This document shows, one piece after another, positions 1-64,000 of a stretch of DNA of 64,000 bases; positions within the stretch are counted from its first letter, which is position 1; each line of letters opens with the position of its first letter. A program made the position numbers and the translations under genes. Source of the DNA: Galbibacter kalidii (GTDB lineage Bacteria > Bacteroidota > Bacteroidia > Flavobacteriales > Flavobacteriaceae); the NCBI RefSeq assembly GCF_026241135.1, contig NZ_JAPFGA010000009.1, positions 1 through 64,000 of the forward strand, written 5' to 3'. The notes below the pieces were generated by a model. It had not been told where the DNA came from. It saw only the letters and a list, made by a program, of their open reading frames with translations, and did not search any database.

Positions 1-36
1 CTTTCTTCATACTGTGTAAAATTTAAAATTAATAAA

Positions 37-68
37 AAAATATCGGGGGTCATGACCCCCGATATTTT
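37..68. terminator. Symmetric hairpin flanked by A- and T-runs
   Basis: A perfect palindrome with a GGGGGTCATGACCCCC core sits between an A-run and a T-run, so it could terminate transcription in either direction. It is the second hairpin downstream of pnp and probably serves the gene beyond the window edge. Confidence 0.6.
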
Positions 69-100
69 CTATTTACACAGTTTATGAGATGCTACCAACA

Positions 101-130
101 AAAAAGTCCGGCACCAAGGCCGGACTTTTT
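101..130 (-). terminator. pnp terminator
   Basis: Stem GTCCGG/CCGGAC with an 8-nt loop, flanked by five A and five T residues. It lies 27 bp past the pnp stop on the minus strand, the expected place for an intrinsic terminator of the rpsO-pnp unit. Confidence 0.75.
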
Positions 131-156
131 AACACTTTTGAAAATTAAATAAATGA

Positions 157-2352
157 TTAATCTCTTCGAGGTTTTCTGTCTCCTCTTGATTTGTTATCGC
201 GATTGTCTCTTCCTCTTGGGGCTCTTTCTTTATAGCCTTCAGGCTTTGGCAAAAGCGCTTTTCTGGATACTTTTTCTTTTCGTGTTCTTGGATCGACTCC
301 GAAGTATTTCACTTCAAAGACATCACCCATATTAACCACGTCAGTAACATTATCGGTGCGTTCCCAAGCAAGTTCAGAAATGTGTAATAAAACTTCATTA
401 CCCGGTGCTTCTATATATTCTACAACTGCTCCAAAATCAAGGAGTTTGATTACTTTTACTTCGTAAACTTCTCCTTTTTCAGGTTTGAAAGTGATAGAAT
501 CGATTTTAGCAAGAACTTTGTCGATTCCGTCTTGGTCTGTACCTAAGATTTCAACAACACCTTGTTCGTCCACTTCTTCGATAACAATCTCGGTATTGGT
601 TTCTTTTTGAAGTTCTTGGATAACTTTTCCGCCAGGACCAATAAGCGCTCCGATATAATCTCCTGGAATAACCACAGAAACCATTTTTGGTGCGTGTGAT
701 TTCACTGTAGCGTTTGGTTCGGCAATGGTGTCGGTAAGTTTACCTAGAATATGTATTCTTCCTTCTTTAGCCTGATTTAAGGCTTTTTCCAAGATCTCAT
801 AAGAAAGCCCTTTTATTTTGATATCCATTTGGCAAGCCGTGATACCTTCTTCAGTACCTGTCACTTTAAAGTCCATATCGCCAAGGTGGTCTTCATCACC
901 AAGGATGTCAGACAGTACAGCATACTTTTCGCCGTCGGTAATAAGTCCCATGGCGATTCCAGATACCGGTTTTTTTAATTTCACCCCTGCGTCCATAAGT
1001 GACATAGTTCCTGCACAAACAGTTGCCATAGATGAAGATCCGTTGGATTCCAATACTTCTGAAACCACTCTCACCGTATAAGGGCAATCTTCAGGGATCA
1101 TGTTTTTCAATGCACGTTGCGCCAAATTACCATGTCCAACCTCTCTTCTGGAAGTACCTCTTATAGGTCTTGCCTCTCCTGTTGAGAAAGGAGGGAAGTT
1201 ATAATGCAGGTAAAATCTTTCTTCAGATTGCTCTGTTGGTAAGTCGATCACATTAGCCTGTTTTGAAGTACCGAGTGTAACCGTAGCAAGTGCTTGAGTT
1301 TCCCCTCTTGTAAATATTGAAGAACCGTGTGTTGAAGGTAAATAATCTACCTCACACCAAATAGGTCTGATCTCATCTGGTTTTCTACCGTCCAAACGAA
1401 TGTTTTCATCCAGAATAAGATTTCTAACTGCTTCTTTTTGCGTTTTTGCAAAATATTTGCTGACAAGATCAGTTTTTTCTTCCAGTTCTTCTTCTGTAAA
1501 TAAAGCTTCACATTCTTCTTTTACTTCAGCAAACTTTTCGCCTCTTTCTTGTTTTGAAGTATCTTCTTTGGCAATAGCATAGCATTTGTCGTATGCCAAT
1601 TCGTGAATTTTAGCTTCCAATTCTTCATCTTCATCTTCCCCGTCATATTCACGTACTTCTTTCTTACCTACTTGCTCTGCCAATTTCACTTGTGCTTGAC
1701 ACTGAACTTTGATGGCTTCATGGGCAAATTTAATGGCATCGGCCATTTCTTCTTCAGAAATTTCGTGCATTTCACCTTCTACCATGGCTACAGAGTCTTC
1801 AGAGGCTCCTACCATCATATCAATATCAGCTTTTTCCAATTGAGCTTTGCTCGGGTTGATGATAAACTCACCATCAACTCTTGCTACTCGTACTTCAGAA
1901 ATTGGATATTCAAAAGGGATATCGGAAAGTTGAATACATGCTGAAGCGGCAAAACCGGCTAAAGCATCGGGCATTACGTTTTCGTCGTGAGACATTAATT
2001 GGATCATCACCTGTGTTTCTGCGTGATAATCTTTAGGGAATAAAGGTCTTAAAACGCGGTCTACTAAACGCATGGTAAGCACTTCGGTATCACTCGGTCT
2101 GGCTTCACGCTTAAAGAATCCACCGGGGAAACGACCTGCTGCCGCAAATTTTTCGCGGTAATCAACAGTTAAGGGTAAAAAATCAATACCTTCTTTGGCA
2201 TTTCTTGCAGAAACAACGGTAGCAAGTAGCATGGCATCTCCCATTCTAACTACAACAGATCCGTCTGCTTGTTTTGCTAATTTTCCCGTTTCAAGGGTGA
2301 TGGTTCTCCCATCTCCCAAGTCAATAATTTCTTGTTTTACTTCAGGAATCAT
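157..2352 (-). CDS. pnp: Polyribonucleotide nucleotidyltransferase (PNPase)
   Basis: 731 aa, full length for the family. PNPase degrades RNA 3' to 5' by phosphorolysis, as a trimer. Two RNase PH-like halves are visible: N-terminal (about 1-230, with a REARPSDTE motif) and the catalytic second half (about 300-545, with [20 protein letters not shown] and the following Asp-rich region). They are followed by a KH domain ([15 protein letters not shown], about 560-620), an S1 domain ([16 protein letters not shown], about 630-695) and a basic Arg/Gly/Asp-rich tail ([18 protein letters not shown]). The gene lies downstream of rpsO in the conserved rpsO-pnp order. A hairpin in its 5' leader may be involved in control. 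Confidence 0.97.
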
Positions 2353-2367
2353 ATAATATTTTTATTA

Positions 2368-2383
2368 TCCCGCTATTGCGGGA
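2368..2383 (-). promoter_or_regulatory. Hairpin in the pnp 5' leader
   Basis: TCCCGC-TATT-GCGGGA, a perfect 6-bp GC stem with a 4-nt loop, 15 nt upstream of the pnp start on the transcribed strand. In other bacteria PNPase autoregulates through cleavage of a leader hairpin; whether this stem has that role is inference. There is no T-run, so it is not an obvious terminator. Confidence 0.4.
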
Positions 2384-2524
2384 ACGTTAAACAAAGGGTG
2401 TTGTGTTGTTGTAGTTGTTGTGACCCAATGAAAAACTCTGATTTAAGCTTTTTTTATTGTAAATGCTCGCTTAAAAAACACTTACAATTATATTTAAACC
2501 GCTTCTAGAAGCAATTAAAATCAA

Positions 2525-2549
2525 TAAAAAAGGGAGCAAATTGCTCCCT
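2525..2549 (-). terminator. rpsO terminator
   Basis: AGGGAGCAA/TTGCTCCCT with a 1-nt centre, followed on the minus strand by a run of T. It lies 9 bp after the rpsO stop and would limit read-through into pnp. Confidence 0.75.
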
Positions 2550-2557
2550 CTGTATTT

Positions 2558-2827
2558 CTACTTTCTTAATCCTAATTCTTTGACGATTGCACGATATCTT
2601 TCAATATCTTTTTTCTTCAAATAATCAAGTAGGCTTCTTCTTTTACCTACTAAACTAACTAGTGAGCGTTCTGTGTTGAAATCTTTACGATTCTTTTTCA
2701 AGTGCCCAGTTAGATGGTTAATTCTGTGAGTGAACAAAGCAATTTGTCCTTCTGCAGACCCGGTGTTTTTTGCATCACCGCCATGTTTCTTGAACAGGTC
2801 TGCTTTTTTTTCTTTAGTTAAATACAT
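2558..2827 (-). CDS. rpsO: 30S ribosomal protein S15
   Basis: 89 aa, the normal S15 length. S15 binds 16S rRNA at the central-domain three-way junction early in 30S assembly. Recognisable motifs are GSAEGQIALFTHRINHLTGHLKKN and the H-bond-rich GKRRSLLDYLKKKD segment, ending in the typical YRAIVKELGLRK. It precedes pnp in the same direction, separated by about 205 bp that contain a terminator, so pnp may be partly independently expressed. Its own promoter box and leader hairpin lie just upstream. Confidence 0.98.
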   Translation of the reverse strand: MYLTKEKKADLFKKHGGDAKNTGSAEGQIALFTHRINHLTGHLKKNRKDFNTERSLVSLVGKRRSLLDYLKKKDIERYRAIVKELGLRK

Positions 2828-2860
2828 GCCAATATTTATTTAAATGATTCTTATGTATTC

Positions 2861-2875
2861 GATAGACCTTCTATC
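2861..2875 (-). promoter_or_regulatory. Hairpin at the 5' end of rpsO mRNA
   Basis: GATAGA-CCT-TCTATC (6-bp arms), starting about 7 nt after the -7 box and so near the mRNA 5' end. S15 represses its own translation in several phyla through unrelated leader structures, so this is a candidate autoregulatory element. That role is inference. Confidence 0.35.
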
Positions 2876-2881
2876 ACGGGC

Positions 2882-2890
2882 GCAAAGATA
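2882..2890 (-). promoter_or_regulatory. Promoter -7 box for rpsO
   Basis: On the minus strand it reads TATCTTTGC, a perfect match to the Bacteroidota TAnnTTTGC element, 54 nt upstream of the rpsO start. Confidence 0.6.
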
Positions 2891-2977
2891 ACAATATTTT
2901 TAAACTCTCGCCGTTTTTGTTTATATTTATTAATCTGAATTACCCCTTATTTATTATTAATCTTTAATTTATGCCTT

Positions 2978-3859
2978 ATGAAATCTTTTTTGAGAAATTT
3001 TTTGATGTTTATACTACCTGCTACTGCATTAATTGTTTCTTGTAATGATGATTCCGATGAAATCAAAAGCGGTGAGTCTGCCATTACACCGGAAGAAGTC
3101 CGGGCTAGCATGCAAGCCGAAGATCTATCAAACGAACTCGATAATGTCATAGATTTAATGGTGAGCGATGATTTTTTGAATACAGCCAGTAAAGATGAAA
3201 CAACAGCCAATCGCGGATGGTGGATGCCTGAATGTTTAACGGTAACCAGTGAAGCTACAGGCGAAGGTTTTACCGTTACAATGGATTTTGGGGAAGGTTG
3301 TGAGATGCACCACGGAAAGGTTTTCAGTGGTAGTTTTACCGTTTTATATACTACAGTAAACGACTCTGAAACAATGACTTTTAACAGGAATTCTACGGTA
3401 ACATTCGATAATTTTGCAGTAGATTCTGTTACGGTAAACGGAACCAAATCTTTTGAACACAGTTTTACTGAAGGTGAGAATCCTATGACGGTTGCGGTTA
3501 CTGATATTCAAATGACATGGGAGGATGATACTTCCTTTACAATTAGTTCTGAAAAAACCCGTGAATGGGTAGAAGGTTTCCACACCGGGGCTGCCTGGAA
3601 TGAAAGTGCTTTCCTGATTACCGGAAACGCCTCAGTAACCCGAAGGGATGGAGGGACTTTTACCAGTGAAATTATCACACCTTTGCGTGCTGAATTTTCT
3701 TGCCACTATATCGTGAGTGGTGTATTGACCTATTCCAGGAATGGGGAAACCGCTGAAGTTGATTTTGGCGACGGTACTTGTGACGATAAAGCCATGTATA
3801 CCGGTCCGGATGGAGAAACTGTTGAAATTACCCTAGAAAAAGGCTGGGAGAAAGACTAA
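2978..3859 (+). CDS. Uncharacterised lipoprotein
   Basis: 293 aa with a signal peptide and lipobox (ALIVSC, Cys22) followed by an acidic DDSDE stretch, typical of Bacteroidota surface-exposed lipoproteins. The rest is rich in Thr, Ser, Gly and beta-type alternation. Related elements recur: DFGEGCEMHHGKVFSGSF near 110 and DFGDGTCDDKAMYTGPDGE near 265, each with a Cys and a following Gly-rich turn, suggesting two halves of a duplicated beta domain. I do not recognise a named family and no function can be assigned. It is a single gene, divergent from rpsO and convergent with accD, and ends at a bidirectional terminator. Confidence 0.85.
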   Translation: MKSFLRNFLMFILPATALIVSCNDDSDEIKSGESAITPEEVRASMQAEDLSNELDNVIDLMVSDDFLNTASKDETTANRGWWMPECLTVTSEATGEGFTVTMDFGEGCEMHHGKVFSGSFTVLYTTVNDSETMTFNRNSTVTFDNFAVDSVTVNGTKSFEHSFTEGENPMTVAVTDIQMTWEDDTSFTISSEKTREWVEGFHTGAAWNESAFLITGNASVTRRDGGTFTSEIITPLRAEFSCHYIVSGVLTYSRNGETAEVDFGDGTCDDKAMYTGPDGETVEITLEKGWEKD

Positions 3860-3880
3860 ATCAGATTAAAAATATAATTA

Positions 3881-3914
3881 AAAAAACCCTGAAGAATTTT
3901 CTTCAGGGTTTTTA
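3881..3914. terminator. Bidirectional terminator between lipoprotein gene and accD
   Basis: AAAAACCCTGAAG/CTTCAGGGTTTTT around a short AT loop, with A-run and T-run on opposite sides. It separates the two convergent genes. Confidence 0.8.
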
Positions 3915-3934
3915 ATTTTTTGATATCAGGGTTA

Positions 3935-4792
3935 TTAATCCCTTATCGGTTTATTTTGGATAAGATCAATATAGTGGTTGATCTTATTCTTCAAATTCTT
4001 TCGGTGTGTAATAAAGTCAAGGAAACCGTGCTCGAGCAAAAACTCCGATGTTTGGAAGTTTTCCGGAAGGTCTTTTCCGGTAGCTTCTTTCACTACCCTT
4101 GGTCCTGCAAAACCGATCAAAGCACCGGGCTCGGCAATATTAATATCTCCCAACATGGCATAAGATGCTGTTGTTCCTCCTGTAGTTGGATCTGTACATA
4201 ATGAAATGTACGGAATACCAAGATCGGAAAGTTGTGCCAATTTTGCGGATGTTTTTGCTAATTGCATAAGCGATAGGGCTGCTTCCATCATACGGGCTCC
4301 ACCGGATTTTGAGATCATCAGAAATGGGATCTTATTTTTGATGGAATGATCTATGGCTCTCGCGATCTTTTCTCCAACAACACTTCCCATAGATCCTCCA
4401 ATGAATGAAAAATCCATACAGGCAATGACCAGATCTTTACCTTTAGACTTTCCAATAGCTGTTCTTACAGCATCTTTCAGTTTGGTTTTTTCCTTGGCTT
4501 GTTTTAACCTATCGGAATATTTCTTGGTATCCTCAAAATGCAAAGGGTCTTTTGATTCCATGTCGGGATCAAGCTCTTTGAATTTATTGTTATCAAACAG
4601 AATTGAAAAATATTCTTTACTACCAATTCGAACGTGATAATCGTCTTCCGGACTTACATAAAAGTTTTTAGCGAGTTCATCGGCTTCAACGATTTTTCCG
4701 GTAGGCGATTTATACCAAAGCCCTTTTGGGGTGTCTTTTTTCTCCTCGGTAGCGGTCTGTATTCCTTTTTCTTTTCTTTTAAACCAAGCCAT
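3935..4792 (-). CDS. accD: Acetyl-CoA carboxylase carboxyltransferase subunit beta
   Basis: 285 aa. Forms the carboxyltransferase with AccA and transfers CO2 from carboxybiotin to acetyl-CoA, giving malonyl-CoA for fatty acid synthesis. The crotonase-like core is clear: [55 protein letters not shown]. The N-terminal zinc-ribbon region aligns with the family ([16 protein letters not shown]...[14 protein letters not shown]), but all four usual zinc cysteines are replaced (Ser29, Gly32, Ser47, Asp50). It lies 52 bp downstream of fbaA on the same strand, so the two are probably cotranscribed. Confidence 0.95.
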
Positions 4793-4844
4793 ATTCGTAG
4801 TTGTCGTTTGTCTCTTCAGAAAAAAAATTTCCTGAAGTTTGTTT

Positions 4845-5912
4845 TTATAAGGTGTTTACATTGTTCAAGTCTTCAAACGCCTTTTTGAGTCGGGTACTAA
4901 AGGTTTTCTCTCCTTCACGAACCCAAACTCTTGGATCATAGAACTTTTTGTTAGGTGCATCTGAACCTTCAGGGTTTCCTATCTGCGCTTGTAAATAATC
5001 AGCTTTACCAGCCATATAATCCCTGATTCCTTCTAAGTATGCGTATTGTAGGTCGGTGTCAATATTCATTTTGATTACACCATAACCAATAGCTTCTCTA
5101 ATTTCTTCAACAGTAGAACCTGAACCTCCGTGGAAAACAAAGTCGATCGTGTTGTGAGGAACTCCGTAATTTTTTGAGATATACTCTTGAGAATTCTTCA
5201 AAATCTTAGGAGTAAGTTTTACATTTCCGGGTTTGTATACACCATGTACGTTACCAAAAGCAGCAGCGATGGTAAATCTCGGACTTATTTTTAGAAGTTC
5301 TTCGTAGGCATAAGCAACTTCTTCGGGCTGTGTGTACAGTTTTGAGTCGTCAATATCAGTATTGTCTACACCGTCTTCTTCCCCTCCAGTAATACCTAAT
5401 TCTATTTCAAGAGTCATTCCCACTTTACTCATACGGGAAAGGTATTCTTTGCAAATCTCTATGTTTTCTTCAATCGGTTCTTCAGAAAGGTCGATCATAT
5501 GAGAACTGAACAAAGATTTTCCGGTTTCTTTATAGTGTTTTTCACTGGCATCAAGCATACCATCTATCCATGGCAGCAATTTTTTCGCACAGTGGTCGGT
5601 ATGTAAAATTACCGGAACACCATATTTAGCAGCAAGTTCATGTACGTGTTTCGCACCTGCCACAGCACCTGCCACAGCCGATTGTTGGCTTTCGTTGGAA
5701 AGCCCTTTTCCTGCATTAAACTGGGCGCCACCATTAGAAAACTGAATGATAACTGGTGAATTTAATGAAGCGGCAGTTTCTAAAACTGCGTTAATGCTAC
5801 TGGAACCAATTACGTTTACCGCCGGAAGTGCAAATCCTTTCTCTTTGGCATAGTTGAAAATGTTTTGTACTTCATCTCCTGTGGCTACACCTGGTTTAAT
5901 GTTGTGACTCAT
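4845..5912 (-). CDS. fbaA: Class II fructose-bisphosphate aldolase
   Basis: 355 aa, matching the long class IIA (E. coli FbaA-like) enzymes. Zn-dependent cleavage of fructose-1,6-bisphosphate to DHAP and glyceraldehyde-3-phosphate in glycolysis and gluconeogenesis. Visible motifs: [19 protein letters not shown] (metal His and catalytic Asp), [34 protein letters not shown] (metal His), and [32 protein letters not shown] (phosphate binding). First gene of a likely fbaA-accD unit with its own promoter box upstream. Confidence 0.97.
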
Positions 5913-5962
5913 AAATTTTAAGTTTCAAAATTTTTATTTAGTTGTTTTGTTTTAATGCGTTT

Positions 5963-5971
5963 GCAAAAATA
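5963..5971 (-). promoter_or_regulatory. Promoter -7 box for fbaA
   Basis: Minus-strand TATTTTTGC, a perfect TAnnTTTGC match about 50 nt before the fbaA start. No convincing -33 element was seen. Confidence 0.5.
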
Positions 5972-5986
5972 ATAAATTTAGATGGC

Positions 5987-8530
5987 TTAGAAAGGATAAT
6001 TAATACCAATATTGTATACAGCATTGCTGAAATTGTAATCATTAAACCACCTTTTACCTTTTTCGTAAGAAGGATCGAAGGTTTTAAAACCTATATCGAA
6101 ACGCAAAACAAAGAAATTAAAATCATATCGTACCCCAAATCCGGTTCCCAAAGCCAATTCTTTTAAAGAGCCTAAGTCTTCAAATACAGCTTCTTCATTT
6201 TCAACATCGTCCATAAAATTCCAAATGTTACCGGCATCGGCAAATAAAGCGCCTTTAAAATCCCCGATCAAACTGAAGCGGTATTCCAAATTGAAGGCTA
6301 ATTTGAGGTTAGCTTCGTTAAAATCATTCTGGTTGCGCGTTCTCCCGGGACCTAATGAATAGGGCTGCCAGGCTCTGTTGTCGTTGGATCCCCCTGCAAA
6401 ATAACTTCGGATGAAAGGGATGTTGTCCGCATTTCCGTAGGGAATGGCCATACCGAGAAAACTCCTGAACGCAAGCACGTTGTTCCGGGACAGACGCCAG
6501 TATTTTATATAATCTAACTCTGTTTTAACGTATTGTGAATACGGAACTCCAAAAACCAGGTTTTTTCCGTTGTCATTTTGTTCTAAATTAATGATGCTTG
6601 AAAGGCCTGACAATAAATTTCCAGCCAATTCGATTTTTCCCCTGAACTGAAAAAAGTTGTTGTCGTTAAAATTGCTTCGGCTGTTTATATAGTAGGTATA
6701 ATTACTCGCAAAGATCAGATTGTTAGCGGTGAGCCTATCCCTACGATCTTCGAGCCTGTTTACCTCGTCAATTTCGGCAGCAGTCGCATTGATGGTTCCG
6801 CTTAGTACATCATCGGTAAAACCTGAAGTTCCTTCAGGAACAATAAGATTGCCGTTTTCGTTGTAATATGAAGTGTCGGCTGTTTGTGTATATGCTGATG
6901 CAATTTCATTTAAGTCACTATAACTGTTATCGTAAACATTGTAATAGCGGTCGGTATTTAGGTTTCTTACATATTGGATGTTAATCAATTCAAGGAAATT
7001 CTTTCGTCTTCTGTTGGGATCCCATTTGTAACGTAAAATTCCATTGAAAGTCTGCTTGTCAAGTCCGATATTCTTCTGTAATGTAGTTCCCAGAGAAAAA
7101 CGTGTTTCGGGAGCCATCGATTTGGGGATTAATTTATCGGTGTTGAGCGGAAAGAAAATCCGCGGAAAGTTCAACCCAATATCGCCTCCAAATTCAGCCA
7201 GATTAAAAAAACTACTACTGCTATTTTTAAAATCGGAAGAAGAGCCTACAGTTCCCCTGAATGCAATATCAAGGGTTTCTGCACCCCTGAAGATGTTTCT
7301 GCTTACCAGTGAGGTACTGAAGGAAATCCCAATATCCTGGATGTTTGAATGCAGCAGGTCTGAACTGAACCCTAAAGAAAACCTTGGTCTGGGCGACAGA
7401 TACACATTAGCTCTCAATTGATCGTCCGTATTTTCTTCATAAAAATAGTTAATGTTCGGGTACTTAAAAATTTTTAGGTTACTGATCTGTTTTGCGGTCA
7501 AAGCCCTTTCAGATTCCTTATAAACATTTCCGGGAAGAATGGCCACAACATCCGTGAGTGCTTTTGGTCGGTATTTCAGTTTATCCTTGTAAAAAATAGT
7601 ATATCCATCATATTCGGTTGTTTGTAGGGAATCAGGATCGGTATTAAATGAATAATCAGCAAAAATGTTTACGTGTTTAACGTGGTGAACCTTGTATTCA
7701 ATTTGATTTGTAGAATCTCCTGCCCGCTCAGAAACATTTTCGATATTCAATTCAATCGGCATATCACGGCTTTGAGCATTGGTTGTGGTGTCCCTTTTGA
7801 TATAAAAATTGATAGAGCTGGGTTGAAACTTATAAATACCGGAATTGATAAAAATACTGTTTAAGCGTTCTTTTTCGGCTTCAAAATTAGAGAGGTTAAA
7901 ACGTTGTCCTTTTCTTACCCTCGAAAATCTTTTGACCCTATTGTAAATAGAATCAAGATCTTTGGAAGGGATGTTTGTAGTGATGGAATCCAAAAAATAA
8001 GCCGGACCTGTTTCCAGTTTATAATTGATGGCTGCTCTTTTTTCTTTTTGATCGGTAGTGTCTACTTCATAGTTCACGTTGTTGTTGAAAAACCCCTTGG
8101 TGTCGTAATACTGTTTTAAACGTTCAGCCGATTGTTTGGTTTTGGATTCGTCGATGATCACAGGAGCCTCTCCTGTTTTCCTCAACCAATTGTGGAAGTT
8201 GATTTTGTAGTCTGCAATTTGTATCAGTTGCTTTTTTGAGATCATACGTTCAAAAAAACTGATGTCTTTTAAAGTAGAATCGAGTTTGGCAATATAAAAA
8301 GAATCGGGATTCTCCTTTGCGAAGTTATAAAGTGCCAATCGTCCCGAATTGTTGGGTTTTTGCGAGATCAGTCCTTCAACTTCCTCGTCGTTTATTTTTT
8401 CATTATTGACATAAATGTTGTTCTTGCTCAATAATAATTGGTCGTTTCCTACCCTCTTAACAGCATTACAAGAGCTTATAAGTAGTATTACAAAAAATAA
8501 TACCGTTATTTTTACAAAAAAATGTTTCAA
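5987..8530 (-). CDS. Lipidated BamA/TamA-family outer membrane protein
   Basis: 847 aa. The signal peptide ends in a lipobox (LLISSC, Cys21), unlike classical BamA, then CNAVKRVGNDQLLLSKNNIYV. About 100-400 looks like POTRA domains (for example LKQYYDTKGFFNNNVNYEVD and RVRKGQRFNLSNFEAEKERLNSIFINSGIYKF). About 450-847 is a 16-strand-type barrel region, with IPFIRSYFAGGSNDNRAWQPYSLGPG matching the conserved RGF/GG loop region and an F-terminal final strand (NAVYNIGINYPF). Lipid-anchored TamA-like proteins of Bacteroidota have been called TamL; I infer membership from the lipobox. Probably acts in outer-membrane biogenesis. Divergent from the TrmH-family gene. Confidence 0.88.
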   Translation of the reverse strand: MKHFFVKITVLFFVILLISSCNAVKRVGNDQLLLSKNNIYVNNEKINDEEVEGLISQKPNNSGRLALYNFAKENPDSFYIAKLDSTLKDISFFERMISKKQLIQIADYKINFHNWLRKTGEAPVIIDESKTKQSAERLKQYYDTKGFFNNNVNYEVDTTDQKEKRAAINYKLETGPAYFLDSITTNIPSKDLDSIYNRVKRFSRVRKGQRFNLSNFEAEKERLNSIFINSGIYKFQPSSINFYIKRDTTTNAQSRDMPIELNIENVSERAGDSTNQIEYKVHHVKHVNIFADYSFNTDPDSLQTTEYDGYTIFYKDKLKYRPKALTDVVAILPGNVYKESERALTAKQISNLKIFKYPNINYFYEENTDDQLRANVYLSPRPRFSLGFSSDLLHSNIQDIGISFSTSLVSRNIFRGAETLDIAFRGTVGSSSDFKNSSSSFFNLAEFGGDIGLNFPRIFFPLNTDKLIPKSMAPETRFSLGTTLQKNIGLDKQTFNGILRYKWDPNRRRKNFLELINIQYVRNLNTDRYYNVYDNSYSDLNEIASAYTQTADTSYYNENGNLIVPEGTSGFTDDVLSGTINATAAEIDEVNRLEDRRDRLTANNLIFASNYTYYINSRSNFNDNNFFQFRGKIELAGNLLSGLSSIINLEQNDNGKNLVFGVPYSQYVKTELDYIKYWRLSRNNVLAFRSFLGMAIPYGNADNIPFIRSYFAGGSNDNRAWQPYSLGPGRTRNQNDFNEANLKLAFNLEYRFSLIGDFKGALFADAGNIWNFMDDVENEEAVFEDLGSLKELALGTGFGVRYDFNFFVLRFDIGFKTFDPSYEKGKRWFNDYNFSNAVYNIGINYPF

Positions 8531-8543
8531 GCGGGTAAAGAAT

Positions 8544-8551
8544 TAAATTTG
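8544..8551 (+). promoter_or_regulatory. Promoter -7 box for the TrmH-family gene
   Basis: TAAATTTG, a perfect TAnnTTTG match, 22 nt before the start codon at 8574, implying a short leader. Confidence 0.5.
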
Positions 8552-8573
8552 TAGTCAAAAATACATTATTTGT

Positions 8574-9299
8574 ATGGTTAGCAAAAGCGAAATAAAACTT
8601 ATAACGAGCTTACAACAAAAAAAGTACAGAAATAAGCACAGACTTTTTGTGGCTGAAGGAATCAAGGTGGTTAAAGAACTGTTGAAGTCCGATTTTTCCC
8701 TTTATAAAATTTACGCTACCCATATCGATTTTCCGGAGATTACATCAGAAGAAATCAATGTGGTGAGTGATGGGGAACTGAAAAAGATGAGCAGCCTAAA
8801 AACGCCAAATGTCGTCTTAGCTGTTTTCCATACTAAACCGGAAACAAAAATAGCAGAAGAAGGTTTGGAGGTGGCGCTCGACGATGTGCGCGATCCAGGA
8901 AATTTGGGAACCATCATCCGTTTATGTGATTGGTTTGGTGTTTCCAGCTTGGTTTGTAGTGAAAATACGGTTGATTGTTACAATCCGAAGGTAGTGCAGG
9001 CCAGTATGGGATCCTTGGCAAGGGTCGATGTTACTTATCTGGATTTGGAAAACTATTTGCGAAATACACAAAGCGATATTTTTTGTGCGACCATGGGCGG
9101 GAAAAATATTTATAAAACTGATGTGCCTCAAAATGCGATTTTGGTTATGGGTAATGAGGCGAATGGAATTTCCGATTCGGTGTTGTCGTTGGTAAAAAAT
9201 GAAGTGAGTATCCCTCGTTTCGGGGAAATTCAGGAGACAGAAAGTCTCAATGTGGCTACGGCTACGGCTATTTTGTTAAGCGAATTTAAACGCAGATAA
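8574..9299 (+). CDS. TrmH/SpoU-family RNA 2'-O-methyltransferase
   Basis: 241 aa. SPOUT-class, SAM-dependent ribose methylation of rRNA or tRNA; the target cannot be told from sequence. N-terminal substrate-binding region (LQQKKYRNKHRLFVAEGIKVVKELL), then the SpoU signature motifs: motif 1 LDDVRDPGNLGTIIRLCDWFG, motif 2 ILVMGNEANGIS, motif 3 IPRFGEIQETESLNVATATAILL, which form the trefoil knot and cofactor site. Divergently paired with the BamA/TamA-like gene and convergent with the porT-like gene, only 7 bp away. Confidence 0.93.
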   Translation: MVSKSEIKLITSLQQKKYRNKHRLFVAEGIKVVKELLKSDFSLYKIYATHIDFPEITSEEINVVSDGELKKMSSLKTPNVVLAVFHTKPETKIAEEGLEVALDDVRDPGNLGTIIRLCDWFGVSSLVCSENTVDCYNPKVVQASMGSLARVDVTYLDLENYLRNTQSDIFCATMGGKNIYKTDVPQNAILVMGNEANGISDSVLSLVKNEVSIPRFGEIQETESLNVATATAILLSEFKRR

Positions 9300-9306
9300 T
9301 AGATCA

Positions 9307-9984
9307 TCATTCAAAAGTGAAATTGATAAAAATGGCTCTTGAATACATGTTGTTGACATTGGTGATATCCGGGTCAGGTACCAATTCGTCTGATAGCGCA
9401 AAAACACCCCTGATGGAAGGAGAGAATTTGAAATAATACATATAAAAATCGATTCCGAAGCCTACTTCGTAATAATAATTGTTGGTTTTCATACGGAAAT
9501 TTCCGCTGGAAACTCCTTCCAAATTATCCTCGTTACTGCTTAAGTTGAAGGAAGTGGAAACCCCGCCTACAACATAGGGTTTGAAGTTTCCCAGACGTTT
9601 CGTACTGGCTTTGATCAATAAAGGAAGATGTATATAAGTCGATTTTACTTCCAGTATATCTTGACCTCTTATCCCCAAGTCTCTTTGGTTGTAATATAAG
9701 CCCGGTTCAAACCGGATATCAAAATAATCATTGATACGGAGTTCACCGATAAGCCCGACATTAAATCCAAGTGATTTTGCAACGAGGATATCATCGACCT
9801 CGTTTCCCATATCGTTTATATAATCAAATTTGAAATCGTATTGGTTAAAGCCTAAATAATAACCCCAGTTCAACAGCTTTTTATCTTCGTTCTCCAAATT
9901 CAACACGGGGTCTTCATTAAATTGAGAAAATGTGTTTTGGCAAAGGCAAAACATAACCAATATTAAAAAAAGGTATTTTTTCAT
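9307..9984 (-). CDS. porT: PorT-like outer membrane beta-barrel protein (type IX secretion/gliding)
   Basis: 225 aa with an N-terminal signal peptide ending near FCLCQNTFSQ and a small beta-barrel pattern: YLGFNQYDFKFDY, NVGLIGELRINDYFDIRFEPGLYY, THLPLLIKASTKRLGNFKPYVVGGVSTSFNL, YYYEVGFGIDFYMYYFKFSPSIRG, ending in aromatic Phe (FINFTFE). The short eight-strand outline and position directly downstream of ubiE/menG match the PorT protein of the type IX secretion system in Flavobacteriaceae. Family assignment rests on pattern plus conserved neighbourhood. 33 bp after ubiE, probably cotranscribed. Confidence 0.78.
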   Translation of the reverse strand: MKKYLFLILVMFCLCQNTFSQFNEDPVLNLENEDKKLLNWGYYLGFNQYDFKFDYINDMGNEVDDILVAKSLGFNVGLIGELRINDYFDIRFEPGLYYNQRDLGIRGQDILEVKSTYIHLPLLIKASTKRLGNFKPYVVGGVSTSFNLSSNEDNLEGVSSGNFRMKTNNYYYEVGFGIDFYMYYFKFSPSIRGVFALSDELVPDPDITNVNNMYSRAIFINFTFE

Positions 9985-10017
9985 TTCGCAGGTTAGGTTA
10001 TTTATAGGTTAGCATAT

Positions 10018-10749
10018 TTATTTGAATGCTTTATAAATGGTCGCCACCCCAAAAGTTTGCGGCCGATCTTCCACATTATTAAACCCGATTTTTCGTAAAA
10101 TATTGTTGAAATCCTCTCCAAAAGGAAAAACAGAAGCAGATTCTGATAAATATGCATAGGCCGACCGGTCTTTAGAGAAGAGTTTTCCAATAATCGGGAG
10201 AATGTTTTTGGTGTAAAAATTATACCCTTGTTTGTATGGGAATTTGGTTGGAACCGAGGTTTCCAATACTACAAATACGCCATCTTTTTTCAACACCCTG
10301 TGGATTTCAGAAAGGCCTTTTTCCAGATTTTCAAAATTTCTAACACCAAAAGCAACGGTAATGGCATCAAAAGAATTGTCTTCAAACGGCAAGGCTTCAC
10401 TGTCGCCTATCACCATATCTATGGTATCGGCAAGGTTTTTTTGAGCCACTTTTTGTTTCCCCACTTCCAACATGCCCGGAGAGATGTCAAGGCCTGTTAC
10501 TTTTTCAACATTGGCATTAAACGCCAAATTAATGGCCAAATCCCCGGTTCCGGTTGCAATGTCCAATACTGTTTTGGCTTGGGCATCTTTTACCATAGCG
10601 ACCACTTTTTTTCGCCATTTTACATCGATTCCAAACGAAATAACTCTGTTCAGACCGTCATATTTCCCTGAGATGGTATCAAACATCTTTGTGACTTGCT
10701 GTTTTTTCCCCAGCTCAGAATCTTTATAAGGCGTTACTTTTTTTGGCAT
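10018..10749 (-). CDS. ubiE: Demethylmenaquinone (ubiquinone-type) C-methyltransferase
   Basis: 243 aa. SAM-dependent C-methylation of demethylmenaquinone in the last step of menaquinone synthesis (often named MenG in menaquinone-only organisms). Family signatures: [20 protein letters not shown] motif [78 protein letters not shown]. Upstream of the porT-like gene, with its own promoter box. Confidence 0.96.
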
Positions 10750-10762
10750 TCCATAAATTTTG

Positions 10763-10771
10763 GCAAATATA
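10763..10771 (-). promoter_or_regulatory. Promoter -7 box for ubiE
   Basis: Minus-strand TATATTTGC, a perfect TAnnTTTGC match 14 nt upstream of the start codon, implying a very short leader. Confidence 0.55.
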
Positions 10772-10864
10772 CTATTTAGGTGTGAACTCTTTGTAGTATT
10801 GAAACTTAAAATTCTCCGTACATGCAGAGGTATACCTCACCAGTTCACTTTGTTTGTATTTTAT

Positions 10865-10925
10865 CTACCTCTCCTTGGGAGAGGTCAGAACTGCTATTTT
10901 CGGCAATTCTGGGTGGGGGTAAAAA
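10865..10925. repeat. Dispersed hairpin element, copy 1
   Basis: ACCTCTCC...GAGAGGT hairpin followed by CAGAACTGCTATTTTCGGCAATTCTG and GGGTGGGGGTA. The same layout recurs at 23474-23535 and 44058-44117, with conserved right-hand hairpin and outer TACCTC/GAGGTA-like ends. Confidence 0.7.
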
Positions 10926-11118
10926 ATAAAATTTCGGTTTCTTTGGAGCTAAGATTAAAATGGAATTGGTGAAATATAGCTACGGTTATACCTCATGAAT
11001 AGTCGGTCTCAAGAAATTTTATTCTTCCTTATTGTGAAAAAAAGGCTAAATTTCTAGCACAAATTGCAAAAAGGGGATTTTTCCCCTTATTAGAAACAAA
11101 GCTTTTTCTCATATTTGC

Positions 11119-11202
11119 TACAGTCTTTGTCATTGATCATATAACGGCAATGATGAAAGTTTGAGGGAATAAAAATGCGAAGTGAAAGCTTCGCATTTTT
11201 TT
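11119..11202 (+). ncRNA. Candidate small RNA ending in an intrinsic terminator
   Basis: A near-consensus -7 box (CATATTTGC at about 11111) is followed by about 80 nt containing a TCATTG/CAATGA stem (about 11132-11155) and a strong terminator, AAAATGCGAAG/CTTCGCATTTT plus T-run (11172-11202). No reading frame of note ends at this terminator, so a short non-coding transcript is a reasonable inference. No known RNA family recognised. Confidence 0.3.
11172..11202 (+). terminator. Orphan intrinsic terminator
   Basis: 11-bp stem AAAATGCGAAG/CTTCGCATTTT, 6-nt loop, T-run. No plus-strand protein gene precedes it within 1.8 kb. Confidence 0.7.
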
Positions 11203-11267
11203 ATGCATAAGTTTTTCTTAGCTGAAAAATCACTTCTTGCACTATCAAGGACTCAAAAAGCTTGAAG

Positions 11268-11350
11268 CGAGCGAGGGGGACTGGACTCGAACCAGCGTCC
11301 GCCTCGGGCGGATATGAGGTTTAGGGGTGAGATTCCTCTTTACCTACTCG
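11268..11350 (-). pseudogene. tRNA-like fragment with T-arm
   Basis: On the minus strand the segment ends GCTGGTTCGAGTCCAGT followed by CCCCCTCGCT: a regular 5-bp T stem with a TTCGAGT loop and an acceptor-like 3' flank. Just upstream is the palindrome TCCGCCCGAGGCGGA, which also sits inside the tRNA-Gly remnants near 44.3 kb. I could not build matching acceptor and anticodon stems, so I call this a remnant, not a functional tRNA. A Ser/Leu-type tRNA with a long variable arm is an alternative. Confidence 0.35.
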
Positions 11351-11377
11351 ACTAGCGGTAGTGTTTTTATCCAACAT

Positions 11378-11854
11378 TCAGCGTGTCAATTTTTTGTTTA
11401 GATTATCGTTTATCCACCCAAAAACAAATCCTGCAAAAAGTGCAATGCCTGCTTTTGTGGTTTCTTCCCAAGTCGGGGTCGTGTTTAAGCCAAACCAAAT
11501 TATCATTCCTAAAAAGTAGGCGGGAAGTACGTTTAGCGTTTTCAGTTTTGTTACATAAAATACAGCCGTCAATATGATTGCTACGGAAAGATGAAACCAA
11601 ATTGCACCTAATTTTTCAACCAAAAAATTTCCAAAAGCGATAATAAGAATGGCTAACAATATACCCAAAAGTTGTTGGATAAAAACCAATAAAGAAGATT
11701 TTACGTTTTTACCCAACAGGAAATAACTTGTCCAGCCCAAAAACAAAACCCAAGTCGGCAAGCTCGTGGTAAACGTAAATAAAGTTGCAGATGAAGCCAA
11801 TGCTCCGAGTGTTAGTGACTGTAAAAATGATTTTATTTGCTTAGTATTTCCCAA
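11378..11854 (-). CDS. DUF1097 family membrane protein
   Basis: 158 aa with about five hydrophobic segments (LGALASSATLFTF, WVLFLGWTSYFLLG, LLGILLAILIIAFGNFL, FHLSVAIILTAVFYV, LPAYFLGMIIWFGL, GIALFAGFVFGWIND). The F-L-G-W-x-S-Y-F-L-G and P-A-Y-F-L-G-M patterns and the length fit DUF1097 (E. coli YcdZ-like); function unknown. The start is TTG at 11854, overlapping the 3' end of the oxidoreductase gene by 14 bp, and no nearby in-frame ATG exists, so translational coupling is likely. Confidence 0.8.
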   Translation of the reverse strand: MGNTKQIKSFLQSLTLGALASSATLFTFTTSLPTWVLFLGWTSYFLLGKNVKSSLLVFIQQLLGILLAILIIAFGNFLVEKLGAIWFHLSVAIILTAVFYVTKLKTLNVLPAYFLGMIIWFGLNTTPTWEETTKAGIALFAGFVFGWINDNLNKKLTR

Positions 11855-12512
11855 CGTTTATTTTGTTTTCATTAAAAATGTTTTTCAATCGATTGCTCCA
11901 TTTTTTTAATACCGTTTTTCGATCTTCGTCTGTTAAATGTGCAACGGAATAATTCACTTCGGGTTCTAAAACCGAAAAACCTACACATTCTAAAATACCT
12001 CTGTTTACGGGTCTTAACACTCCATAGATGTCTCCATGATAGCCGTCTTTGGTATAGGTTTTAGCAGGACTTCCTGTAGTAACGGACAATAATGCTTTTT
12101 TGCCTCGCAATGTTCCATTTTCATAATAACCACCGTCTTTGAAAAATCTTCCCGAAGTAAAAATCCTATCTGTCCAACCTTTTAAAATTGCAGGCGGTGC
12201 AAAACGCCATAGCGGAAACTGCCAAATCATTAAGTCGCACCATTCTACTTTTTCCTGTTCTATTTTCGTTTCAGCAACATAACTATTGTTCATTTCAGCA
12301 GCGTGTATTTCTTCAATTTGAAGTTTTAAAAAATCAGGATTTTTAACTGTTGTAAAGTTGCTTCTGTCATAAACAGGGTTAAAATTTATTGCATACAGAT
12401 TTGTTGTTTTTACTTCATGTCCGTTTTCTTTTAAAGTTTTTATAGCTGTTAGATACATTGCATAATTAAAACTCTTTGGCTCCGGATGCGCTAAAACAAT
12501 TAATATTTTCAT
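11841..12512 (-). CDS. Flavodoxin-fold NAD(P)H dehydrogenase (quinone)
   Basis: 223 aa. FMN-dependent two-electron reduction of quinones or related electrophiles (KefF/MdaB/NQO family). Seen: phosphate-binding start KILIVLAHPEPKSFNYAM, GHEVKTTNLYAINFNPVYD, and the flavin-site block WCDLMIWQFPLWRFAPPAILKGWTDRIFTSGRFF, followed by GKKALLSVTTGSP. Divergent from the HxlR-family regulator and overlapping the DUF1097 gene: a common arrangement in which an HxlR regulator responds to quinone or electrophile stress. Regulation is inferred from position. Confidence 0.9.
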   Translation of the reverse strand: MKILIVLAHPEPKSFNYAMYLTAIKTLKENGHEVKTTNLYAINFNPVYDRSNFTTVKNPDFLKLQIEEIHAAEMNNSYVAETKIEQEKVEWCDLMIWQFPLWRFAPPAILKGWTDRIFTSGRFFKDGGYYENGTLRGKKALLSVTTGSPAKTYTKDGYHGDIYGVLRPVNRGILECVGFSVLEPEVNYSVAHLTDEDRKTVLKKWSNRLKNIFNENKINVGKY

Positions 12513-12554
12513 TTCTTTATAAATTTGTTGAGGACAAAACTATTATGGTTTTGG

Positions 12555-12563
12555 TACCTTTGC
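12555..12563 (+). promoter_or_regulatory. Promoter -7 box for the HxlR gene
   Basis: TACCTTTGC, a perfect TAnnTTTGC match 43 nt before the ATG at 12606. A GTTAGTAAC palindrome at 12580-12588 lies at about +10 and may be an operator. Confidence 0.5.
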
Positions 12564-12605
12564 AATAGAGCAGAAAGTTGTTAGTAACTCACAATTTTGT
12601 TAGAA

Positions 12606-12995
12606 ATGGGAAAAAGAAAGATCACAAGCACCAATACCATAAACAGGGATTATTTGAAAAATGAATGTGGAACGATGTATGCATTGACATTGCTTTCTGG
12701 AAGGTGGAAAATGACTATACTGCACAAATTGTCAAAAAAAGGTTTGCGTTTTACGGAATTGAAAGAGTGTATTCCGAATATTTCGGATAGAATGCTTTCT
12801 TTGCATTTGAAGGAAATGGAACGGGATGGTCTAGTTGAACGAAATGTATTTGCGGAAGTTCCACCGAGAGTAGAATACACATTAACATCAAGCACTCGTG
12901 ATTTGGTTTCTATTTGGGACAGGTTGGATATTTGGGGAAACAATCATCGTGAGATTCAGGAAAGTAATGTTCAATATTTGGACGGCGATTTATAA
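12606..12995 (+). CDS. HxlR-family winged-helix transcriptional regulator
   Basis: 129 aa from the ATG at 12606; an upstream TTG at 12597 is less likely. The HxlR core is plain: CGTMYALTLLSGRWKMTILHKLSKKGLRFTELKECIPNISDRMLSLHLKEMERDGLVERNVFAEVPPRVEYTLT, with a Cys just before the domain as is usual in redox-responsive members. Divergent from the quinone oxidoreductase, which it probably controls along with itself. Ligand or oxidant unknown. Confidence 0.92.
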   Translation: MGKRKITSTNTINRDYLKNECGTMYALTLLSGRWKMTILHKLSKKGLRFTELKECIPNISDRMLSLHLKEMERDGLVERNVFAEVPPRVEYTLTSSTRDLVSIWDRLDIWGNNHREIQESNVQYLDGDL

Positions 12996-13149
12996 CGTTA
13001 CCACCAACCCGTTTACACCCCCGAACATTTCCTTAGTCTATCCCGAAAATTTAGGAGCTATGCACAAGTTTTTATTCTTTATATCCCCACCAATAATCTT
13101 AAATAATATGTTAGGCTCTTGTTAGTGTACTATTTTTTTTCATTTTTTA

Positions 13150-13188
13150 TCACTACTGTCCGGTTATTTTTTAACCGGACAGTAGTGA
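13150..13188. repeat. Perfect 17-bp inverted repeat with 5-nt loop
   Basis: Arms TCACTACTGTCCGGTTA and TAACCGGACAGTAGTGA around TTTTT. No T-run follows, so it is not a classic terminator. The arm resembles a transposon terminal repeat; two ends abutting would fit a minimal MITE or an excision scar. That origin is inference. Confidence 0.7.
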
Positions 13189-13223
13189 ATGTAATTATGA
13201 GTTTTTGGAGAATTAATGGATAA

Positions 13224-13394
13224 TTATTTTAAAATCCTTTTTATATTTTCTAATAATTGTATATTGCTTTTTAGATTATAATAAGTTGATCTGTTTGAAC
13301 CTAATTTATTCAAAACAACTCTGGATAATTTATCGATGATGTATTTGACTTGGTGTCGTTCCATATCAGTTAAAGCATTAACAAAATCTTTCAT
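13224..13394 (-). CDS. Small hypothetical protein (uncertain)
   Basis: About 56 aa if started at MKDFVNALTDMERHQVKYI; a longer 71-aa version begins at 13439. The predicted product is helical and lysine-rich (VKYIIDKLSRVVLNKLGSNRSTYYNLKSNIQLLENIKRIL). It could be a small DNA-binding or antitoxin-like peptide or merely a fragment of a larger lost gene. No family recognised. It lies between the 17-bp inverted repeat and the LRR lipoprotein gene in the accessory zone. Confidence 0.35.
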   Translation of the reverse strand: MKDFVNALTDMERHQVKYIIDKLSRVVLNKLGSNRSTYYNLKSNIQLLENIKRILK

Positions 13395-13445
13395 CTTAGG
13401 GGCAGGGTTGGATGTTAGAGAAGAAAAATAAAAAGTCAAGCATTT

Positions 13446-15602
13446 ATGGCAAAAAAATTATTCGTTTTATTTACTGTGGTCATTTTTTCAATTTTTATAT
13501 CCTGTGATAAGGATGATGCTATTGAAGAACTACCGGTTGAGCAGGAGGTAATAAAAGTACCCGAAGTTAAAACTCATGAAGTTTCACAGATCACCGTGTA
13601 TTCTGTTAAAATGGGAGCGGAAATTGTAAGCCCCGGGGCTTCAGAGGTGACCGAGGTAGGATTGGTGATTGGAGAGTCATCCAACCCTACAATAGATGAT
13701 AATTTCACAAAATTCACCCTAGTAGAGAATACGGAGGGTGTATATATAACCATTGTAGAGAGTTTACCGGAGGAAGTTACTTCCTATTACATCAGGGCTT
13801 ATGCAATTAATGAGCAGGGAGTAGGTTATGGCAATGAAGTTCAATTGACAACCTTGGGAAATAAAACATATCACGGAGGAGTTGTTCTTTCGACTCAGGA
13901 AGAAGTGGTCGAATTTGGGAATGGAAAATACAATACTATAGATGGTAGTTTGAGTATAAAAGGGACAGTAAATGATTTATCACCTTTAAAGGACTTATTT
14001 GCAGTTAATACCGGGTTCTCCGTAACCAATACTACTAACTTGGAAAACTTTAAAGGACTGGAAAATTTAAAAAAGACAGGGATTTTATTTCCCAATAGTT
14101 TCAGGATTATGAACAATCAGGCGCTGACAAGTTTTTTAGGTCTTGAAAGTTTAGAGATAACAAGGGGAGAATTTTATGTCATAAATAACCCGAGTCTGAT
14201 AAATTTTGAAGGTTTAGATTCTTTTTTTGCAGCGAGTGCCGGTAATATGTATATCACCGACTGTGAAAATCTCAACAGTTTAACGGGATTGGATAAATTA
14301 GAATTTATCGGAGATGGTTTGAGTATTGAAAACAATCCAAAACTTACTGAAATAAATGCGCTGGGAAATCTTAATTTCGTGCCGCATCGTATAAGTATAG
14401 ACAGTAATAATTCCCTGCAGAATATTGACGGTCTTCATTCTCTGGAAAATATTGAGACGTTAAATATTAGTCGGAACCCTCAATTATCTAATATTGATGG
14501 AATCAAAAACTGCATGAGTTTAAAATTTCTAGAACTTGGCGGGAATGAAAGCTTAACGCAGTTGCCAAGCTTTCAAAATATTACCAGTATTCAAGCACTG
14601 GAAGTAAGCTGGGGAGGCGCTCTTGTGAATTTAACCGGGCTTGAAAATATAAAATCAATGGGGACATTAAAACTTAATCAATCCAATATTCAAAGTTTTG
14701 TGGGTTTGACTAACCTTGAAGAGGTTACTTATAGTTTCGATGTCCGCTCCTGTGTGAATTTGACAGACTTTAACGGACTGAGCAATTTAAGGTCGGTTGG
14801 AGATGGGAGTTATTACTCGGGAATTGGAATTTCTGGAAATGATAATCTTTTAAGTTTTAACGGCCTGGATAAATTAACCCATATAAGAGGATCATTTGGT
14901 GTTACAGAGAACAACGCCCTTCCTAACTTTAATGGCTTAGAATCTTTGAGAACAATTGAAAAGACATTTAATCTATCTCATAATCAGGTATTACAAAATA
15001 TAAACTCGATTTCAGGTCTGGAACTGTTAGATGGATTCCATATGGAAGGAAACATTGCCCTGTCGCATTTACCTGATTTTGTAAACATAAATCAGCTAAA
15101 CTATTTCGTAATCTCCACTGACCAGGCTTTAATCGATTTAAGTGGTCTTGAGAACTTAAAATCCATAGAGACTATTCGGTTGCAATCCTCAAACCTTCAA
15201 AGCCTTGCAGGCTTGGAAAACCTCGAAAGGGTAGAAGATATTTTATTAATAGAAAGATGTGACAATATAACGGATCTGAGTGGACTGAATAATTTAGTAT
15301 TCGCTGATAAAATTGATATTAACTATAATAACAATATTATTTCTCTGGAAGGGGTAGGCAAGCTTTCAACGATTGAATCCAGATTAGTACTAAGAATGAA
15401 TCCCTCTCTAAGCAGCCTAAATGGGTTGGAACCGGTTACAAGAATTGGAGATAAATTAGAGATTTATAACAATGCATCTTTGTCAGATTTTTGTTCGTTA
15501 ACCTCTTTCTTTCAAAATACATCTTACAGCGGGTCTTATGGGGTTGGAAATAATCTGTTAAACCCAACAAAAGAGGATTTAGAGAATTCAAATTGCAACT
15601 GA
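13446..15602 (+). CDS. Leucine-rich-repeat surface lipoprotein
   Basis: 718 aa. Signal peptide with lipobox (IFISC, Cys20) and DKDD acidic start, then a fibronectin-III-like domain (about 40-135, ending SYYIRAYAINEQGVGYGNEVQLTT). From about 150 to 690 there are many irregular repeats of about 22-25 residues of the L-x-x-F-x-G-L-x-x-L type (NFKGLENLK, SFLGLESLE, NFEGLDSF, SLTGLDKLE, DLSGLENLK, SLAGLENLE, SLNGLEPV), similar to receptor L-domain repeats. No type IX C-terminal sorting domain is evident; lipid anchoring is the likely surface attachment. Role in adhesion or substrate binding is inference. Only gene on its strand in the accessory zone. Confidence 0.85.
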   Translation: MAKKLFVLFTVVIFSIFISCDKDDAIEELPVEQEVIKVPEVKTHEVSQITVYSVKMGAEIVSPGASEVTEVGLVIGESSNPTIDDNFTKFTLVENTEGVYITIVESLPEEVTSYYIRAYAINEQGVGYGNEVQLTTLGNKTYHGGVVLSTQEEVVEFGNGKYNTIDGSLSIKGTVNDLSPLKDLFAVNTGFSVTNTTNLENFKGLENLKKTGILFPNSFRIMNNQALTSFLGLESLEITRGEFYVINNPSLINFEGLDSFFAASAGNMYITDCENLNSLTGLDKLEFIGDGLSIENNPKLTEINALGNLNFVPHRISIDSNNSLQNIDGLHSLENIETLNISRNPQLSNIDGIKNCMSLKFLELGGNESLTQLPSFQNITSIQALEVSWGGALVNLTGLENIKSMGTLKLNQSNIQSFVGLTNLEEVTYSFDVRSCVNLTDFNGLSNLRSVGDGSYYSGIGISGNDNLLSFNGLDKLTHIRGSFGVTENNALPNFNGLESLRTIEKTFNLSHNQVLQNINSISGLELLDGFHMEGNIALSHLPDFVNINQLNYFVISTDQALIDLSGLENLKSIETIRLQSSNLQSLAGLENLERVEDILLIERCDNITDLSGLNNLVFADKIDINYNNNIISLEGVGKLSTIESRLVLRMNPSLSSLNGLEPVTRIGDKLEIYNNASLSDFCSLTSFFQNTSYSGSYGVGNNLLNPTKEDLENSNCN

Positions 15603-15654
15603 GTTTAATATCTTTAAATCATGATTGACAGTGCGGGGTGTGACACAGTTCACT

Positions 15655-15948
15655 TTACACTCCCTGAGAAGTAAGTACATCAGAAATAAATTCAGTTCCT
15701 TCATCTTCCTCGGATTGTTTTATAACGAATTCCTTTAACTCCTTAGGCATATCGCTAGGAAGTTTATCCAAGTCTAACATTTCTACTTGAATATCCTGAA
15801 TTTCTAAATCAGCTGCTTTTAACAATTCTAAGATTTTATTTTTAAAATTAGCACCCTTCGCTTTGTTAATTGTGTAACCTTCTTCTTTAACACCTGAAAT
15901 GGTGCCTATATTTTTAAACCATTCAATGATTTTTTTGTCGCAAACCTT
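15655..15948 (-). pseudogene. Truncated reading frame without a start codon
   Basis: The minus strand encodes 97 codons of protein-like sequence (KVCDKKIIEWFKNIGTI... MLDLDKLPSDMPKELKEF...EEDEGTEFISDVLTSQGV, stop at 15655) but opens directly after a TAA with no usable start codon. Charged, helical composition and normal codon use suggest the 3' remnant of a real gene. I do not recognise the family. It neighbours the transposase remnant, in keeping with a decayed insertion. Confidence 0.5.
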
Positions 15949-15960
15949 TTAAGAACAAAA

Positions 15961-15990
15961 AAAAGAGCAACCATTTCTGATTGCTCTTTT
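15961..15990. terminator. Hairpin with A/T flanks
   Basis: AAAAGAGCAA/TTGCTCTTTT, 10-bp arms and 10-nt loop, within the decayed region; competent as a terminator in either direction. Confidence 0.55.
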
Positions 15991-16060
15991 CCTTAGTAGC
16001 CTTTACAGAACAATTTACGAATCATTTTATACAGGATTTAAATCATTTCATTATCAAAAC

Positions 16061-16186
16061 CTAATCCTTTCGTATGGTAATCGTCAAAAAGTTGTGCGTG
16101 GGTACCCCCTGCCTGTTTTTGCCCCGATAGCCCGAGTCTACAGTGGCAGTTTGTGCCCCAACTTCCTGACCAGACGCCTGGCAATG
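16061..16186 (-). pseudogene. IS5-type transposase remnant
   Basis: A short minus-strand frame reads GQEVGAQTATVDSGYRGKN then RQGVPTHNFL before a stop. VDxGYRGK is the conserved DDE-domain block of IS5-superfamily transposases (usually VDRGYRG). Stops bound it on both sides, so only about 40 codons survive. An alternative frame of the same strand reads TIARRLVRKLGHKL with no family match. Confidence 0.45.
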
Positions 16187-16283
16187 GTCTTAAGCCCTAC
16201 ATCAAAAAAAATATTTTGGACATTATTGTTCATCGATGAAAAAATTTTCCTGTTTTACTTGTATTTGTTTATTTTTTTAAAGT

Positions 16284-16300
16284 ACTTTGAATTTCAAAGT
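16284..16300. promoter_or_regulatory. Candidate operator, copy 1
   Basis: Perfect palindrome ACTTTGAA-T-TTCAAAGT ending 8 bp before the ATG at 16309. The same arms recur at 17263-17279. It probably overlaps the promoter of the membrane protein/regulator pair and is a candidate binding site for the winged-helix regulator encoded at 16950. Confidence 0.5.
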
Positions 16301-16308
16301 TAATAGAA

Positions 16309-16920
16309 ATGGACTCAAAAGATTACTTAAAAGACATAAGCGAGATCAAAGATATGATGAATCGCTCGTCGCGTTTTATTTCATTGAGTGGGCTGTCGGG
16401 GGTGTTGGCAGGGGTGTATGCGTTGATTGGTGCGGGTATAGCCTATTGGCTGGTGAGCAACTCGGGTAGAGAGTATCTTATATTGGACGGGCGAATTTTC
16501 CGGTTGGTAATACTTGATTTGTTCCTCATAGCCTTTTTTAGTATCGTGACTGCAATTTTCCTGGCTGTAAAAAAAGCGCGGAAAAACAACAACAAAATAT
16601 GGGATGTTACCACCAAGCGACTTCTTTTTAATTTTTTAATTCCATTGGTTGCGGGCGGTTTGTATATCCTTATTATCCTCAATCAACAAAAATATGGGTT
16701 TACCGCTGCGATGATGCTTATTTTTTATGGATTGGCACTGGTCAATGCATCCAAATACAGTATAGGGGATATCCAGTATCTCGGGATTATCGAAATTGTT
16801 TTAGGACTGATTTGCGCGCTTCTTCCCGGTTACGGATTTTGGTTTTGGGTTTTAGGATTTGGGGTGATGCATATTGTGTATGGAACAGTGATGTACTTTA
16901 AATTTGACAGGAAGAAATAA
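16309..16920 (+). CDS. Uncharacterised multi-pass membrane protein
   Basis: 203 aa. After a soluble start (MDSKDYLKDISEIKDMMNRSSRFI) come about six hydrophobic segments: LSGLSGVLAGVYALIGAGIAYWLV, LVILDLFLIAFFSIVTAIFLAV, LLFNFLIPLVAGGLYILIIL, AAMMLIFYGLALV, YLGIIEIVLGLICALLPGYGF and WFWVLGFGVMHIVYGTVMYF. No catalytic motif seen. It is followed after 29 bp by a winged-helix regulator, so the two form an operon; such pairs are frequent in Bacteroidota. The ligand or signal is unknown. Confidence 0.8.
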   Translation: MDSKDYLKDISEIKDMMNRSSRFISLSGLSGVLAGVYALIGAGIAYWLVSNSGREYLILDGRIFRLVILDLFLIAFFSIVTAIFLAVKKARKNNNKIWDVTTKRLLFNFLIPLVAGGLYILIILNQQKYGFTAAMMLIFYGLALVNASKYSIGDIQYLGIIEIVLGLICALLPGYGFWFWVLGFGVMHIVYGTVMYFKFDRKK

Positions 16921-16949
16921 AAAGATTCCTGCCTTCGCAGGAATAGGGT

Positions 16950-17246
16950 ATGAGTATAATAAACAACATAAATAAAGTTTTTGATCATAGGATTCGGCTA
17001 GGTATCATGAGTGTGCTGATGGTTAATGAATATGCCAATTTCACTGCCTTAAAGGAATTGCTCGATGTTACCGACGGCAATCTGGCCAGTCATGCCAAAG
17101 CTCTTGAAAAAGCCGAATACATCACGATAGAGAAGCAGTTTATCGGTAAAAAACCCAATACGCGTTATATTGCGACCAAACTAGGGCGTATTGCCTTTCA
17201 AAAACATATTGAAGCCTTGGAACAACTAATAAAAAGTTCAGAATAA
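16950..17246 (+). CDS. Winged-helix DNA-binding regulator (HTH_34 type)
   Basis: 98 aa, essentially one winged-helix domain. Seen: VFDHRIRLGIMSVLMVNEYANFTALKELLDVTDGNLASHAKALEKAEYITIEKQFIGKKPNTRYIATKLGRIAFQKHIEALEQL, with the recognition helix in TDGNLASHAKAL and the wing in IGKKPNTRYI. No separate effector domain, so it likely senses a small ligand or partner directly. Palindromic candidate operators lie before its operon and 16 bp after its stop, suggesting autorepression and control of the downstream creD group. Confidence 0.9.
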   Translation: MSIINNINKVFDHRIRLGIMSVLMVNEYANFTALKELLDVTDGNLASHAKALEKAEYITIEKQFIGKKPNTRYIATKLGRIAFQKHIEALEQLIKSSE

Positions 17247-17262
17247 TTTTTTTAACCACAAA

Positions 17263-17279
17263 CTTTGAAATTCAAAGTG
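17263..17279. promoter_or_regulatory. Candidate operator, copy 2
   Basis: ACTTTGAA-A-TTCAAAGT, the same palindrome as at 16284 with only the centre base changed, 16 bp after the regulator gene and 89 bp before the DoxX-like gene. Confidence 0.5.
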
Positions 17280-17367
17280 CTTTAAAAACATAAATTAAGG
17301 AAACAAACCCAAGAATAGGTATGACATTACTCAATATCCTTAGTTGTAAGCAATTTGAGAAACTGAA

Positions 17368-18078
17368 ATGGGAATAGGAACAAAACTTGACAAATTACAT
17401 TTTAGAGCCAGAAAAAATAAATGGCTCGGATATTTTGTGATATTTTGTCGAATAGCACTCGCAGCAGGTTTTGTTCCTTCAGGAATGCAGAAAGTTCTTG
17501 GCGAAAGATTTACAGTTTTAGCCGTGAACCATCCAATGGGAAATTTTTTGGAAGCGTTTTACCACACAGGTTATTACTACACCTTTGTTGGAGTAATGCA
17601 AGTGTTGGCAGCAATTCTGTTACTTATCCCAAGGACTGTAACGATTGGAGCATTTATCTATCTTCCAATAATTCTAAACATTTGCATTTTATCACTTGCA
17701 GTAAGATTTGATGGTTCTCAAATTACTTCACCCTTAATGGTATGTGCAGTTTTGTATCTGTTGTGTTGGGACTATCATAAATTCAGGAATATATTTCCTT
17801 TCAATCATTCCGATTCTAAATCTGTACTACCTCAAAAAAATGAATTGATCAAAAATTTTCCATTTAAGTTTTTTACAGGAGTTTTTGTTGTTATAACCTT
17901 AGTAGTGTTTCATACCAGGATATTTTACACAATAATGCCAAGAAATACGCTTAATGACTGCCGGAAACAATGTAATGAGGAGAACGATATAGATTGTTAT
18001 AATTTTTGCAATTGTATCCATAACGAAGGCAAATCACTCGAAAAATGTTTAGAAGAATTCACGAAAAGTAAATTATGA
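17368..18078 (+). CDS. DoxX-like membrane protein with Cys-rich C-terminus
   Basis: 236 aa. Four DoxX-type membrane segments: LGYFVIFCRIALAAGFVPSGMQKVLG, TFVGVMQVLAAILLLIPRTVTIG, AFIYLPIILNICILSLAV and PLMVCAVLYLLCWDYHKF. A fifth segment follows (FKFFTGVFVVITLVVF) and then a tail with six Cys in about 35 residues (DCRKQCNEENDIDCYNFCNCIHNEGKSLEKC). DoxX proteins are linked to redox or membrane stress. The tail would probably be outside the membrane, able to form disulfides or bind metal (inference). Overlaps the next gene by 4 bp (ATGA). Confidence 0.8.
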   Translation: MGIGTKLDKLHFRARKNKWLGYFVIFCRIALAAGFVPSGMQKVLGERFTVLAVNHPMGNFLEAFYHTGYYYTFVGVMQVLAAILLLIPRTVTIGAFIYLPIILNICILSLAVRFDGSQITSPLMVCAVLYLLCWDYHKFRNIFPFNHSDSKSVLPQKNELIKNFPFKFFTGVFVVITLVVFHTRIFYTIMPRNTLNDCRKQCNEENDIDCYNFCNCIHNEGKSLEKCLEEFTKSKL

Positions 18079-18398
18079 AAACAGAAATCAAACAAGATTC
18101 AAAAAGAACCAAGGGTTTGTTGAACACCCTCGGCTGGTTATTCGGGATGTACATTTTTGCACACGGAGTGCTGAATATACTGGTTGGAAACGACCGTGAT
18201 TTTGGCATCGGACTTCTTTTGTTATCATTCATTTACTTTCCGCCGGTAAATGCATTTATTAAAAGAAAACTGGGTTTTTTAATCCCTAACATCGCAAAAA
18301 TCATTATTGGACTCCTTGTCATATGGGTGACCCTGGCTGTTGGTGCCTATGCCGAAGGCTACATGTCCGACCTTATTGAAACGATAAATAATTTTTAA
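18075..18398 (+). CDS. Small hypothetical membrane protein
   Basis: 107 aa with three hydrophobic helices (LGWLFGMYIFAHGVLNILVG, GIGLLLLSFIYFPPVNAFI, IAKIIIGLLVIWVTLAVGAYA). Overlaps the DoxX-like gene by 4 bp and precedes creD by 23 bp, so it is translated from the same message. No family recognised. Confidence 0.72.
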   Translation: MKTEIKQDSKRTKGLLNTLGWLFGMYIFAHGVLNILVGNDRDFGIGLLLLSFIYFPPVNAFIKRKLGFLIPNIAKIIIGLLVIWVTLAVGAYAEGYMSDLIETINNF

Positions 18399-18421
18399 CT
18401 CCACCTTAATTTTTTTAACTC

Positions 18422-19771
18422 ATGGAAACAAATACAAATAAATTTATACATTGGATCAAGACATCCATTACTGCAAGGATGATAATGGTAGGATTTTTAA
18501 CCTTGGTGTTACTCATTCCACTTGCACTTATTGAAGAACTTATCCGCGAACGTGCAACACGTCAGCAGGAAGTGGTCACCGAAATCAACGAAAAGTGGGG
18601 CAGCGAAGTCCTTTTTTATGGTCCAATTCTGAAAGTACCTTATAAAACCTTTTCAGAAAAGGTCGTGATGGATCAAAAGACCAAGAAGACCTACACAGAA
18701 AGCATAGAAGAGATTGAATATGCCTATTTCTTTCCGGAATCACTTAATGTTAAATCCAATATAGATCCGGAAGAAAAAAAACGTGGTATATACACCACGG
18801 CGGTCTATCAAAGTAATATTACTGCTGAAGGAAAATTTATCCAACCAAACTTCAAGGAGGTAGAGGTGGAGTCTGAGGACGTGTTATGGGATAAAGCTAA
18901 AATGGTAGTGCAACTCTCTAACGTAAAGGGTGTGAATCAGATCAACTTAAAACTGGGTGATAAGGAACACACCTTGACCTCAAAGTATGACAACACAACC
19001 AAACAAGGTTTGTACACTTTGGAAACGGGAAATCTTAATATTGAGGATTTAAATAAAAATATTGCATTAAACTATCAACTTGCGCTGGATGTAAAGGGAA
19101 GTGAACAAATTCGTTTTGTTCCCATCGGAAAAACTACTGAGGCGTATGTAACCTCCAACTGGAAAACAGCCAACTTTTTCGGTGAGTTTTTGCCATACAA
19201 CGAAGACAAAATCTCTGATGATGGTTTTGATGCCAAATGGAAAATATTGGACATTAACCGCCCGTTTTCACAACAACACTTTAGCTATTTACCCGATTTA
19301 AGGGAATTTTCTTTTGGCGTTAATTTTATGATTCCGGTAGATGAATATCAAAAAAGTGAGCGTTCGGCCAAATACGGATTCTTGGTCATTGGTCTTACAT
19401 TTTTAGTGTTTTTCCTTATACAGTCGCTTAGCAAAATCAACATACATCCTTTTCAGTATTTAATGATTGGTTTGGCACTCACGATGTTTTATACCTTGTT
19501 GGTTTCCATTTCAGAGCACAGTAATTTTTTAAGGGCTTATTTGATAGCAGGGGTTTCGGTAGTTGTTTTAATAAGTCTGTATTCCAAATCCATACTGAAA
19601 AACATAAAGTTCCCGATTTTCATAGGGGTTTCCTTAACGGCACTTTACACTTTTATTTATGTGATTATACAATTGGAAAATTATGCCTTGTTGGTTGGCA
19701 GCATCGGGTTGTTCATCATTTTGGCAATCGTGATGTATGTCTCGAGGAAAATCGATTGGAATAACGGATAA
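18422..19771 (+). CDS. creD: Cell envelope integrity protein CreD
   Basis: 449 aa, the normal CreD length. One N-terminal membrane helix (ARMIMVGFLTLVLLIPLALIEELIRERATRQQEVVTEINEKWGS, a family signature), a large non-cytoplasmic domain (about 50-310) with the GPILKVPY motif, and at least five C-terminal membrane helices. CreD is an inner-membrane protein tied to envelope stress and colicin tolerance in Enterobacteria; its biochemical role is unsettled. Last gene of the DoxX-like cluster, followed by a terminator. Confidence 0.93.
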   Translation: METNTNKFIHWIKTSITARMIMVGFLTLVLLIPLALIEELIRERATRQQEVVTEINEKWGSEVLFYGPILKVPYKTFSEKVVMDQKTKKTYTESIEEIEYAYFFPESLNVKSNIDPEEKKRGIYTTAVYQSNITAEGKFIQPNFKEVEVESEDVLWDKAKMVVQLSNVKGVNQINLKLGDKEHTLTSKYDNTTKQGLYTLETGNLNIEDLNKNIALNYQLALDVKGSEQIRFVPIGKTTEAYVTSNWKTANFFGEFLPYNEDKISDDGFDAKWKILDINRPFSQQHFSYLPDLREFSFGVNFMIPVDEYQKSERSAKYGFLVIGLTFLVFFLIQSLSKINIHPFQYLMIGLALTMFYTLLVSISEHSNFLRAYLIAGVSVVVLISLYSKSILKNIKFPIFIGVSLTALYTFIYVIIQLENYALLVGSIGLFIILAIVMYVSRKIDWNNG

Positions 19772-19800
19772 GGATATCGTTTTTTGAGTGATATGTAAAA

Positions 19801-19832
19801 AATAGGCTGCCTTCATTTTTGGGCAGCCTATT
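19801..19832. terminator. Bidirectional terminator between creD and the aminotransferase
   Basis: AATAGGCTGCC/GGCAGCCTATT with a 10-nt loop between convergent genes. Confidence 0.7.
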
Positions 19833-19857
19833 ATATTTCTTATATTGAAATGACTTT

Positions 19858-21045
19858 TTACGAAAGCACTTCTTTGATTCTTCTAATCGCTTCCCTGAGC
19901 TCAGACTCGGAAGCCGCATAAGAAATCCTGATACAATTCGGATCTCCGAACGCTTCACCGGTAACGGTGGCAACATTGGCTTCTTCGAGCAGGAATAATG
20001 AAAAATCAGAGGCATTCTCTATCTTTTTCCCTCCTATGGTCTTACCAAAAAAGCTTGAAATATCCGGGAATACATAAAAGGCTCCTTCAGGAACATTCAG
20101 CTGAAAACCGTCGATTTCACCTAAAAGTTTTAAAACGAGATCCCTTCTTTGGTGAAATTTATCGATCATGTATTGTATTTTGCTCACCTGTGCATCTAAT
20201 GCCGTAATGGTAGCGCGTTGAGCAATACAATTGGCACCGCTGGTTATTTGTCCTTGTATCTTGTTGCAAGCCCTGGCGATCCATTCCGGTGCACCAATGT
20301 ACCCGATTCTCCATCCGGTCATGGCAAATGCTTTTGAAACTCCGTTTACGGTAACCGTTCTGTCGTACATCCCATCAATAGAACCGATACTTACATGTCC
20401 GCCTCTAAAGTTGATGTGTTCGTATATTTCATCAGAAACAACAACAATTTGCGGATGTTTCTTTAAAACTTCTGCTATTGCTTCTAACTCTTTCTGGTTG
20501 TATACCGATCCACTTGGGTTACAAGGAGAACTGTACCACAACATTTTGGTTTTGGGTGTGATGGCTGCTTCCAACTGCTCGGCAGTCATTTTAAAATCGG
20601 TTTCTATGGAAGTTCGAACTTCTACAGGAACACCTTCAGCAAGTTTAACGATCTCCGAATAGCTCACCCAATAAGGAGCAGGTAAAATCACCTCGTCTCC
20701 GGGGTTTAAAACAGCCAGTGCAACATTGGCCAAGGATTGTTTGGCTCCTGTAGACACCACAATTTGGCTCGGAGTATAGGATAATTGATTGTCTCTTTTA
20801 AATTTGTTGATGATAGCCTCTTTAAGATCCGCATAGCCATCTACCGGAGAATAACTGTTGTAGTTTTGGTCGATAGCTTTTTTGGCTGCATCCTTTATAA
20901 AATCCGGAGTGTTAAAGTCGGGTTCACCCAGACTCAATCCGATAATATCTTTTCCTTCGGCTCTTAATTCTCTCGCTTTTGCTGCCATTGCTAAGGTGGC
21001 AGAGGTAGCCATGTTTAAAACTCTTTCAGATAGTTGTTTTGCCAT
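19858..21045 (-). CDS. Class I aminotransferase, aspartate aminotransferase type
   Basis: 395 aa, fold-type I PLP enzyme of the Bacillus/Thermus AspC (Ig) subgroup. Seen: IGLSLGEPDFNTPDFIKDAAKKAID, SYSPVDGYADLKEAI, STGAKQSLANVALAVLNPGDEVILPAPYWVSY, NPCNPSGSVYNQKEL, VVVSDEIYEHINF, VNGVSKAFAMTGWRIGYIG (PLP lysine) and NCIRISYAAS (carboxylate Arg). It most likely makes aspartate and oxaloacetate; prephenate transamination is possible in this subgroup. 17 bp downstream of the desaturase gene. Confidence 0.92.
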   Translation of the reverse strand: MAKQLSERVLNMATSATLAMAAKARELRAEGKDIIGLSLGEPDFNTPDFIKDAAKKAIDQNYNSYSPVDGYADLKEAIINKFKRDNQLSYTPSQIVVSTGAKQSLANVALAVLNPGDEVILPAPYWVSYSEIVKLAEGVPVEVRTSIETDFKMTAEQLEAAITPKTKMLWYSSPCNPSGSVYNQKELEAIAEVLKKHPQIVVVSDEIYEHINFRGGHVSIGSIDGMYDRTVTVNGVSKAFAMTGWRIGYIGAPEWIARACNKIQGQITSGANCIAQRATITALDAQVSKIQYMIDKFHQRRDLVLKLLGEIDGFQLNVPEGAFYVFPDISSFFGKTIGGKKIENASDFSLFLLEEANVATVTGEAFGDPNCIRISYAASESELREAIRRIKEVLS

Positions 21046-21062
21046 ATAATGATAATAATTGT

Positions 21063-22169
21063 TTAGTTGTAAACATATTCAGGTTTTTTCCCGAGTGATT
21101 TTAAATGTCTGAAATGCGAAATTATAGCTTTTCTTGTAGTTTTATACTCGTAATATGGCAAATTAAACTCCTTTGCTGTTTCTCTAACAATTTTAGCAAT
21201 TTTTGTGTAATGTACATGGCTGATGTTGGGGAACATATGATGTTCAACCTGATGATTCAATCCTCCGGTAAACCAATTTACAATCTTGTTTTTTGTTGAA
21301 AAATTGGTTGTGGTGAACAATTGGTGAATTGCCCATGTGTTTTTTATGGTACCGGTCTCGTCGGGAAGAACCGTAGCTGTATCTTCAACGATATGAGCTA
21401 ACTGGAAGACAATACTAAGTATAAGTCCGGCGGTGTAATGCATTACGAAGAAGCCTATCAATACTTTCCACCAAGCAATGTCGATGAAGAGCATCGGAAC
21501 CAAGACCCATATGGTTAGATAGATAACTTTAGTAATGATAAGTACACTCCATTCTTTAGCAGGATTGGGGAATTTTCCATACGAAAGCTTTCTTTTCATA
21601 TAAGATCTCATTTGTTTGAAATCGGTCGTAATAGCCCAATTAAGCGTGAGTAATCCGTAGAGAAAAACCGAATAGTAATGTTGGAACTTGTGAAAACGCC
21701 TCCATTTTGAGTGTTTGCTGAACCGGATGATCCTTCCTGCATCCAAATCTTCATCATGTCCGGGAATGTTGGTGTAGGTGTGGTGCAAAACGTTGTGTTG
21801 CACTTTCCAGTTGTATACATTTCCCGCTAGGATATAAATACTGGCTCCCATGACCTTGTTGATCCAACTTTTGGATGAATACGAACCGTGGTTTCCGTCG
21901 TGCATTACATTCATGCCGACACCCGCCATTCCAACGCCAATAACAATGGTGAGCAATAACTGTATCCACTGGTTCATATTTATGGTTAGAATTAAAATAT
22001 AAGGGGCCACAAAGATGGAAAACATCACGGCTGTTTTAAGGTAAAGTTTCCAGTTCCCCGTCTTTTTTATGTTGTTCTCTTTGAAATAGTTATTTACCCT
22101 CGAATTCAGGGTTTTGAAAAATTTTGTTGGATCTTTTCTAGAGAACCGAATTGTTTTGTTTCTTTTCAT
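21063..22169 (-). CDS. Membrane fatty acid (acyl-CoA/lipid) desaturase
   Basis: 368 aa. Di-iron desaturase with three His boxes: H90-DGNH, H125-NVLHH and HQVEHH near the C-terminus (NHQVEHHMFPNISHVHY), separated by membrane segments such as AVMFSIFVAPYILILTINM, LLLTIVIGVGMAGVGM and KVLIGFFVMHYTAGLILSIVFQLAHIVE. The HxVEHH third box with Gln is typical of front-end (delta-5/delta-6-like) desaturases, but regiospecificity cannot be read from sequence. No fused cytochrome b5 domain, so electrons come from a separate donor. Own promoter box upstream. Confidence 0.92.
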   Translation of the reverse strand: MKRNKTIRFSRKDPTKFFKTLNSRVNNYFKENNIKKTGNWKLYLKTAVMFSIFVAPYILILTINMNQWIQLLLTIVIGVGMAGVGMNVMHDGNHGSYSSKSWINKVMGASIYILAGNVYNWKVQHNVLHHTYTNIPGHDEDLDAGRIIRFSKHSKWRRFHKFQHYYSVFLYGLLTLNWAITTDFKQMRSYMKRKLSYGKFPNPAKEWSVLIITKVIYLTIWVLVPMLFIDIAWWKVLIGFFVMHYTAGLILSIVFQLAHIVEDTATVLPDETGTIKNTWAIHQLFTTTNFSTKNKIVNWFTGGLNHQVEHHMFPNISHVHYTKIAKIVRETAKEFNLPYYEYKTTRKAIISHFRHLKSLGKKPEYVYN

Positions 22170-22235
22170 AATATAGTTAATGCATTTATCTCTTCTCTTC
22201 CAAAACCTATGGAATGTGCAAGAGACCTAAGTTTA

Positions 22236-22243
22236 CAAAAATA
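22236..22243 (-). promoter_or_regulatory. Promoter -7 box for the desaturase
   Basis: Minus-strand TATTTTTG, a perfect TAnnTTTG match about 67 nt upstream of the start. Confidence 0.45.
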
Positions 22244-22299
22244 GACATATTTAAAGGGTTTAACGATTTAAAAAGTATAAAAGTGCCAAATCAAATGAC

Positions 22300-22308
22300 T
22301 ATTTTTGC
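22300..22308 (+). promoter_or_regulatory. Promoter -7 box for rsmG
   Basis: TATTTTTGC, a perfect TAnnTTTGC match 18 nt before the start codon, implying an almost leaderless message. Confidence 0.5.
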
Positions 22309-22326
22309 TTAAAATTTTCATAAAGG

Positions 22327-22968
22327 ATGTCCGTAGCAAGTATTCAAAGGTATTTTCCCTCTATAACTGAAAGTCAATTAGTTCAGTTTTCTCAATTGGA
22401 AGTGCTGTATAAAGATTGGAATAGTAAAATAAATGTCATCAGTAGGAAAGATATAGATGAATTGTACTTACGGCACGTCTTACATTCTTTGGGAGTTGCC
22501 AAGGTACAAGCTTTTAAAGAAGGAGCTTCTATCCTCGATGTAGGGACCGGAGGTGGTTTTCCGGGAATACCTCTGGCTATTTTATTTCCTGAGGTTGATT
22601 TTTATCTGATAGACGCCATCGGAAAGAAAATAAAGGTAGTTAATGAAGTAGCCTCCGCACTAAATTTAAAGAACGTAAAAGCCGAACAGATCCGAGCCGA
22701 AAAGGTAAAACAGGAGTTCGATTTTATCGTGAGCAGGGCCGTGACCAATATGCCCGATTTTGTAAAATGGGTAAAAGGAAAAGTAAAAAAACAATCGGTT
22801 CACGAACTCAAAAACGGGATTTTGTATCTAAAAGGGGGTGATCTTTCAGAGGAGTTGGCGGTTTATAAAACAGTTCAACTGTTTGAACTCTCCGATTATT
22901 TTGAAGAAGACTTCTTCGAGACTAAAAAGGTGGTGCATTTACCGTTGAAATACAGTGGTAAAAAATAG
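22327..22968 (+). CDS. rsmG: 16S rRNA (guanine527-N7)-methyltransferase
   Basis: 213 aa, usual RsmG (GidB) length. SAM-dependent m7G527 methylation of 16S rRNA; loss gives low-level streptomycin resistance in other bacteria. Seen: YKDWNSKINVISRKDIDELYLRHVLHSLGV, SAM motif ILDVGTGGGFPGIPLAILFPEVDFYLID, GKKIKVVNEVASALNLKNV, and FIVSRAVTNMPDFVKWV. Its stop codon abuts the 3' end of the convergent small gene. Confidence 0.96.
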   Translation: MSVASIQRYFPSITESQLVQFSQLEVLYKDWNSKINVISRKDIDELYLRHVLHSLGVAKVQAFKEGASILDVGTGGGFPGIPLAILFPEVDFYLIDAIGKKIKVVNEVASALNLKNVKAEQIRAEKVKQEFDFIVSRAVTNMPDFVKWVKGKVKKQSVHELKNGILYLKGGDLSEELAVYKTVQLFELSDYFEEDFFETKKVVHLPLKYSGKK

Positions 22969-23229
22969 TTATATCCTTAACATAGATTTATGGGTGTATC
23001 TCCAGCTGTTTATAAAATGTTGGACATACTGCATTTTCCGGGCAATAAAACCGGGTCTTGGTTTTTTCTGAAGCCTGGCTTCAAAATCTTTTATCTTCTT
23101 CATTAATGTCGCTTTACTTTTAGCAATAAATACCCTTTCTATTTCAGTCTTCTCTTGTTTTGTCCCTTCAGAAGTGTCTAAAATAGAGTATTTAACACTT
23201 AAAATACAACGTTTTTCTTCATTTTTCAT
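22969..23229 (-). CDS. Conserved-looking small basic protein
   Basis: 86 aa, strongly basic in its second half (KSKATLMKKIKDFEARLQKKPRPGFIARKMQYVQHFINSWRYTHKSMLRI) with no signal peptide. No domain recognised. Support for expression is a perfect -7 box (23256-23263) 27 nt upstream. Convergent with rsmG with no spacer. Confidence 0.55.
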   Translation of the reverse strand: MKNEEKRCILSVKYSILDTSEGTKQEKTEIERVFIAKSKATLMKKIKDFEARLQKKPRPGFIARKMQYVQHFINSWRYTHKSMLRI

Positions 23230-23255
23230 CGCTCATTAGATTTTAGGGTTACATA

Positions 23256-23263
23256 CAAATATA
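23256..23263 (-). promoter_or_regulatory. Promoter -7 box for the 86-aa gene
   Basis: Minus-strand TATATTTG, a perfect TAnnTTTG match. Confidence 0.45.
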
Positions 23264-23354
23264 ACGAAAAATTTACACTAATGTTACAATTACATAACAT
23301 TAAATTAACATTAAAAGCATTAAGTTATTGATAATCAATAATATAAATAAAATA

Positions 23355-23388
23355 AAAAAGCTGCCTGAAAAATGTTCAGACAGCCTTA
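23355..23388 (-). terminator. Candidate pruA terminator
   Basis: Imperfect stem AGCTGCCTGAA/TTCAGACAGCCT followed by T residues on the minus strand. The dispersed element at 23474 lies between it and pruA. Confidence 0.5.
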
Positions 23389-23473
23389 TTTATCTAAAAA
23401 TTAACTACTTAATCTTATAAATTCCCCGAATGCTTGTCTATCGGTAGACAGGCTTGCATCGGGGTATCCTATT

Positions 23474-23535
23474 CACCTCTTCCGCCTTAGGCAGATCAGA
23501 ACTGCTATTTTTGACAGTTCTGGGTAAGGTAAAAT
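23474..23535. repeat. Dispersed hairpin element, copy 2
   Basis: CACCTCT, then TCCGCCTTAGGCAGA, then CAGAACTGCTATTTTTGACAGTTCTG and GGGTAAGGTAAAA. Same layout as 10865 and 44058. Confidence 0.7.
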
Positions 23536-23542
23536 AATTTTT

Positions 23543-25168
23543 TTATCCTAAAAACGGATACCTGTAATCTGTTGGTGAAACAAAGGTTTCTTTAACCAGC
23601 CTTGGTGATACCCAACGTAATAGGTTTTGTGCAGAACCTGCTTTGTCGTTGGTTCCGGAGTTTCTTGCTCCGCCAAATGGTTGCTGACCCACAACGGCAC
23701 CAGTCGGTTTGTCGTTGATGTAGAAGTTTCCGGCGCAGTTTTGCAGTGCAGTGGTAGCTTCTTCAATGGTATATCGGTCTGCTGAAAATACAGCTCCGGT
23801 CAATCCATATTCAGAAGTGTTATCAACCAACTGAAGTGCTTCACTCCATTTATCATCTTCATAAATATAAACAGTAACAACAGGTCCGAAAAGTTCTGTT
23901 GTCATGGTTTTATACTGCGGATCTGTGGTAACGATCACCGTTGGGTGAACAAAATAGCCTTTGGATTTGTCGTATTTACCACCGATAACTATTTCAGCTT
24001 CCTTATCAGCTTTGGCTTGATCAATATAGCTTGCTAGTTTGTCAAATGAGCCTTCGTGAATTACGGCCGTAATAAAATTCTCCATGTTGTTTGGAGGACC
24101 GATCTTAAACGAGTTTAGATCTTCCTTGACAAAGTCCAGGATTTCATTAGCAATGGATTTTGGTAAATAAACCCTAGAAGCAGCGCTACATTTTTGCCCT
24201 TGAAACTCAAAAGCCCCTCTAGTAATAGCTGTAGCTACTTGTTTTGGGTTTGACGAAGGATGAGCGATGATAAAATCTTTTCCACCTGTTTCCCCTACAA
24301 TCCTCGGATATGTTTTATAGCTATCGATGTTGTCTCCTATCTTTTTCCATATGCCTTTGAATACTTTGGTCGATCCGGTGAAGTGAATACCGGCAAAATC
24401 AGGACTGGCCAACACCGTATCGGTAATCATCACTGGGTCGCCATAAACAACATTGATCACCCCGTCCGGCAGTCCGGCTTCTTTGAAAATATCGATGATT
24501 ACTTTTGCAGAATAAATCTGACTGTCACTGGGTTTCCAAAGCACCACATTACCCATCATAGCTGCACTGGATGGCAGGTTTCCGGCAATTGCAGTAAAAT
24601 TGAAAGGGGTGATAGCGTACACAAAACCTTCCAAAGGTCTGTATTCCACACGATTCCATATGCCCTCAGAAGACTCTGGTTGGTCGTCGTATATTTGGGA
24701 CATGTATTCTACGTTAAACCGCAAGAAATCAATGAGCTCACAAGCGGAATCAATTTCTGCCTGATGGATGTTCTTTGATTGTGCTATCATGGTGGCAGCA
24801 TTTATTTTATCCCGGTAAGGACCGGCGATGAGGTCTGCTGCTTTCAAAAAGACAGCTGCACGTTGTTCCCAACGCAAGGCTGCCCATTTTTTCCTGGCTT
24901 CCAAATTATTGGAAATAGCTTTTTCTACATGCTCTTTCTCAGCCAAATGATAATGTCCCACAATATGCTTGTGGTCATGTGGTGGCGACAAGGGTTTGGT
25001 ATTGCCGGTGGCAACTTCTTCGCTTCCAATATAAAGCGGTATATCAACTTTACTGTTGAAATATTCATCATACTGTTTCAGTACAGTATCTCTCTCCGGA
25101 GATCCAGGCGCATACGACTTCACGGGTTCGTTAATAGCCGTCGGAACATGAAAAAAGCCTTTTCCCAT
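23543..25168 (-). CDS. pruA: L-glutamate gamma-semialdehyde dehydrogenase
   Basis: 541 aa, the stand-alone P5C dehydrogenase (mitochondrial ALDH4A1-like), not a PutA fusion. NAD-dependent oxidation of glutamate semialdehyde to glutamate, the last step of proline catabolism. Seen: AITPFNFTAIAGNLPSSAAMMGNVVLWKPSD, HFTGSTKVFKGIW, IVGETGGKDFIIAHPS, catalytic Cys in RGAFEFQGQKCSAASRVYLP, and GTNDKAGSAQNLLRWVSPRLVKETF. Probably monocistronic; a promoter box is about 35 nt upstream. Confidence 0.96.
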   Translation of the reverse strand: MGKGFFHVPTAINEPVKSYAPGSPERDTVLKQYDEYFNSKVDIPLYIGSEEVATGNTKPLSPPHDHKHIVGHYHLAEKEHVEKAISNNLEARKKWAALRWEQRAAVFLKAADLIAGPYRDKINAATMIAQSKNIHQAEIDSACELIDFLRFNVEYMSQIYDDQPESSEGIWNRVEYRPLEGFVYAITPFNFTAIAGNLPSSAAMMGNVVLWKPSDSQIYSAKVIIDIFKEAGLPDGVINVVYGDPVMITDTVLASPDFAGIHFTGSTKVFKGIWKKIGDNIDSYKTYPRIVGETGGKDFIIAHPSSNPKQVATAITRGAFEFQGQKCSAASRVYLPKSIANEILDFVKEDLNSFKIGPPNNMENFITAVIHEGSFDKLASYIDQAKADKEAEIVIGGKYDKSKGYFVHPTVIVTTDPQYKTMTTELFGPVVTVYIYEDDKWSEALQLVDNTSEYGLTGAVFSADRYTIEEATTALQNCAGNFYINDKPTGAVVGQQPFGGARNSGTNDKAGSAQNLLRWVSPRLVKETFVSPTDYRYPFLG

Positions 25169-25201
25169 ATTATTAAGTTTTAAATATTACAAATATTACT
25201 T

Positions 25202-25209
25202 CAAAGGTA
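25202..25209 (-). promoter_or_regulatory. Promoter -7 box for pruA
   Basis: Minus-strand TACCTTTG, a perfect TAnnTTTG match about 34 nt upstream of the start. Confidence 0.45.
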
Positions 25210-25257
25210 ATAAATGTAACAGGGTTTAAAAAGCGAAATTGGGTAAAAAGAAATGCT

Positions 25258-25644
25258 TTAGTTTAAAGCAAATGGTGCATGTAATTTAAAAGTAGGGATA
25301 ATAACCCTGAAACGCCTTGTTGAGGTGAAGTTTACCATGTTGTAGTGCCCTCTCATGGCTCCGATAGGGGAAGTGAGCAAACAACCTGAGCTGTAGGTGT
25401 GTGATTCACCGGGCTTGATAACCGGTTTTTTGCCGATAACACCATCGCCATCAACAATTTCAACCTGGTTTAAAGCGTCGAATATCTGCCAATGTCTTGA
25501 AGTAAGCTGAACAGAATCCTTACTTTGATTTTCAATAGTGATTCTGTAACCAAAAGCAAAATGCGTTTTGTAGTTCTTGAAGAAAGTACCTTCAAAACTG
25601 GTTTTAACGGAGATTTTTATGCCTTTGGTAATTTGTGTAATCAT
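25258..25644 (-). CDS. apaG: ApaG protein
   Basis: 128 aa, the ApaG domain (fibronectin-III-like beta sandwich). Seen: GIKISVKTSFEGTFFKNYKTHFAFGYRITIENQSKDSVQLTSRHWQIFDALNQVEIVDGDGVIGKKPVIKPGESHTYSSGCLLTSPIGAMRGHYNMV, including the family block GxGVVGxxPVLxPGExxxYSS. Function is not firmly known; it has been linked to Co2+ resistance and Mg2+ efflux. No obvious cotranscribed partner; pruA lies downstream. Confidence 0.95.
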   Translation of the reverse strand: MITQITKGIKISVKTSFEGTFFKNYKTHFAFGYRITIENQSKDSVQLTSRHWQIFDALNQVEIVDGDGVIGKKPVIKPGESHTYSSGCLLTSPIGAMRGHYNMVNFTSTRRFRVIIPTFKLHAPFALN

Positions 25645-25879
25645 AATAAAATAAGTGGTGTCACCTAATTCAATGGTAATGAATGCATAATGCTGCTGCT
25701 AAAATAAAAAATTTTATGTTCAAATCTACAAAAATTAACAATAGTTTTTGAAGTGTCCTTTGCTTGCAAATGCTTTATACTGAAAGGATAGGCGTTTTTT
25801 AAGTTGAATAGTCTATTAAAATGATGTGTTTTGTGGAAAATGAAAAGAAAAGCACTTTTTAAAAAAGAGACAGTATTTG

Positions 25880-27136
25880 TTAGTTTGAAATATTGATAGA
25901 AGAGGTGCTTCCTACGCCAATAACACTGTCGTATACATTTCCGAATTCCCTGTAATAAACAAGAACGGTATAGTTGTTTTCAGTTTGCCAATGACTTCCG
26001 CTTACAAAATTGTAGTCCACTTTTCCGTCGTCGCTCACTTTCACAAATTTATAGTTGTAAAACCCTTGTTTTAACAGGATGGCGGCATTCAGTGTTTTTG
26101 TTTCAGGATTGAATTTAAGCAGGTTTTCATCTGTAAATCGATAGTTATTAAACTTGCCATACACATAAATTTTATCAAGACCGATGGTATTATTGTATGG
26201 AAGACTAAAACGGACAAAGGAATAATCGGCTTCGCGATGGTCGTTTTGGTTGGCGCCATCTACCGTGCGGATATAAAAATCGCCATTGATATCGGGATTG
26301 TAGGTGTAGGGTTTGTCGCTTCTTATTTCATTGGTGAATAAATAATGGTTGTATCTATTGGTTAGGTTGACGCGGGCGATGCTGTTGTTGGAAACACGGA
26401 TTTCTTTGGTGTCGAACCAAAAATATTCGTTCCCTCCTTCAAAAGAAGTTTCCTTGTCATATTTATATAGGAGTTGATTTCCCGAAATAAATTGTGGTTT
26501 TATACCATTAATAACATGATTGAAATTACCGTTTTGGATAATGGATGTCTTTACTTCTTGCTGAGGGTTTATCAGATCAAAATCGGCAGTGCTAATCACA
26601 AATTGAATGCGTTGCATTTTATCGATTGCATTTAAATCTCTAGACCGTTTTACAGTCACACCTACATTGACTGCGTTTTTGTACACCACAAATCGTTTGG
26701 AAAAAACAATGTCCCCGGCATTGTCTGTTACGTTCAGGATGTAATTTCCCGTAATGCGAAGCTGTGTTTGTTTGTTGGGCAACCTTAATTGATAATTGGT
26801 ATAAGGCTGAATGGTCGCCAATGAATTGTCGTAATTAGTGATTCGTTGTCCGTCTATTCCTTTCAAATATTGTGATTTTAGCAATTTGGAAGGTGTCCAG
26901 TCAAAATTGCAGTGCTCTATGGTGTAGTAGTAATCTTTTTCATCGGCATAAAGGTCGTCAAAAGAAAGGAAAACAGATTCTCCTAATGTGATAATGGGAA
27001 ATTGATCCCCTTCGGAACTCGATCTGAAAACAATAGACTTGATATTTTCAGGTGGAGCAACCTCTTGTTTACTTTGACCAAATGTGAGTCCGTTTACGAA
27101 CAATAAAAAAGCGAAAACCTTGTAGTGGAAATTCAT
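25880..27136 (-). CDS. DUF5103 protein, type IX secretion system plug-like
   Basis: 418 aa from the ATG at 27136; a TTG one codon earlier is less likely. Signal peptide (FAFLLFVNGLTFGQ), then a long beta-rich chain: SEGDQFPIITLGESVFLSFDDLYADEKDYYYTIEHCNFDWTPS, LPNKQTQLRITGNYILNVTDNAGD, and a C-terminal AMPK-CBM-like part (DKIYVYGKFNNYRFTDENLLKFNPETKTLNAAILLKQGFYNYKFV). These features match DUF5103, the periplasmic plug associated with the SprA translocon of the type IX secretion system. Divergent from the nqr operon. Confidence 0.85.
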   Translation of the reverse strand: MNFHYKVFAFLLFVNGLTFGQSKQEVAPPENIKSIVFRSSSEGDQFPIITLGESVFLSFDDLYADEKDYYYTIEHCNFDWTPSKLLKSQYLKGIDGQRITNYDNSLATIQPYTNYQLRLPNKQTQLRITGNYILNVTDNAGDIVFSKRFVVYKNAVNVGVTVKRSRDLNAIDKMQRIQFVISTADFDLINPQQEVKTSIIQNGNFNHVINGIKPQFISGNQLLYKYDKETSFEGGNEYFWFDTKEIRVSNNSIARVNLTNRYNHYLFTNEIRSDKPYTYNPDINGDFYIRTVDGANQNDHREADYSFVRFSLPYNNTIGLDKIYVYGKFNNYRFTDENLLKFNPETKTLNAAILLKQGFYNYKFVKVSDDGKVDYNFVSGSHWQTENNYTVLVYYREFGNVYDSVIGVGSTSSINISN

Positions 27137-27248
27137 CAAGTGTTAAAAATTTTTGGCTAAAGATAAGCAAAATCCGTGCCTGATGAACAAGAGGGTCTAA
27201 AGCATGGAAAAATATAGGTTTTTATTATGGGAACATTGTTTTAATTAT

Positions 27249-27257
27249 TAAATTTGC
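27249..27257 (+). promoter_or_regulatory. Promoter -7 box for the nqr operon
   Basis: TAAATTTGC, a perfect TAnnTTTGC match 39 nt before nqrA. No convincing -33 element at normal spacing was seen. Confidence 0.5.
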
Positions 27258-27296
27258 ACGAATTTTTGAGTTAACTAATTTCATTAGATAGATAGC

Positions 27297-28640
27297 ATGT
27301 CAAACGACATTAAGATTAGAAAAGGCTTAAATATTAAGCTGAAAGGCGAAGCTGAAAAAATAATTTCTGATGCGCCAAGATCTAAAAACTTCGCTATTAA
27401 GCCCACCGATTTTCATGGTGTTATACCAAAGATGGTTGTCAAGGAAGGCGAATCTGTTAAAGCCGGAGATACTATTTTTTATTCCAAGTACAGTGACAAG
27501 GTGAAGTTTGTTTCTCCTGTAAGCGGTACATTGAAGGAAATAAAAAGAGGTGCCAAACGAAGAATTTTAGAAGTTATTATTGAAGCCGATTCAACCGATA
27601 CTTACAAAGATTTTGGGGCAAAGGATGTTGAAGGGATGTCTGCCGAAGCAATCAAGGAGCATATGCTGGGAAGCGGATGTTGGTCTTTTGTGAAGCAAAG
27701 GCCTTACGATATCATTGCAAATCCGGATGATACTCCAAAAGCAATCTTTATTTCAGGAATGGCAACTGCACCTTTGGCTGCAGATATAGAATTCCTCTTG
27801 GAGAAAAGAAAAGAAGACTTTCAGTTGGGTGTCGATGTAATTTCAAAATTGACTGAAGGAAAGACTCATCTTTCCGTAGATAAAAGGTCTGCATCTTTTT
27901 TAACCGATACAAAAGGAGTAGAGCTTCACAAAGTTTCAGGGCCGCATCCGGCAGGAAACGTAGGAGTTCAGATTCACCATATCGATCCTGTTAATGCAGG
28001 TGAACGTGTTTGGGTGATCAATCCGGAAGATGTTGCGATTATTGGATCGCTTTTTAAAACCGGGAAATTTGATGCCACACGTGTTGTAGCCGTAGTAGGA
28101 ACAGAGGCGCCCAAAGCACAATATTTCAGGTTGAAGCTTGGAACCGATGTAAAAGATGTTATCGGAGAAGTATCCACAGATGTTCGTATTATCAGTGGCG
28201 ATGTGCTTACCGGAGATAATATAGGTCATGATGGTTTTCTAGGTTTTTATCACAATACCATTTCATTGATTCCTGAAGGGAATACATATAGAATGCTTGG
28301 ATGGTTGCCTTTTAAAGACAATAATATCCCGAGTATGTCCAAAACATCATTGTCTTGGTTATTCCCCGATAAAAAATACAAGGTCGATACCAACTTGAAC
28401 GGTGAGGAGAGAGCCTTGGTTGTTACAGGCGAAATGGAGAAAGTGATGCCAATGGATATATACCCTATGCAACTTCTAAAAGAGTGTATGGTGCAAAACA
28501 TAGAAAAAATGGAAAACTTGGGGATTTACGAAGTAGCTCCCGAAGATTTTGCGTTGGTAGACTATGTGAATACCTCAAAAGTGGAAGCGCAAGCAATCGT
28601 AAGAGAGGCATTGGATATAATGATTAAAGAAGTTGGTTAA
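27297..28640 (+). CDS. nqrA: Na+-translocating NADH:quinone reductase subunit A
   Basis: 447 aa. Peripheral cytoplasmic subunit of the sodium-pumping NADH dehydrogenase, thought to contribute to quinone binding. Typical opening IKIRKGLNIKLKGEAEKIISDAPRSKNFAIKPTDFHGVIPKMVVKEGESVKAGDTIFYSKYSD (a lipoyl/RnfC-like hammerhead), then KQRPYDIIANPDDTPKAIFISGMATAPLA and GPHPAGNVGVQIHHIDPVNAGERVWVINPEDV. First gene of the compact nqrABCDEF operon; 11 bp to nqrB. Confidence 0.97.
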   Translation: MSNDIKIRKGLNIKLKGEAEKIISDAPRSKNFAIKPTDFHGVIPKMVVKEGESVKAGDTIFYSKYSDKVKFVSPVSGTLKEIKRGAKRRILEVIIEADSTDTYKDFGAKDVEGMSAEAIKEHMLGSGCWSFVKQRPYDIIANPDDTPKAIFISGMATAPLAADIEFLLEKRKEDFQLGVDVISKLTEGKTHLSVDKRSASFLTDTKGVELHKVSGPHPAGNVGVQIHHIDPVNAGERVWVINPEDVAIIGSLFKTGKFDATRVVAVVGTEAPKAQYFRLKLGTDVKDVIGEVSTDVRIISGDVLTGDNIGHDGFLGFYHNTISLIPEGNTYRMLGWLPFKDNNIPSMSKTSLSWLFPDKKYKVDTNLNGEERALVVTGEMEKVMPMDIYPMQLLKECMVQNIEKMENLGIYEVAPEDFALVDYVNTSKVEAQAIVREALDIMIKEVG

Positions 28641-28651
28641 AAAAATAAGAT

Positions 28652-29809
28652 ATGAGCTCTTTAAGAAAAAAAATAGATCAACTAAAGAAACCTTTTAATA
28701 AAGGGGAAAAGTTGGAGAAATTTGCTCCTGCATTCAACGCATTTGATACTTTTTTGTTTGTTCCTAACCATACAACCAAAAAAGGAGCGCACATTCGCGA
28801 TGCGGTAGATTTAAAAAGGACCATGATCACTGTGGTGATCGCTTTGTTACCGGCTTTGATTTATGGTATTTACAACGCAGGTTATCAGCATTTATCCCAA
28901 TTAGGGGAAGCGTTTACAACTATGGATGCTTTTGCACATGGTGCGTGGAAAGTGTTGCCAATGGTAGCTGTTTCCTATATCGTGGGATTGGGAGTAGAAT
29001 TCATTTTTGCAATATACAGAGGACATGAAGTAAATGAAGGATTTCTGGTAACAGGATTGCTGATTCCGATGATTATGCCTGTTGATATCCCATTGTGGAT
29101 GGTAGCTGTATCGGTTGCTTTTGCGGTACTTATCGGAAAAGAAGCCTTCGGTGGAACAGGAATGAACATTTTAAACCCGGCCTTGACAGCAAGGGCATTT
29201 GCGTTCTTTGCTTATCCAACATATATGTCGGGGAACAAAGTATGGGTTTCTGATGCTTCAACAGTAGATGCTGTTTCGGGTGAAACCATTTTAGGAACAC
29301 TGGCAGCAGGTAAGGAAGTGGCTTATGATAGCTGGACGATGTTCTCCGGAGCTATTCCGGGATCTATTGCAGAAACTTCTACGTTATGGATATTAGTAGG
29401 AGCTGCAATTTTGATCTTGACAGGTGTAGGAAGCTGGAGAATTATGGCTGGTGGACTTATTGGAGGAGCTTTTATGGCCTTCTTGTTCAATTTATGGGGA
29501 GCAAACAGTTTGATGACTTTCCCTTGGATAGAACAACTGTTGGTGGGAGGTTTTGCATTCGGATTGGTATTTATGGCCACCGACCCAGTTTCTGCAGCAC
29601 AGACCTTGAAAGGAAAATGGATCTACGGAATTTTGATAGGGATATTCAGTATTATGATTCGAGTATTTAACCCGGCTTATCCTGAAGGAGTGATGCTCGC
29701 TATTTTATTGATGAATGTTTTTGCTCCTACGATCGATCATTATGTGATCCAGGCAAATGTGAAAAGAAGAAAGAAACGTTTATCTGCCACAACGGCTAAA
29801 TCAGTTTAA
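28652..29809 (+). CDS. nqrB: Na+-translocating NADH:quinone reductase subunit B
   Basis: 385 aa integral membrane subunit; carries covalent FMN and riboflavin and forms part of the Na+ path. About nine to ten hydrophobic segments; family block GKEAFGGTGMNILNPALTARAFAFFAYPTYMSG. The FMN attachment Thr of characterised NqrB lies in a D-x-x-S-G-A-T motif; here the site reads DAVSGET (Thr212), with Glu in place of the usual Ala. ApbE, the flavin transferase, is encoded nearby at 35715. 2 bp to nqrC. Confidence 0.96.
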   Translation: MSSLRKKIDQLKKPFNKGEKLEKFAPAFNAFDTFLFVPNHTTKKGAHIRDAVDLKRTMITVVIALLPALIYGIYNAGYQHLSQLGEAFTTMDAFAHGAWKVLPMVAVSYIVGLGVEFIFAIYRGHEVNEGFLVTGLLIPMIMPVDIPLWMVAVSVAFAVLIGKEAFGGTGMNILNPALTARAFAFFAYPTYMSGNKVWVSDASTVDAVSGETILGTLAAGKEVAYDSWTMFSGAIPGSIAETSTLWILVGAAILILTGVGSWRIMAGGLIGGAFMAFLFNLWGANSLMTFPWIEQLLVGGFAFGLVFMATDPVSAAQTLKGKWIYGILIGIFSIMIRVFNPAYPEGVMLAILLMNVFAPTIDHYVIQANVKRRKKRLSATTAKSV

Positions 29810-29811
29810 TT

Positions 29812-30537
29812 ATGAACAGAGATAGTAACGCATATACATTTATTTTCGCTGCCATTATGGTAGTTATTGTTGCAACGACCTTGGCCTTTGCAGCAACATC
29901 ATTGAAGCCTAGGCAAGATGAGAATGTAAGAATTGAAAAAATGCAAAATATTCTGTCGACCATAGGGATTGAAGCTTCAAAAGAGGAAGCACAAGAAACC
30001 TATGAGAAGTATATCACAGAAGAACTTGCATTAGATAATAATGGTGAGATAGTGGTAGAAGGAGAAGAAGCCTTTAAGATAGACCTTGCCAAAGAAGTGA
30101 AAAAAGACGAAGAGCAACAACGGTTTCCGTTGTATGTCGCTGATATAGAAGGAAAAAAATATTATGTAATTCCGCTTCGCGGAGCTGGACTTTGGGATGC
30201 TATTTGGGGATATATCGCTTTGGAAAATGATGTGAGTACCGTTAAGGGTGCTGTTTTTGATCACAAAGGAGAGACTCCTGGGCTTGGTGCTGAAATTACA
30301 CAAGCTTGGTTCCAAGAGCGATTTGAAAATGAAAAGATATATGATACTTCCGGAAACTTTGTGGGTGTAACCGTTCAGAAAGGATATTCCGGAGGTAATG
30401 ATAAGGATGACAATGCCGTAGATGCCATTTCCGGAGCTACAATTACCGGTGACGGTGTAACGGCAATGATTAAAGATAGGTTGGAATATTACCTGTCATA
30501 CCTTAAGGAACAAAATTCTAAAGTCGCTTTAAAATAA
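29812..30537 (+). CDS. nqrC: Na+-translocating NADH:quinone reductase subunit C
   Basis: 241 aa. One N-terminal membrane helix ([24 protein letters not shown]) and a periplasmic FMN-binding domain. The flavinylation motif is canonical: [10 protein letters not shown], with Thr210 as the expected covalent FMN site. Other family blocks: [19 protein letters not shown] and [13 protein letters not shown]. Receives electrons from NqrD/E and passes them to NqrB. 4 bp to nqrD. Confidence 0.97.
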
Positions 30538-30541
30538 AAAT

Positions 30542-31267
30542 ATGATGGCTGATACTAAAAATAAAAAAGAGAAATCACCGGTAGTACTTTTTGTTGCTGA
30601 AGAAAAAGAACCGCTTTTCTCTAAGAAGAACAGAAAGTTATTATCAGATCCTTTAGACGATAACAATCCGATTACAGTTCAGGTGTTGGGGATTTGCTCG
30701 GCGCTGGCTATTACGGTGCAGCTCAAACCGTCCATCGTGATGGCTATTGCAGTAATTGTTGTTATGGCATGTAGTAACGTGATTGTGTCTTTATTAAGAA
30801 ACTTGATACCCAATCGAATCAGGATTATCGTTCAGTTGGTGGTTGTAGCCTCCTTGGTAATTTTGGTGAATGAGGTATTAAAGGCTTTTGCCTATGATGT
30901 CAGTAAGGAACTGTCTGTCTTTGTAGGGCTTATCATTACCAACTGTATTGTGATGGGACGTCTGGAAGCCTTTGCTTTGGGTAACGGACCATGGAAATCG
31001 TTCTTGGACGGTATAGGGAATGCCGCCGGATATGGTTTGATACTTGTGATTGTGGCTTTTTTCCGTGAATTGCTCGGATCCGGAAAATTATTCGGTTTTG
31101 AAGTACTGGGACACAAAGGTGCAACGCTGGCAGAATCTACTGGATTGTACGCACTTGGATATGAAAACAACGGATTGATGCTGTTGTCGCCTGCCGCATT
31201 GTTGGTAGTAGGTGTGATTATTTGGGTACAACGTTCAAGAAACAGACAACTAATAGAAAAACATTAA
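30542..31267 (+). CDS. nqrD: Na+-translocating NADH:quinone reductase subunit D
   Basis: 241 aa with six hydrophobic segments; NqrD pairs with NqrE and binds an intramembrane iron centre. Family blocks [65 protein letters not shown] (with the conserved Cys in TNC) and [12 protein letters not shown]. The extra N-terminus ([22 protein letters not shown]) is longer than in Vibrio. Two successive ATGs at 30542 and 30545 are both possible starts. Confidence 0.96.
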
Positions 31268-31294
31268 GCATTACGCTTATCAAAATATATTAAG

Positions 31295-31909
31295 ATGGAC
31301 TACGTAAACCTTTTTGTTAAGAGTATTTTTATAGAGAACATGATCTTTGCTTATTTCCTAGGGATGTGTTCGTACCTTGCGGTTTCTAAAACCGTAAAAA
31401 CTGCAGTGGGATTGGGAGCTGCTGTTATTTTTGTATTGAGTATAACGGTTCCTATCAACTTCTTGTTGGATAACTATTTGTTGAAACCGGGAGCTTTATC
31501 TTGGTTAGGGGAAGAATATGCCAGTATGGACTTGAGTTTCTTGAGTTTTATCATGTTTATTGCGGTGATCGCTTCCATGGTACAACTGGTTGAGATGATT
31601 GTAGAGCGATTTGCACCGGCACTTTATGGAGCACTTGGGATTTTCTTGCCACTTATCGCTGTAAACTGTGCGATATTAGGCGGCTCTTTGTTTATGCAGC
31701 AAAAAGATTTTGGTGATGTTTCTGAAGCGCTCACTTATGGATTAGGTTCCGGAGTAGGTTGGTTCTTGGCTATTTTGGCCATTGCTGCCATCAGGGAAAA
31801 AATTGCTTATTCAAATGTTCCCGCTCCATTGCGAGGCTTGGGAATTACGTTCATTATAACAGGACTTATGGCGCTTGGATTCATGAGTTTTATGGGTATT
31901 AAATTATAA
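31295..31909 (+). CDS. nqrE: Na+-translocating NADH:quinone reductase subunit E
   Basis: 204 aa, six hydrophobic segments, inverted-topology partner of NqrD. Seen: [41 protein letters not shown] (conserved Cys in GMCSYLAVS), [38 protein letters not shown] (second Cys in VNC) and [30 protein letters not shown]. The two Cys provide the iron ligands with those of NqrD. Confidence 0.97.
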
Positions 31910-31931
31910 ATCTTATTATTAGTAAAAGCAT

Positions 31932-33224
31932 ATGGATTATTCAGTAATCGTAGCGAGTTTAGTTGTCTTTCTATCATTAATTCTTGTTTTGGTAGTCATA
32001 CTTTTATTGGCTAAAGCTAAACTTTTGCCTTCCGGTCCTGTAACCTTAATGATTAACGGAGAAAAAGATGTAGAAGTTTCTTCAGGGGGAACCTTGCTTT
32101 CTACCTTGGGAAACAATAAAATATTCTTGCCATCAGCTTGTGGTGGTGGTGGAACCTGTATTCAGTGTAAATGTGTTGTCAAAGAAGGAGGTGGAGAAAT
32201 TTTGCCTACGGAAGCACCACACTTTACCCGTAAAGAAGTAGCCGAAGGTTGGCGACTTGGATGTCAGGTGAAAGTAAAACAAGATATGGTGATCCAAGTA
32301 CCTGAAGAGGTATTCGGGATCAAAAAATGGGAAGCTGAAGTGGTTCGTAACTGGAACGTGGCCTCTTTTATCAAAGAATTTGTAGTGCGTATCCCTGAAG
32401 ATATGAATTATAAAGCGGGTGGATATATTCAGATTGAGATCCCACCTTGCGAGATCAAATATGAAGATTTCGATATTTCAGCTCACCCTGAAGAACACGA
32501 TGATCCGAATAAATTCCAATTGGAATGGGATAAATTCAACTTGTGGCCGTTGGTAATGAAAAATAGTGAGACTGTAGAAAGAGCATACTCCATGGCTTCT
32601 TACCCTGCGGAAGGGAGGGATATTATGTTGAACGTTCGTGTTGCTACTCCACCATGGGATAGAAATAAAAACGGATGGATGGAAGTGAATCCAGGGATTG
32701 CTTCTTCCTATATTTTCTCAAGAAAACCAGGAGATAAGGTGGTTATTTCAGGACCTTATGGTGAGTTCTTTATCAACCACAGTGAAGCAGAAATGCTTTA
32801 TGTAGGTGGTGGAGCAGGAATGGCACCGATGCGTTCGCACCTTTACCACTTGTTCAAAACCCTTAAAACGGGAAGAAAAGTGACTTATTGGTATGGTGGA
32901 CGTTCTAAGCGTGAACTTTTCTATATGGAACACTTTAGGGAACTGGAACGCGATTTCCCTAACTTTAAGTTCTATATCGCACTTTCTGAACCTTTAGAAG
33001 AAGATAACTGGAAAGTGAAAGACGGACTTGATGGGGAAGGTGATGGTTTTGTTGGATTTGTTCATCAAGTGGTGATCGATAACTATCTGAACCACCACGA
33101 AGCTCCGGAAGACATAGAGTTCTATTTCTGTGGACCACCGTTGATGAACAAAGCCGTTGAAAAAATGTGTGACGACTTTGGTGTCCCACCGGAAAATGTT
33201 CGTTTCGACGACTTTGGAGGATAA
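31932..33224 (+). CDS. nqrF: Na+-translocating NADH:quinone reductase subunit F
   Basis: 430 aa, the NADH-oxidising entry subunit. N-terminal membrane helix ([22 protein letters not shown]), a plant-type 2Fe-2S domain with [14 protein letters not shown] and a later Cys in LGCQV, then FAD- and NADH-binding modules ([43 protein letters not shown]). Closes the nqr operon and is followed by a strong terminator. No NqrM-type Cys-rich small gene lies adjacent. Confidence 0.97.
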
Positions 33225-33252
33225 GAACTAAATCAGTTTTTATAATATATTT

Positions 33253-33285
33253 AGACCTGTCAGGTTTCCAAAACCTGACAGGTCT
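33253..33285. terminator. nqr operon terminator (33-bp palindrome)
   Basis: AGACCTGTCAGGTTT/AAACCTGACAGGTCT, perfect 15-bp arms and 3-nt loop, followed by TTTT. The same architecture occurs at 55494-55526 with changed but still paired arm bases. Confidence 0.75.
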
Positions 33286-33334
33286 TTTACTTTTATTATT
33301 CCCCTCCCTTGAGGGAGGGGTTAGGGCTGGGCTT

Positions 33335-35164
33335 CTATTTCGATGCTTCTTCTGAAGGACTATGACTATAACTTTCCATCAGCCGTACAAATTCTGCCCT
33401 GTAACCTTCATCATCCTTTCCCTTGTTTTTTTGAGTCAAGTTGATGATCTTTTTTTTTGTAGCATCGTTTAAATATTCAGAACCTCTTAAATACATACCC
33501 CACATGGCTACAGCTGCAGCAAAATTAAAATCAGAAGAGGTTATGTTTTGTTTGTCTTTTACTGCATGAACAATTTCTTTGCTTTTGTCGCCATTAGGTT
33601 TTTTATATCGGAACCGCACCGTGAGGAGTTCGTTATTAAACTGCTCCGAAGCTTGTGTTTTTGTGTATTTCAAAGAATCGATTTCCTTGAGGTATTTACT
33701 ATCAATCCCGGTGGGAATAAGTTCGTAGAGCGCAGTAACTGTATGTCCGCTCCCTAATTCCCCGGCGTCTTTGGTATCGTCTTTAAAATCTTCATCGTTC
33801 AACAGGCGGTTTTCATAACCGATTAATCTATATGCCTGTATTTTTTCGGGATTGAATTCCACTTGGATCTTCACATCTTTGGCGATGGTATACAGCGTTC
33901 CACCAAATTCTGTTCCTAAAACACGTTGTGCTTCCTGCATGGTGTCGATATAGGCGTGATTTCCATTTCCTTTATCGGCCAGGGTTTCCAGTTTTGAATC
34001 TTTGTAATTTCCCATACCAAAACCTAAGCAAGTGAGAAATACACCACTTTTACGTTTCTCTTCGATCAGGTCTTCCATTTCGGAGTCGCTGGAGAGACCA
34101 ACATTAAAATCGCCGTCTGTGGCCAGAATAACCCTGTTGTTTCCATTTTTTTTGAAATGCTCCTGAGCCGTTTCATAGGCAAGTTGCAATCCGGCACTTC
34201 CGGCAGTAGAACCACCGGCTTGTAAATTGCCTAAGGCTTCCAGAATCTTGTTCTTGTGTTTTCCTGAAGTTGGGGGCAACACCAAACCGGCTGCTCCGGC
34301 ATAGACAACGATGGAAACTTTGTCTTTTGCGCGTAGTTGGTTGACCAGCAGTTTGAATGCTGATTTTAACAGCGGAAGCTTATTTTGGGCTCGCATCGAA
34401 CCGGAAACATCGATCAAAAACACCAAATTGGATGCCGGAATATTGTCCAAAGGAACTTCTTTCCCCTGTAATCCTATTTTGATCAACTCATGTTTATCAT
34501 TCCACGGAGTTTTGTTTAATGTGGTTGTTATGGAAAAAGGGTGCTCGTCTTTTGGCTGCGGATAATCATATTTGAAATAGTTGATCAGTTCTTCGATCTT
34601 AATAGCATCTTTGGGGATCTTTTCCCCGTTGTTGATCATTCTTCTCATATTACTATACGAGGCTTTATCAACATCGATGGAAAAGGTAGAAAGCGGTTTG
34701 TAATTCACTTGATGAAAACTGTTTTCATCAATTCCTGCATATGATTCTGTGTTCTTCGGAATGGGATAAGGATGATGGGGCGGTATAATCCCGGGATGCC
34801 GTTTTTGGGCATAACCGATAACCTCCTTGGATATCTGGACACCATTAGCCACAATGACTTCTTCTAGTGCGTTTGAATCGGGCTTTAAAGCCACATTGAT
34901 GGTTTTGTCCGAAGCTTTTATTTTGACTTCCTTTGTCTTCATTCCGACAAAAGAAAAAACAAGGATATCCCCTGTTTGAGCCTTGATGCTGTAGAAACCG
35001 TCAAAATTGGTTGTAGTGGTAGTTTTTGTGTTTTTTAAAGCTATGTTAACTCCCGGAAGACCATTGCCATCTTCGGCACTGGTTACTTGTCCGCTAATGG
35101 TTCTTGTTTGAGCGTTTAAAGCGAAACTAAGGGTCGCTAATAGAAAAAAAATATGGATCTTCAT
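33335..35164 (-). CDS. VWA-domain surface protein with CarboxypepD_reg-like domain (YfbK type)
   Basis: 609 aa. Signal peptide (FFLLATLSFALNAQ), then a carboxypeptidase-regulatory-like beta domain (ISGQVTSAEDGNGLPGVNIALKNTKTTTTTNFDGFYSI, about 24-100), a von Willebrand N-terminal segment (ASYSNMRRMINNGEKIPKDAIKIEELINYFKYDYP), a VWA domain with an intact MIDAS (FLIDVSGSMRAQ, about 245-260; ILATDGDFNVG) and a C-terminal DUF3520-like region. Same layout as E. coli YfbK. Function unknown, likely metal-dependent protein binding in the periplasm or on the surface. Convergent with nqrF. Confidence 0.9.
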   Translation of the reverse strand: MKIHIFFLLATLSFALNAQTRTISGQVTSAEDGNGLPGVNIALKNTKTTTTTNFDGFYSIKAQTGDILVFSFVGMKTKEVKIKASDKTINVALKPDSNALEEVIVANGVQISKEVIGYAQKRHPGIIPPHHPYPIPKNTESYAGIDENSFHQVNYKPLSTFSIDVDKASYSNMRRMINNGEKIPKDAIKIEELINYFKYDYPQPKDEHPFSITTTLNKTPWNDKHELIKIGLQGKEVPLDNIPASNLVFLIDVSGSMRAQNKLPLLKSAFKLLVNQLRAKDKVSIVVYAGAAGLVLPPTSGKHKNKILEALGNLQAGGSTAGSAGLQLAYETAQEHFKKNGNNRVILATDGDFNVGLSSDSEMEDLIEEKRKSGVFLTCLGFGMGNYKDSKLETLADKGNGNHAYIDTMQEAQRVLGTEFGGTLYTIAKDVKIQVEFNPEKIQAYRLIGYENRLLNDEDFKDDTKDAGELGSGHTVTALYELIPTGIDSKYLKEIDSLKYTKTQASEQFNNELLTVRFRYKKPNGDKSKEIVHAVKDKQNITSSDFNFAAAVAMWGMYLRGSEYLNDATKKKIINLTQKNKGKDDEGYRAEFVRLMESYSHSPSEEASK

Positions 35165-35291
35165 AAGGTGGTGATTTATAGTTTTTTATAATGAAACAAT
35201 TTTTATGCCAATCTTTGTGATGTATAATTACAGTTTATCTTTAAAATAGCAACGGTTGACCTTTTGTAGGTTATCTTCAGAAAGATTTATG

Positions 35292-35299
35292 TATTTTTG
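35292..35299 (+). promoter_or_regulatory. Promoter -7 box for the small gene-apbE pair
   Basis: TATTTTTG, a perfect TAnnTTTG match. A possible TTG start at 35297 lies inside it, which argues that translation starts downstream, at 35375. Confidence 0.5.
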
Positions 35300-35374
35300 T
35301 GCCTTAAAATTGAACCAACTTCATTTATGGTTCAGCTTTCGAAAATGGATAGATCAACAGTACATTTAAAAACA

Positions 35375-35734
35375 ATGTCACAAGAATTTACCGAACAAGA
35401 ACTTCACAATATGGCCATGAATGTGGTAGGGGAAGACCTGGAGAAGAGAGGGTTTGAGTTTATGTCGGTGAACAGTCAGTTGAAAAAAGATCCGCAATTT
35501 GTATGCTTAAAAGACAAAAAACTGCATTTTGTTGTTGTAAAAGCAGTTTTATATCCTCAAAACCCCGAAACCTATAATGTTACCTATATGGAAACGGTCA
35601 AAGAACACGCTTTGAAATTTGAAGCCAGAACGTATTATGCAGGTGTGGGAATAGCCAATGCAAAAAATTATGAATCCCCGGTTGTAAAAGGAGAAAAATA
35701 TATTGTCAATTATAATGGTATTATCGAAATTTAA
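35375..35734 (+). CDS. Conserved small protein next to apbE (often labelled Nqr subunit F-like)
   Basis: 119 aa from the ATG at 35375. It is soluble and shows no Fe-S or flavin motif, so it is not NqrF, although similar short proteins are sometimes given that name. The pattern RGFEFMSVNSQLKKDPQFVCLKDKKLHFVVVKAVLYP followed by an alpha-helical block could be a restriction-endonuclease-like fold without obvious catalytic residues (inference). Its 3' end overlaps the apbE start by 20 bp, and it sits two genes from nqrF, suggesting a role with ApbE or Nqr flavinylation. Confidence 0.75.
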   Translation: MSQEFTEQELHNMAMNVVGEDLEKRGFEFMSVNSQLKKDPQFVCLKDKKLHFVVVKAVLYPQNPETYNVTYMETVKEHALKFEARTYYAGVGIANAKNYESPVVKGEKYIVNYNGIIEI

Positions 35735-36758
35735 AAAGTCCCTATTGTTATTGATCACAACTACAGTTTTATTGTCGGGTTGTGACTCAAAAGAAGATGT
35801 TAATTTCAAAGTAGAACAAGGTTATGCTTTGGGAACGACCTATAGTATTAAATATGAAGTCTCTGGGGATACCGTAAGCCTAAAAAAAGACATTGAAGCT
35901 GTTTTTGAGGTGGTTAATAAATCGATGTCCACCTATTTGCCAACCTCCGATATTTCAGCGATCAATCGTGGTGATTCTACCGTTGTTGTTGATGAATATT
36001 TCCGTGAAGTTTATTTAAAAGCGAAGGATGTTTGGCGAAAAACAGATGGGTTTTTCGATCCCACTGTAGGTGCATTGATTAACGCTTGGGGTTTTGGTCC
36101 GGAATCGGCTATCAAAGATATGGATGAAGAAGAAGTGGATAGCCTGCTTGAATTCACCGGATTCAATAAAGTGTTTATGTCTGATGATTACCGAATTATC
36201 AAGGAAAACAAGAATACGTTTATTGATTTTAACGCCTTGGCAAAAGGATACACCATCGACCTGATCGGGAGGATGTTTGATGAAAAAGGGGTTGAGAATT
36301 ACTTGATCGAATTGGGCGGGGAGATCCTAACTAAAGGGAATAGCCCCAGGACAAATAAAGTGAAGAATTGGGTAGTGGCTATTGACAGTCCCTTGCAAGA
36401 AGAGAAAGAACAACGGGTGCTGATTGCTAAAATACAACTCAAAGACAAAGCGATGGCTACGAGTGGGAATTACCGTAAATTCAGGGTTGATGAAGAAACG
36501 GGAGAACACTATGTTCATATTATAAATCCACTTACCGGATATCCCCAAAAGAGTAATGTGTTAAGCGTGTCTGTTGTTGCTGATATTTGTATGGTGGCTG
36601 ATGCTTATGCCACAGCTTTAATGGTAATGCCTCTTGATGCTGCCAAGAAACTATTGAAAAACACACCCGAGATAGAGGCTTATATCATCAGTGCCGACAA
36701 AGACGGGGATTTGATAGAATACCGTACCAAAGGCTTTCAGGAATTGTTGATTGATTAA
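35715..36758 (+). CDS. apbE: FAD:protein FMN transferase, lipoprotein
   Basis: 347 aa from the ATG at 35715; a TTG at 35703 is an alternative. Lipobox VLLSGC after a short hydrophobic helix. ApbE attaches FMN from FAD to Thr of NqrB and NqrC in the periplasm. Seen: YALGTTYSIKYE, VNKSMSTYLPTSDISAINRG, GFFDPTVGALINAWGFGP, FIDFNALAKGYTIDLIGRMFDEKGVENYLIELGGEILTKG, and metal/FAD-site HIINPLTGYPQKSNVLSVSVVADICMVADAYATALMVM. Its nearness to the nqr operon fits its role as that complex's maturation enzyme. Confidence 0.95.
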   Translation: MVLSKFKKSLLLLITTTVLLSGCDSKEDVNFKVEQGYALGTTYSIKYEVSGDTVSLKKDIEAVFEVVNKSMSTYLPTSDISAINRGDSTVVVDEYFREVYLKAKDVWRKTDGFFDPTVGALINAWGFGPESAIKDMDEEEVDSLLEFTGFNKVFMSDDYRIIKENKNTFIDFNALAKGYTIDLIGRMFDEKGVENYLIELGGEILTKGNSPRTNKVKNWVVAIDSPLQEEKEQRVLIAKIQLKDKAMATSGNYRKFRVDEETGEHYVHIINPLTGYPQKSNVLSVSVVADICMVADAYATALMVMPLDAAKKLLKNTPEIEAYIISADKDGDLIEYRTKGFQELLID

Positions 36759-36764
36759 TGAGGT

Positions 36765-37535
36765 TTATTCAGGCTTAAAACACACCGGAATAATTTCATT
36801 GGGATTTAAAGCATATCTTTTTACTTCTTCTTCTGAAAGTTGAGCAGGGTAGTGTGCTTCTTTTACGTCAAAACCAACACTTCTTAGTCGGTTGAAATAA
36901 TCCATGCCATATACGCGCACATGATCGTATTGCCCGAAAATCTCAGCGCGTTTTTTCCGGTCAGTAATACTGTCATCTTCAAAGGTTTCCTTTCTGTTGA
37001 TATCCTGAGGAATCTGAAAAACACCCCAGCCCCCGGGTTTCAGTACACGAAAGAGCTCCTGCATGGCTTTTTTATCGTCTTTGATGTGTTCCAAGACATG
37101 ATTACAGAGAATAACATCATAACTATTATCTTCAAAAGGCAGCGCACAAATATCAGCTTTTACATCGGCCAAAGGAGATTCGATATCTGTGGTGGTATAA
37201 TTAAGATTTTTCAATTTTTTGAAACGCTTGTAAAAAGCCTGTTCCGGGGCAAAATGAAGTAACTTCAAGGGTTTGCTGAAGAAATCCGTTTCGTTTTTCA
37301 GATAGAGCCATAACAAACGATGGCGCTCCAAAGAAAATGTTCCGGGAGCGAGCACATTGTTTCGCTGTTTTCCATATCCGTAGGGTAAAAAAGAACGGTA
37401 ACTCTTCCCGTCAATAGGGTCGGTATAGGTATTGCCTTTGTAAAAGAGGATCAAAAGCGGACGGGCCCAATAGCTCAATCGTATTAAAAGAGGTCTTGGG
37501 ACTGTGTTTAAAATAAATTTAAAGAGTTTTTTCAA
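36765..37535 (-). CDS. Class I SAM-dependent methyltransferase
   Basis: 256 aa. The only plausible start is TTG at 37535, directly after the map stop codon (6-bp gap), so it is likely translated by coupling. The core shows [86 protein letters not shown], an SAM-binding methyltransferase 11-type pattern. Substrate unknown. Convergent with apbE (6 bp). Confidence 0.88.
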   Translation of the reverse strand: MKKLFKFILNTVPRPLLIRLSYWARPLLILFYKGNTYTDPIDGKSYRSFLPYGYGKQRNNVLAPGTFSLERHRLLWLYLKNETDFFSKPLKLLHFAPEQAFYKRFKKLKNLNYTTTDIESPLADVKADICALPFEDNSYDVILCNHVLEHIKDDKKAMQELFRVLKPGGWGVFQIPQDINRKETFEDDSITDRKKRAEIFGQYDHVRVYGMDYFNRLRSVGFDVKEAHYPAQLSEEEVKRYALNPNEIIPVCFKPE

Positions 37536-37541
37536 GAAAAA

Positions 37542-38363
37542 TTAACCGTTTACAGTTACATGATTTTTAAATTCATCTTCTTCATTACTTTCAATCCCCA
37601 AAGCGTCGTAGATATATTTAAAGGTTGAAAGTATTTCAGGTTTTCCGTCGATAAGGGCAACATCGTGTTCAAAGTGAGCACTTGGTTTTCCGTCGGCAGT
37701 AACGATGGTCCAGCCGTCTTGCAATTGCTTGATGCGGTGTGTTCCCATATTGATCATGGGCTCTATGGCAACGACCATGCCTTCGATAAATTTCTTACCG
37801 CGTCCTCTTTTACCGTAGTTAGGCATTTCTGGGTCCTCGTGCATTTCCTTTCCAACGCCATGACCTACAAGTTCTCTTACCACACCATAACCAAAGCCTT
37901 CACAATAATTCTGAATGGCATAGCCCACATCACCTACGCGATTTCCTTTTTTGAACTCACGTATACCTATGTAGAGGGATTCTTTGGTGACGTCGAGTAG
38001 TTTTTTTGTTTCAGGATCTATTTCCCCTATCTCAAAAGTATAGGCGTGATCTCCATAAAACCCGTTCTTTAAAGCACCACAATCAATGGAAACAATATCA
38101 CCTTCCTCAAGAGGTGCATCGATTGGTAAACCGTGTACAACGGCCGAATTGGTACTCGTCAACAAAGTGGACGGACAGCCATACAGACCGAGAAAACCCG
38201 GTTCGGCTTGGTGATCCCTTATAAATTCCTCCGCGATCTTATCCAAATGTTTGGTAGTCACACCCGGCTTTACCTCATTGGCCAGCATCCCTAATGTTTT
38301 GGAAACAATAAGGGCGCTTTCTCTCATCAATTCAATTTCTTCGAGTGTTTTTGTAATGATCAT
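37542..38363 (-). CDS. map: Methionine aminopeptidase, type I
   Basis: 274 aa from the ATG at 38363 (MIITKTLEEIELMRESALIV); an upstream start at 38390 would add nine residues not typical of the family. Removes N-terminal Met cotranslationally with a dinuclear metal centre. Metal ligands visible: Asp in SIDCGALKNGFYGDHAYTFEIG, His in LVGHGVGKEMHEDPEMPNY, Glu in GMVVAIEPMINMG and Glu in HFEHDVALIDGKPEIL. Here it is coupled to a methyltransferase gene rather than to secY or rpsB. Confidence 0.95.
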   Translation of the reverse strand: MIITKTLEEIELMRESALIVSKTLGMLANEVKPGVTTKHLDKIAEEFIRDHQAEPGFLGLYGCPSTLLTSTNSAVVHGLPIDAPLEEGDIVSIDCGALKNGFYGDHAYTFEIGEIDPETKKLLDVTKESLYIGIREFKKGNRVGDVGYAIQNYCEGFGYGVVRELVGHGVGKEMHEDPEMPNYGKRGRGKKFIEGMVVAIEPMINMGTHRIKQLQDGWTIVTADGKPSAHFEHDVALIDGKPEILSTFKYIYDALGIESNEEDEFKNHVTVNG

Positions 38364-38390
38364 GACATGCCTTTTTATAACAGATTGCAA

Positions 38391-38699
38391 AAGTAAGTAT
38401 TATTTTTTACTCTTAGTGTAAATTCAGGTTTTGTATGTGGCTCCTCCCTTGTGATGAAGGAGGTGGATTCCGAAGCTATAGCGGAGGAAGACGGAGGGTT
38501 CAGAAATCCCAAACCATTGGTGAAAAATAAACGTTTTGTTTTTAAATCAAAAACTTGGGTTTGTCAAAACACCCCTTTCTCCGCCAAAGGCGGATTCATT
38601 CCCCTCTTCGTCTGAAGAGGGGAGCTAAAATTTTTATCCATTAAAAAAGCCGATTCAAAATTTGAATCGGCTTTTTAGTAATTGTTCTCACTTAAAAAA
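38391..38699. other. 309-bp intergenic region with an inverted pair of repeat elements
   Basis: Two related GC-richer elements face each other: CTCCTCCCTTGTGATGAAGG... (about 38435-38505) and the reverse-oriented CTCCGCCAAAGGCGGA...CCCCTCTTCGTCTGAAGAGGGG (about 38555-38625). They are followed by the M1 peptidase terminator. No gene seen. Confidence 0.55.
38644..38676 (-). terminator. Terminator of the M1 peptidase gene
   Basis: AAAAAGCCGATTCAAA/TTTGAATCGGCTTTTT, 16-bp arms, 24 bp past the stop codon. Confidence 0.8.
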
Positions 38700-41006
38700 T
38701 TACTCTTGAACTTTTTCCTTGAATTTCTCAAAGTCTGATTCACCTTTTTTCTCAGGCCACACATTGTTTGAGGTATCGATATCTGCTGTTTCTGCTTTTG
38801 GGTCAACAGCAATTTCTGTAATTTCTTTATCGGAAGCGATCACTCTCTTCACTTCAGCATCGTTCTTTCTCCATATTTCAACAGGATAGGTGATCGTTTC
38901 TTTAGAACCGTCTTTGTAGGTATATTCTACAATAAGTGGCATCGGAATTCCACCCGGTTTGCTGAAAGTAACTTCATAGAAGTATTTAGGAGTTTTCAAA
39001 TTGGCGCGTTCCGCAGGAGTGAAATTATCCATTAAATACTCGTTAAGTGATTTAAAATTCTCCTCTTCAGATTTTTTAGCAATATCGCTGGTGTACTCTT
39101 CGCTGTCTTCAGCTACAAGGTAAACCAAAGGAGGAAGATCGGCTTCTGTCATTCCGCGTTCTTCCATCATCTGTTTAACACGTGCGTTTGGTGTTGAAGA
39201 AACGTGGTATCTTCGCACGTTTTTCACACCTATATCCACATAGTCTGTAGTATAGAACCAACCTCTCCAATACCAATCCAGATCTACTGCAGAAGCATCT
39301 TCCATAGTTCTGAAGAAGTCTTCTGGGGTTGGGTGTTTGAACATCCAACGTTGTGCATAGGTTTGGAAAGCGTGGTCGAACAACTCAGGTCCCATCACGG
39401 TTTCTCTTAGAATGTTTAATGCGGTTGCCGGTTTTCCGTAGGCATTGGCACCCAATTGGTAAACATTTTCAGGATTGGACATGATAGGAGCAATAAAATC
39501 TTGCTTCCCTTTCATATAATCTACAATTTTTGAAGGCTCACCTCTTCTGGAAGGATATTTTCCGTCAGGACCAACCGCTTGCGGATATGTTTTGGCAAAT
39601 TCCTGTTCAGTTAAATATTGGCAGAAGGTATTAATCCCTTCGTCCATCCATCCCCATTGACGCTCGTCTGAGTTCACGATCATCGGGAAATAGTTGTGTC
39701 CCACTTCGTGGATAATCACACTGATCATACCGTATTTGGTTCTGTCGCTGTACGTTCCATCCTCATTCGGACGGCCGTAGTTCCAACAGATCATAGGATA
39801 TTCCATCCCTTGATTCCTGGCGTGTACGGAAATCGCCTTCGGATAAGGATAAGGGAAAGTGTGCTTTGAATAGGTTTTTAATGTTTGAACCACCGCTTTT
39901 GTGGAGTATTCTTCCCAAAGCGGATTCCCTTCTTTCGAATATATGGAAACGGCCATCACGGTTTTGTTTGCACTTGTTTTCACGGCCTGCATTTCCCAAA
40001 TATATTTTCTGGAAGTGGTAAACGCAAAGTCACGAACGTTTTCCGCTTTTAGCGTCCATGTTTTTTTTTCTTCGTCAATCTCTTTTTCATTTTCCCTGGC
40101 TTCTTCTTCAGTAACGATAAAAACAGGTTTATCGAACGAAGTTTTGGCTTCTTCATAACGTTCCATCATTTCTTTAGAAAGCACATCTTTCGGATTTTGA
40201 AGTACCCCGGTTCCGTCCAAAATGTGATCGGCCGGTACAGTGATGTTTACTTCGTAATTTCCAAAAGGCAATGCAAATTCACCGCTTCCCCAAAACTGGT
40301 GGTTTTGCCATCCTTCAACATCGTTGTATACCGCCATACGAGGGAAGAATTGTGCGATGACATAATTATTGTTTCCGTTTTCTTCAAAGTGCTCATAACC
40401 ACTACGGGCCCTGTCCACAATGTGATTGTTTACATTATACCACCATTTGATTTTGAAAGAATATTTTTCTCCCGACTCCAAAGGCTTCGGGATATTCACA
40501 CGCATCATGGTCTGGTTGATAATATAAGGAATGTCGTTTCCTTTGTTGTCTTTTACATATTCGATATTAAAACCACCGTCGAAAGGTTGTTTATAGTATT
40601 TACTGGCAAAACGCCCCACTTCTTCAGCAGGGGGCACCCCATTTCCATTCCTTAATGGAGCTTTGGAGTCTTTTGTCCTTACATTTTGATCCAGTTGTAC
40701 CCACAAGAATTCCAATTTGTCGGGGGAATTATTTGTATAGGTAATGGTTTCTTCTCCGTAGAGTTTTTGTGTTTTGTCGTCCAACTCAATGTCCATTTTA
40801 TAATCAGCTTGCTGTTGATAATAAGCCGCTCCGGGAGCTCCTGAAGCTGTACGATACATGTTCGGAGTTGCAAACTCGTCATAGAGTTGCCTGAATTTGT
40901 TTGTGTTGACGTGGCCCTGCTCACGTTCTTCCTCTTGGTTTTCCTGAGCGAAAACACTAAAAGAAAGGAGGCAAAAGGCTGCCAATAGGTAGTTTAACTT
41001 ATGCAT
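38700..41006 (-). CDS. M1-family zinc metallopeptidase
   Basis: 768 aa with a signal peptide (YLLAAFCLLSFSVFAQ). Gluzincin active site MISVIIHEVGHNYFPMIVNSDERQWGWMDEGINTFCQYL (HEXXH-18-E, about residue 432). N-terminal saddle domain (DYKMDIELDDKTQKLYGEETITYTNNSPDKLEFLWVQLDQN). The usual GAMEN exopeptidase motif reads QGMEYP here, so substrate handling may differ from classic aminopeptidases. Likely periplasmic peptide degradation. Followed upstream by DUF6702 and CarboxypepD_reg-like genes in the same orientation. Confidence 0.93.
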   Translation of the reverse strand: MHKLNYLLAAFCLLSFSVFAQENQEEEREQGHVNTNKFRQLYDEFATPNMYRTASGAPGAAYYQQQADYKMDIELDDKTQKLYGEETITYTNNSPDKLEFLWVQLDQNVRTKDSKAPLRNGNGVPPAEEVGRFASKYYKQPFDGGFNIEYVKDNKGNDIPYIINQTMMRVNIPKPLESGEKYSFKIKWWYNVNNHIVDRARSGYEHFEENGNNNYVIAQFFPRMAVYNDVEGWQNHQFWGSGEFALPFGNYEVNITVPADHILDGTGVLQNPKDVLSKEMMERYEEAKTSFDKPVFIVTEEEARENEKEIDEEKKTWTLKAENVRDFAFTTSRKYIWEMQAVKTSANKTVMAVSIYSKEGNPLWEEYSTKAVVQTLKTYSKHTFPYPYPKAISVHARNQGMEYPMICWNYGRPNEDGTYSDRTKYGMISVIIHEVGHNYFPMIVNSDERQWGWMDEGINTFCQYLTEQEFAKTYPQAVGPDGKYPSRRGEPSKIVDYMKGKQDFIAPIMSNPENVYQLGANAYGKPATALNILRETVMGPELFDHAFQTYAQRWMFKHPTPEDFFRTMEDASAVDLDWYWRGWFYTTDYVDIGVKNVRRYHVSSTPNARVKQMMEERGMTEADLPPLVYLVAEDSEEYTSDIAKKSEEENFKSLNEYLMDNFTPAERANLKTPKYFYEVTFSKPGGIPMPLIVEYTYKDGSKETITYPVEIWRKNDAEVKRVIASDKEITEIAVDPKAETADIDTSNNVWPEKKGESDFEKFKEKVQE

Positions 41007-41068
41007 ATTTGTTTAGAAATGAATTAGGTTTGAAAAATAAATAAAATGTATGTTTCATCGCTTGAAAG

Positions 41069-41569
41069 TTACAAATTTAACAAAGCTTTATCATTTTCCC
41101 GGATCAACATGAAACTTCTTTTTTTCCCATTGATGTTGGTGTGGACTACATTTTGCTGTTCGGGGAATATTTCAAATAAAACTTTGTTCTGAATGCTTAT
41201 CTTTTTCAGGGCTTCGGAATCGACATTCTGAATCTCCAAATAACATTTCATGACATCAACGTCATATTCTTTTCCAATAAAGTTGAATGTTGCCTGTTCA
41301 CCATTGATAGTAATGATAAACTTGTCGTTCAAATATTTTTCAATGTAGAAATCGACATTTTTCAGTTCTTTTTCTGTCATTAACTGCGGATCGATTGCAT
41401 AGCGTTCTTTCAACAGCTTTTCAAAATCATCTATAAAATAACGCGATGTGATCTGTATGGAATGATGTTTTTCAGAATAAACCATATCAGTAACGCTCAC
41501 ATAAAATTTATGAACGTGTGTAAAACTGAACAGTGAAACGATAAAAAGAATTAAAATATATTTTTTCAT
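41069..41569 (-). CDS. DUF6702 family protein
   Basis: 166 aa, signal peptide (KKYILILFIVSLFSFTHVHK). Typical block HKFYVSVTDMVYSEKHHSIQITSRYFIDDFEKLLKERYAIDPQLMTEKELKNVDFYIEKYLNDKFIITINGE, then EYDVDVMKCYLEIQNVD. Members are small exported beta-rich proteins of unknown function that in Flavobacteriaceae usually sit beside an M1 peptidase and a CarboxypepD_reg-like gene, as here. Confidence 0.8.
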   Translation of the reverse strand: MKKYILILFIVSLFSFTHVHKFYVSVTDMVYSEKHHSIQITSRYFIDDFEKLLKERYAIDPQLMTEKELKNVDFYIEKYLNDKFIITINGEQATFNFIGKEYDVDVMKCYLEIQNVDSEALKKISIQNKVLFEIFPEQQNVVHTNINGKKRSFMLIRENDKALLNL

Positions 41570-41713
41570 TGATTTTCCAATTCGTTTATGGTTCGAAACT
41601 CCTCGCTTTTTGTTTCAAGAAATTGTAAAATTTCTAAGGTGTGTTGATCTTGAATTTATGGCTGAATCAGTTGTCCAAAAATATAAAAAGAATGGGGAAG
41701 GAACTATAAAAAG

Positions 41714-42460
41714 TTAGTTCCTGGTTGTTTTTTGGACTTTATAATTTTTGCTTTCATTGACCAAAAAATCGATCAGTTCAAATTCACGGTCCTTCTTCAG
41801 TAAGGTTTGTGAAGGCAGACGATCGTCCAGATAATAAAGGAATTCATCAATTTGTTCTTGTGGAATCTTAAGATCCACGACAAAAAATTCATCATCATAA
41901 ACTTGCCGGAGTACTTGGCTGGGGCGTAGTTCGATAGTGTTGTCTTTTTCTTTTTTAGATTTAAAAAGTGCTTTGAAAATATTGACAAAATTAACCCCGT
42001 ATTGCATGCCTTGCTGGTATTCCGGTAACGCATAATTGACCACCGGGGTAGCTTTGTCCTTTTCATATACCACCTCTTTAAACTCTTCTTCCTTGAGTTT
42101 GATAAAGGCTTCTTCGTTTTCTGGTGAAACCACTACTTCGTCCAGCTCGGTTACTTTTTCATTCACTTCAACCACCAAGCGGTTGTTAGTCAGTATTTCC
42201 TGGGTGATTTCCACAGTTCTGAGTTGGTAGTTCAAGGAGGTAAAAACGAGTTCGTCGCCTTCATTCACCAAAATTTCAAATTCGCCATCATCGTTAGTGA
42301 CAGTAGCACGCTCCGTATTGAGATTGATCACATTTTGGTTGGGTACATTGGAATTTCGATACAAAACTTTACCTCTCAAAAGTACGGGGTCTGTGTCTTG
42401 GGCATTCATGGCCATTGGTAGTACCATGATAAAAAGTAATATAAAAGCAGATATTCGCAT
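41714..42460 (-). CDS. CarboxypepD_reg-like domain exported protein
   Basis: 248 aa, signal peptide ending near MAMNAQ. One carboxypeptidase-regulatory-like beta sandwich (VLLRGKVLYRNSNVPNQNVINLNTERATVTNDDGEFEILVNEGDELVFTSLNYQLRTVEI, about 25-90), then a charged helical region and a C-terminal QVLRQVYDDEFFVVDLKIPQEQIDEFLYYLDDRLPSQTLLKKDREFELIDFL segment. No barrel follows, so it is not a TonB-dependent receptor. Function unknown; conserved position next to DUF6702. Confidence 0.85.
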   Translation of the reverse strand: MRISAFILLFIMVLPMAMNAQDTDPVLLRGKVLYRNSNVPNQNVINLNTERATVTNDDGEFEILVNEGDELVFTSLNYQLRTVEITQEILTNNRLVVEVNEKVTELDEVVVSPENEEAFIKLKEEEFKEVVYEKDKATPVVNYALPEYQQGMQYGVNFVNIFKALFKSKKEKDNTIELRPSQVLRQVYDDEFFVVDLKIPQEQIDEFLYYLDDRLPSQTLLKKDREFELIDFLVNESKNYKVQKTTRN

Positions 42461-42572
42461 ATATTTTGTTTCTTGTGGTTAAAGAAATTACAATGTACCG
42501 ACATTAAAAAGGGAACGGTTGGTAAACTTTTGTTAAAACAAGTTCAGTGTAATTATTAAATTTACAAAAAAA

Positions 42573-43277
42573 ATGATGAGAAAATTAATAATTGCGAGTA
42601 CTTCTACGGTTTACGGCAGTGGGTATTTGGAATACATTTTGCCGGAGTTGGAAAACTTTTTTCAAGAAGTTGAAGAAGTTGTTTTCATCCCTTATGCCCG
42701 TCCGGGTGGAATTTCTCATGATGAATATACTGCCATTGCACAAAAGGGGTTTGCCAGAATCAATAAGAAAATAGTAGGGTTGCATACTTTTAAAGATCCT
42801 GAAAAGGCTTTAAAAAAAGCTGAGGCTGTATTTACCGGAGGTGGAAACACCTTTTTGCTGGTCACACAACTGTATAAACTAAAGTTGATGCCTGTGTTGC
42901 GTGAACGAATTTATGAAGGAATGCGTTATTTCGGAACCAGTGCAGGTGCCAATATTACCGGATTGACCATGCAGACCACCAACGATATGCCTATTGTTTA
43001 TCCACCGAGCTTTAAAACCCTGGGAGCAGTACCTTTTAATATCAATCCGCATTATATCGACCCTGTTGAAGGGGCGAAACATATGGGTGAAACCCGGGAA
43101 ACCCGTATCAAGGAATTTCATAAAATCAACACTGAGCCTGTTATCGGACTCCGTGAAGGAAGCTGGCTGGAAGTAACCGGCGATCGAATCGTTTTAAAAG
43201 GAACCTATAAAGCCCGTGTCTTCGAACAAAACAAAGTGCCTTATGAAATAGTGAGGGGGAGTGTGGTGGAGTTGTAA
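42573..43277 (+). CDS. pepE: Dipeptidase E (alpha-aspartyl dipeptidase)
   Basis: 234 aa, class-I glutamine-amidotransferase-like S51 serine peptidase, cleaving N-terminal Asp-X dipeptides. Nucleophile Ser123 in RYFGTSAGANITGLTMQTTNDMPIVYPPSFKTLG; substrate block AVFTGGGNTFLLVTQLYKLKLMPVLRERI; NPHYIDPVEGAKHMGETRETRIKEF and GLREGSWLEV. A TAAATTTAC box about 15 nt upstream is a weaker promoter candidate. Convergent with rluF (2 bp). Confidence 0.93.
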   Translation: MMRKLIIASTSTVYGSGYLEYILPELENFFQEVEEVVFIPYARPGGISHDEYTAIAQKGFARINKKIVGLHTFKDPEKALKKAEAVFTGGGNTFLLVTQLYKLKLMPVLRERIYEGMRYFGTSAGANITGLTMQTTNDMPIVYPPSFKTLGAVPFNINPHYIDPVEGAKHMGETRETRIKEFHKINTEPVIGLREGSWLEVTGDRIVLKGTYKARVFEQNKVPYEIVRGSVVEL

Positions 43278-43279
43278 TC

Positions 43280-44011
43280 TCAACCTTTATACACTTTGGT
43301 AGACGAAGCCGTCAAACGGTTCAAATCCTTTAATTCTTTTTCAGTGATATAACGCCATTGTCCCACAGGAACATCGAGGGAGATGTTCATGATCCGGATG
43401 CGTTTCAGTTTGACAACTTTATATCCCAAATACTCACACATCCTTCGGATTTGCCTGTTCAAACCTTGGGTAAGGATGATTTTGAAGGTGTTAGCCCCTA
43501 TTTTTTCAACATGGCATTTTCGAGTGACAGTATCCAAAATAGGGATGCCGTTGCCCATGCGTTTTACAAAATCAGGAGTGACGGTTTTGTTTACCGTGAC
43601 GATATATTCTTTTTCGTGATTGTTGCGCGCACGAAGGATCTTGTTCACGATATCCCCGTCGTTGGTCAAAAAAATAAGTCCTTCACTGGGTTTGTCCAAG
43701 CGTCCGATAGGGAAAATGCGCTTGGGATAGTTGATAAAATCGATGATATTGTTTTTCTCCACACGGGTATCGGTGGTACAAACAATGCCCACGGGTTTGT
43801 TAAAAGCCAAATAAACAAAATCATCTTTGGGTTCTGAGATGAGTTTACCGTCCACACGGACTTCATCATCAGCACTTATTTTTGTACCCATTTCCGGAAT
43901 TTCCCCGTTGATGGTCACCCGTTTTTGTTGGATAAGTTTGTCAGCTTCCCTGCGGGAACAGTAGCCCGCTTCACTCAGGTATTTATTGATTCTTGTTAAT
44001 TGCTTTTCCAT
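43280..44011 (-). CDS. rluF: 23S rRNA pseudouridine(2604) synthase
   Basis: 243 aa. S4 RNA-binding domain ([40 protein letters not shown]) and the RsuA-type catalytic domain with [75 protein letters not shown] (catalytic Asp in GRLDK) and [26 protein letters not shown]. Length and blocks fit RluF/RluB; RluF is the best match. Confidence 0.9.
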
Positions 44012-44057
44012 GGCTTGTAATCCCCGTCAAAGATAAGTAAATCATAGAATTTCCTAT

Positions 44058-44117
44058 TTACCTCTTCCGCCTTAGGCGGATCAGAACTGCCATTTTCGGC
44101 AGTTCTGGGTGAGGCAA
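44058..44117. repeat. Dispersed hairpin element, copy 3
   Basis: TACCTCT, TCCGCCTTAGGCGGA, then the perfect hairpin CAGAACTGCC/GGCAGTTCTG (loop ATTTTC) and GGGTGAGGC. Best-preserved of the three copies; sits just downstream of tRNA-Gly. Confidence 0.7.
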
Positions 44118-44120
44118 AAA

Positions 44121-44148
44121 AAAGCCTAACGAAATATGGTTAGGCTTT
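44121..44148 (-). terminator. tRNA-Gly terminator
   Basis: AAAGCCTAAC/GTTAGGCTTT with an 8-nt loop and T residues on the minus strand, 6 bp past the tRNA 3' end. Confidence 0.75.
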
Positions 44149-44153
44149 TAAAG

Positions 44154-44226
44154 AGCGGGAGGCGAGGTTCGAACTCGCGACATTCAGCTTGGAAGGCTGA
44201 CGCTCTACCAACTGAGCTACTCCCGC
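44154..44226 (-). tRNA. tRNA-Gly, anticodon TCC
   Basis: 73 nt folding fully: acceptor GCGGGAG/CTCCCGC, D arm GCTC-AGTTGGTA-GAGC, anticodon arm TCAGC-CTTCCAA-GCTGA (anticodon TCC), T arm GCGAG-TTCGAAC-CTCGC, discriminator T. CCA is not encoded. Followed by a terminator; two decayed partial copies lie upstream. Confidence 0.97.
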
Positions 44227-44462
44227 ATATTATCCAAAATCCAGACTTGTGAATTTTGAATTATTTTTTTTCAATAAAACTCACAGTGTTTTCAGCTTGG
44301 ATCCGCCCGAGGCGGACTACCAACTGAGCTACTCCCGCATATTATCCAAAATCCGGACTTGTGAATTTTGAATTATTTTTTTTCAATAAAACTCGCGGTG
44401 TTTTCAGCTTGGATCCGCCTCAGGCTACCTCCCGATGGCTATCGGGATGAGCTACTCCCGCG
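44227..44462 (-). pseudogene. Two tandem decayed tRNA-Gly copies
   Basis: Units of 112 and 124 bp share the same spacer (starting ATATTATCCAAAATCC, differing at few positions) and end in the tRNA 5' part (CAACTGAGCTACTCCCGC in the first, GAGCTACTCCCGC in the second). The anticodon-side part is replaced by GGATCCGCC palindromic sequence, and the 3' halves are lost or degenerate. They look like former tandem tRNA-Gly genes. Confidence 0.7.
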
Positions 44463-44752
44463 TTTTTTTTATTAGTGGAGGCAAATATAATTAAACTCTT
44501 ATTTTCTTTCCAAATAAAATGCCAATTTTAATTATTATCAACTAATAGTGCCCAAAACGTTTTCTTATGTTTTTATCGTCAGCCTAGATTTTTTTGGCTT
44601 GGTTTATCCTGAGCGTAGCCGAAGGGTTTTTTCATCAATGAATTGCACAGCAATCATGAACACCTATAAAACAATAAAAAGAGGTGAATAAAAAAATGAA
44701 CATATGACTTTTTAAAGATTTGTTCTACCTTTATCGTGATAAACATAGAGAG
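44463..44752. other. 290-bp intergenic region, one short repeat
   Basis: AT-rich. Holds CCTGAGCGTAGCCGAAGGG (about 44608-44626), which recurs as CCTGAGCATAGTCGAAGGG near 57625. Otherwise nothing recognised. Confidence 0.5.
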
Positions 44753-45040
44753 ATGGCAATTCAGGTTCAACAGGAGGCTTCAGCAAGCAAAGGCCGCTAT
44801 TTTGTGGAAGAAAAAGGAAAAATATTGGCAGAAATGACCTATTCGGTTGCCGGTAGCGATAAGATTATTATCGATCATACCGATGTGGATGATTCCTTAC
44901 GCGGAAAAGGAGTGGGGCAGCAAATGGTAAAACAAGCGGTAGATGATGCCCGGGAAAACAATATAAAAATCCTTCCGCTGTGTCCGTTTGCAAAGTCACA
45001 GTTTGATAAGCATCCTGAATATGCTGATGTATTGGTCTAA
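44753..45040 (+). CDS. Small GNAT-fold N-acetyltransferase (YjdJ/Acetyltransf_CG type)
   Basis: 95 aa from the ATG at 44753. Compact acetyltransferase fold: GRYFVEEKGKILAEMTYSVAGSDKIIIDHTDVDDSLRGKGVGQQMVKQAVDDARENNIKILPLCPFAKSQFDKHPEYADVL, with the acetyl-CoA loop RGKGVG and a conserved C-P-F-A motif that marks this Cys-containing subfamily. Acceptor unknown. 20 bp before the next acetyltransferase gene. Confidence 0.9.
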   Translation: MAIQVQQEASASKGRYFVEEKGKILAEMTYSVAGSDKIIIDHTDVDDSLRGKGVGQQMVKQAVDDARENNIKILPLCPFAKSQFDKHPEYADVLV

Positions 45041-45059
45041 CGAATAAACTTCTTTCCTT

Positions 45060-45503
45060 TTGTATAACGTAAAAGAAATCACTTCCGAAGAAGCCCATGT
45101 GGTAAGACATCCGGTGTTACGGCCGGGAAAACCTTTTGAAACAGCCATATTTCCCGAGGATGTTTTAGATGGAACGTTTCACGTGGGGATTTTAAATGAC
45201 GGGAAGCCGGTAGGAACCATGAGTATGATCAGAAAAAACAATTCCCAATTGGAAGCTGAAAATGCCTATCAGTTAAGGGGAATGGCAATCCTTCATGAAC
45301 ACCAGCGCAAAGGCCTGGGGGAGATGATTGTACAAAAAGCCGAAGAAATGGTACTCGAAAAAGGAGGAACTTTAATTTGGTTGAATGCCCGCGAAGTAGC
45401 TTTAGGGTTTTATAAAAAAATGGGTTATGAAATAAGCGGAGATGAGTTTATGGTACCGGGAATCGGTCTACATTTTTTAATGTTTAAAAATTTAAATTTA
45501 TGA
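45060..45503 (+). CDS. GNAT-family N-acetyltransferase
   Basis: 147 aa. The start is TTG at 45060: an in-frame stop lies 15 bp upstream and no ATG is available before the conserved region. GNAT blocks: FHVGILNDGKPVGTMSMIRK, LRGMAILHEHQRKGLGEMIVQKAEEMVLEKGGTLIWLNAREVALGFYKKMGYEISGDEF, with the acetyl-CoA loop QRKGLG. Overlaps the next gene's start by 4 bp (ATGA). Confidence 0.88.
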   Translation: MYNVKEITSEEAHVVRHPVLRPGKPFETAIFPEDVLDGTFHVGILNDGKPVGTMSMIRKNNSQLEAENAYQLRGMAILHEHQRKGLGEMIVQKAEEMVLEKGGTLIWLNAREVALGFYKKMGYEISGDEFMVPGIGLHFLMFKNLNL

Positions 45504-46225
45504 TATATAAAAGGTTTTTGTTTGGTGTAGTGCTTTGTCTGTTGTGCTTTTCCGCAGGAAATGTAGTAGCACAAGAAACCTATTCCGAAGCGATTTTAAT
45601 AGGAAAAGGTACGCCTGATTTACATGGGGAAGGTATAGGTTTGCAAAAAGAAGCCTATGACGCTTTTCTGAAAATGAGAGCGGCGGCAAAAAAAGAAGGA
45701 ATCGAAATAAAAGTGGTCTCGGGATACAGGAATTTCAATCGGCAAAAAGCGATTTTTGAACGAAAATATAAGCGATATACCGCTGACGGATTGTCCCCGG
45801 AAGCTGCTATTGATAAAATTGTCGAATATTCAACCATTCCGGGGACTTCCAGACATCATTGGGGAACAGATATCGATATTATTGATAACGCAGCCGGGAT
45901 AAATAAAAATGTGTTGGATCCCGATAAATTTGTAGGGAACGGACCGTTTTGTGAGTTAAGGGAATGGCTGGAGGAACACGCCAATAGCTTCGGCTTCTAT
46001 ATCGTGTATACCGATGCCCCGGATCGAAAAGGGTTTAAGTACGAACCCTGGCACTATAGCTATGCCCCTATTTCCAAACCGATGTTAAGAGCCTATAAAA
46101 AATTGGATGTTAAAAGTATTTTGGTAGGAGAGCAACTCTTGGGAAGCGAACATCTTTCTTCCGAATTTATGGAGGCTTATATCAAAAACAATATTCTGGA
46201 TATCAATCCGGAGTTAAAAGATTGA
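45500..46225 (+). CDS. D-alanyl-D-alanine carboxypeptidase, VanY/M15B family
   Basis: 241 aa with a signal peptide (FLFGVVLCLLCFSAGNVVAQ). Zinc peptidase trimming peptidoglycan stem peptides. Seen: VVSGYRNFNRQKAIFERKYKRYTADGLSPEAAIDKIVEYSTIPGTSRHHWGTDIDI (metal His and Asp) and FKYEPWHYSYAP (ExxWH, third ligand and catalytic Glu). Third gene of a compact group with the two acetyltransferases. Confidence 0.93.
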   Translation: MIYKRFLFGVVLCLLCFSAGNVVAQETYSEAILIGKGTPDLHGEGIGLQKEAYDAFLKMRAAAKKEGIEIKVVSGYRNFNRQKAIFERKYKRYTADGLSPEAAIDKIVEYSTIPGTSRHHWGTDIDIIDNAAGINKNVLDPDKFVGNGPFCELREWLEEHANSFGFYIVYTDAPDRKGFKYEPWHYSYAPISKPMLRAYKKLDVKSILVGEQLLGSEHLSSEFMEAYIKNNILDINPELKD

Positions 46226-46250
46226 AATCGTTTAAATTTTTTTGATTGAA

Positions 46251-46321
46251 ACAAAAAAGCCTTCATCTGGGGAGAAAAGATCATTTCGCAGCCAATTGGA
46301 GAAAGTTTAAATGAGTTCATT
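46251..46321. repeat. Partial copy of the ATGAGTTCATT element
   Basis: ACAAAAAAGCCTTCATCTGGGG...CCAATTGG...AAATGAGTTCATT aligns along about 70 bp with the right half of the element at 48763-48925. Lies directly upstream of the M48 gene. Confidence 0.5.
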
Positions 46322-46359
46322 GAGTTTTTTTGTAAATTTAGGACGTCATAAATAAGATC

Positions 46360-47127
46360 ATGTTAGGCAAAAGTAGAATCCGGCTGTTCATTGGTATAGC
46401 CATTGCGTTATTCGCAGTTTTCAAATATTGTTCTTCCAAGGAAACCAATCCGTACACGGGAAAAGAACAACACATTTCATTAACTCCCGATGAAGAGATA
46501 GCCATAGGTTTACAGAGTGCGCCACAAATGGCACAACAGCACGGGGGCTTGCATCCCGATAGTAAATATCAGGCTTTTGTCGATGCTGTTGGCGAGAAAT
46601 TAGTTCGAAACAGTGTTGCGTCACAAACACCATATCAATTTGATTTTCACTTGTTGGCCGATCCGGAGGTTATCAATGCTTTTGCGCTTCCCGGTGGACA
46701 AGTATTTATTACTTATGCCTTGTTTTCTAAGTTGGAAAATGAAGATCAGCTGGCAGGGGTGTTGGGGCATGAAATAGGGCATGTCATCGGAAGGCATTCA
46801 GCCAATCAGATTTCACAACAAGGACTTACTCAAGGGATATTGAGTGGAGTGGCTGTAGGAAGTGAAAGCCAAGCTGCTATACAAATGGCTGCGGTAATCG
46901 CTAATGTGATCAATATGAAATACGGTCGCGAGGATGAATTGGAAAGTGATGATCTGGGGGTGAGGCTTATGGTAAAATCGGCTTACAATCCGCAGGAAAT
47001 GATAGGGGTGATGCAAATCCTCAAGGCAGCAGCCGGGCCAAACAGGGTTCCCGAGTTTCAAAGTACGCATCCCGATCCGGAAAATCGAATTCAAAAAATA
47101 AAAGAAGCCATTGCAAAATATCAATAA
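46360..47127 (+). CDS. M48-family zinc metalloprotease
   Basis: 255 aa. N-terminal hydrophobic helix (IRLFIGIAIALFAVFKYC), possibly a lipoprotein signal with Cys24 though the lipobox is poor. Catalytic motif LAGVLGHEIGHVIGRHSANQ (HEXXH near 137), third ligand Glu in YGREDELESDDLGVRLM, and QSTHPDPENRIQKI near the end. BepA/LoiP-like periplasmic protease, probably in outer-membrane protein quality control (inference). Confidence 0.92.
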   Translation: MLGKSRIRLFIGIAIALFAVFKYCSSKETNPYTGKEQHISLTPDEEIAIGLQSAPQMAQQHGGLHPDSKYQAFVDAVGEKLVRNSVASQTPYQFDFHLLADPEVINAFALPGGQVFITYALFSKLENEDQLAGVLGHEIGHVIGRHSANQISQQGLTQGILSGVAVGSESQAAIQMAAVIANVINMKYGREDELESDDLGVRLMVKSAYNPQEMIGVMQILKAAAGPNRVPEFQSTHPDPENRIQKIKEAIAKYQ

Positions 47128-47170
47128 AAAGTTTTTATTCACTCCCAACATCTAATTTAAACCTATAACT

Positions 47171-47983
47171 ATGCGAACACTACTACTCATTTTTTTGTTT
47201 ACAACGGTTGTTTATGGTCAAGAACGGATATACCACAGTCTTTATGAGGGGCATTCAGCTTTTGAAATAGGCAAAACCTATTCCCTTTATGGCAATGATA
47301 TAAAATTCAGAACACTTCCTTCTACAGATTCTGAAGTGATTAGCTTACTTAAAATTGGTGAAGAAGTGGAAATACTGGAAAAGACTGACGAGTTGTTAAA
47401 ATATAACGGGATAGACTCACCTTTTTATAAAGTGAAATATAATGGTAAAGAAGGTTATATTTTGGGAGGTCTGATTTCGTTGGAAAAGAAAATTTTGGGG
47501 AATTCCACTTATCTTTTTGCATATAAGAAAGAAAAAGGCAATACCCGGCCTTTTCTCCTCATTCGTCATGTTGATGAAAAAGGAGAATACACAGAAACTG
47601 TTTCTGAACTGTACACCGATCATCAGTTTTCAATTGAATTGTACGACAACAGGGGCGTTGAGGGGATTAAAAATATTATGTACGTGAGCTATATGGCAGA
47701 AGCTTGTGGTGTAGATGGTGGCGGCATCTATTATTTTCGGTTGGACAAAGAACTGAAAGAGGTTTTTAGAGTAACACAGGTGGGTGATGCCGGAGTGTAC
47801 TCGTTTGTTGAAACTTTGACTTTTCCTTCAGATAAAGAAGGGGTAAAAGGAAAGATCATTTACAACAAAAGTGTATGGGAGTCGGATGAAGAAGAAACAT
47901 GGTATAATCAACGTACAACCTATCGACAATTACGGTGGGAGAACGGAGAAATCGTGCCGAAGGAGGACGAAGATAGATTGTAA
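47171..47983 (+). CDS. SH3 domain-containing exported protein
   Basis: 270 aa, signal peptide (LLLIFLFTTVVYGQ). A bacterial SH3 domain at about 40-105 (GNDIKFRTLPSTDSEVISLLKIGEEVEILEKTD...FYKVKYNGKEGYILGGLISL). The remainder (about 110-270) is beta-rich with GVDGGGIYYFRLDKELKEVFRVTQVGDAGVYSF, not recognised. Wall- or peptide-binding is likely for the SH3 part. Single gene with terminator. Confidence 0.82.
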   Translation: MRTLLLIFLFTTVVYGQERIYHSLYEGHSAFEIGKTYSLYGNDIKFRTLPSTDSEVISLLKIGEEVEILEKTDELLKYNGIDSPFYKVKYNGKEGYILGGLISLEKKILGNSTYLFAYKKEKGNTRPFLLIRHVDEKGEYTETVSELYTDHQFSIELYDNRGVEGIKNIMYVSYMAEACGVDGGGIYYFRLDKELKEVFRVTQVGDAGVYSFVETLTFPSDKEGVKGKIIYNKSVWESDEEETWYNQRTTYRQLRWENGEIVPKEDEDRL

Positions 47984-48000
47984 AAAGTATATTAAATTAA

Positions 48001-48028
48001 AAATCCCGCCTTGAGCGGGATTTTTTTT
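48001..48028 (+). terminator. Terminator after the SH3 protein gene
   Basis: AAATCCCGC/GCGGGATTT, 5-nt loop, eight T; also usable for the convergent ankyrin gene. Confidence 0.8.
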
Positions 48029-48067
48029 GGTGGCTAAACCAAATAATTAAATTCTGAGATCATTTGA

Positions 48068-48469
48068 TCATGAATTTAATGCTTTTTCCAAAATTGCTTT
48101 GGCATCGGTAGCGTTGGACAATTCGGCATACTTTACGGCTGTAAAACCTTGTTTTGTACTTTTAGCCTTTAAATCGGCTCCCTTGTCGATCAACAGCTTT
48201 AAAATGTCCACCCGGTTGAATTTTGCCGCATACATGGCTGGTGTTAATCCGTTTGATTTTTCATTTACATCAGCGCCAAGCTCGATAAGTTTTTTTACGG
48301 TTTCAAGATCTCCCTTTACGATAGACATACAGAAAGGCGAGATGTTTGCTGGAACTGTAAATGTTGAAACATTTGATGATGTTTCAAGTGCTTTTTCGTT
48401 TTTTGATGTGTTCGCAAATGTAACTCCTACAGTTAGGAGTAATGCGGTTAAAAATGCTAATTTTTTCAT
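48068..48469 (-). CDS. Small ankyrin-repeat protein
   Basis: 133 aa, signal peptide (KKLAFLTALLLTVGVTFANT). About two and a half ankyrin repeats from residue 45: SPFCMSIVKGDLETVKKLIELGADVNEKSNGLTPAMYAAKFNRVDILKLLIDKGADLKAKSTKQGFTAVKYAELSNATDAKAIL. Exported protein-interaction module; partner unknown. Confidence 0.88.
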   Translation of the reverse strand: MKKLAFLTALLLTVGVTFANTSKNEKALETSSNVSTFTVPANISPFCMSIVKGDLETVKKLIELGADVNEKSNGLTPAMYAAKFNRVDILKLLIDKGADLKAKSTKQGFTAVKYAELSNATDAKAILEKALNS

Positions 48470-49044
48470 AAAAATTTAATTTTTGGTTCCTATTAAGAAG
48501 ACGCCCTATTTTGAGGAATGTTTCAGTATTTTTTTCGGTTTAACGAATATTTAACTTCTAGGTGTGAATTTTAGTCTATTTGTTAATGATAGGTCATATT
48601 TAGTTTGTTTTTGGGTTACCAAATTGAAGATTTGTGAAGCTTCTCACAAACCTCTGATTCCCTTTTACTATGAAAATTTATAGTATTATCTTTGACCTAG
48701 AATACAGAGCATATGAAACGAATATGAATTTTTTAATCATTTGTTTTTTGTGCATATATGATTGAACTCATCTTGACTTTTATGATTGAAGTGAAAGATG
48801 ATAATTTTTGTTCCATATGAAGGCTTTTTTGAGCCGCATAGCCATAGCTACGTGGAGAGAAAAAGACAAATATGGGGCAAAAAGAACATTTTTTTAACCA
48901 ATTAGGAGAAGTCAAGATGAGTTCATTAATAAAATTTATGTGAGCCTGCCTGCCGGCATAGACAGGAGCGCAGCGGTTCCACATGTGCAACATCCCGAAA
49001 CTTTGGGATTGCACATTTTGACCATTGCAAAAAAATTAAACAAA
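48470..49044. other. 575-bp intergenic region with inverted-repeat element upstream of gpmI
   Basis: Contains a perfect -7 box TATCTTTG (48687-48694), the 163-bp inverted-repeat element (48763-48925), a CCTGCCTGCCGGCATAGACAGG palindrome-like repeat (about 48945-48966) and a TGTGCAA...TTGCACA hairpin (about 48983-49015). No protein gene supported. Confidence 0.55.
48763..48925. repeat. Inverted-repeat element with 17-bp ends
   Basis: Ends TGAACTCATCTTGACTT and AAGTCAAGATGAGTTCA are perfect inverted copies; the inner halves remain partly complementary (TTTTTGTTCCATATGAAGG versus the right-hand ATATGGGGCAAAAAGAAC) around a central ATAGCCATAGCTA. Looks like a MITE-type or large hairpin element. 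A related partial copy is at 46251. Confidence 0.6.
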
Positions 49045-50559
49045 ATGAACAAAAAAGTTATACTGATGATTTTGGACGGTTGGGGAAAATCGCCGGATCC
49101 AAAAATTTCTGCAATTGAAAAAGCAAGTACACCTTTTATAGATTCCTTGTATAAAAAATATCCCAATGCCGATTTGTTGACCGACGGGATGAATGTCGGA
49201 CTTCCGGAAGGGCAAATGGGAAACAGTGAGGTAGGCCACATGAATTTGGGCGCCGGTAGGATTGTTTACCAAGATTTGGCCAAGATCAATATGGCTGTGG
49301 AAAATAAAACCCTTGCTGATGAAGAGGAGCTCAAAAAAGCTTTTGAATACGCCAAGGCGAATGATAAAAAAGTACATTTTCTAGGCTTGTTGAGTGACGG
49401 AGGGGTACATTCACATATCAACCACATAAAAGGTTTGTTGGATGCTTCTCATGCTTATGATCTCGATAAAGTATATGTGCACGCGTTTACCGATGGTCGT
49501 GATGTGGATCCGAAAAGTGGTAAAGGCTTTATTGAAGACATTCAGAAACATTGTGAAAAGACAAATGCGAAATTGGCTTCTGTCATCGGGAGATATTATG
49601 CGATGGATAGGGATAAACGCTGGGAACGTGTTAAACTGGCCTATGATCTTGTTGTAAACGGACAGGGAGCAAAATATACTGATGCAGCACAGGCTGTTCA
49701 AGATAGTTATGACGACGGAGTTACCGATGAATTCATTAAGCCGGTTGTATTGGAAGAAAATGGTAACCCTATTGCCAAAATTGAAGACGACGATGTAGTG
49801 ATATTTTTCAACTTCAGAACAGATAGAGGGCGTCAATTAACACAAGCATTATCCCAGGAAGATTTTCATGAACAGAACATGCATAAGCTTAATCTGTATT
49901 ATGTGACCATGACCAATTATGACGAATCTTTCCAAGGAGTGCATGTGGTGTATAAGAAAGATAATATCATTGATACTTTAGGTGAAGTAATTTCCAAAGC
50001 GGGCAAACAACAAATTCGTATCGCGGAAACGGAAAAATATCCACATGTTACCTTTTTCTTTAACGGGGGGCGTGAAGAACCGTTTGATGGTGAAAAACGA
50101 TTGTTGTGTCCATCGCCAAAAGTGGCGACCTATGATCTGCAACCGGAGATGAGCGCATATGATATTCGTGATGCTATTATCTCCGAACTTGAAAAAGAAG
50201 AGGTAGGCTTTGTGTGTTTGAATTTTGCCAATCCGGATATGGTTGGGCACACAGGGGTTATGGAAGCAGCTGTTAAGGCATGTGAAGTGGTAGATGAATG
50301 TGCCAAAGATGTGATCACAACAGCTTCAGAACATGGCTATACTACGATTGTGATTGCCGATCACGGAAATTGCGACACCATGATCAACCCGGATGGAAGT
50401 CCGAATACGGCACATACCACCAATCCGGTGCCTTTGATTTTGGTTGATGAGGACATCAAAAAAATCAAAGATGGAATTTTGGGTGATATTGCTCCTACGA
50501 TTTTAAATTTGATGGGCATTGAACAACCTGAAGCCATGACCAGACATACATTGGTATAG
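49045..50559 (+). CDS. gpmI: 2,3-bisphosphoglycerate-independent phosphoglycerate mutase
   Basis: 504 aa from the ATG at 49045 (NKKVILMILDGWGKSPDPK); upstream in-frame codons run through repeat sequence. Mn-dependent interconversion of 2- and 3-phosphoglycerate. Seen: metal site ILDGWG, catalytic Ser in GQMGNSEVGHMNLGAGRIVYQDLAKI, HAFTDGRDVDPKSG, GRYYAMDRDKRWERV, NFRTDRGRQLTQAL, NFANPDMVGHTGVMEAAVKACEVVD and VIADHGNCDTMINPDGSPNTAHTTNPVPLIL. Family-typical throughout. Confidence 0.97.
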   Translation: MNKKVILMILDGWGKSPDPKISAIEKASTPFIDSLYKKYPNADLLTDGMNVGLPEGQMGNSEVGHMNLGAGRIVYQDLAKINMAVENKTLADEEELKKAFEYAKANDKKVHFLGLLSDGGVHSHINHIKGLLDASHAYDLDKVYVHAFTDGRDVDPKSGKGFIEDIQKHCEKTNAKLASVIGRYYAMDRDKRWERVKLAYDLVVNGQGAKYTDAAQAVQDSYDDGVTDEFIKPVVLEENGNPIAKIEDDDVVIFFNFRTDRGRQLTQALSQEDFHEQNMHKLNLYYVTMTNYDESFQGVHVVYKKDNIIDTLGEVISKAGKQQIRIAETEKYPHVTFFFNGGREEPFDGEKRLLCPSPKVATYDLQPEMSAYDIRDAIISELEKEEVGFVCLNFANPDMVGHTGVMEAAVKACEVVDECAKDVITTASEHGYTTIVIADHGNCDTMINPDGSPNTAHTTNPVPLILVDEDIKKIKDGILGDIAPTILNLMGIEQPEAMTRHTLV

Positions 50560-50576
50560 TGCTGAGTATAAAGGAG

Positions 50577-50722
50577 GCATCTAAAAAATCTTAAAAGCCT
50601 TTGTCACACTGATCCTGTCGAAGTGTAGTGTAATGAAAATTAAATTGTCTTCGACAGGCCTGCCTGACGGTAGGCAGGCTCAGACTGACAAATCGAATAC
50701 GTTAAGGGCTTTTTAGATAGCC
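50577..50722. repeat. Nested inverted repeat
   Basis: Left arm GGCATCTAAAAA...AAAGCC...TGTCACACTGATCCTGTCGAAG pairs with CTTCGACAGG-[CCTGCCTGACGGTAGGCAGG]-CTCAGACTGACA...GGGCTTTTTAGATAGCC. The bracketed 20-bp palindrome (50659-50678) looks inserted into one arm. Confidence 0.6.
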
Positions 50723-50797
50723 TCATTTTGGTTTAAGGTCATTCCAACAATGTGTTAAAACCGAAAAATCTTTTTCTTTTTTGGTGGGAAACTTCAT

Positions 50798-50805
50798 TAT
50801 ATTTG
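50798..50805 (+). promoter_or_regulatory. Promoter -7 box for tatA
   Basis: TATATTTG, a perfect TAnnTTTG match 58 nt before the start. Confidence 0.45.
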
Positions 50806-50863
50806 TATAATCCTATTGCCTAAGCATTGGCTTAATGTAAAGGGATGAAAAAGGGAAGAAATT

Positions 50864-51136
50864 ATGTTTTTATTTATTAGCGGAGTAGAGATTGTATTCA
50901 TCCTATTTATAGTAGTGATGGTTTTTGGTGCGGATAGACTTCCTGAAATAGCGAGAGGATTAGGGAAAGGTATGCGTCAACTTAAGGATGCAACCGAAGA
51001 AGTTAAATCCGAGATACAAAAAACGGCAACAAAAAACGGAATCGATACAGATATCACCAAGGATATAAAAGATGAGGTTGGGAAAGTAAAAGACGAGATC
51101 GAAGAGTTTGGTGGTTCTGTAAAACGTAAATTGTAA
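50864..51136 (+). CDS. tatA: Twin-arginine translocase subunit TatA/E
   Basis: 90 aa. Short N-tail, one membrane helix (VEIVFILFIVVMVFGADRLPEIARGLGKGMRQLKDA, with the FG hinge before the amphipathic helix), then an acidic-basic tail. Forms the Tat pore for folded proteins carrying RR signals. tatC is not in the window. 2 bp before the PAP2 gene. Confidence 0.95.
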   Translation: MFLFISGVEIVFILFIVVMVFGADRLPEIARGLGKGMRQLKDATEEVKSEIQKTATKNGIDTDITKDIKDEVGKVKDEIEEFGGSVKRKL

Positions 51137-51138
51137 TA

Positions 51139-51678
51139 ATGGACAAACTCCTGGAATACGACCGGGATTTACTTGTTTTCTTCAATCACTTAGGGAGTGC
51201 AGATTACGACAATTTCTGGAAGTTCGTTACCCAAATACAAGTCTGGATACCACTTTTTCTCCTATTTGCTTTTCTGATCTACAAAACATATAAAAATCAG
51301 CAGGTTTATAAAAAACTCTTGTTTACTGTCTTGGTTTCTTTCACCACATGGATAGTAACCGAACTTATTAAAACTGTTGTCCGCCGACCGAGGCCTATTT
51401 GGAATGAATCCCTTTCCGATTCGTTAAGGGTTTTAATCGAACCGACTTCCTTCAGCTTTTTTTCAGGACATGCGTCCAGTTCCTTTGCCCTGACCACATT
51501 TGTGGTTTTGATTATCAGAAAAAAGTATAAATGGGCATCGCTATTTTACATCTGGCCCTTGCTTTTCTCTTTCAGTAGAATGTATTTCGGAGTACATTAT
51601 CCTTCGGATATTCTAGCAGGCGCATTTGTCGGGGTTTTGATCGCGGTTTTGTATTATAAAATCGTAAAGCTTAAATAA
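51139..51678 (+). CDS. PAP2-family membrane phosphatase
   Basis: 179 aa with five hydrophobic segments. Catalytic motifs complete: KTVVRRPRP (motif 1), SFFSGHASSSFALTT (motif 2, SGH) and SRMYFGVHYPSDILAGAFVGV (motif 3, with His and Asp). Likely undecaprenyl-pyrophosphate or phosphatidic-acid type lipid phosphatase. Follows tatA by 2 bp and overlaps the convergent O-methyltransferase by 8 bp. Confidence 0.92.
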   Translation: MDKLLEYDRDLLVFFNHLGSADYDNFWKFVTQIQVWIPLFLLFAFLIYKTYKNQQVYKKLLFTVLVSFTTWIVTELIKTVVRRPRPIWNESLSDSLRVLIEPTSFSFFSGHASSSFALTTFVVLIIRKKYKWASLFYIWPLLFSFSRMYFGVHYPSDILAGAFVGVLIAVLYYKIVKLK

Positions 51679-52312
51679 CCCTGGACAAAGTCAACCCATC
51701 ACGGATGGGGAGTAACACGGTTTCCACACGAGGATCTTCTTTTAATTTTTTATTGTATTTGATCAACTCCTGCGTATCCACATCGTTTTCCTTTATTTCT
51801 TCAACAACTTTTCCGCTCCACAACACATTATCAGATAAAATAAGACCTCCGGGATTCATTTTTTCAATGATTATATCAAAATAGTTGCTGTAATTACTCT
51901 TGTCGGCATCGATAAAAACGAGGTCGAATTTTAGGTCGATTTTTGGGATGATCTTTAAGGCATTTCCGGTGTGTTGGATAATTTGATCGCCGTATCCACT
52001 TTTGTCGAAATAACGTCGTTGCAAGTCGTGAAGTTCTTCATTGATATCAATAGTGTGCAAAACGCCATTTTTGGAAAGCCCTTCTGCCATACAAAGTGCA
52101 GAATACCCGGTATAAGTTCCAATTTCCAAAATAGCTTTAGGGGAAGTGATTTTTGACAAGAGACTCAGCACCCTACCTTGAAAATGTCCGCTCAACATTC
52201 GTGGTTGCAATACCTTCAAATGGGTTTCCCTGGAGAGTTCCTTAAGTATTTCCGGTTCGTCTTCGGAATGACGGGTAACGTAATCTTCGATAACTTCAGA
52301 CAAAAAATGCAT
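51671..52312 (-). CDS. Class I SAM O-methyltransferase (catechol OMT-like)
   Basis: 213 aa, methyltransferase family 3. Seen: PRMLSGHFQGRVLSLLSKITSPKAILEIGTYTGYSALCMAEGLSKNGVLHTIDINEE, LKFDLVFIDADKSNYSNYFDIIIEKMNPGGLILSDNVLWSGKV (metal-site Asp residues) and LPIRDGLTLSRV. Divalent-cation-dependent methylation of a small diol-type substrate; exact substrate unknown. Shares a divergent promoter region with kynU, but linkage to kynurenine metabolism is not established. Confidence 0.92.
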   Translation of the reverse strand: MHFLSEVIEDYVTRHSEDEPEILKELSRETHLKVLQPRMLSGHFQGRVLSLLSKITSPKAILEIGTYTGYSALCMAEGLSKNGVLHTIDINEELHDLQRRYFDKSGYGDQIIQHTGNALKIIPKIDLKFDLVFIDADKSNYSNYFDIIIEKMNPGGLILSDNVLWSGKVVEEIKENDVDTQELIKYNKKLKEDPRVETVLLPIRDGLTLSRVI

Positions 52313-52336
52313 AGGTTATGATTTTGAGATGTTTTA

Positions 52337-52344
52337 CAAAAATA
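52337..52344 (-). promoter_or_regulatory. Promoter -7 box for the O-methyltransferase
   Basis: Minus-strand TATTTTTG, a perfect TAnnTTTG match about 25 nt upstream of the start. Confidence 0.45.
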
Positions 52345-52376
52345 AGCAAGCCTGTATGATATTGCTAGTCAAATTG

Positions 52377-52385
52377 TATTTTTGC
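52377..52385 (+). promoter_or_regulatory. Promoter -7 box for kynU
   Basis: TATTTTTGC, a perfect TAnnTTTGC match. A TTG at 52382 lies inside it, so translation must start at the ATG at 52403. Confidence 0.55.
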
Positions 52386-52402
52386 TGAAAACCATTCAGT
52401 AC

Positions 52403-53677
52403 ATGCAATTCAAAAACACAAGGGATTTTGCTTTCAACCTTGATAAGCAAGACCGATTGAGGTCGTATAAAAACGAGTTTATCTTTCCGAAAATCAATGG
52501 GAAGGAAGTCATTTATTTTACCGGAAATTCTTTAGGACTGCAACCGAAACGAACAAAAGAGTATGTTGGTGAGGTGATGAACGATTGGGGCGAACTTGCC
52601 GTTGAAGGGCATTTCAAGGCAAAAAAACCTTGGTGGGATTATCATGAGCAATTGGCTGAACCCTTGTCGAAAGTAGTAGGGGCACAAGCTCAAGAAGTAA
52701 CGGTGATGAACACTTTGACGGTGAACCTGCATTTGTTGATGGTTTCTTTTTACCGCCCTTCCGGAAAACGTTATAAGATTCTTTGTGAAGAAAAAGCCTT
52801 TCCGTCAGATCAATATATGCTGGCGAGTCAGGTAAAGTTCCACGGATATGATCCAAAAGATGCTATTGTGGAGGTGAAAAAACGGGAAGGGGAGCATTTT
52901 TGGCGAACGGAGGACATTCTTGCTAAAATTGATGAGGTTGGCGATGAACTGGCCTTGGTGTTGATGGGAGGTGTTAATTATTACAACGGACAGGTACTTG
53001 ACATGAAAGCCATCACCCAAAAAGGCAAAGAAACCGGTGCTTTTGTGGGTTGGGATTTGGCACATGCCGTTGGTAATGTAAAACTGGAATTGCATGATTG
53101 GGATGCCGATTTTGCGGCTTGGTGCAGTTATAAATACATGAATAGTGGTCCCGGAAATGCATCGGGTATTTTTGTAAATGAAAAACATTTGAATAGGAAA
53201 GATATCCCCCGATTTGAAGGCTGGTGGGGAACAAAAAAAAAAACCCGGTTTTTGATGGAACCTGAATTTGACCCTATGCCGAATGCTGAGGCTTGGCAAG
53301 TGAGTAATATTCCGGTGATGTCGGTGGCACCTTATTTGGCTTCCCTGACCTTGTTTGATGAGGTGGGGATGGATGCTTTGATTGAAAAGAGTAAGCTGCT
53401 TACAGCATATCTGGAGTTTGTGCTCCGCGAAATTGATAAGGAAATAGGAGAAGAAAACGTATTTGAAATCATAACTCCTGAAGACAGAGGTTGCCAATTA
53501 TCGGTGTTTTTACACGGGCACGGAAAAGCCCTGTTCGATTACCTGATGGAAAATGGAGCGGTAACTGATTGGCGCGAGCCCAATGTGATACGCCTGGCAC
53601 CAACACCTTTTTACAATTCCTTTGAAGAAATGTATGAGTTCGGTCAGGTTTTGAAGCGGGGGATATTAGAAGCTTAA
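52403..53677 (+). CDS. kynU: Kynureninase
   Basis: 424 aa from the ATG at 52403 (MQFKNTRDFAFNLDKQD). PLP-dependent cleavage of kynurenine to anthranilate and alanine in tryptophan degradation or NAD synthesis. Seen: FPKINGKEVIYFTGNSLGLQPKRTKEYV, LAEPLSKVVGAQAQEVTVMNTLTVNLHLLMVSFYRP, FVGWDLAHAVGNVKLELHDWDADFAAWCSYKYMNSGPGNASGIFVNEKH (PLP Lys in SYKYMNSGPG) and FEGWWGTKKKTRFLMEPEFDPMPNAEAWQVSNIPVMS. Other pathway genes are not in the window. Confidence 0.96.
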   Translation: MQFKNTRDFAFNLDKQDRLRSYKNEFIFPKINGKEVIYFTGNSLGLQPKRTKEYVGEVMNDWGELAVEGHFKAKKPWWDYHEQLAEPLSKVVGAQAQEVTVMNTLTVNLHLLMVSFYRPSGKRYKILCEEKAFPSDQYMLASQVKFHGYDPKDAIVEVKKREGEHFWRTEDILAKIDEVGDELALVLMGGVNYYNGQVLDMKAITQKGKETGAFVGWDLAHAVGNVKLELHDWDADFAAWCSYKYMNSGPGNASGIFVNEKHLNRKDIPRFEGWWGTKKKTRFLMEPEFDPMPNAEAWQVSNIPVMSVAPYLASLTLFDEVGMDALIEKSKLLTAYLEFVLREIDKEIGEENVFEIITPEDRGCQLSVFLHGHGKALFDYLMENGAVTDWREPNVIRLAPTPFYNSFEEMYEFGQVLKRGILEA

Positions 53678-53810
53678 AACAATATCTTGAAGGATACTTT
53701 TCTTTGTGTGCTTTGCGAAAATCTTTGCACCCTTTGCGTGAAATAATGATTGACCTCTTATTAAGCAGTTAGGCTACATTTGGATCCCGAATCAAAAAAA
53801 AGTTTAATTA

Positions 53811-54491
53811 ATGAATCTAAAGGAACATTATAGAAAACTATATAACGAGTCAATTAACAAAATCTCATCTGACAAATATGAAATTGATAATTTAATAGAC
53901 TCAAAATTTGACCAAAGATTTGGAATAACTCTTCTTATCAGGCCATCAGATGAAATAAAAGAGAACATTCAAAAACTACTTAACGAACTAAAAACAGTTG
54001 AGCCTAATCAATATTATTACCTAAATTCTGATATTCATATCACAATTATGTCTATAATATCCTGTTATGAAGGTTTTGATATTAAAAAAATCGAATTACC
54101 AAAATACATTGAATTAATTAAAAAGTGCTTGCCGGCCAATCAAAATTTGAATATCCAATTTAAGGGTTTGACAGCTTCTGATTCTTGTATTATGCTACAA
54201 GGATTTATGGATAATGATGTATTGAACGAAATCAGAAACAAATTGAGGGTTGAATTTAAAAATTCTAGACTCGAACAAAGTTTAGATAAAAGATACCCTA
54301 TTCAAACAGCACATTCAACAATTGTACGGTTTAGAAAACGTTTTGAACAAAAAGGTGATTTCTTAAAAATAATAGACAAATATTCTAATCATGATTTTGG
54401 CTCTTTTGAAGTGAAAAAATTAGAATTTGTTTATAACGATTGGTATCAAAGAAAGGGATTTGTGAAGAAACTATACGAATTTGAAATATAG
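53811..54491 (+). CDS. 2H phosphoesterase-superfamily protein (2'-5' RNA ligase-like)
   Basis: 226 aa. Two HxT motifs about 90 residues apart: SDIHITIMSII (about 81-91) and TAHSTIVRFRKRF (about 170-180), the hallmark of 2H phosphoesterases acting on 2'-5' or cyclic phosphodiester bonds in RNA or nucleotides. The order FGITLLIRPSDEIKENIQKLLNEL, then HxT, then LKGLTASDSCIMLQGF fits the fold. Lower GC and more Lys/Asn/Ile than its neighbours, compatible with transfer. Substrate unknown. Confidence 0.72.
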   Translation: MNLKEHYRKLYNESINKISSDKYEIDNLIDSKFDQRFGITLLIRPSDEIKENIQKLLNELKTVEPNQYYYLNSDIHITIMSIISCYEGFDIKKIELPKYIELIKKCLPANQNLNIQFKGLTASDSCIMLQGFMDNDVLNEIRNKLRVEFKNSRLEQSLDKRYPIQTAHSTIVRFRKRFEQKGDFLKIIDKYSNHDFGSFEVKKLEFVYNDWYQRKGFVKKLYEFEI

Positions 54492-54598
54492 AAACGTAGG
54501 CTATAGGCTTGTTGTTGATTTGAAGCTGAAAATCCGTGAGGGTTTCCAGGAACGAGCCATACAAAAAAACGATTAACCTGAAATAATTAAGATATACA

Positions 54599-54970
54599 AT
54601 GAAGCCATACCTGATTTTTTTATTGCTGATATTCCTAGCGCAAACCGCATGCACTTCAAAAACACAATCCATCACCGATTTTGATGGGGAATTGTCAGAA
54701 AACGAAGTGCTTATCGATGTGCGTACACCGGAAGAATATAGTAAAGGTTATATTGAAAAAGCGGTCAATATCGATGTGAAAAGTGATGATTTTGTGGAAA
54801 AAGTAGAACAAATTGATAAAAACAAAAACGTTTATCTCTATTGCCAAAGCGGAGGAAGAAGTTTGAAGGCTTCAAAAATTTTAGATTCTTTGGGCTTTAA
54901 ACATGTCTATAATTTAGACGGCGGATTTACGGCTTGGAAAGAAGCTGGAAGGGATTATGTGGAGGAATAA
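54599..54970 (+). CDS. Rhodanese-like lipoprotein
   Basis: 123 aa. Lipobox LAQTAC after a short hydrophobic segment. Single rhodanese domain: NEVLIDVRTPEEYSKGYIEKAVNIDV, active-site loop YLYCQSGGRSLKASKILDSLGFKHVYNLDGGFTAWKEAGRD with the catalytic Cys in YCQSGGRS. Sulfur transfer or a thiol-dependent role in the periplasm; acceptor unknown. Confidence 0.92.
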   Translation: MKPYLIFLLLIFLAQTACTSKTQSITDFDGELSENEVLIDVRTPEEYSKGYIEKAVNIDVKSDDFVEKVEQIDKNKNVYLYCQSGGRSLKASKILDSLGFKHVYNLDGGFTAWKEAGRDYVEE

Positions 54971-55014
54971 TACTGATTGTAAGTCTAACACTTCGGGGGT
55001 CGATGATTTTGGTT

Positions 55015-55461
55015 TTACCACTCTCGCCAATCCTCAGTGATGTCTTCATCTTTGTCATTATAGCCTTTTAAATGTCCAGCTAAAATAATAATCTCAGCAA
55101 TTTGTTCTCTTTGACCTGTTTCAATTAATTCATGTCCACACTTTTCATTCAAATCATTTAGTTCAAAAACAACATTTTTAACACTTAACATTCCACTTTC
55201 TTTTGAGTTTGATATTGAGATTTCAGCAAGAAAGCTGTTGATTAACTCCATACACTTTTCAACATCGGATATTGTGTATTCGGTTTCTCCAGGTTCAATA
55301 AACTCAATCATTCCTATTTTTAAATCTTCAGATATTTTTTTGATTTCGAGGTTCTCTTTTAAATTCATTTCGGGTATATTAGTTAGTCTTTCATTTTCTT
55401 TTTGTCCGTAAGCAAATGCTGTAAATAAAATTAGATTTATGACTAAAAGTTTAATTTTCAT
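55015..55461 (-). CDS. Hypothetical exported protein
   Basis: 148 aa, signal peptide (LLVINLILFTAFAYGQ). Mature part acidic and helical with KISEDLKIGMIEFIEPGETEYTISDVEKCMELINSFLAEISIS and LNEKCGHELIETGQREQIAEIIILAGHLKGYNDKDEDITEDW. Two Cys about 45 residues apart could pair. No family recognised. Preceded by a 33-bp palindrome terminator shared with the M3 peptidase region. Confidence 0.6.
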   Translation of the reverse strand: MKIKLLVINLILFTAFAYGQKENERLTNIPEMNLKENLEIKKISEDLKIGMIEFIEPGETEYTISDVEKCMELINSFLAEISISNSKESGMLSVKNVVFELNDLNEKCGHELIETGQREQIAEIIILAGHLKGYNDKDEDITEDWREW

Positions 55462-55493
55462 ACGATTTCCTTTACTAAGGCATAGCTTTTAAA

Positions 55494-55526
55494 AGACCTT
55501 CTAGGTTTCAAAAACCTAGAAGGTCT
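55494..55526. terminator. 33-bp palindrome terminator, second copy
   Basis: AGACCTTCTAGGTTT/AAACCTAGAAGGTCT, 15-bp perfect arms and 3-nt loop; just past the M3 peptidase stop. Same architecture as 33253-33285. Confidence 0.7.
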
Positions 55527-55535
55527 ATATATTTA

Positions 55536-57572
55536 TCATTTACTTCCAATCAACCCCGCTCTTCTTAGCAGCGCATCCGGCTGTGGTTCTTTTCCCCTAA
55601 AGCGTTTGTACAATTCCATCGGGTTTTCCGTTCCTCCTTTGGAAAGGACGTTTTCTTTAAATTTATCAGCGACCTCTTTATTGAAGATTCCTTTTTCCTT
55701 GAAAAGTTCAAAAGCATCCGCATCGAGTACTTCGGCCCATTTGTAGCTGTAATACCCGGCAGAATATCCGCCTTGAAAAATATGTGAAAATGCCGGACTC
55801 ATACAGGTTTCCGAGGTTTCAGGATACAGTTGTGTGGATTTAAAAGCGTTTGTTTCGTGTTCTTTTACATCGGTAATGTCTTTTGGGTTGGCTCCGTGCC
55901 AACTCATGTCCAGCATCCCAAAACTTAACTGACGAAGCGTTTGCATGCCTTCCATAAAAGTAGCCGACTCTTTGATCTTTTTTACATATTCCATCGGAAT
56001 GACTTCATCGGTTTCATAATGTCTGGCAAAAATCTCCAAAGCTTCTTTTTCATAACACCAATTTTCCAGCACCTGACTTGGCAGCTCAACAAAATCCCAG
56101 TACACACTCGTACCGCTCAAGCTCGGATAGGTGGTGTTGGCCAACATGCCGTGGAGGGCATGTCCGAATTCGTGAAACAGGGTAGTCACCTCGTTAAACG
56201 TAAGCAATGATGGCTTGGAAGAGGTGGGTTTGGTGAAATTACAAACAATGGAAACATGAGGTCTTGAGTTTTCCTCGTTTCTTTTGTATTGATTCTTGTA
56301 AATCGTCATCCAAGCACCGTTTCTCTTGCCCGCACGCGGATGGAAATCAGCATAAAAAATAGCGGTGAGTTTCTTATTTTCGTCAAGCACCTTGTAGGTT
56401 TTGACATCCTCATGGTATTTGTCGATGTCTTTGGTTTCTTCAAAAGTGAGTCCGTACAGGCGCTTGGCTACTGTAAAAACCCCTTGGATAACATTCTCAA
56501 GCTTGAAATAGGGCTTGAGTTTTTCATCATCCAGATCAAAAAGTTTTTGCTTGAGCTTTTCCGTATAAAAAGCGCCGTCCCATTTTTCGAGTCTATCAAT
56601 ACCGTCAGTCTCTTTGGCGAAGCTTTCCAGTTGTGAAAACTCGCGTTTGGCGGCTGGTTTAGCTTTTTCCAGTAATTCCGCTAAAAAACTGTTGACTTTT
56701 TCCGCAGTTTTGGCCATTCGTTCTTCAAGAACAAAGTGGGCATGAGTTTTATAACCGAGCAATTCTGCCCGCTGCTGACGCAGGTTGACAATCTGTTTTA
56801 TGATCTCGCGGTTATCAAATTCATTGCCGTGGAAAGCCTTACTGCCAAAAGCCAATGACATTTTCTTTCTCAGTCCCCTGTTTTCAGCATAGGTCATCAA
56901 AGGGATATAACTCGGGTAATTCAAAGTAAACACCCAACCTTCTTTTTTTCTCGATTTGGCTTCATCAGTTGCGGCTTCCAAAGCACTTTCAGGAAGACCT
57001 TTTAGTTCGTTTTCATCCGTAATATGAAGCTCAAAACTATTGGTTTCAGCCAAAACATTTTCCCCGAATTTCAGGCTCAACTTCGATAATTCCATATCGA
57101 TATTTCTCAATGTGGCTTTTTTGTCCTCGGGTAAATTGGCTCCATTTCTGGAAAAATTCTTATAGGTTTTATCCAAAAGCATTTTTTGTTCGGGATTTAA
57201 CGAAAGCTGGTCTTTCTCTTCCCAAACGGTTTTTACCCTTTTGAAAAGCGCTTCATTCAAACGGACGTCGTTTCCGAATTCTGAAAGCAAAGGCGAAATC
57301 TCCTGAGCCAATTTTTGAATTTGCTCATTGGTTTCGGCGCTGTTCAGGTTGAAAAATATCGACGTAACCCTGTCTAGATGTTCCCCTGAAAATTCCAAGG
57401 CTTCAATGGTGTTTTCAAAATCAACGGCTTCCGGATTGGAAGTAATTGCATCGATCTCAGCTTTTGTTTTTTGGATTTCCGCTTTAACTGCCGGAAGAAA
57501 ATCTTCGTTATTTATTTGAGAAAATGGGGCAGTGGTATATGGGGTTTTAAATGCTTGATTTAAAATGTTCAT
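55536..57572 (-). CDS. M3-family metallopeptidase (peptidyl-dipeptidase Dcp/oligopeptidase A type)
   Basis: 678 aa, no signal peptide, so cytoplasmic. Zinc site FNEVTTLFHEFGHALHGMLANTTYPSLSGTSVYWDFVELPSQVLENWCYE (HEXXH near 466, second Glu downstream). Opening NQAFKTPYTTAPFSQINNEDFLPAVKAEIQKTKAEIDAITSNPEAVDFENTIEALE and FYADFHPRAGKRNGAWM are typical. Degrades oligopeptides; Dcp versus PrlC cannot be settled from sequence alone. Confidence 0.94.
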   Translation of the reverse strand: MNILNQAFKTPYTTAPFSQINNEDFLPAVKAEIQKTKAEIDAITSNPEAVDFENTIEALEFSGEHLDRVTSIFFNLNSAETNEQIQKLAQEISPLLSEFGNDVRLNEALFKRVKTVWEEKDQLSLNPEQKMLLDKTYKNFSRNGANLPEDKKATLRNIDMELSKLSLKFGENVLAETNSFELHITDENELKGLPESALEAATDEAKSRKKEGWVFTLNYPSYIPLMTYAENRGLRKKMSLAFGSKAFHGNEFDNREIIKQIVNLRQQRAELLGYKTHAHFVLEERMAKTAEKVNSFLAELLEKAKPAAKREFSQLESFAKETDGIDRLEKWDGAFYTEKLKQKLFDLDDEKLKPYFKLENVIQGVFTVAKRLYGLTFEETKDIDKYHEDVKTYKVLDENKKLTAIFYADFHPRAGKRNGAWMTIYKNQYKRNEENSRPHVSIVCNFTKPTSSKPSLLTFNEVTTLFHEFGHALHGMLANTTYPSLSGTSVYWDFVELPSQVLENWCYEKEALEIFARHYETDEVIPMEYVKKIKESATFMEGMQTLRQLSFGMLDMSWHGANPKDITDVKEHETNAFKSTQLYPETSETCMSPAFSHIFQGGYSAGYYSYKWAEVLDADAFELFKEKGIFNKEVADKFKENVLSKGGTENPMELYKRFRGKEPQPDALLRRAGLIGSK

Positions 57573-57662
57573 CAGTTGTTTTAATTTTTTTGCAGTCCTT
57601 ATGTTTTGTATTGTGCATGTCCCTCCTGAGCATAGTCGAAGGGTTGTCTGTGTGAATAGGGG
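57573..57662. repeat. Short CCTGAGCATAGTCGAAGGG repeat
   Basis: The sequence near 57625-57643 matches CCTGAGCGTAGCCGAAGGG near 44608 at 17 of 19 positions; related TCGACAGG...CTCAG occurs in the hairpin at 50.6 kb. Confidence 0.5.
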
Positions 57663-58151
57663 CTAACTTTTCTTCACACTTTTAGCACCTTCGATCACCT
57701 TAGCTTTCAGGTTTTCTTTATAATTCAAAATAGCTTTTTGTACTTCGGAATTGCTACTTCCAATAATCTGGGCAGCCAGAATACCGGCGTTTTTTGCACC
57801 GTTAAGCGCTACGGTAGCTACGGGAACACCACCCGGCATTTGAAGAATAGAAAGCACCGAATCCCATCCGTCTATGGAATTACTACTTTTTACGGGAACT
57901 CCAATAACGGGTAGAGGCGATAGCGAAGCTACCATACCCGGTAGATGTGCAGCACCTCCGGCACCCGCGATTATTACGGAAATACCTTTTGTATGGGCAT
58001 TTTTACCAAAATCATACATTTTTTCGGGGGTTCTGTGGGCAGAAACAATATCGACTTCCACTTCAATTTTCAGTTCTTTTAAAACGTCTATTGCGTCTTG
58101 CATAACAGGGAGGTCACTCGTACTTCCCATAATGATCGCTACTTTTGCCAT
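57663..58151 (-). CDS. purE: N5-carboxyaminoimidazole ribonucleotide mutase
   Basis: 162 aa, class I PurE. Converts N5-CAIR to CAIR in purine synthesis. Seen: VAIIMGSTSDLPVMQDAIDVLKEL, VDIVSAHRTPEKMYDFGKNAHTKGISVIIAGAGGAAHLPGMVASLSPLPVIGVPVKSSNSIDGWDSVLSILQMPGGVPVATVALNGAKNAGILAAQII. purK is not adjacent in the window on this side. Own promoter box upstream. Confidence 0.97.
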   Translation of the reverse strand: MAKVAIIMGSTSDLPVMQDAIDVLKELKIEVEVDIVSAHRTPEKMYDFGKNAHTKGISVIIAGAGGAAHLPGMVASLSPLPVIGVPVKSSNSIDGWDSVLSILQMPGGVPVATVALNGAKNAGILAAQIIGSSNSEVQKAILNYKENLKAKVIEGAKSVKKS

Positions 58152-58175
58152 TTTGTATATGTTGAATTAAAGACC

Positions 58176-58183
58176 CAAAGTTA
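58176..58183 (-). promoter_or_regulatory. Promoter -7 box for purE
   Basis: Minus-strand TAACTTTG, a perfect TAnnTTTG match about 25 nt upstream of the start. Confidence 0.45.
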
Positions 58184-58297
58184 AGAAGTTTGAAAGTAAT
58201 AAGTTAGAAAGATAAATAACTTCTTCTGAGAAATTCCAATACCCAAAAACCTTGAACCTGAAATCTTAAACGTTGAGCATCACTACTGCCCATTGAT

Positions 58298-59482
58298 TTA
58301 CTCGATCCGAAGCAAATCCTTCGCTAATGTGATCATTTCCGGATCACCGGTATGTTTGTTGGGCTCATCAGAAAGTTTGACGGTGGGCAACCATTCTTGA
58401 TCACTGGTTAAAACATCAGTCAATTTGATAACGATATTCATGGGTCTGAGTCCCACATCATTGGTCAGGTTGGTGCCAATTCCGAAGGAAATGCCAATTT
58501 TGCCTTTACAAGCTTTGGTTATTGATTCTACCTTCTCCGGGTTCAATCCGTCTGAAAAAATAATGTATTTATAAAGTGGATTGATGCCGTGACTTTTATA
58601 ATGAGCAATGGTTTTTTTAGCAAACTCAATAGGATTACCACTATCGTGACGAACGCCGTCAAACAATTTGGCAAATTTGGTGTCAAACTGTTTAAAAAAT
58701 ACATCCGTGGTATAAGTATCAGACAAAGCTACACCTAAATCCCCGCGATAAACATCCACCCAATGTTCTAGAGACATGGCGTTGGCCATTTTAAATCCGA
58801 ATTCAGCAGCGTGGAACATAAACCATTCATGGGCATGTGTTCCGATGGGTTTTACATTATAGAGCATGGCCATATGTACATTGCTGGAACCGGCAAAACT
58901 CTTTCCTTTAAAAGCATAAAGTGCGTGCATCACCTCGCGATGTGTGCGGTATGAATGTCTTCGGCGGGTGCCAAATTCAGCAACCGTAACCCCCAGTTCG
59001 TTGTATAGTTTGATCTTATCCAGTGTTTTCTCAACGATCTTTTCTTTGCTCCAGGGTTCTTGCTCGGTGAGTATATAGTAGAGTTCGCTGATCAGGGAGA
59101 GCAGCGGAACTTCCCATAAAATGGTACGATACCAATACCCCGAAATAGTCACTTCAAGGTCCTCACCGTCTTGAACGATGTTGACTTCAGAAGGATCATA
59201 TCGATATCCTTCAAGAAAATCGATATAAGCCGGATTTAGATACGGACAATGTTCAATCAGGAACTGTTTTTCGTCCTTGGTCAGCTGTAGTGTGGCCATA
59301 TTGTTGACTGCCGATCGCAAAGCATTTTCAAATCCCTCCGGAAATTTATGCTCTCCACGATTGATGAATTTGTATTTCGATTTTACATTGGGGAAGAGCT
59401 TGACCACGGCACATTGCATGGTGAATTTATAAAAATCGTTGTCGAGTATGGAGTTGAATACCTTAAAATTATCCTTAAGCAT
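58298..59482 (-). CDS. pncB: Nicotinate phosphoribosyltransferase
   Basis: 394 aa from the ATG at 59482; a TTG at 59494 would add four residues. ATP-dependent synthesis of nicotinate mononucleotide, entry of nicotinate into NAD salvage. Seen: NSILDNDFYKFTMQCAVVKLFPNVKSKYKFINRGEHKFPEGF, GVTVAEFGTRRRHSYRTHREVMHALYAFKGKSFAGSSNVHMAMLYNVKPIGTHAHEWFMFHAAEFG, LSDTYTTDVFFKQFDTKFAKLFDGVRHDSGNPIEFAKKTIAHYKSHGI and FSDGLNPEKVESI. Divergent from the aromatic operon. Confidence 0.96.
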   Translation of the reverse strand: MLKDNFKVFNSILDNDFYKFTMQCAVVKLFPNVKSKYKFINRGEHKFPEGFENALRSAVNNMATLQLTKDEKQFLIEHCPYLNPAYIDFLEGYRYDPSEVNIVQDGEDLEVTISGYWYRTILWEVPLLSLISELYYILTEQEPWSKEKIVEKTLDKIKLYNELGVTVAEFGTRRRHSYRTHREVMHALYAFKGKSFAGSSNVHMAMLYNVKPIGTHAHEWFMFHAAEFGFKMANAMSLEHWVDVYRGDLGVALSDTYTTDVFFKQFDTKFAKLFDGVRHDSGNPIEFAKKTIAHYKSHGINPLYKYIIFSDGLNPEKVESITKACKGKIGISFGIGTNLTNDVGLRPMNIVIKLTDVLTSDQEWLPTVKLSDEPNKHTGDPEMITLAKDLLRIE

Positions 59483-59809
59483 GGAAGTCTTCAATTTTTA
59501 TGTTGAAAAGTACATAAAATTTTCCATTGTACTTATATGAAAACATCAATGAAGAAAAAAAGAAACCTTTGTCTTTGGTAGATAAACTGTTAGATAGATA
59601 GAATATTTAAATAATAATATCGTCTTCATAATCATCTAAAGGTTGGGAAACTTTGCTTATGTACATTTCATATTATCAAAAAAACGTGATTTTTGAAATT
59701 ATATCTTCAAAAAAAGTTATGAAAATATAATTTTTCAAAAAAAATACGTTTCGATTATTTCTTATTCCAAATTAATAATTACATTAGCACCTTCAAACAA
59801 AAAGAAAGT
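59483..59809. other. 327-bp AT-rich divergent intergenic region
   Basis: Very AT-rich between pncB and the pheA leader. Contains a weak -7 candidate TACATTAG (59780-59787) about 23 nt before the leader peptide start; no other feature recognised. Confidence 0.5.
59780..59787 (+). promoter_or_regulatory. Possible -7 box for the pheA leader transcript
   Basis: TACATTAG matches TAnnTTTG except one base. The spacing would put the transcript start about 15 nt before the leader peptide. Confidence 0.3.
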
Positions 59810-59887
59810 ATGTTGGCAAACACATATATCTGGAACTTTTATTTTTTCTTCTTTTATTTTTTTAATGAAAGAACGGGACGGATATAG
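59810..59887 (+). CDS. Phe/Tyr-rich leader peptide of the pheA operon
   Basis: 25 codons, ATG to TAG, preceded by an A-rich AAAGAAAG segment. The peptide reads MLANTYIWNFYFFFFYFF followed by NERTGRI: 7 Phe and 3 Tyr (plus Trp) with a run of 10 residues that is aromatic at 9 positions. Such a run is expected by chance only rarely and is the hallmark of a ribosome-stalling leader for Phe (and Tyr) starvation. The codons after the aromatic run overlap a CGGGAC segment (59874-59879) that can pair with the downstream terminator's 5' arm. Coupled to the attenuator at 59914-59941. Confidence 0.85.
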   Translation: MLANTYIWNFYFFFFYFFNERTGRI

Positions 59888-59919
59888 GTTATTGTCAAAG
59901 TAAAATATACATGGTCCCG
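59874..59919 (+). promoter_or_regulatory. Predicted antiterminator pairing
   Basis: CGGGAC (59874-59879) is identical to the terminator 3' arm (59929-59934) and so can pair with GTCCCG (59914-59919) instead. It lies 10 nt after the last Phe codon and 5 nt before the leader stop: free when a ribosome stalls in the Phe run, covered when it reaches the stop. Confidence 0.65.
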
Positions 59920-59941
59920 GAATTTTTTCGGGACTTTTTTT
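59914..59941 (+). terminator. pheA attenuator (intrinsic terminator)
   Basis: Stem GTCCCG/CGGGAC, extendable by GAA/TTT (one G-U), 3-nt loop, then seven T. It stands between the leader peptide and pheA, 14 nt before the pheA ATG, so it acts on the operon itself and not on an upstream gene (pncB points away). Confidence 0.8.
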
Positions 59942-59955
59942 ATGCGAAATTTTAA

Positions 59956-60783
59956 ATGGACTGTAAGATTGCGATACAAGGAATTTTAGGCTCTTTTCAC
60001 CATCAGGTGGCAGAAGAGTATTTTGGGAAGGATGTTGCTTTAGCAGAATGTCTTTCTTTTGATGCTGTGGTAGATAGCCTGTTAGATAAAACTAGTGGAG
60101 CGGCTGTTATGGCCATTGAAAATTCTATTGCTGGGTCTATCATACCGAACTACGCTTTGATCAATGATAATGAGCTGCATATTATAGGGGAACATTACAT
60201 CAATGTGCATCATAATCTATTGGCGCTGACCGGACAATCGATATCTGATATTAAAGAAGTGTATTCACATCCGATGGCCTTATTGCAATGTAAGGTCTTT
60301 TTTAAACAGTATCCGCATATAAAATTGATTGAAGATGCAGATACCGCTGAGGTAGCGAGAAGAATACACCAAGGGCAATTGAAAGGAGTGGGGGCTATTG
60401 CCGGAAAAACGGCGGCCGAGATTTTTGATTTGGAAATATTGGCTGAAGAGATCCAAACCATCAAGAACAATTCAACGCGTTTTGTGATCGTACAGACAAA
60501 GAATTCAGCAATTTCGGAAGAAGAGATCAACAAAGCATCGGTAATGTTTGAATTGGGAAATAAAAGAGGGAGTTTGGCAACGGTTTTGAATGTGATGAGC
60601 GATTGTAAACTGAATTTAACAAAGATCCAGTCACTCCCGAAGATCGAAACACCGTGGAAATATTCATTTTTTGTGGATGTTACTTTCGAGCAATATGAAG
60701 ATTTTGCAAAAGCGAAATCGGTATTGGCGATTATGGCTTCACATTTTAAAGTACACGGGGAATATAAAAATGCTAAAAAATGA
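59956..60783 (+). CDS. pheA: Prephenate dehydratase
   Basis: 275 aa, stand-alone dehydratase with ACT domain. Converts prephenate to phenylpyruvate, committing to phenylalanine. Seen: KIAIQGILGSFHHQVAEEYFG, GAAVMAIENSIAGSIIPNYALINDNELHIIGEHYINVHHNLLAL, VYSHPMALLQCKVFF, catalytic TRF in IKNNSTRFVIVQT, and the ACT domain GNKRGSLATVLNVMSDCKLNLTKIQSLPKIETPWKYSFFVDV (QSLPK replaces the usual ESRP Phe-binding motif, so feedback inhibition may be altered). Chorismate mutase is not fused here but is at the operon's end. First structural gene after the attenuator; overlaps the next gene by 4 bp. Confidence 0.95.
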   Translation: MDCKIAIQGILGSFHHQVAEEYFGKDVALAECLSFDAVVDSLLDKTSGAAVMAIENSIAGSIIPNYALINDNELHIIGEHYINVHHNLLALTGQSISDIKEVYSHPMALLQCKVFFKQYPHIKLIEDADTAEVARRIHQGQLKGVGAIAGKTAAEIFDLEILAEEIQTIKNNSTRFVIVQTKNSAISEEEINKASVMFELGNKRGSLATVLNVMSDCKLNLTKIQSLPKIETPWKYSFFVDVTFEQYEDFAKAKSVLAIMASHFKVHGEYKNAKK

Positions 60784-61928
60784 TACAAACAGCGCATCGT
60801 TTACACAGTGTTGAAGAATACTACTTCTCAAAAAAATTAAGAGAGGTAAGAGCACTTGTGGCCAGTGGTAAACCTGTGATCAATATGGGGATTGGAAGCC
60901 CCGATATGACGCCTTCAGAAGAAGTTTTACAAGCTCTGATCGCTTCGCTTCGCGAAGATAAAGCCCATCAGTATCAAAGTTATCAAGGCTTACCGGAGTT
61001 GAGAAAGGCAGCAGTTGATTTTTATAAGGAGCATTTCAGTGTAAACCTCGATTCCGATAGTGAAGTATTGCCCTTGATGGGTTCTAAGGAAGGGATTATG
61101 CACATAAGCATGGCATTTTTGAATGAGGGGGACGAGGTGCTAATTCCCAATCCGGGATATCCTACTTATAGTTCAGTGACCAAATTGGTAGAAGCTGTTC
61201 CGGTGTATTATGATCTGACGGAAGGTAGTGACTGGCTGCCCAATGTTGAAGCTTTGGAAGCAATGGACCTCTCAAAGGTAAAACTGATGTGGCTTGGTTA
61301 TCCGCATATGCCTACAGGGGCAAAAGCCAATGTAGAATTATTTGAAAAATTGATCGCTTTCGCCAAGCGGAATAACATTCTGTTAGTGAATGATAATCCA
61401 TACAGCTTTGTACTCAATGAAAACCAATTGAGCATACTTGCCGTTCCGGGAGCAAAAGAGGTGGCGTTGGAATTGAATTCCCTGAGTAAAACCTTTAATA
61501 TGGCCGGATGGCGTGTAGGTTTTGTCTATGGAAGTAAAGCACACTTGGATGCAGTCCTTAAAGTGAAAAGCAATATGGATAGCGGTATGTTCTACGGCTT
61601 GCAAAAAGGTGCTATAAAAGCTTTGGCATCTTCCGCAGAATGGTATTCAAATTTGAATGAGGTATATGCGCTAAGAAGGGCTTTGATTTATGAGTTGGCA
61701 GAAAAATTAGGTTGTACATACGACAAGAACGCCTCCGGGATGTTTGTGTGGGCAAAATTGCCTGAAGGAGCACCATCCGCAGAGGAATTTATAGACGAAG
61801 TACTTTACGACAAAGATATTTTTATAACCCCGGGAACTATTTTCGGAAGCAATGGATCGGGATATATACGATTTTCTTTGTGTGTAAAGGAAAAGCAAAT
61901 AAAAGAAGCAATAAGTAGATTTAAATAA
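60780..61928 (+). CDS. Class I/II aminotransferase, probably aromatic
   Basis: 382 aa. PLP fold-type I: MGIGSPDMTPSEEVLQALIASL, YQSYQGLPELRKAAVDFYKEHF, LMGSKEGIMHISMAFLNEGDEVLIPNPGYPTYSSV, LWLGYPHMPTGAKANVELF, VNDNPYSFVLN, and the PLP lysine in NSLSKTFNMAGWRVGFVYG. Placed between pheA and tyrA with a 4-bp overlap to pheA and 1 bp to tyrA, so it most likely transaminates phenylpyruvate and hydroxyphenylpyruvate (or prephenate). Substrate is inferred from context. Confidence 0.9.
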   Translation: MIQTAHRLHSVEEYYFSKKLREVRALVASGKPVINMGIGSPDMTPSEEVLQALIASLREDKAHQYQSYQGLPELRKAAVDFYKEHFSVNLDSDSEVLPLMGSKEGIMHISMAFLNEGDEVLIPNPGYPTYSSVTKLVEAVPVYYDLTEGSDWLPNVEALEAMDLSKVKLMWLGYPHMPTGAKANVELFEKLIAFAKRNNILLVNDNPYSFVLNENQLSILAVPGAKEVALELNSLSKTFNMAGWRVGFVYGSKAHLDAVLKVKSNMDSGMFYGLQKGAIKALASSAEWYSNLNEVYALRRALIYELAEKLGCTYDKNASGMFVWAKLPEGAPSAEEFIDEVLYDKDIFITPGTIFGSNGSGYIRFSLCVKEKQIKEAISRFK

Positions 61929-61929
61929 A

Positions 61930-62790
61930 ATGAACGTATTTGTAATTGGATTGGGACTTATAGGAGGTTCGATGGCATTGGACATCAAACAGTCCAACAA
62001 GAAAGCACACATTATGGGGTTTGATGCAAACGAAGCGCATATGAATCGGGCTTTGGAGATCGGATTCATAGACGAAAAAGCATCTCCTGAGGATGTGAGC
62101 AAAGCTGATGTTGTGATTGTTTCCATTCCGGTAAATGCATCTGTAAAACTGATTCCCGGATTATTGGACAAAGTAAAAGACAATGCTTTGGTTTTTGATG
62201 TGGGCTCGACTAAATCACTTATTTGCAAAGCCTTGGAAGGCCACGAAAAACGACGAAATTTTTTAGCTACCCACCCGATTGCAGGAACCGAGTTTTCAGG
62301 TCCCGAAGCAGCTGTCGAGGGGTTATTCCGGGGAAAGACCAATATTGTTTGTGAAGTGGAAAAAACCGCTTTCAAACTTCAGGAAAAAGCATTTGGGATT
62401 TTTAATGATTTGGGGATGCGCATTTGCTATATGGAACCTAAATCGCACGACAAGCACATCGCTTATGTGTCGCATTTATCACACATAAGTTCGTTTATGC
62501 TGGGGAAAACGGTTATTGAAAAGGAAAAAAACGAAAGGGATATTTTTGATATGGCCGGTAGTGGATTTGAAAGTACGGTGCGTCTGGCAAAAAGTTCGCC
62601 CGAAATGTGGCAGCCTATTTTTGAACACAATAAAGAAAATGTAATAGAAACATTAGATGAATATATCGCCAACCTTCAAAAATTCAAAGAGTTGATGGAG
62701 GCAGGCAACTTTGATGCCATTTATAAGGAAATGGCAGATACAAACAGAATTAAGGAAATATTAAAAGGAATTTCAATCAAAACTTCATAA
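61930..62790 (+). CDS. tyrA: Prephenate dehydrogenase
   Basis: 286 aa. NAD-dependent oxidative decarboxylation of prephenate to 4-hydroxyphenylpyruvate, toward tyrosine. Seen: Rossmann motif NVFVIGLGLIGGSMALDIK, DVVIVSIPVNASVKLIPGLLDKVKDNALVFDVGSTKSLICKAL, FLATHPIAGTEFSGPEAAVEGLFRGKTNIV (catalytic His in THPIAGTE), and DKHIAYVSHLSHISSFMLGKTV. No ACT or mutase domain. 1 bp after the aminotransferase; 12 bp before the DAHP synthase gene. Confidence 0.95.
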   Translation: MNVFVIGLGLIGGSMALDIKQSNKKAHIMGFDANEAHMNRALEIGFIDEKASPEDVSKADVVIVSIPVNASVKLIPGLLDKVKDNALVFDVGSTKSLICKALEGHEKRRNFLATHPIAGTEFSGPEAAVEGLFRGKTNIVCEVEKTAFKLQEKAFGIFNDLGMRICYMEPKSHDKHIAYVSHLSHISSFMLGKTVIEKEKNERDIFDMAGSGFESTVRLAKSSPEMWQPIFEHNKENVIETLDEYIANLQKFKELMEAGNFDAIYKEMADTNRIKEILKGISIKTS

Positions 62791-62802
62791 GTAAATTAAA
62801 AA

Positions 62803-63885
62803 ATGGAAAATTCAGCAGCACTTAGAACATGGTTAGACGAGATGAACTTAGACCATCCGTTGGTTATAGCGGGCCCATGTAGCGCAGAAACGGAAGAACA
62901 GGTTTTAAAAATCGCACACGAGCTCAAAGATAGCGACGTAAATTACTACCGAGCGGGAATATGGAAACCGAGGACCAGACCGGGGAATTTTGAAGGCGTA
63001 GGCTCAATAGGATTAAAATGGCTTCAGAAAGTAAAAGAAGAAACCGGACTTAAAACAGCTACCGAGGTGGCAAACAGAAACCATGTCGAACTGGCATTGG
63101 AGCACGATGTAGATTTGTTGTGGATCGGAGCGCGTTCTACGGTGAGTCCGTTTATTGTTCAGGAGATTGCTGATGCTTTGGAAGGAACCGATAAGATCGT
63201 ATTGGTTAAAAACCCAGTTAACCCGGATCTTTCTTTGTGGTTGGGTGGTATCGAGCGTTTGTATAAGAAAAATATCAAAAAACTTGGGGTAATTCACAGA
63301 GGATTCTCTACTTATGAGAAAACAAAATACCGTAACATTCCGGAATGGCAGTTAGCGATCGAATTGCAGAACAAATTCCCTGATTTGCCTTTGGTTTGTG
63401 ATCCTTCACACATTACCGGAAAAAGGGATATGATCTTTGACGTGTCACAAGCAGCTTTGGACCTGAATTATGACGGTTTGATGATAGAAACCCATTTTGA
63501 TCCGGACAATGCGTGGAGTGATGCGGCTCAACAAGTAACACCAACGGCTTTGAAAGGTATCATGAGAGACTTGAAAATCAGAAAAGAAACCAATGAAGAA
63601 GCTGAATATAAAAGCAAATTGAGCAATCTACGAGCTCAGATCGATGTGATCGATAACGGTTTGGTGGAGAACATGGGCAAACGTATGAAGATTGCCGATG
63701 AGATCGGACAGTTGAAAAAGAGAAAAAACGTAGCGGTATTACAATCGCAACGATGGAATGAAATCTTAGGAAAAATGATTCTTGAAGGTGAAGAAAAGGG
63801 CTTGAGCGAAGAATTTATCTTGCGTATTTTCAAAGCCATCCATCAGGAATCAATCAATCATCAGGAGAAGATTATTAATGCTTAA
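62803..63885 (+). CDS. Bifunctional DAHP synthase/chorismate mutase (AroQ type II)
   Basis: 360 aa. N-terminal DAHP synthase of the KDO8P-synthase-like (I-beta) type (about 1-260): VIAGPCSAETEEQVLKIAHEL, NYYRAGIWKPRTRPGNFEGVGSIGLKWLQKV, IGARSTVSPFIVQEI, LVKNPVNPDLSLWLGGIERL, VCDPSHITGKRDMIFDVSQAALDLNYDGLMIETHFDPDNAWSDAAQQV. C-terminal AroQ chorismate mutase (about 275-360): LSNLRAQIDVIDNGLVENMGKRMKIADEIGQLKKRKNVAVLQSQRWNEIL. It couples first-step aromatic synthesis with prephenate formation, and the mutase domain may give feedback control. Last gene of the operon. Confidence 0.95.
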   Translation: MENSAALRTWLDEMNLDHPLVIAGPCSAETEEQVLKIAHELKDSDVNYYRAGIWKPRTRPGNFEGVGSIGLKWLQKVKEETGLKTATEVANRNHVELALEHDVDLLWIGARSTVSPFIVQEIADALEGTDKIVLVKNPVNPDLSLWLGGIERLYKKNIKKLGVIHRGFSTYEKTKYRNIPEWQLAIELQNKFPDLPLVCDPSHITGKRDMIFDVSQAALDLNYDGLMIETHFDPDNAWSDAAQQVTPTALKGIMRDLKIRKETNEEAEYKSKLSNLRAQIDVIDNGLVENMGKRMKIADEIGQLKKRKNVAVLQSQRWNEILGKMILEGEEKGLSEEFILRIFKAIHQESINHQEKIINA

Positions 63886-63907
63886 AATAAAAGCACAGAT
63901 TATGTTA

Positions 63908-63934
63908 AAGGCAGCTCTTTGAGTTGCCTTTTTT
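63908..63934 (+). terminator. Aromatic operon terminator
   Basis: AAGGCAGCTC/GAGTTGCCTT (one G-U pair), 3-nt loop, followed by T-run, 23 bp after the last stop codon. Confidence 0.75.
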
Positions 63935-63989
63935 AATTTATACAGCAGAAAGTTGTTAATTTGCAACAGCAAATGATTATACATCATAA

Positions 63990-64000
63990 ATGACAGGAAT
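63990..64000 (+). CDS. Start of a next gene, cut by the window edge
   Basis: ATGACAGGAAT encodes Met-Thr-Gly. Ribosome GTPase RsgA of related bacteria starts similarly and often follows this operon, but three residues cannot prove it. Confidence 0.3.

Follow-up and report, generated by a model that had tools for sequence, protein, structure and literature searches.

A probable ribosome-mediated Phe/Tyr attenuator before the pheA operon of Galbibacter kalidii and its relatives

In Proteobacteria, attenuators of the trp, his and phe type depend on a ribosome that translates a short leader ORF containing control codons and thereby decides among three competing hairpins, one of them an intrinsic terminator placed before the biosynthetic gene. 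The principle is classical, and a 2004 treatment of attenuation by Vitreschak and colleagues reportedly mentions the Bacteroidetes/Chlorobi. Nearer to the present case, the part of Weinberg et al. (2010; PMC2864571) considered here lists the Bacteroid-trp RNA (RF01692), a peptide-leader RNA of the same phylum, as well as a pheA motif in Actinobacteria, and passages of a 2020 study of Bacteroides thetaiotaomicron (PMC7366714) report 5' UTR ORFs reminiscent of leader peptides. A 2021 paper on Flavobacterium psychrophilum (PMC9723704) describes, in its relevant passages, clues to attenuation of amino acid operons and elements of this sort that lack an Rfam hit. It also names a 5' element conserved before pheA across Flavobacteriaceae, which is the same gene and family as here; for pheA those passages show neither a leader sequence nor an antiterminator and name no sensed amino acid. 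The sections of PMC4833913 and PMC8305728 that we considered do not describe the pheA element. A preliminary description of the locus had held attenuation to be much less known in this phylum than in Proteobacteria, a view that Bacteroid-trp and the relevant passages of PMC9723704 and PMC7366714 correct. Our searches of open-licence full texts, which leave subscription papers mostly outside, brought up no earlier account of the Phe/Tyr leader, of its antiterminator or of pairing by its Phe codons.

The element analysed here shares with the Proteobacterial attenuators the leader ORF with control codons, the three competing hairpins and the intrinsic terminator before a biosynthetic gene. It differs from them in that its leader combines codons for Phe and Tyr, often with Trp as well, in that a Shine-Dalgarno-like motif precedes just 1 of 146 leaders of the family, and in that the operon carries tyrA and a DAHP synthase gene; the element scored 15.7 bits against Phe_leader (RF01859), whose cut-off is 55. 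From Bacteroid-trp it differs in its control codon, and RF01692 (cut-off 49 bits) matched neither this element nor any of the 9 pheA loci scanned. On comparative grounds the pheA element is a well-supported addition to a known kind of attenuator, and its arrangement recurs in relatives from many families.

Anatomy of the pheA leader region

The window, i.e. the whole 64,000-nt stretch of Galbibacter kalidii DNA that was analysed (NZ_JAPFGA010000009.1, positions 1 to 64,000), contains the following features, given with coordinates and strand.

58298..59494, minus: nicotinate phosphoribosyltransferase gene, pncB-like, divergent (PF04095, PF17767)
59780..59787, plus: putative -7 promoter element TACATTAG, of the TAnnTTTG type
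59809..59832, plus: segment 1a, predicted to pair with 59879-59902 in RNA without a ribosome
59810..59887, plus: leader ORF MLANTYIWNFYFFFFYFFNERTGRI with 7 Phe and 3 Tyr codons, ATG at 59810, stop TAG at 59885-59887
59845..59858, plus: segment 1b, the Phe/Tyr codon run, predicted to pair with 59864-59878, which spans most of the antiterminator
59874..59879, plus: antiterminator segment CGGGAC, partner of 59914-59919
59880..59902, plus: post-antiterminator segment, predicted partner of the 5' part of the leader
59914..59919, plus: terminator 5' arm GTCCCG, common to both competing helices
59929..59941, plus: terminator 3' arm CGGGAC (59929-59934) and T7 tract (59935-59941)
59956..60783, plus: pheA, which encodes prephenate dehydratase and opens the operon (PF00800, 185.9 bits)
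60780..61928, plus: class I/II aminotransferase, labelled AspC (PF00155, 201.5 bits)
61930..62790, plus: tyrA, prephenate dehydrogenase (PF02153, PF20463)
62803..63885, plus: DAHP synthase-chorismate mutase fusion, labelled AroF (PF00793, PF01817)

The terminator (59914-59941) is not the end of an upstream gene, since the pncB-like neighbour is divergent, and 14 nt separate its T tract from the pheA ATG (59956). There are 10 nt between the last Phe codon (59861-59863) and the antiterminator CGGGAC, then 5 nt between CGGGAC and the leader stop. All coordinates and spacings in the preliminary description, from the leader to the T tract, were re-derived unchanged, as was its count of aromatic codons in the leader. 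The fold of 59780-59960 was matched or beaten by 1 of 200 dinucleotide shuffles (z -2.97), and the energies predicted within the window were -22.7 kcal/mol for the leader RNA, -15.6 for the antiterminator and -13.5 for the terminator. Among the ten named records found, pheA was closest to those of Galbibacter and Joostella (84-86% identity). Elsewhere in the window, an S15-Flavobacteria ribosomal protein leader was matched at 2825-2890 on the minus strand (RF03161, 67.2 bits).

The sequence holds each part expected of an attenuator: a leader with clustered codons for the pathway products, a terminator, an antiterminator whose predicted pairing excludes it, and a first segment predicted to capture the antiterminator. 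It is very probable that the element is a ribosome-mediated transcription attenuator before the pheA - aminotransferase - tyrA - DAHP synthase operon. It would sense Phe and Tyr, and perhaps Trp too, and the aromatic amino acid genes would probably be switched on only when those amino acids are scarce. Under this mechanism, transcription would begin just 5' of the leader gene. On a leader without a ribosome, the leader RNA would capture the antiterminator segment and the terminator would form; a ribosome moving unhindered would stop a few bases past the antiterminator segment and mask it, and again the terminator would form. When charged tRNA-Phe or tRNA-Tyr is low, the ribosome would stall in the F/Y run and mask the capturing strand, leaving the antiterminator free to pair with GTCCCG, so that no terminator would form and the operon would be transcribed. 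The leader, antiterminator and terminator set out in the preliminary description are conserved and covary in relatives, as detailed below; the third, anti-antiterminator state was absent from it.

Conservation, codon content and covariation in the family

Of 199 family genomes, sampled at about one genome per genus, 178 yielded a pheA gene (177 of 198 genera), and 151 upstream regions were analysed with a single fixed detector: 141 of the 178, window included, plus 10 from named genomes. A leader ORF, defined by at least 6 F/Y in ten codons, was present in 149 of the 151; leader and strict terminator occurred together in 146, and leader, terminator and antiterminator segment in 142. In the first locus set the leader was detected in 137 of 140 loci, the misses being L035, L091 and L119, and a looser terminator detector found a terminator for all 137 of 137 leaders. 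L035, at a contig end, does carry a leader. The two loci counted as lacking one in the full set are L091, where the available sequence starts inside the leader, and L119, from which the leader is truly absent. At L091 about 335 nt lie between terminator and pheA (by eye), against 9 to 107 nt in 137 other loci; at L119/L338 (G023), a member of the family without the leader, the other three operon genes are absent from the 8 kb examined. The comparison with relatives suggested in the preliminary description, for conserved aromatic codons and covarying stems, gave the full arrangement in 142 of 151 loci with helices that covary, and the loss of the codon run or of the duplicated CGGGAC segment among relatives, named there as grounds for rejection, was not what we saw (a leader in 149 of 151, with terminator and antiterminator segment in 142).

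Over the last 8 positions of 146 leaders, the TT- and TA- codons were TTT 428, TTC 218, TAT 216, TAC 79, TTG 1 and TTA 0, counts from which stops are excluded by definition, in which F/Y are inflated by the detection threshold and for which kinship was not corrected. The commonest residues at the last five positions were F-Y-F-F-F. Trp occurred in frame in 96 of the 146 leaders, compared with 11 and 15 leaders in the two remaining frames. A conserved in-frame peptide, often with a Trp, would also suit nascent-peptide arrest, in which the leader peptide itself halts the ribosome with free Phe or Tyr as the signal, instead of a shortage of charged tRNA, as the TnaC peptide does with Trp. Arrest peptides usually require particular residues, however, and here all of the last five codon positions show Phe in some leaders and Tyr in others, while the part after the core varied. 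Peptide arrest is very improbable, and stalling on charged-tRNA shortage is the better reading.

Adenine preceded the start of the 146 leaders at -3 (75%), -6 (55%) and -12 (53%). These adenines and the near absence of a Shine-Dalgarno motif fit the adenine rules reported for Flavobacterium johnsoniae, as given in passages of PMC6847099, and the ribosomes that do not recognise Shine-Dalgarno motifs, as described in passages of PMC9976891. In 135 of 146 family loci a TAnnTT(T/A)G motif stood at most 80 nt 5' of the leader start, compared with 24 of 146 in one shuffle of those stretches; passages of PMC9723704 give a promoter consensus of the TAnnTTTG type.

Covariation was assessed in an alignment (A1) of 92 sequences, thinned by similarity from 141 eligible family loci, in which the window replaces its close relative L001. 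Pairing holds in 89.9% of the cells of the antiterminator helix and in 99.6% of those of the terminator helix, and two-sided changes occur at 5 of 7 and 7 of 8 pairs, respectively. Pairing in slid controls reached at most 48.6% and 51.2%, respectively. The pairing percentages, the terminator's above all, were raised by selection because the detector demanded both helices; still, just 9 of 151 loci were dropped, and the two-sided changes are the telling part of this evidence. Three strands change in concert: CGGGAC/GTCCCG/CGGGAC occurs in 19 sequences, CGAGAC/GTCTCG/CGAGAC in 7, and CAGGAC/GTCCTG/CAGGAC and CGGAAC/GTTCCG/CGGAAC in 1 each, while eight sequences have an antiterminator CGAGAC exact to GTCTCG and a terminator 3' arm CGGGAC that retains a G-U pair. 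Independently of any alignment, 65 of 145 family loci contain the exact complement of their own arm, whereas 300 permutations of the arms gave 28.6 on average and never more than 40; the same exact-hexamer test in other families showed no difference (5 of 28 with own arms, permuted mean 3.8).

The exact hexamer starts 10 or 11 nt past the last aromatic codon in 59 of the 65 family loci, and the leader stop falls 11-16 nt past the hexamer start (10th-90th percentile; range -8 to 25). Given the size of a ribosome footprint, this geometry implies that a stalled ribosome would leave the hexamer free, or nearly so, and that a ribosome at the stop would cover it. In predicted stability, the antiterminator equals or exceeds the terminator at just 74 of 142 family loci and 16 of 34 loci from the rest of the class.

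A structured 5' RNA before a biosynthetic gene could also be a metabolite riboswitch or a T-box, in which the RNA itself would recognise Phe or tRNA and the ORF would be a by-product. This is less probable still than peptide arrest: no such Rfam family was found at the site, and no T-box model appeared among the gathering-level matches in the window or the ten weak matches of 59500-60000; past the aromatic run, the well-conserved columns of the 92 sequences are the antiterminator, the terminator and the T-run; and the leader is constrained at the level of codons. Least credible of all is a plain terminator beside a chance ORF, because even though the region is AT-rich, Phe codons are T-rich and a leader-like ORF arose in 83 of 3020 shuffled family upstream regions, leader and terminator arose together in 0 of 3020, the reverse strand gave 1 ORF and 0 arrangements in 151 regions against 149 and 146 on the forward strand, and the conservation and covariation that speak against chance were both seen. 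With the same detector, control regions upstream of hisG, ilvD and trpE gave the arrangement in 0 of 88.

Predicted capture of the antiterminator by the leader RNA

The attenuator reading includes a state in which the leader RNA itself captures the antiterminator, and folding predictions for three groups of sequences bear on it. For the window and five close relatives, RNAalifold pairs the 5' part of the leader with the post-antiterminator segment, with two compensatory pairs. In a second group (21 sequences), the Trp/Tyr codon before the run is predicted to pair with the leader's last sense codon and stop, and 8 of the 21 show a two-sided change at one of these pairs; the predicted partner of the Phe codons is the antiterminator's GGGA. 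In a third group (28 sequences), RNAalifold predicts only a short hairpin of Phe run and antiterminator together with the terminator; the long leader pairing is not predicted in these 28, and the single compensatory pair lies in the terminator.

Across 142 family loci, the predicted pairing of leader and post-antiterminator segment was -9.84 kcal/mol, compared with -6.75 when the latter segment was shuffled, and across 34 class loci -9.92 compared with -6.94; a locus's own pairing ranked among the best 2 of 40 shuffles at 59 of the 142 and 18 of the 34 loci, respectively. Own segments also paired more strongly than segments swapped between loci (-10.46 vs -7.97 in the family, -11.42 vs -8.42 in the class). 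When synonymous codons were permuted with the peptide kept, the fold of leader and antiterminator was weaker in 120 of 142 loci and stronger in 21, and the pairing probability of the antiterminator was higher with the native codon order in 91 and lower in 33 (mean 0.67 vs 0.61). These pairing and codon-order tests treat loci without correction for kinship. The share of TTC among Phe codons was 90% two codons before the last (n=115) and 6% at the last (n=127). The predicted pairing of the leader RNA, Phe codons included, with the antiterminator corresponds to the anti-antiterminator state of the classical model, and one feature worth testing is that the sensor codons may double as the capturing strand.

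Other families, other operons and significance

The class was surveyed in 296 genomes at least 90% complete, 89 of which had a prephenate dehydratase match; 79 of the 89 were examined to give a class set of 76 loci outside the family, and the other 10 comprised 8 in the family and 2 partial genes. A leader ORF was present at 49 of the 76 loci (16 of 26 families), leader plus terminator at 35 and the full arrangement at 34 (15 of 26 families), while 1520 shuffles of class loci yielded 14 leaders, 0 leaders with terminator and 0 full arrangements. No F/Y leader preceded pheA at 27 of the 76 loci, and three of these 27, from one family (G286, G428 and G315), instead have an F/Y leader directly 5' of an upstream DAHP synthase gene. 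That leader reads ML, one residue, TAA, one residue, YFTFFYFYF and is followed by a terminator-like hairpin, its antiterminator-terminator match being judged by eye; it was found in 3 of 3 genomes whose preceding stretch was examined, a check prompted by the upstream DAHP synthase gene of two of them. The gene order in G315 is DAHP synthase, two open frames, pheA, aminotransferase and tyrA, and in a fourth genome, G461, DAHP synthase also lies 5' of pheA.

DAHP synthase was encoded 3' of pheA at 16 of 16 loci with a leader before pheA and 8 of 22 without one there, in a set of 38 neighbourhoods picked by leader status and hence non-random, in which one of the 22 (G254) reaches its contig end just past tyrA. 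The link between leader and DAHP synthase is partial. A leader that strictly tracks DAHP synthase was considered and rejected, as those 8 loci keep the gene downstream. The Tyr codons are independent of tyrA, because G236 and G303 show only pheA and DAHP synthase in the stretch examined and yet carry them. At three rearranged aromatic clusters (L339, L340 and L341), only about 4 bases separate the end of a TACATTT-type promoter element from the leader start codon (by eye), and the leader mRNA may there be nearly leaderless.

In the same genome, hisG (L187) is preceded by a His leader MTLYTSHHHFHTCTQAR and a terminator, trpE (L293) by a Trp leader MRTIRRNTWWWFNLRQKS and a terminator, with an RF01692 match of 73.3 bits, and ilvD by two leader-terminator units in tandem. 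RF01692 matched 2 of 3 scanned trpE loci, L293 and L299. At L199 (G000 contig C18), the Ile/Val leader ORFs MHKQIINIISVIVVVIISL and MNIKNIIIAIIVIINSC lie 664 and 528 nt before the ilvD match, and there, as at L202, each tandem leader is followed by its own terminator-like hairpin and T-run (hairpins by eye). Two leader-like ORFs likewise occur at L208, and near a relative's ilvD a SAM-II riboswitch was matched (L219, 885-967, minus strand; RF01726, 52.1 bits). In the family sample, leader and terminator occurred together at 26 of 28 hisG, 22 of 30 trpE and 12 of 27 ilvD loci, and in 0 of 280, 0 of 300 and 0 of 270 of the respective shuffles. A simple antiterminator detector found none at 30 trpE loci and a leader was present at just 14 of 27 ilvD loci, three sub-cut-off ilvD hits having been left out, and we therefore claim no detail of mechanism for trpE and ilvD.

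We give an even chance to a broader interpretation, in which the Bacteroidia hold an extensive Shine-Dalgarno-independent attenuator system for phe/tyr, his, trp and ile/val operons, the Phe codons are the strand that captures the antiterminator, making the sensor the switch, and Tyr and Trp are inputs because the operon carries DAHP synthase. The covarying alignment is a possible seed for an Rfam family. The locus makes two questions testable in a single laboratory flavobacterium: whether one leader integrates Phe and Tyr, and perhaps also Trp, on behalf of an operon with the entry enzyme of the shikimate pathway, and whether transcription and translation are coupled tightly enough to permit attenuation where, as in this phylum, Shine-Dalgarno motifs go unused. 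A broad system of this kind, if true, would imply close coupling of transcription and translation in bacteria with ribosomes that ignore the Shine-Dalgarno sequence.
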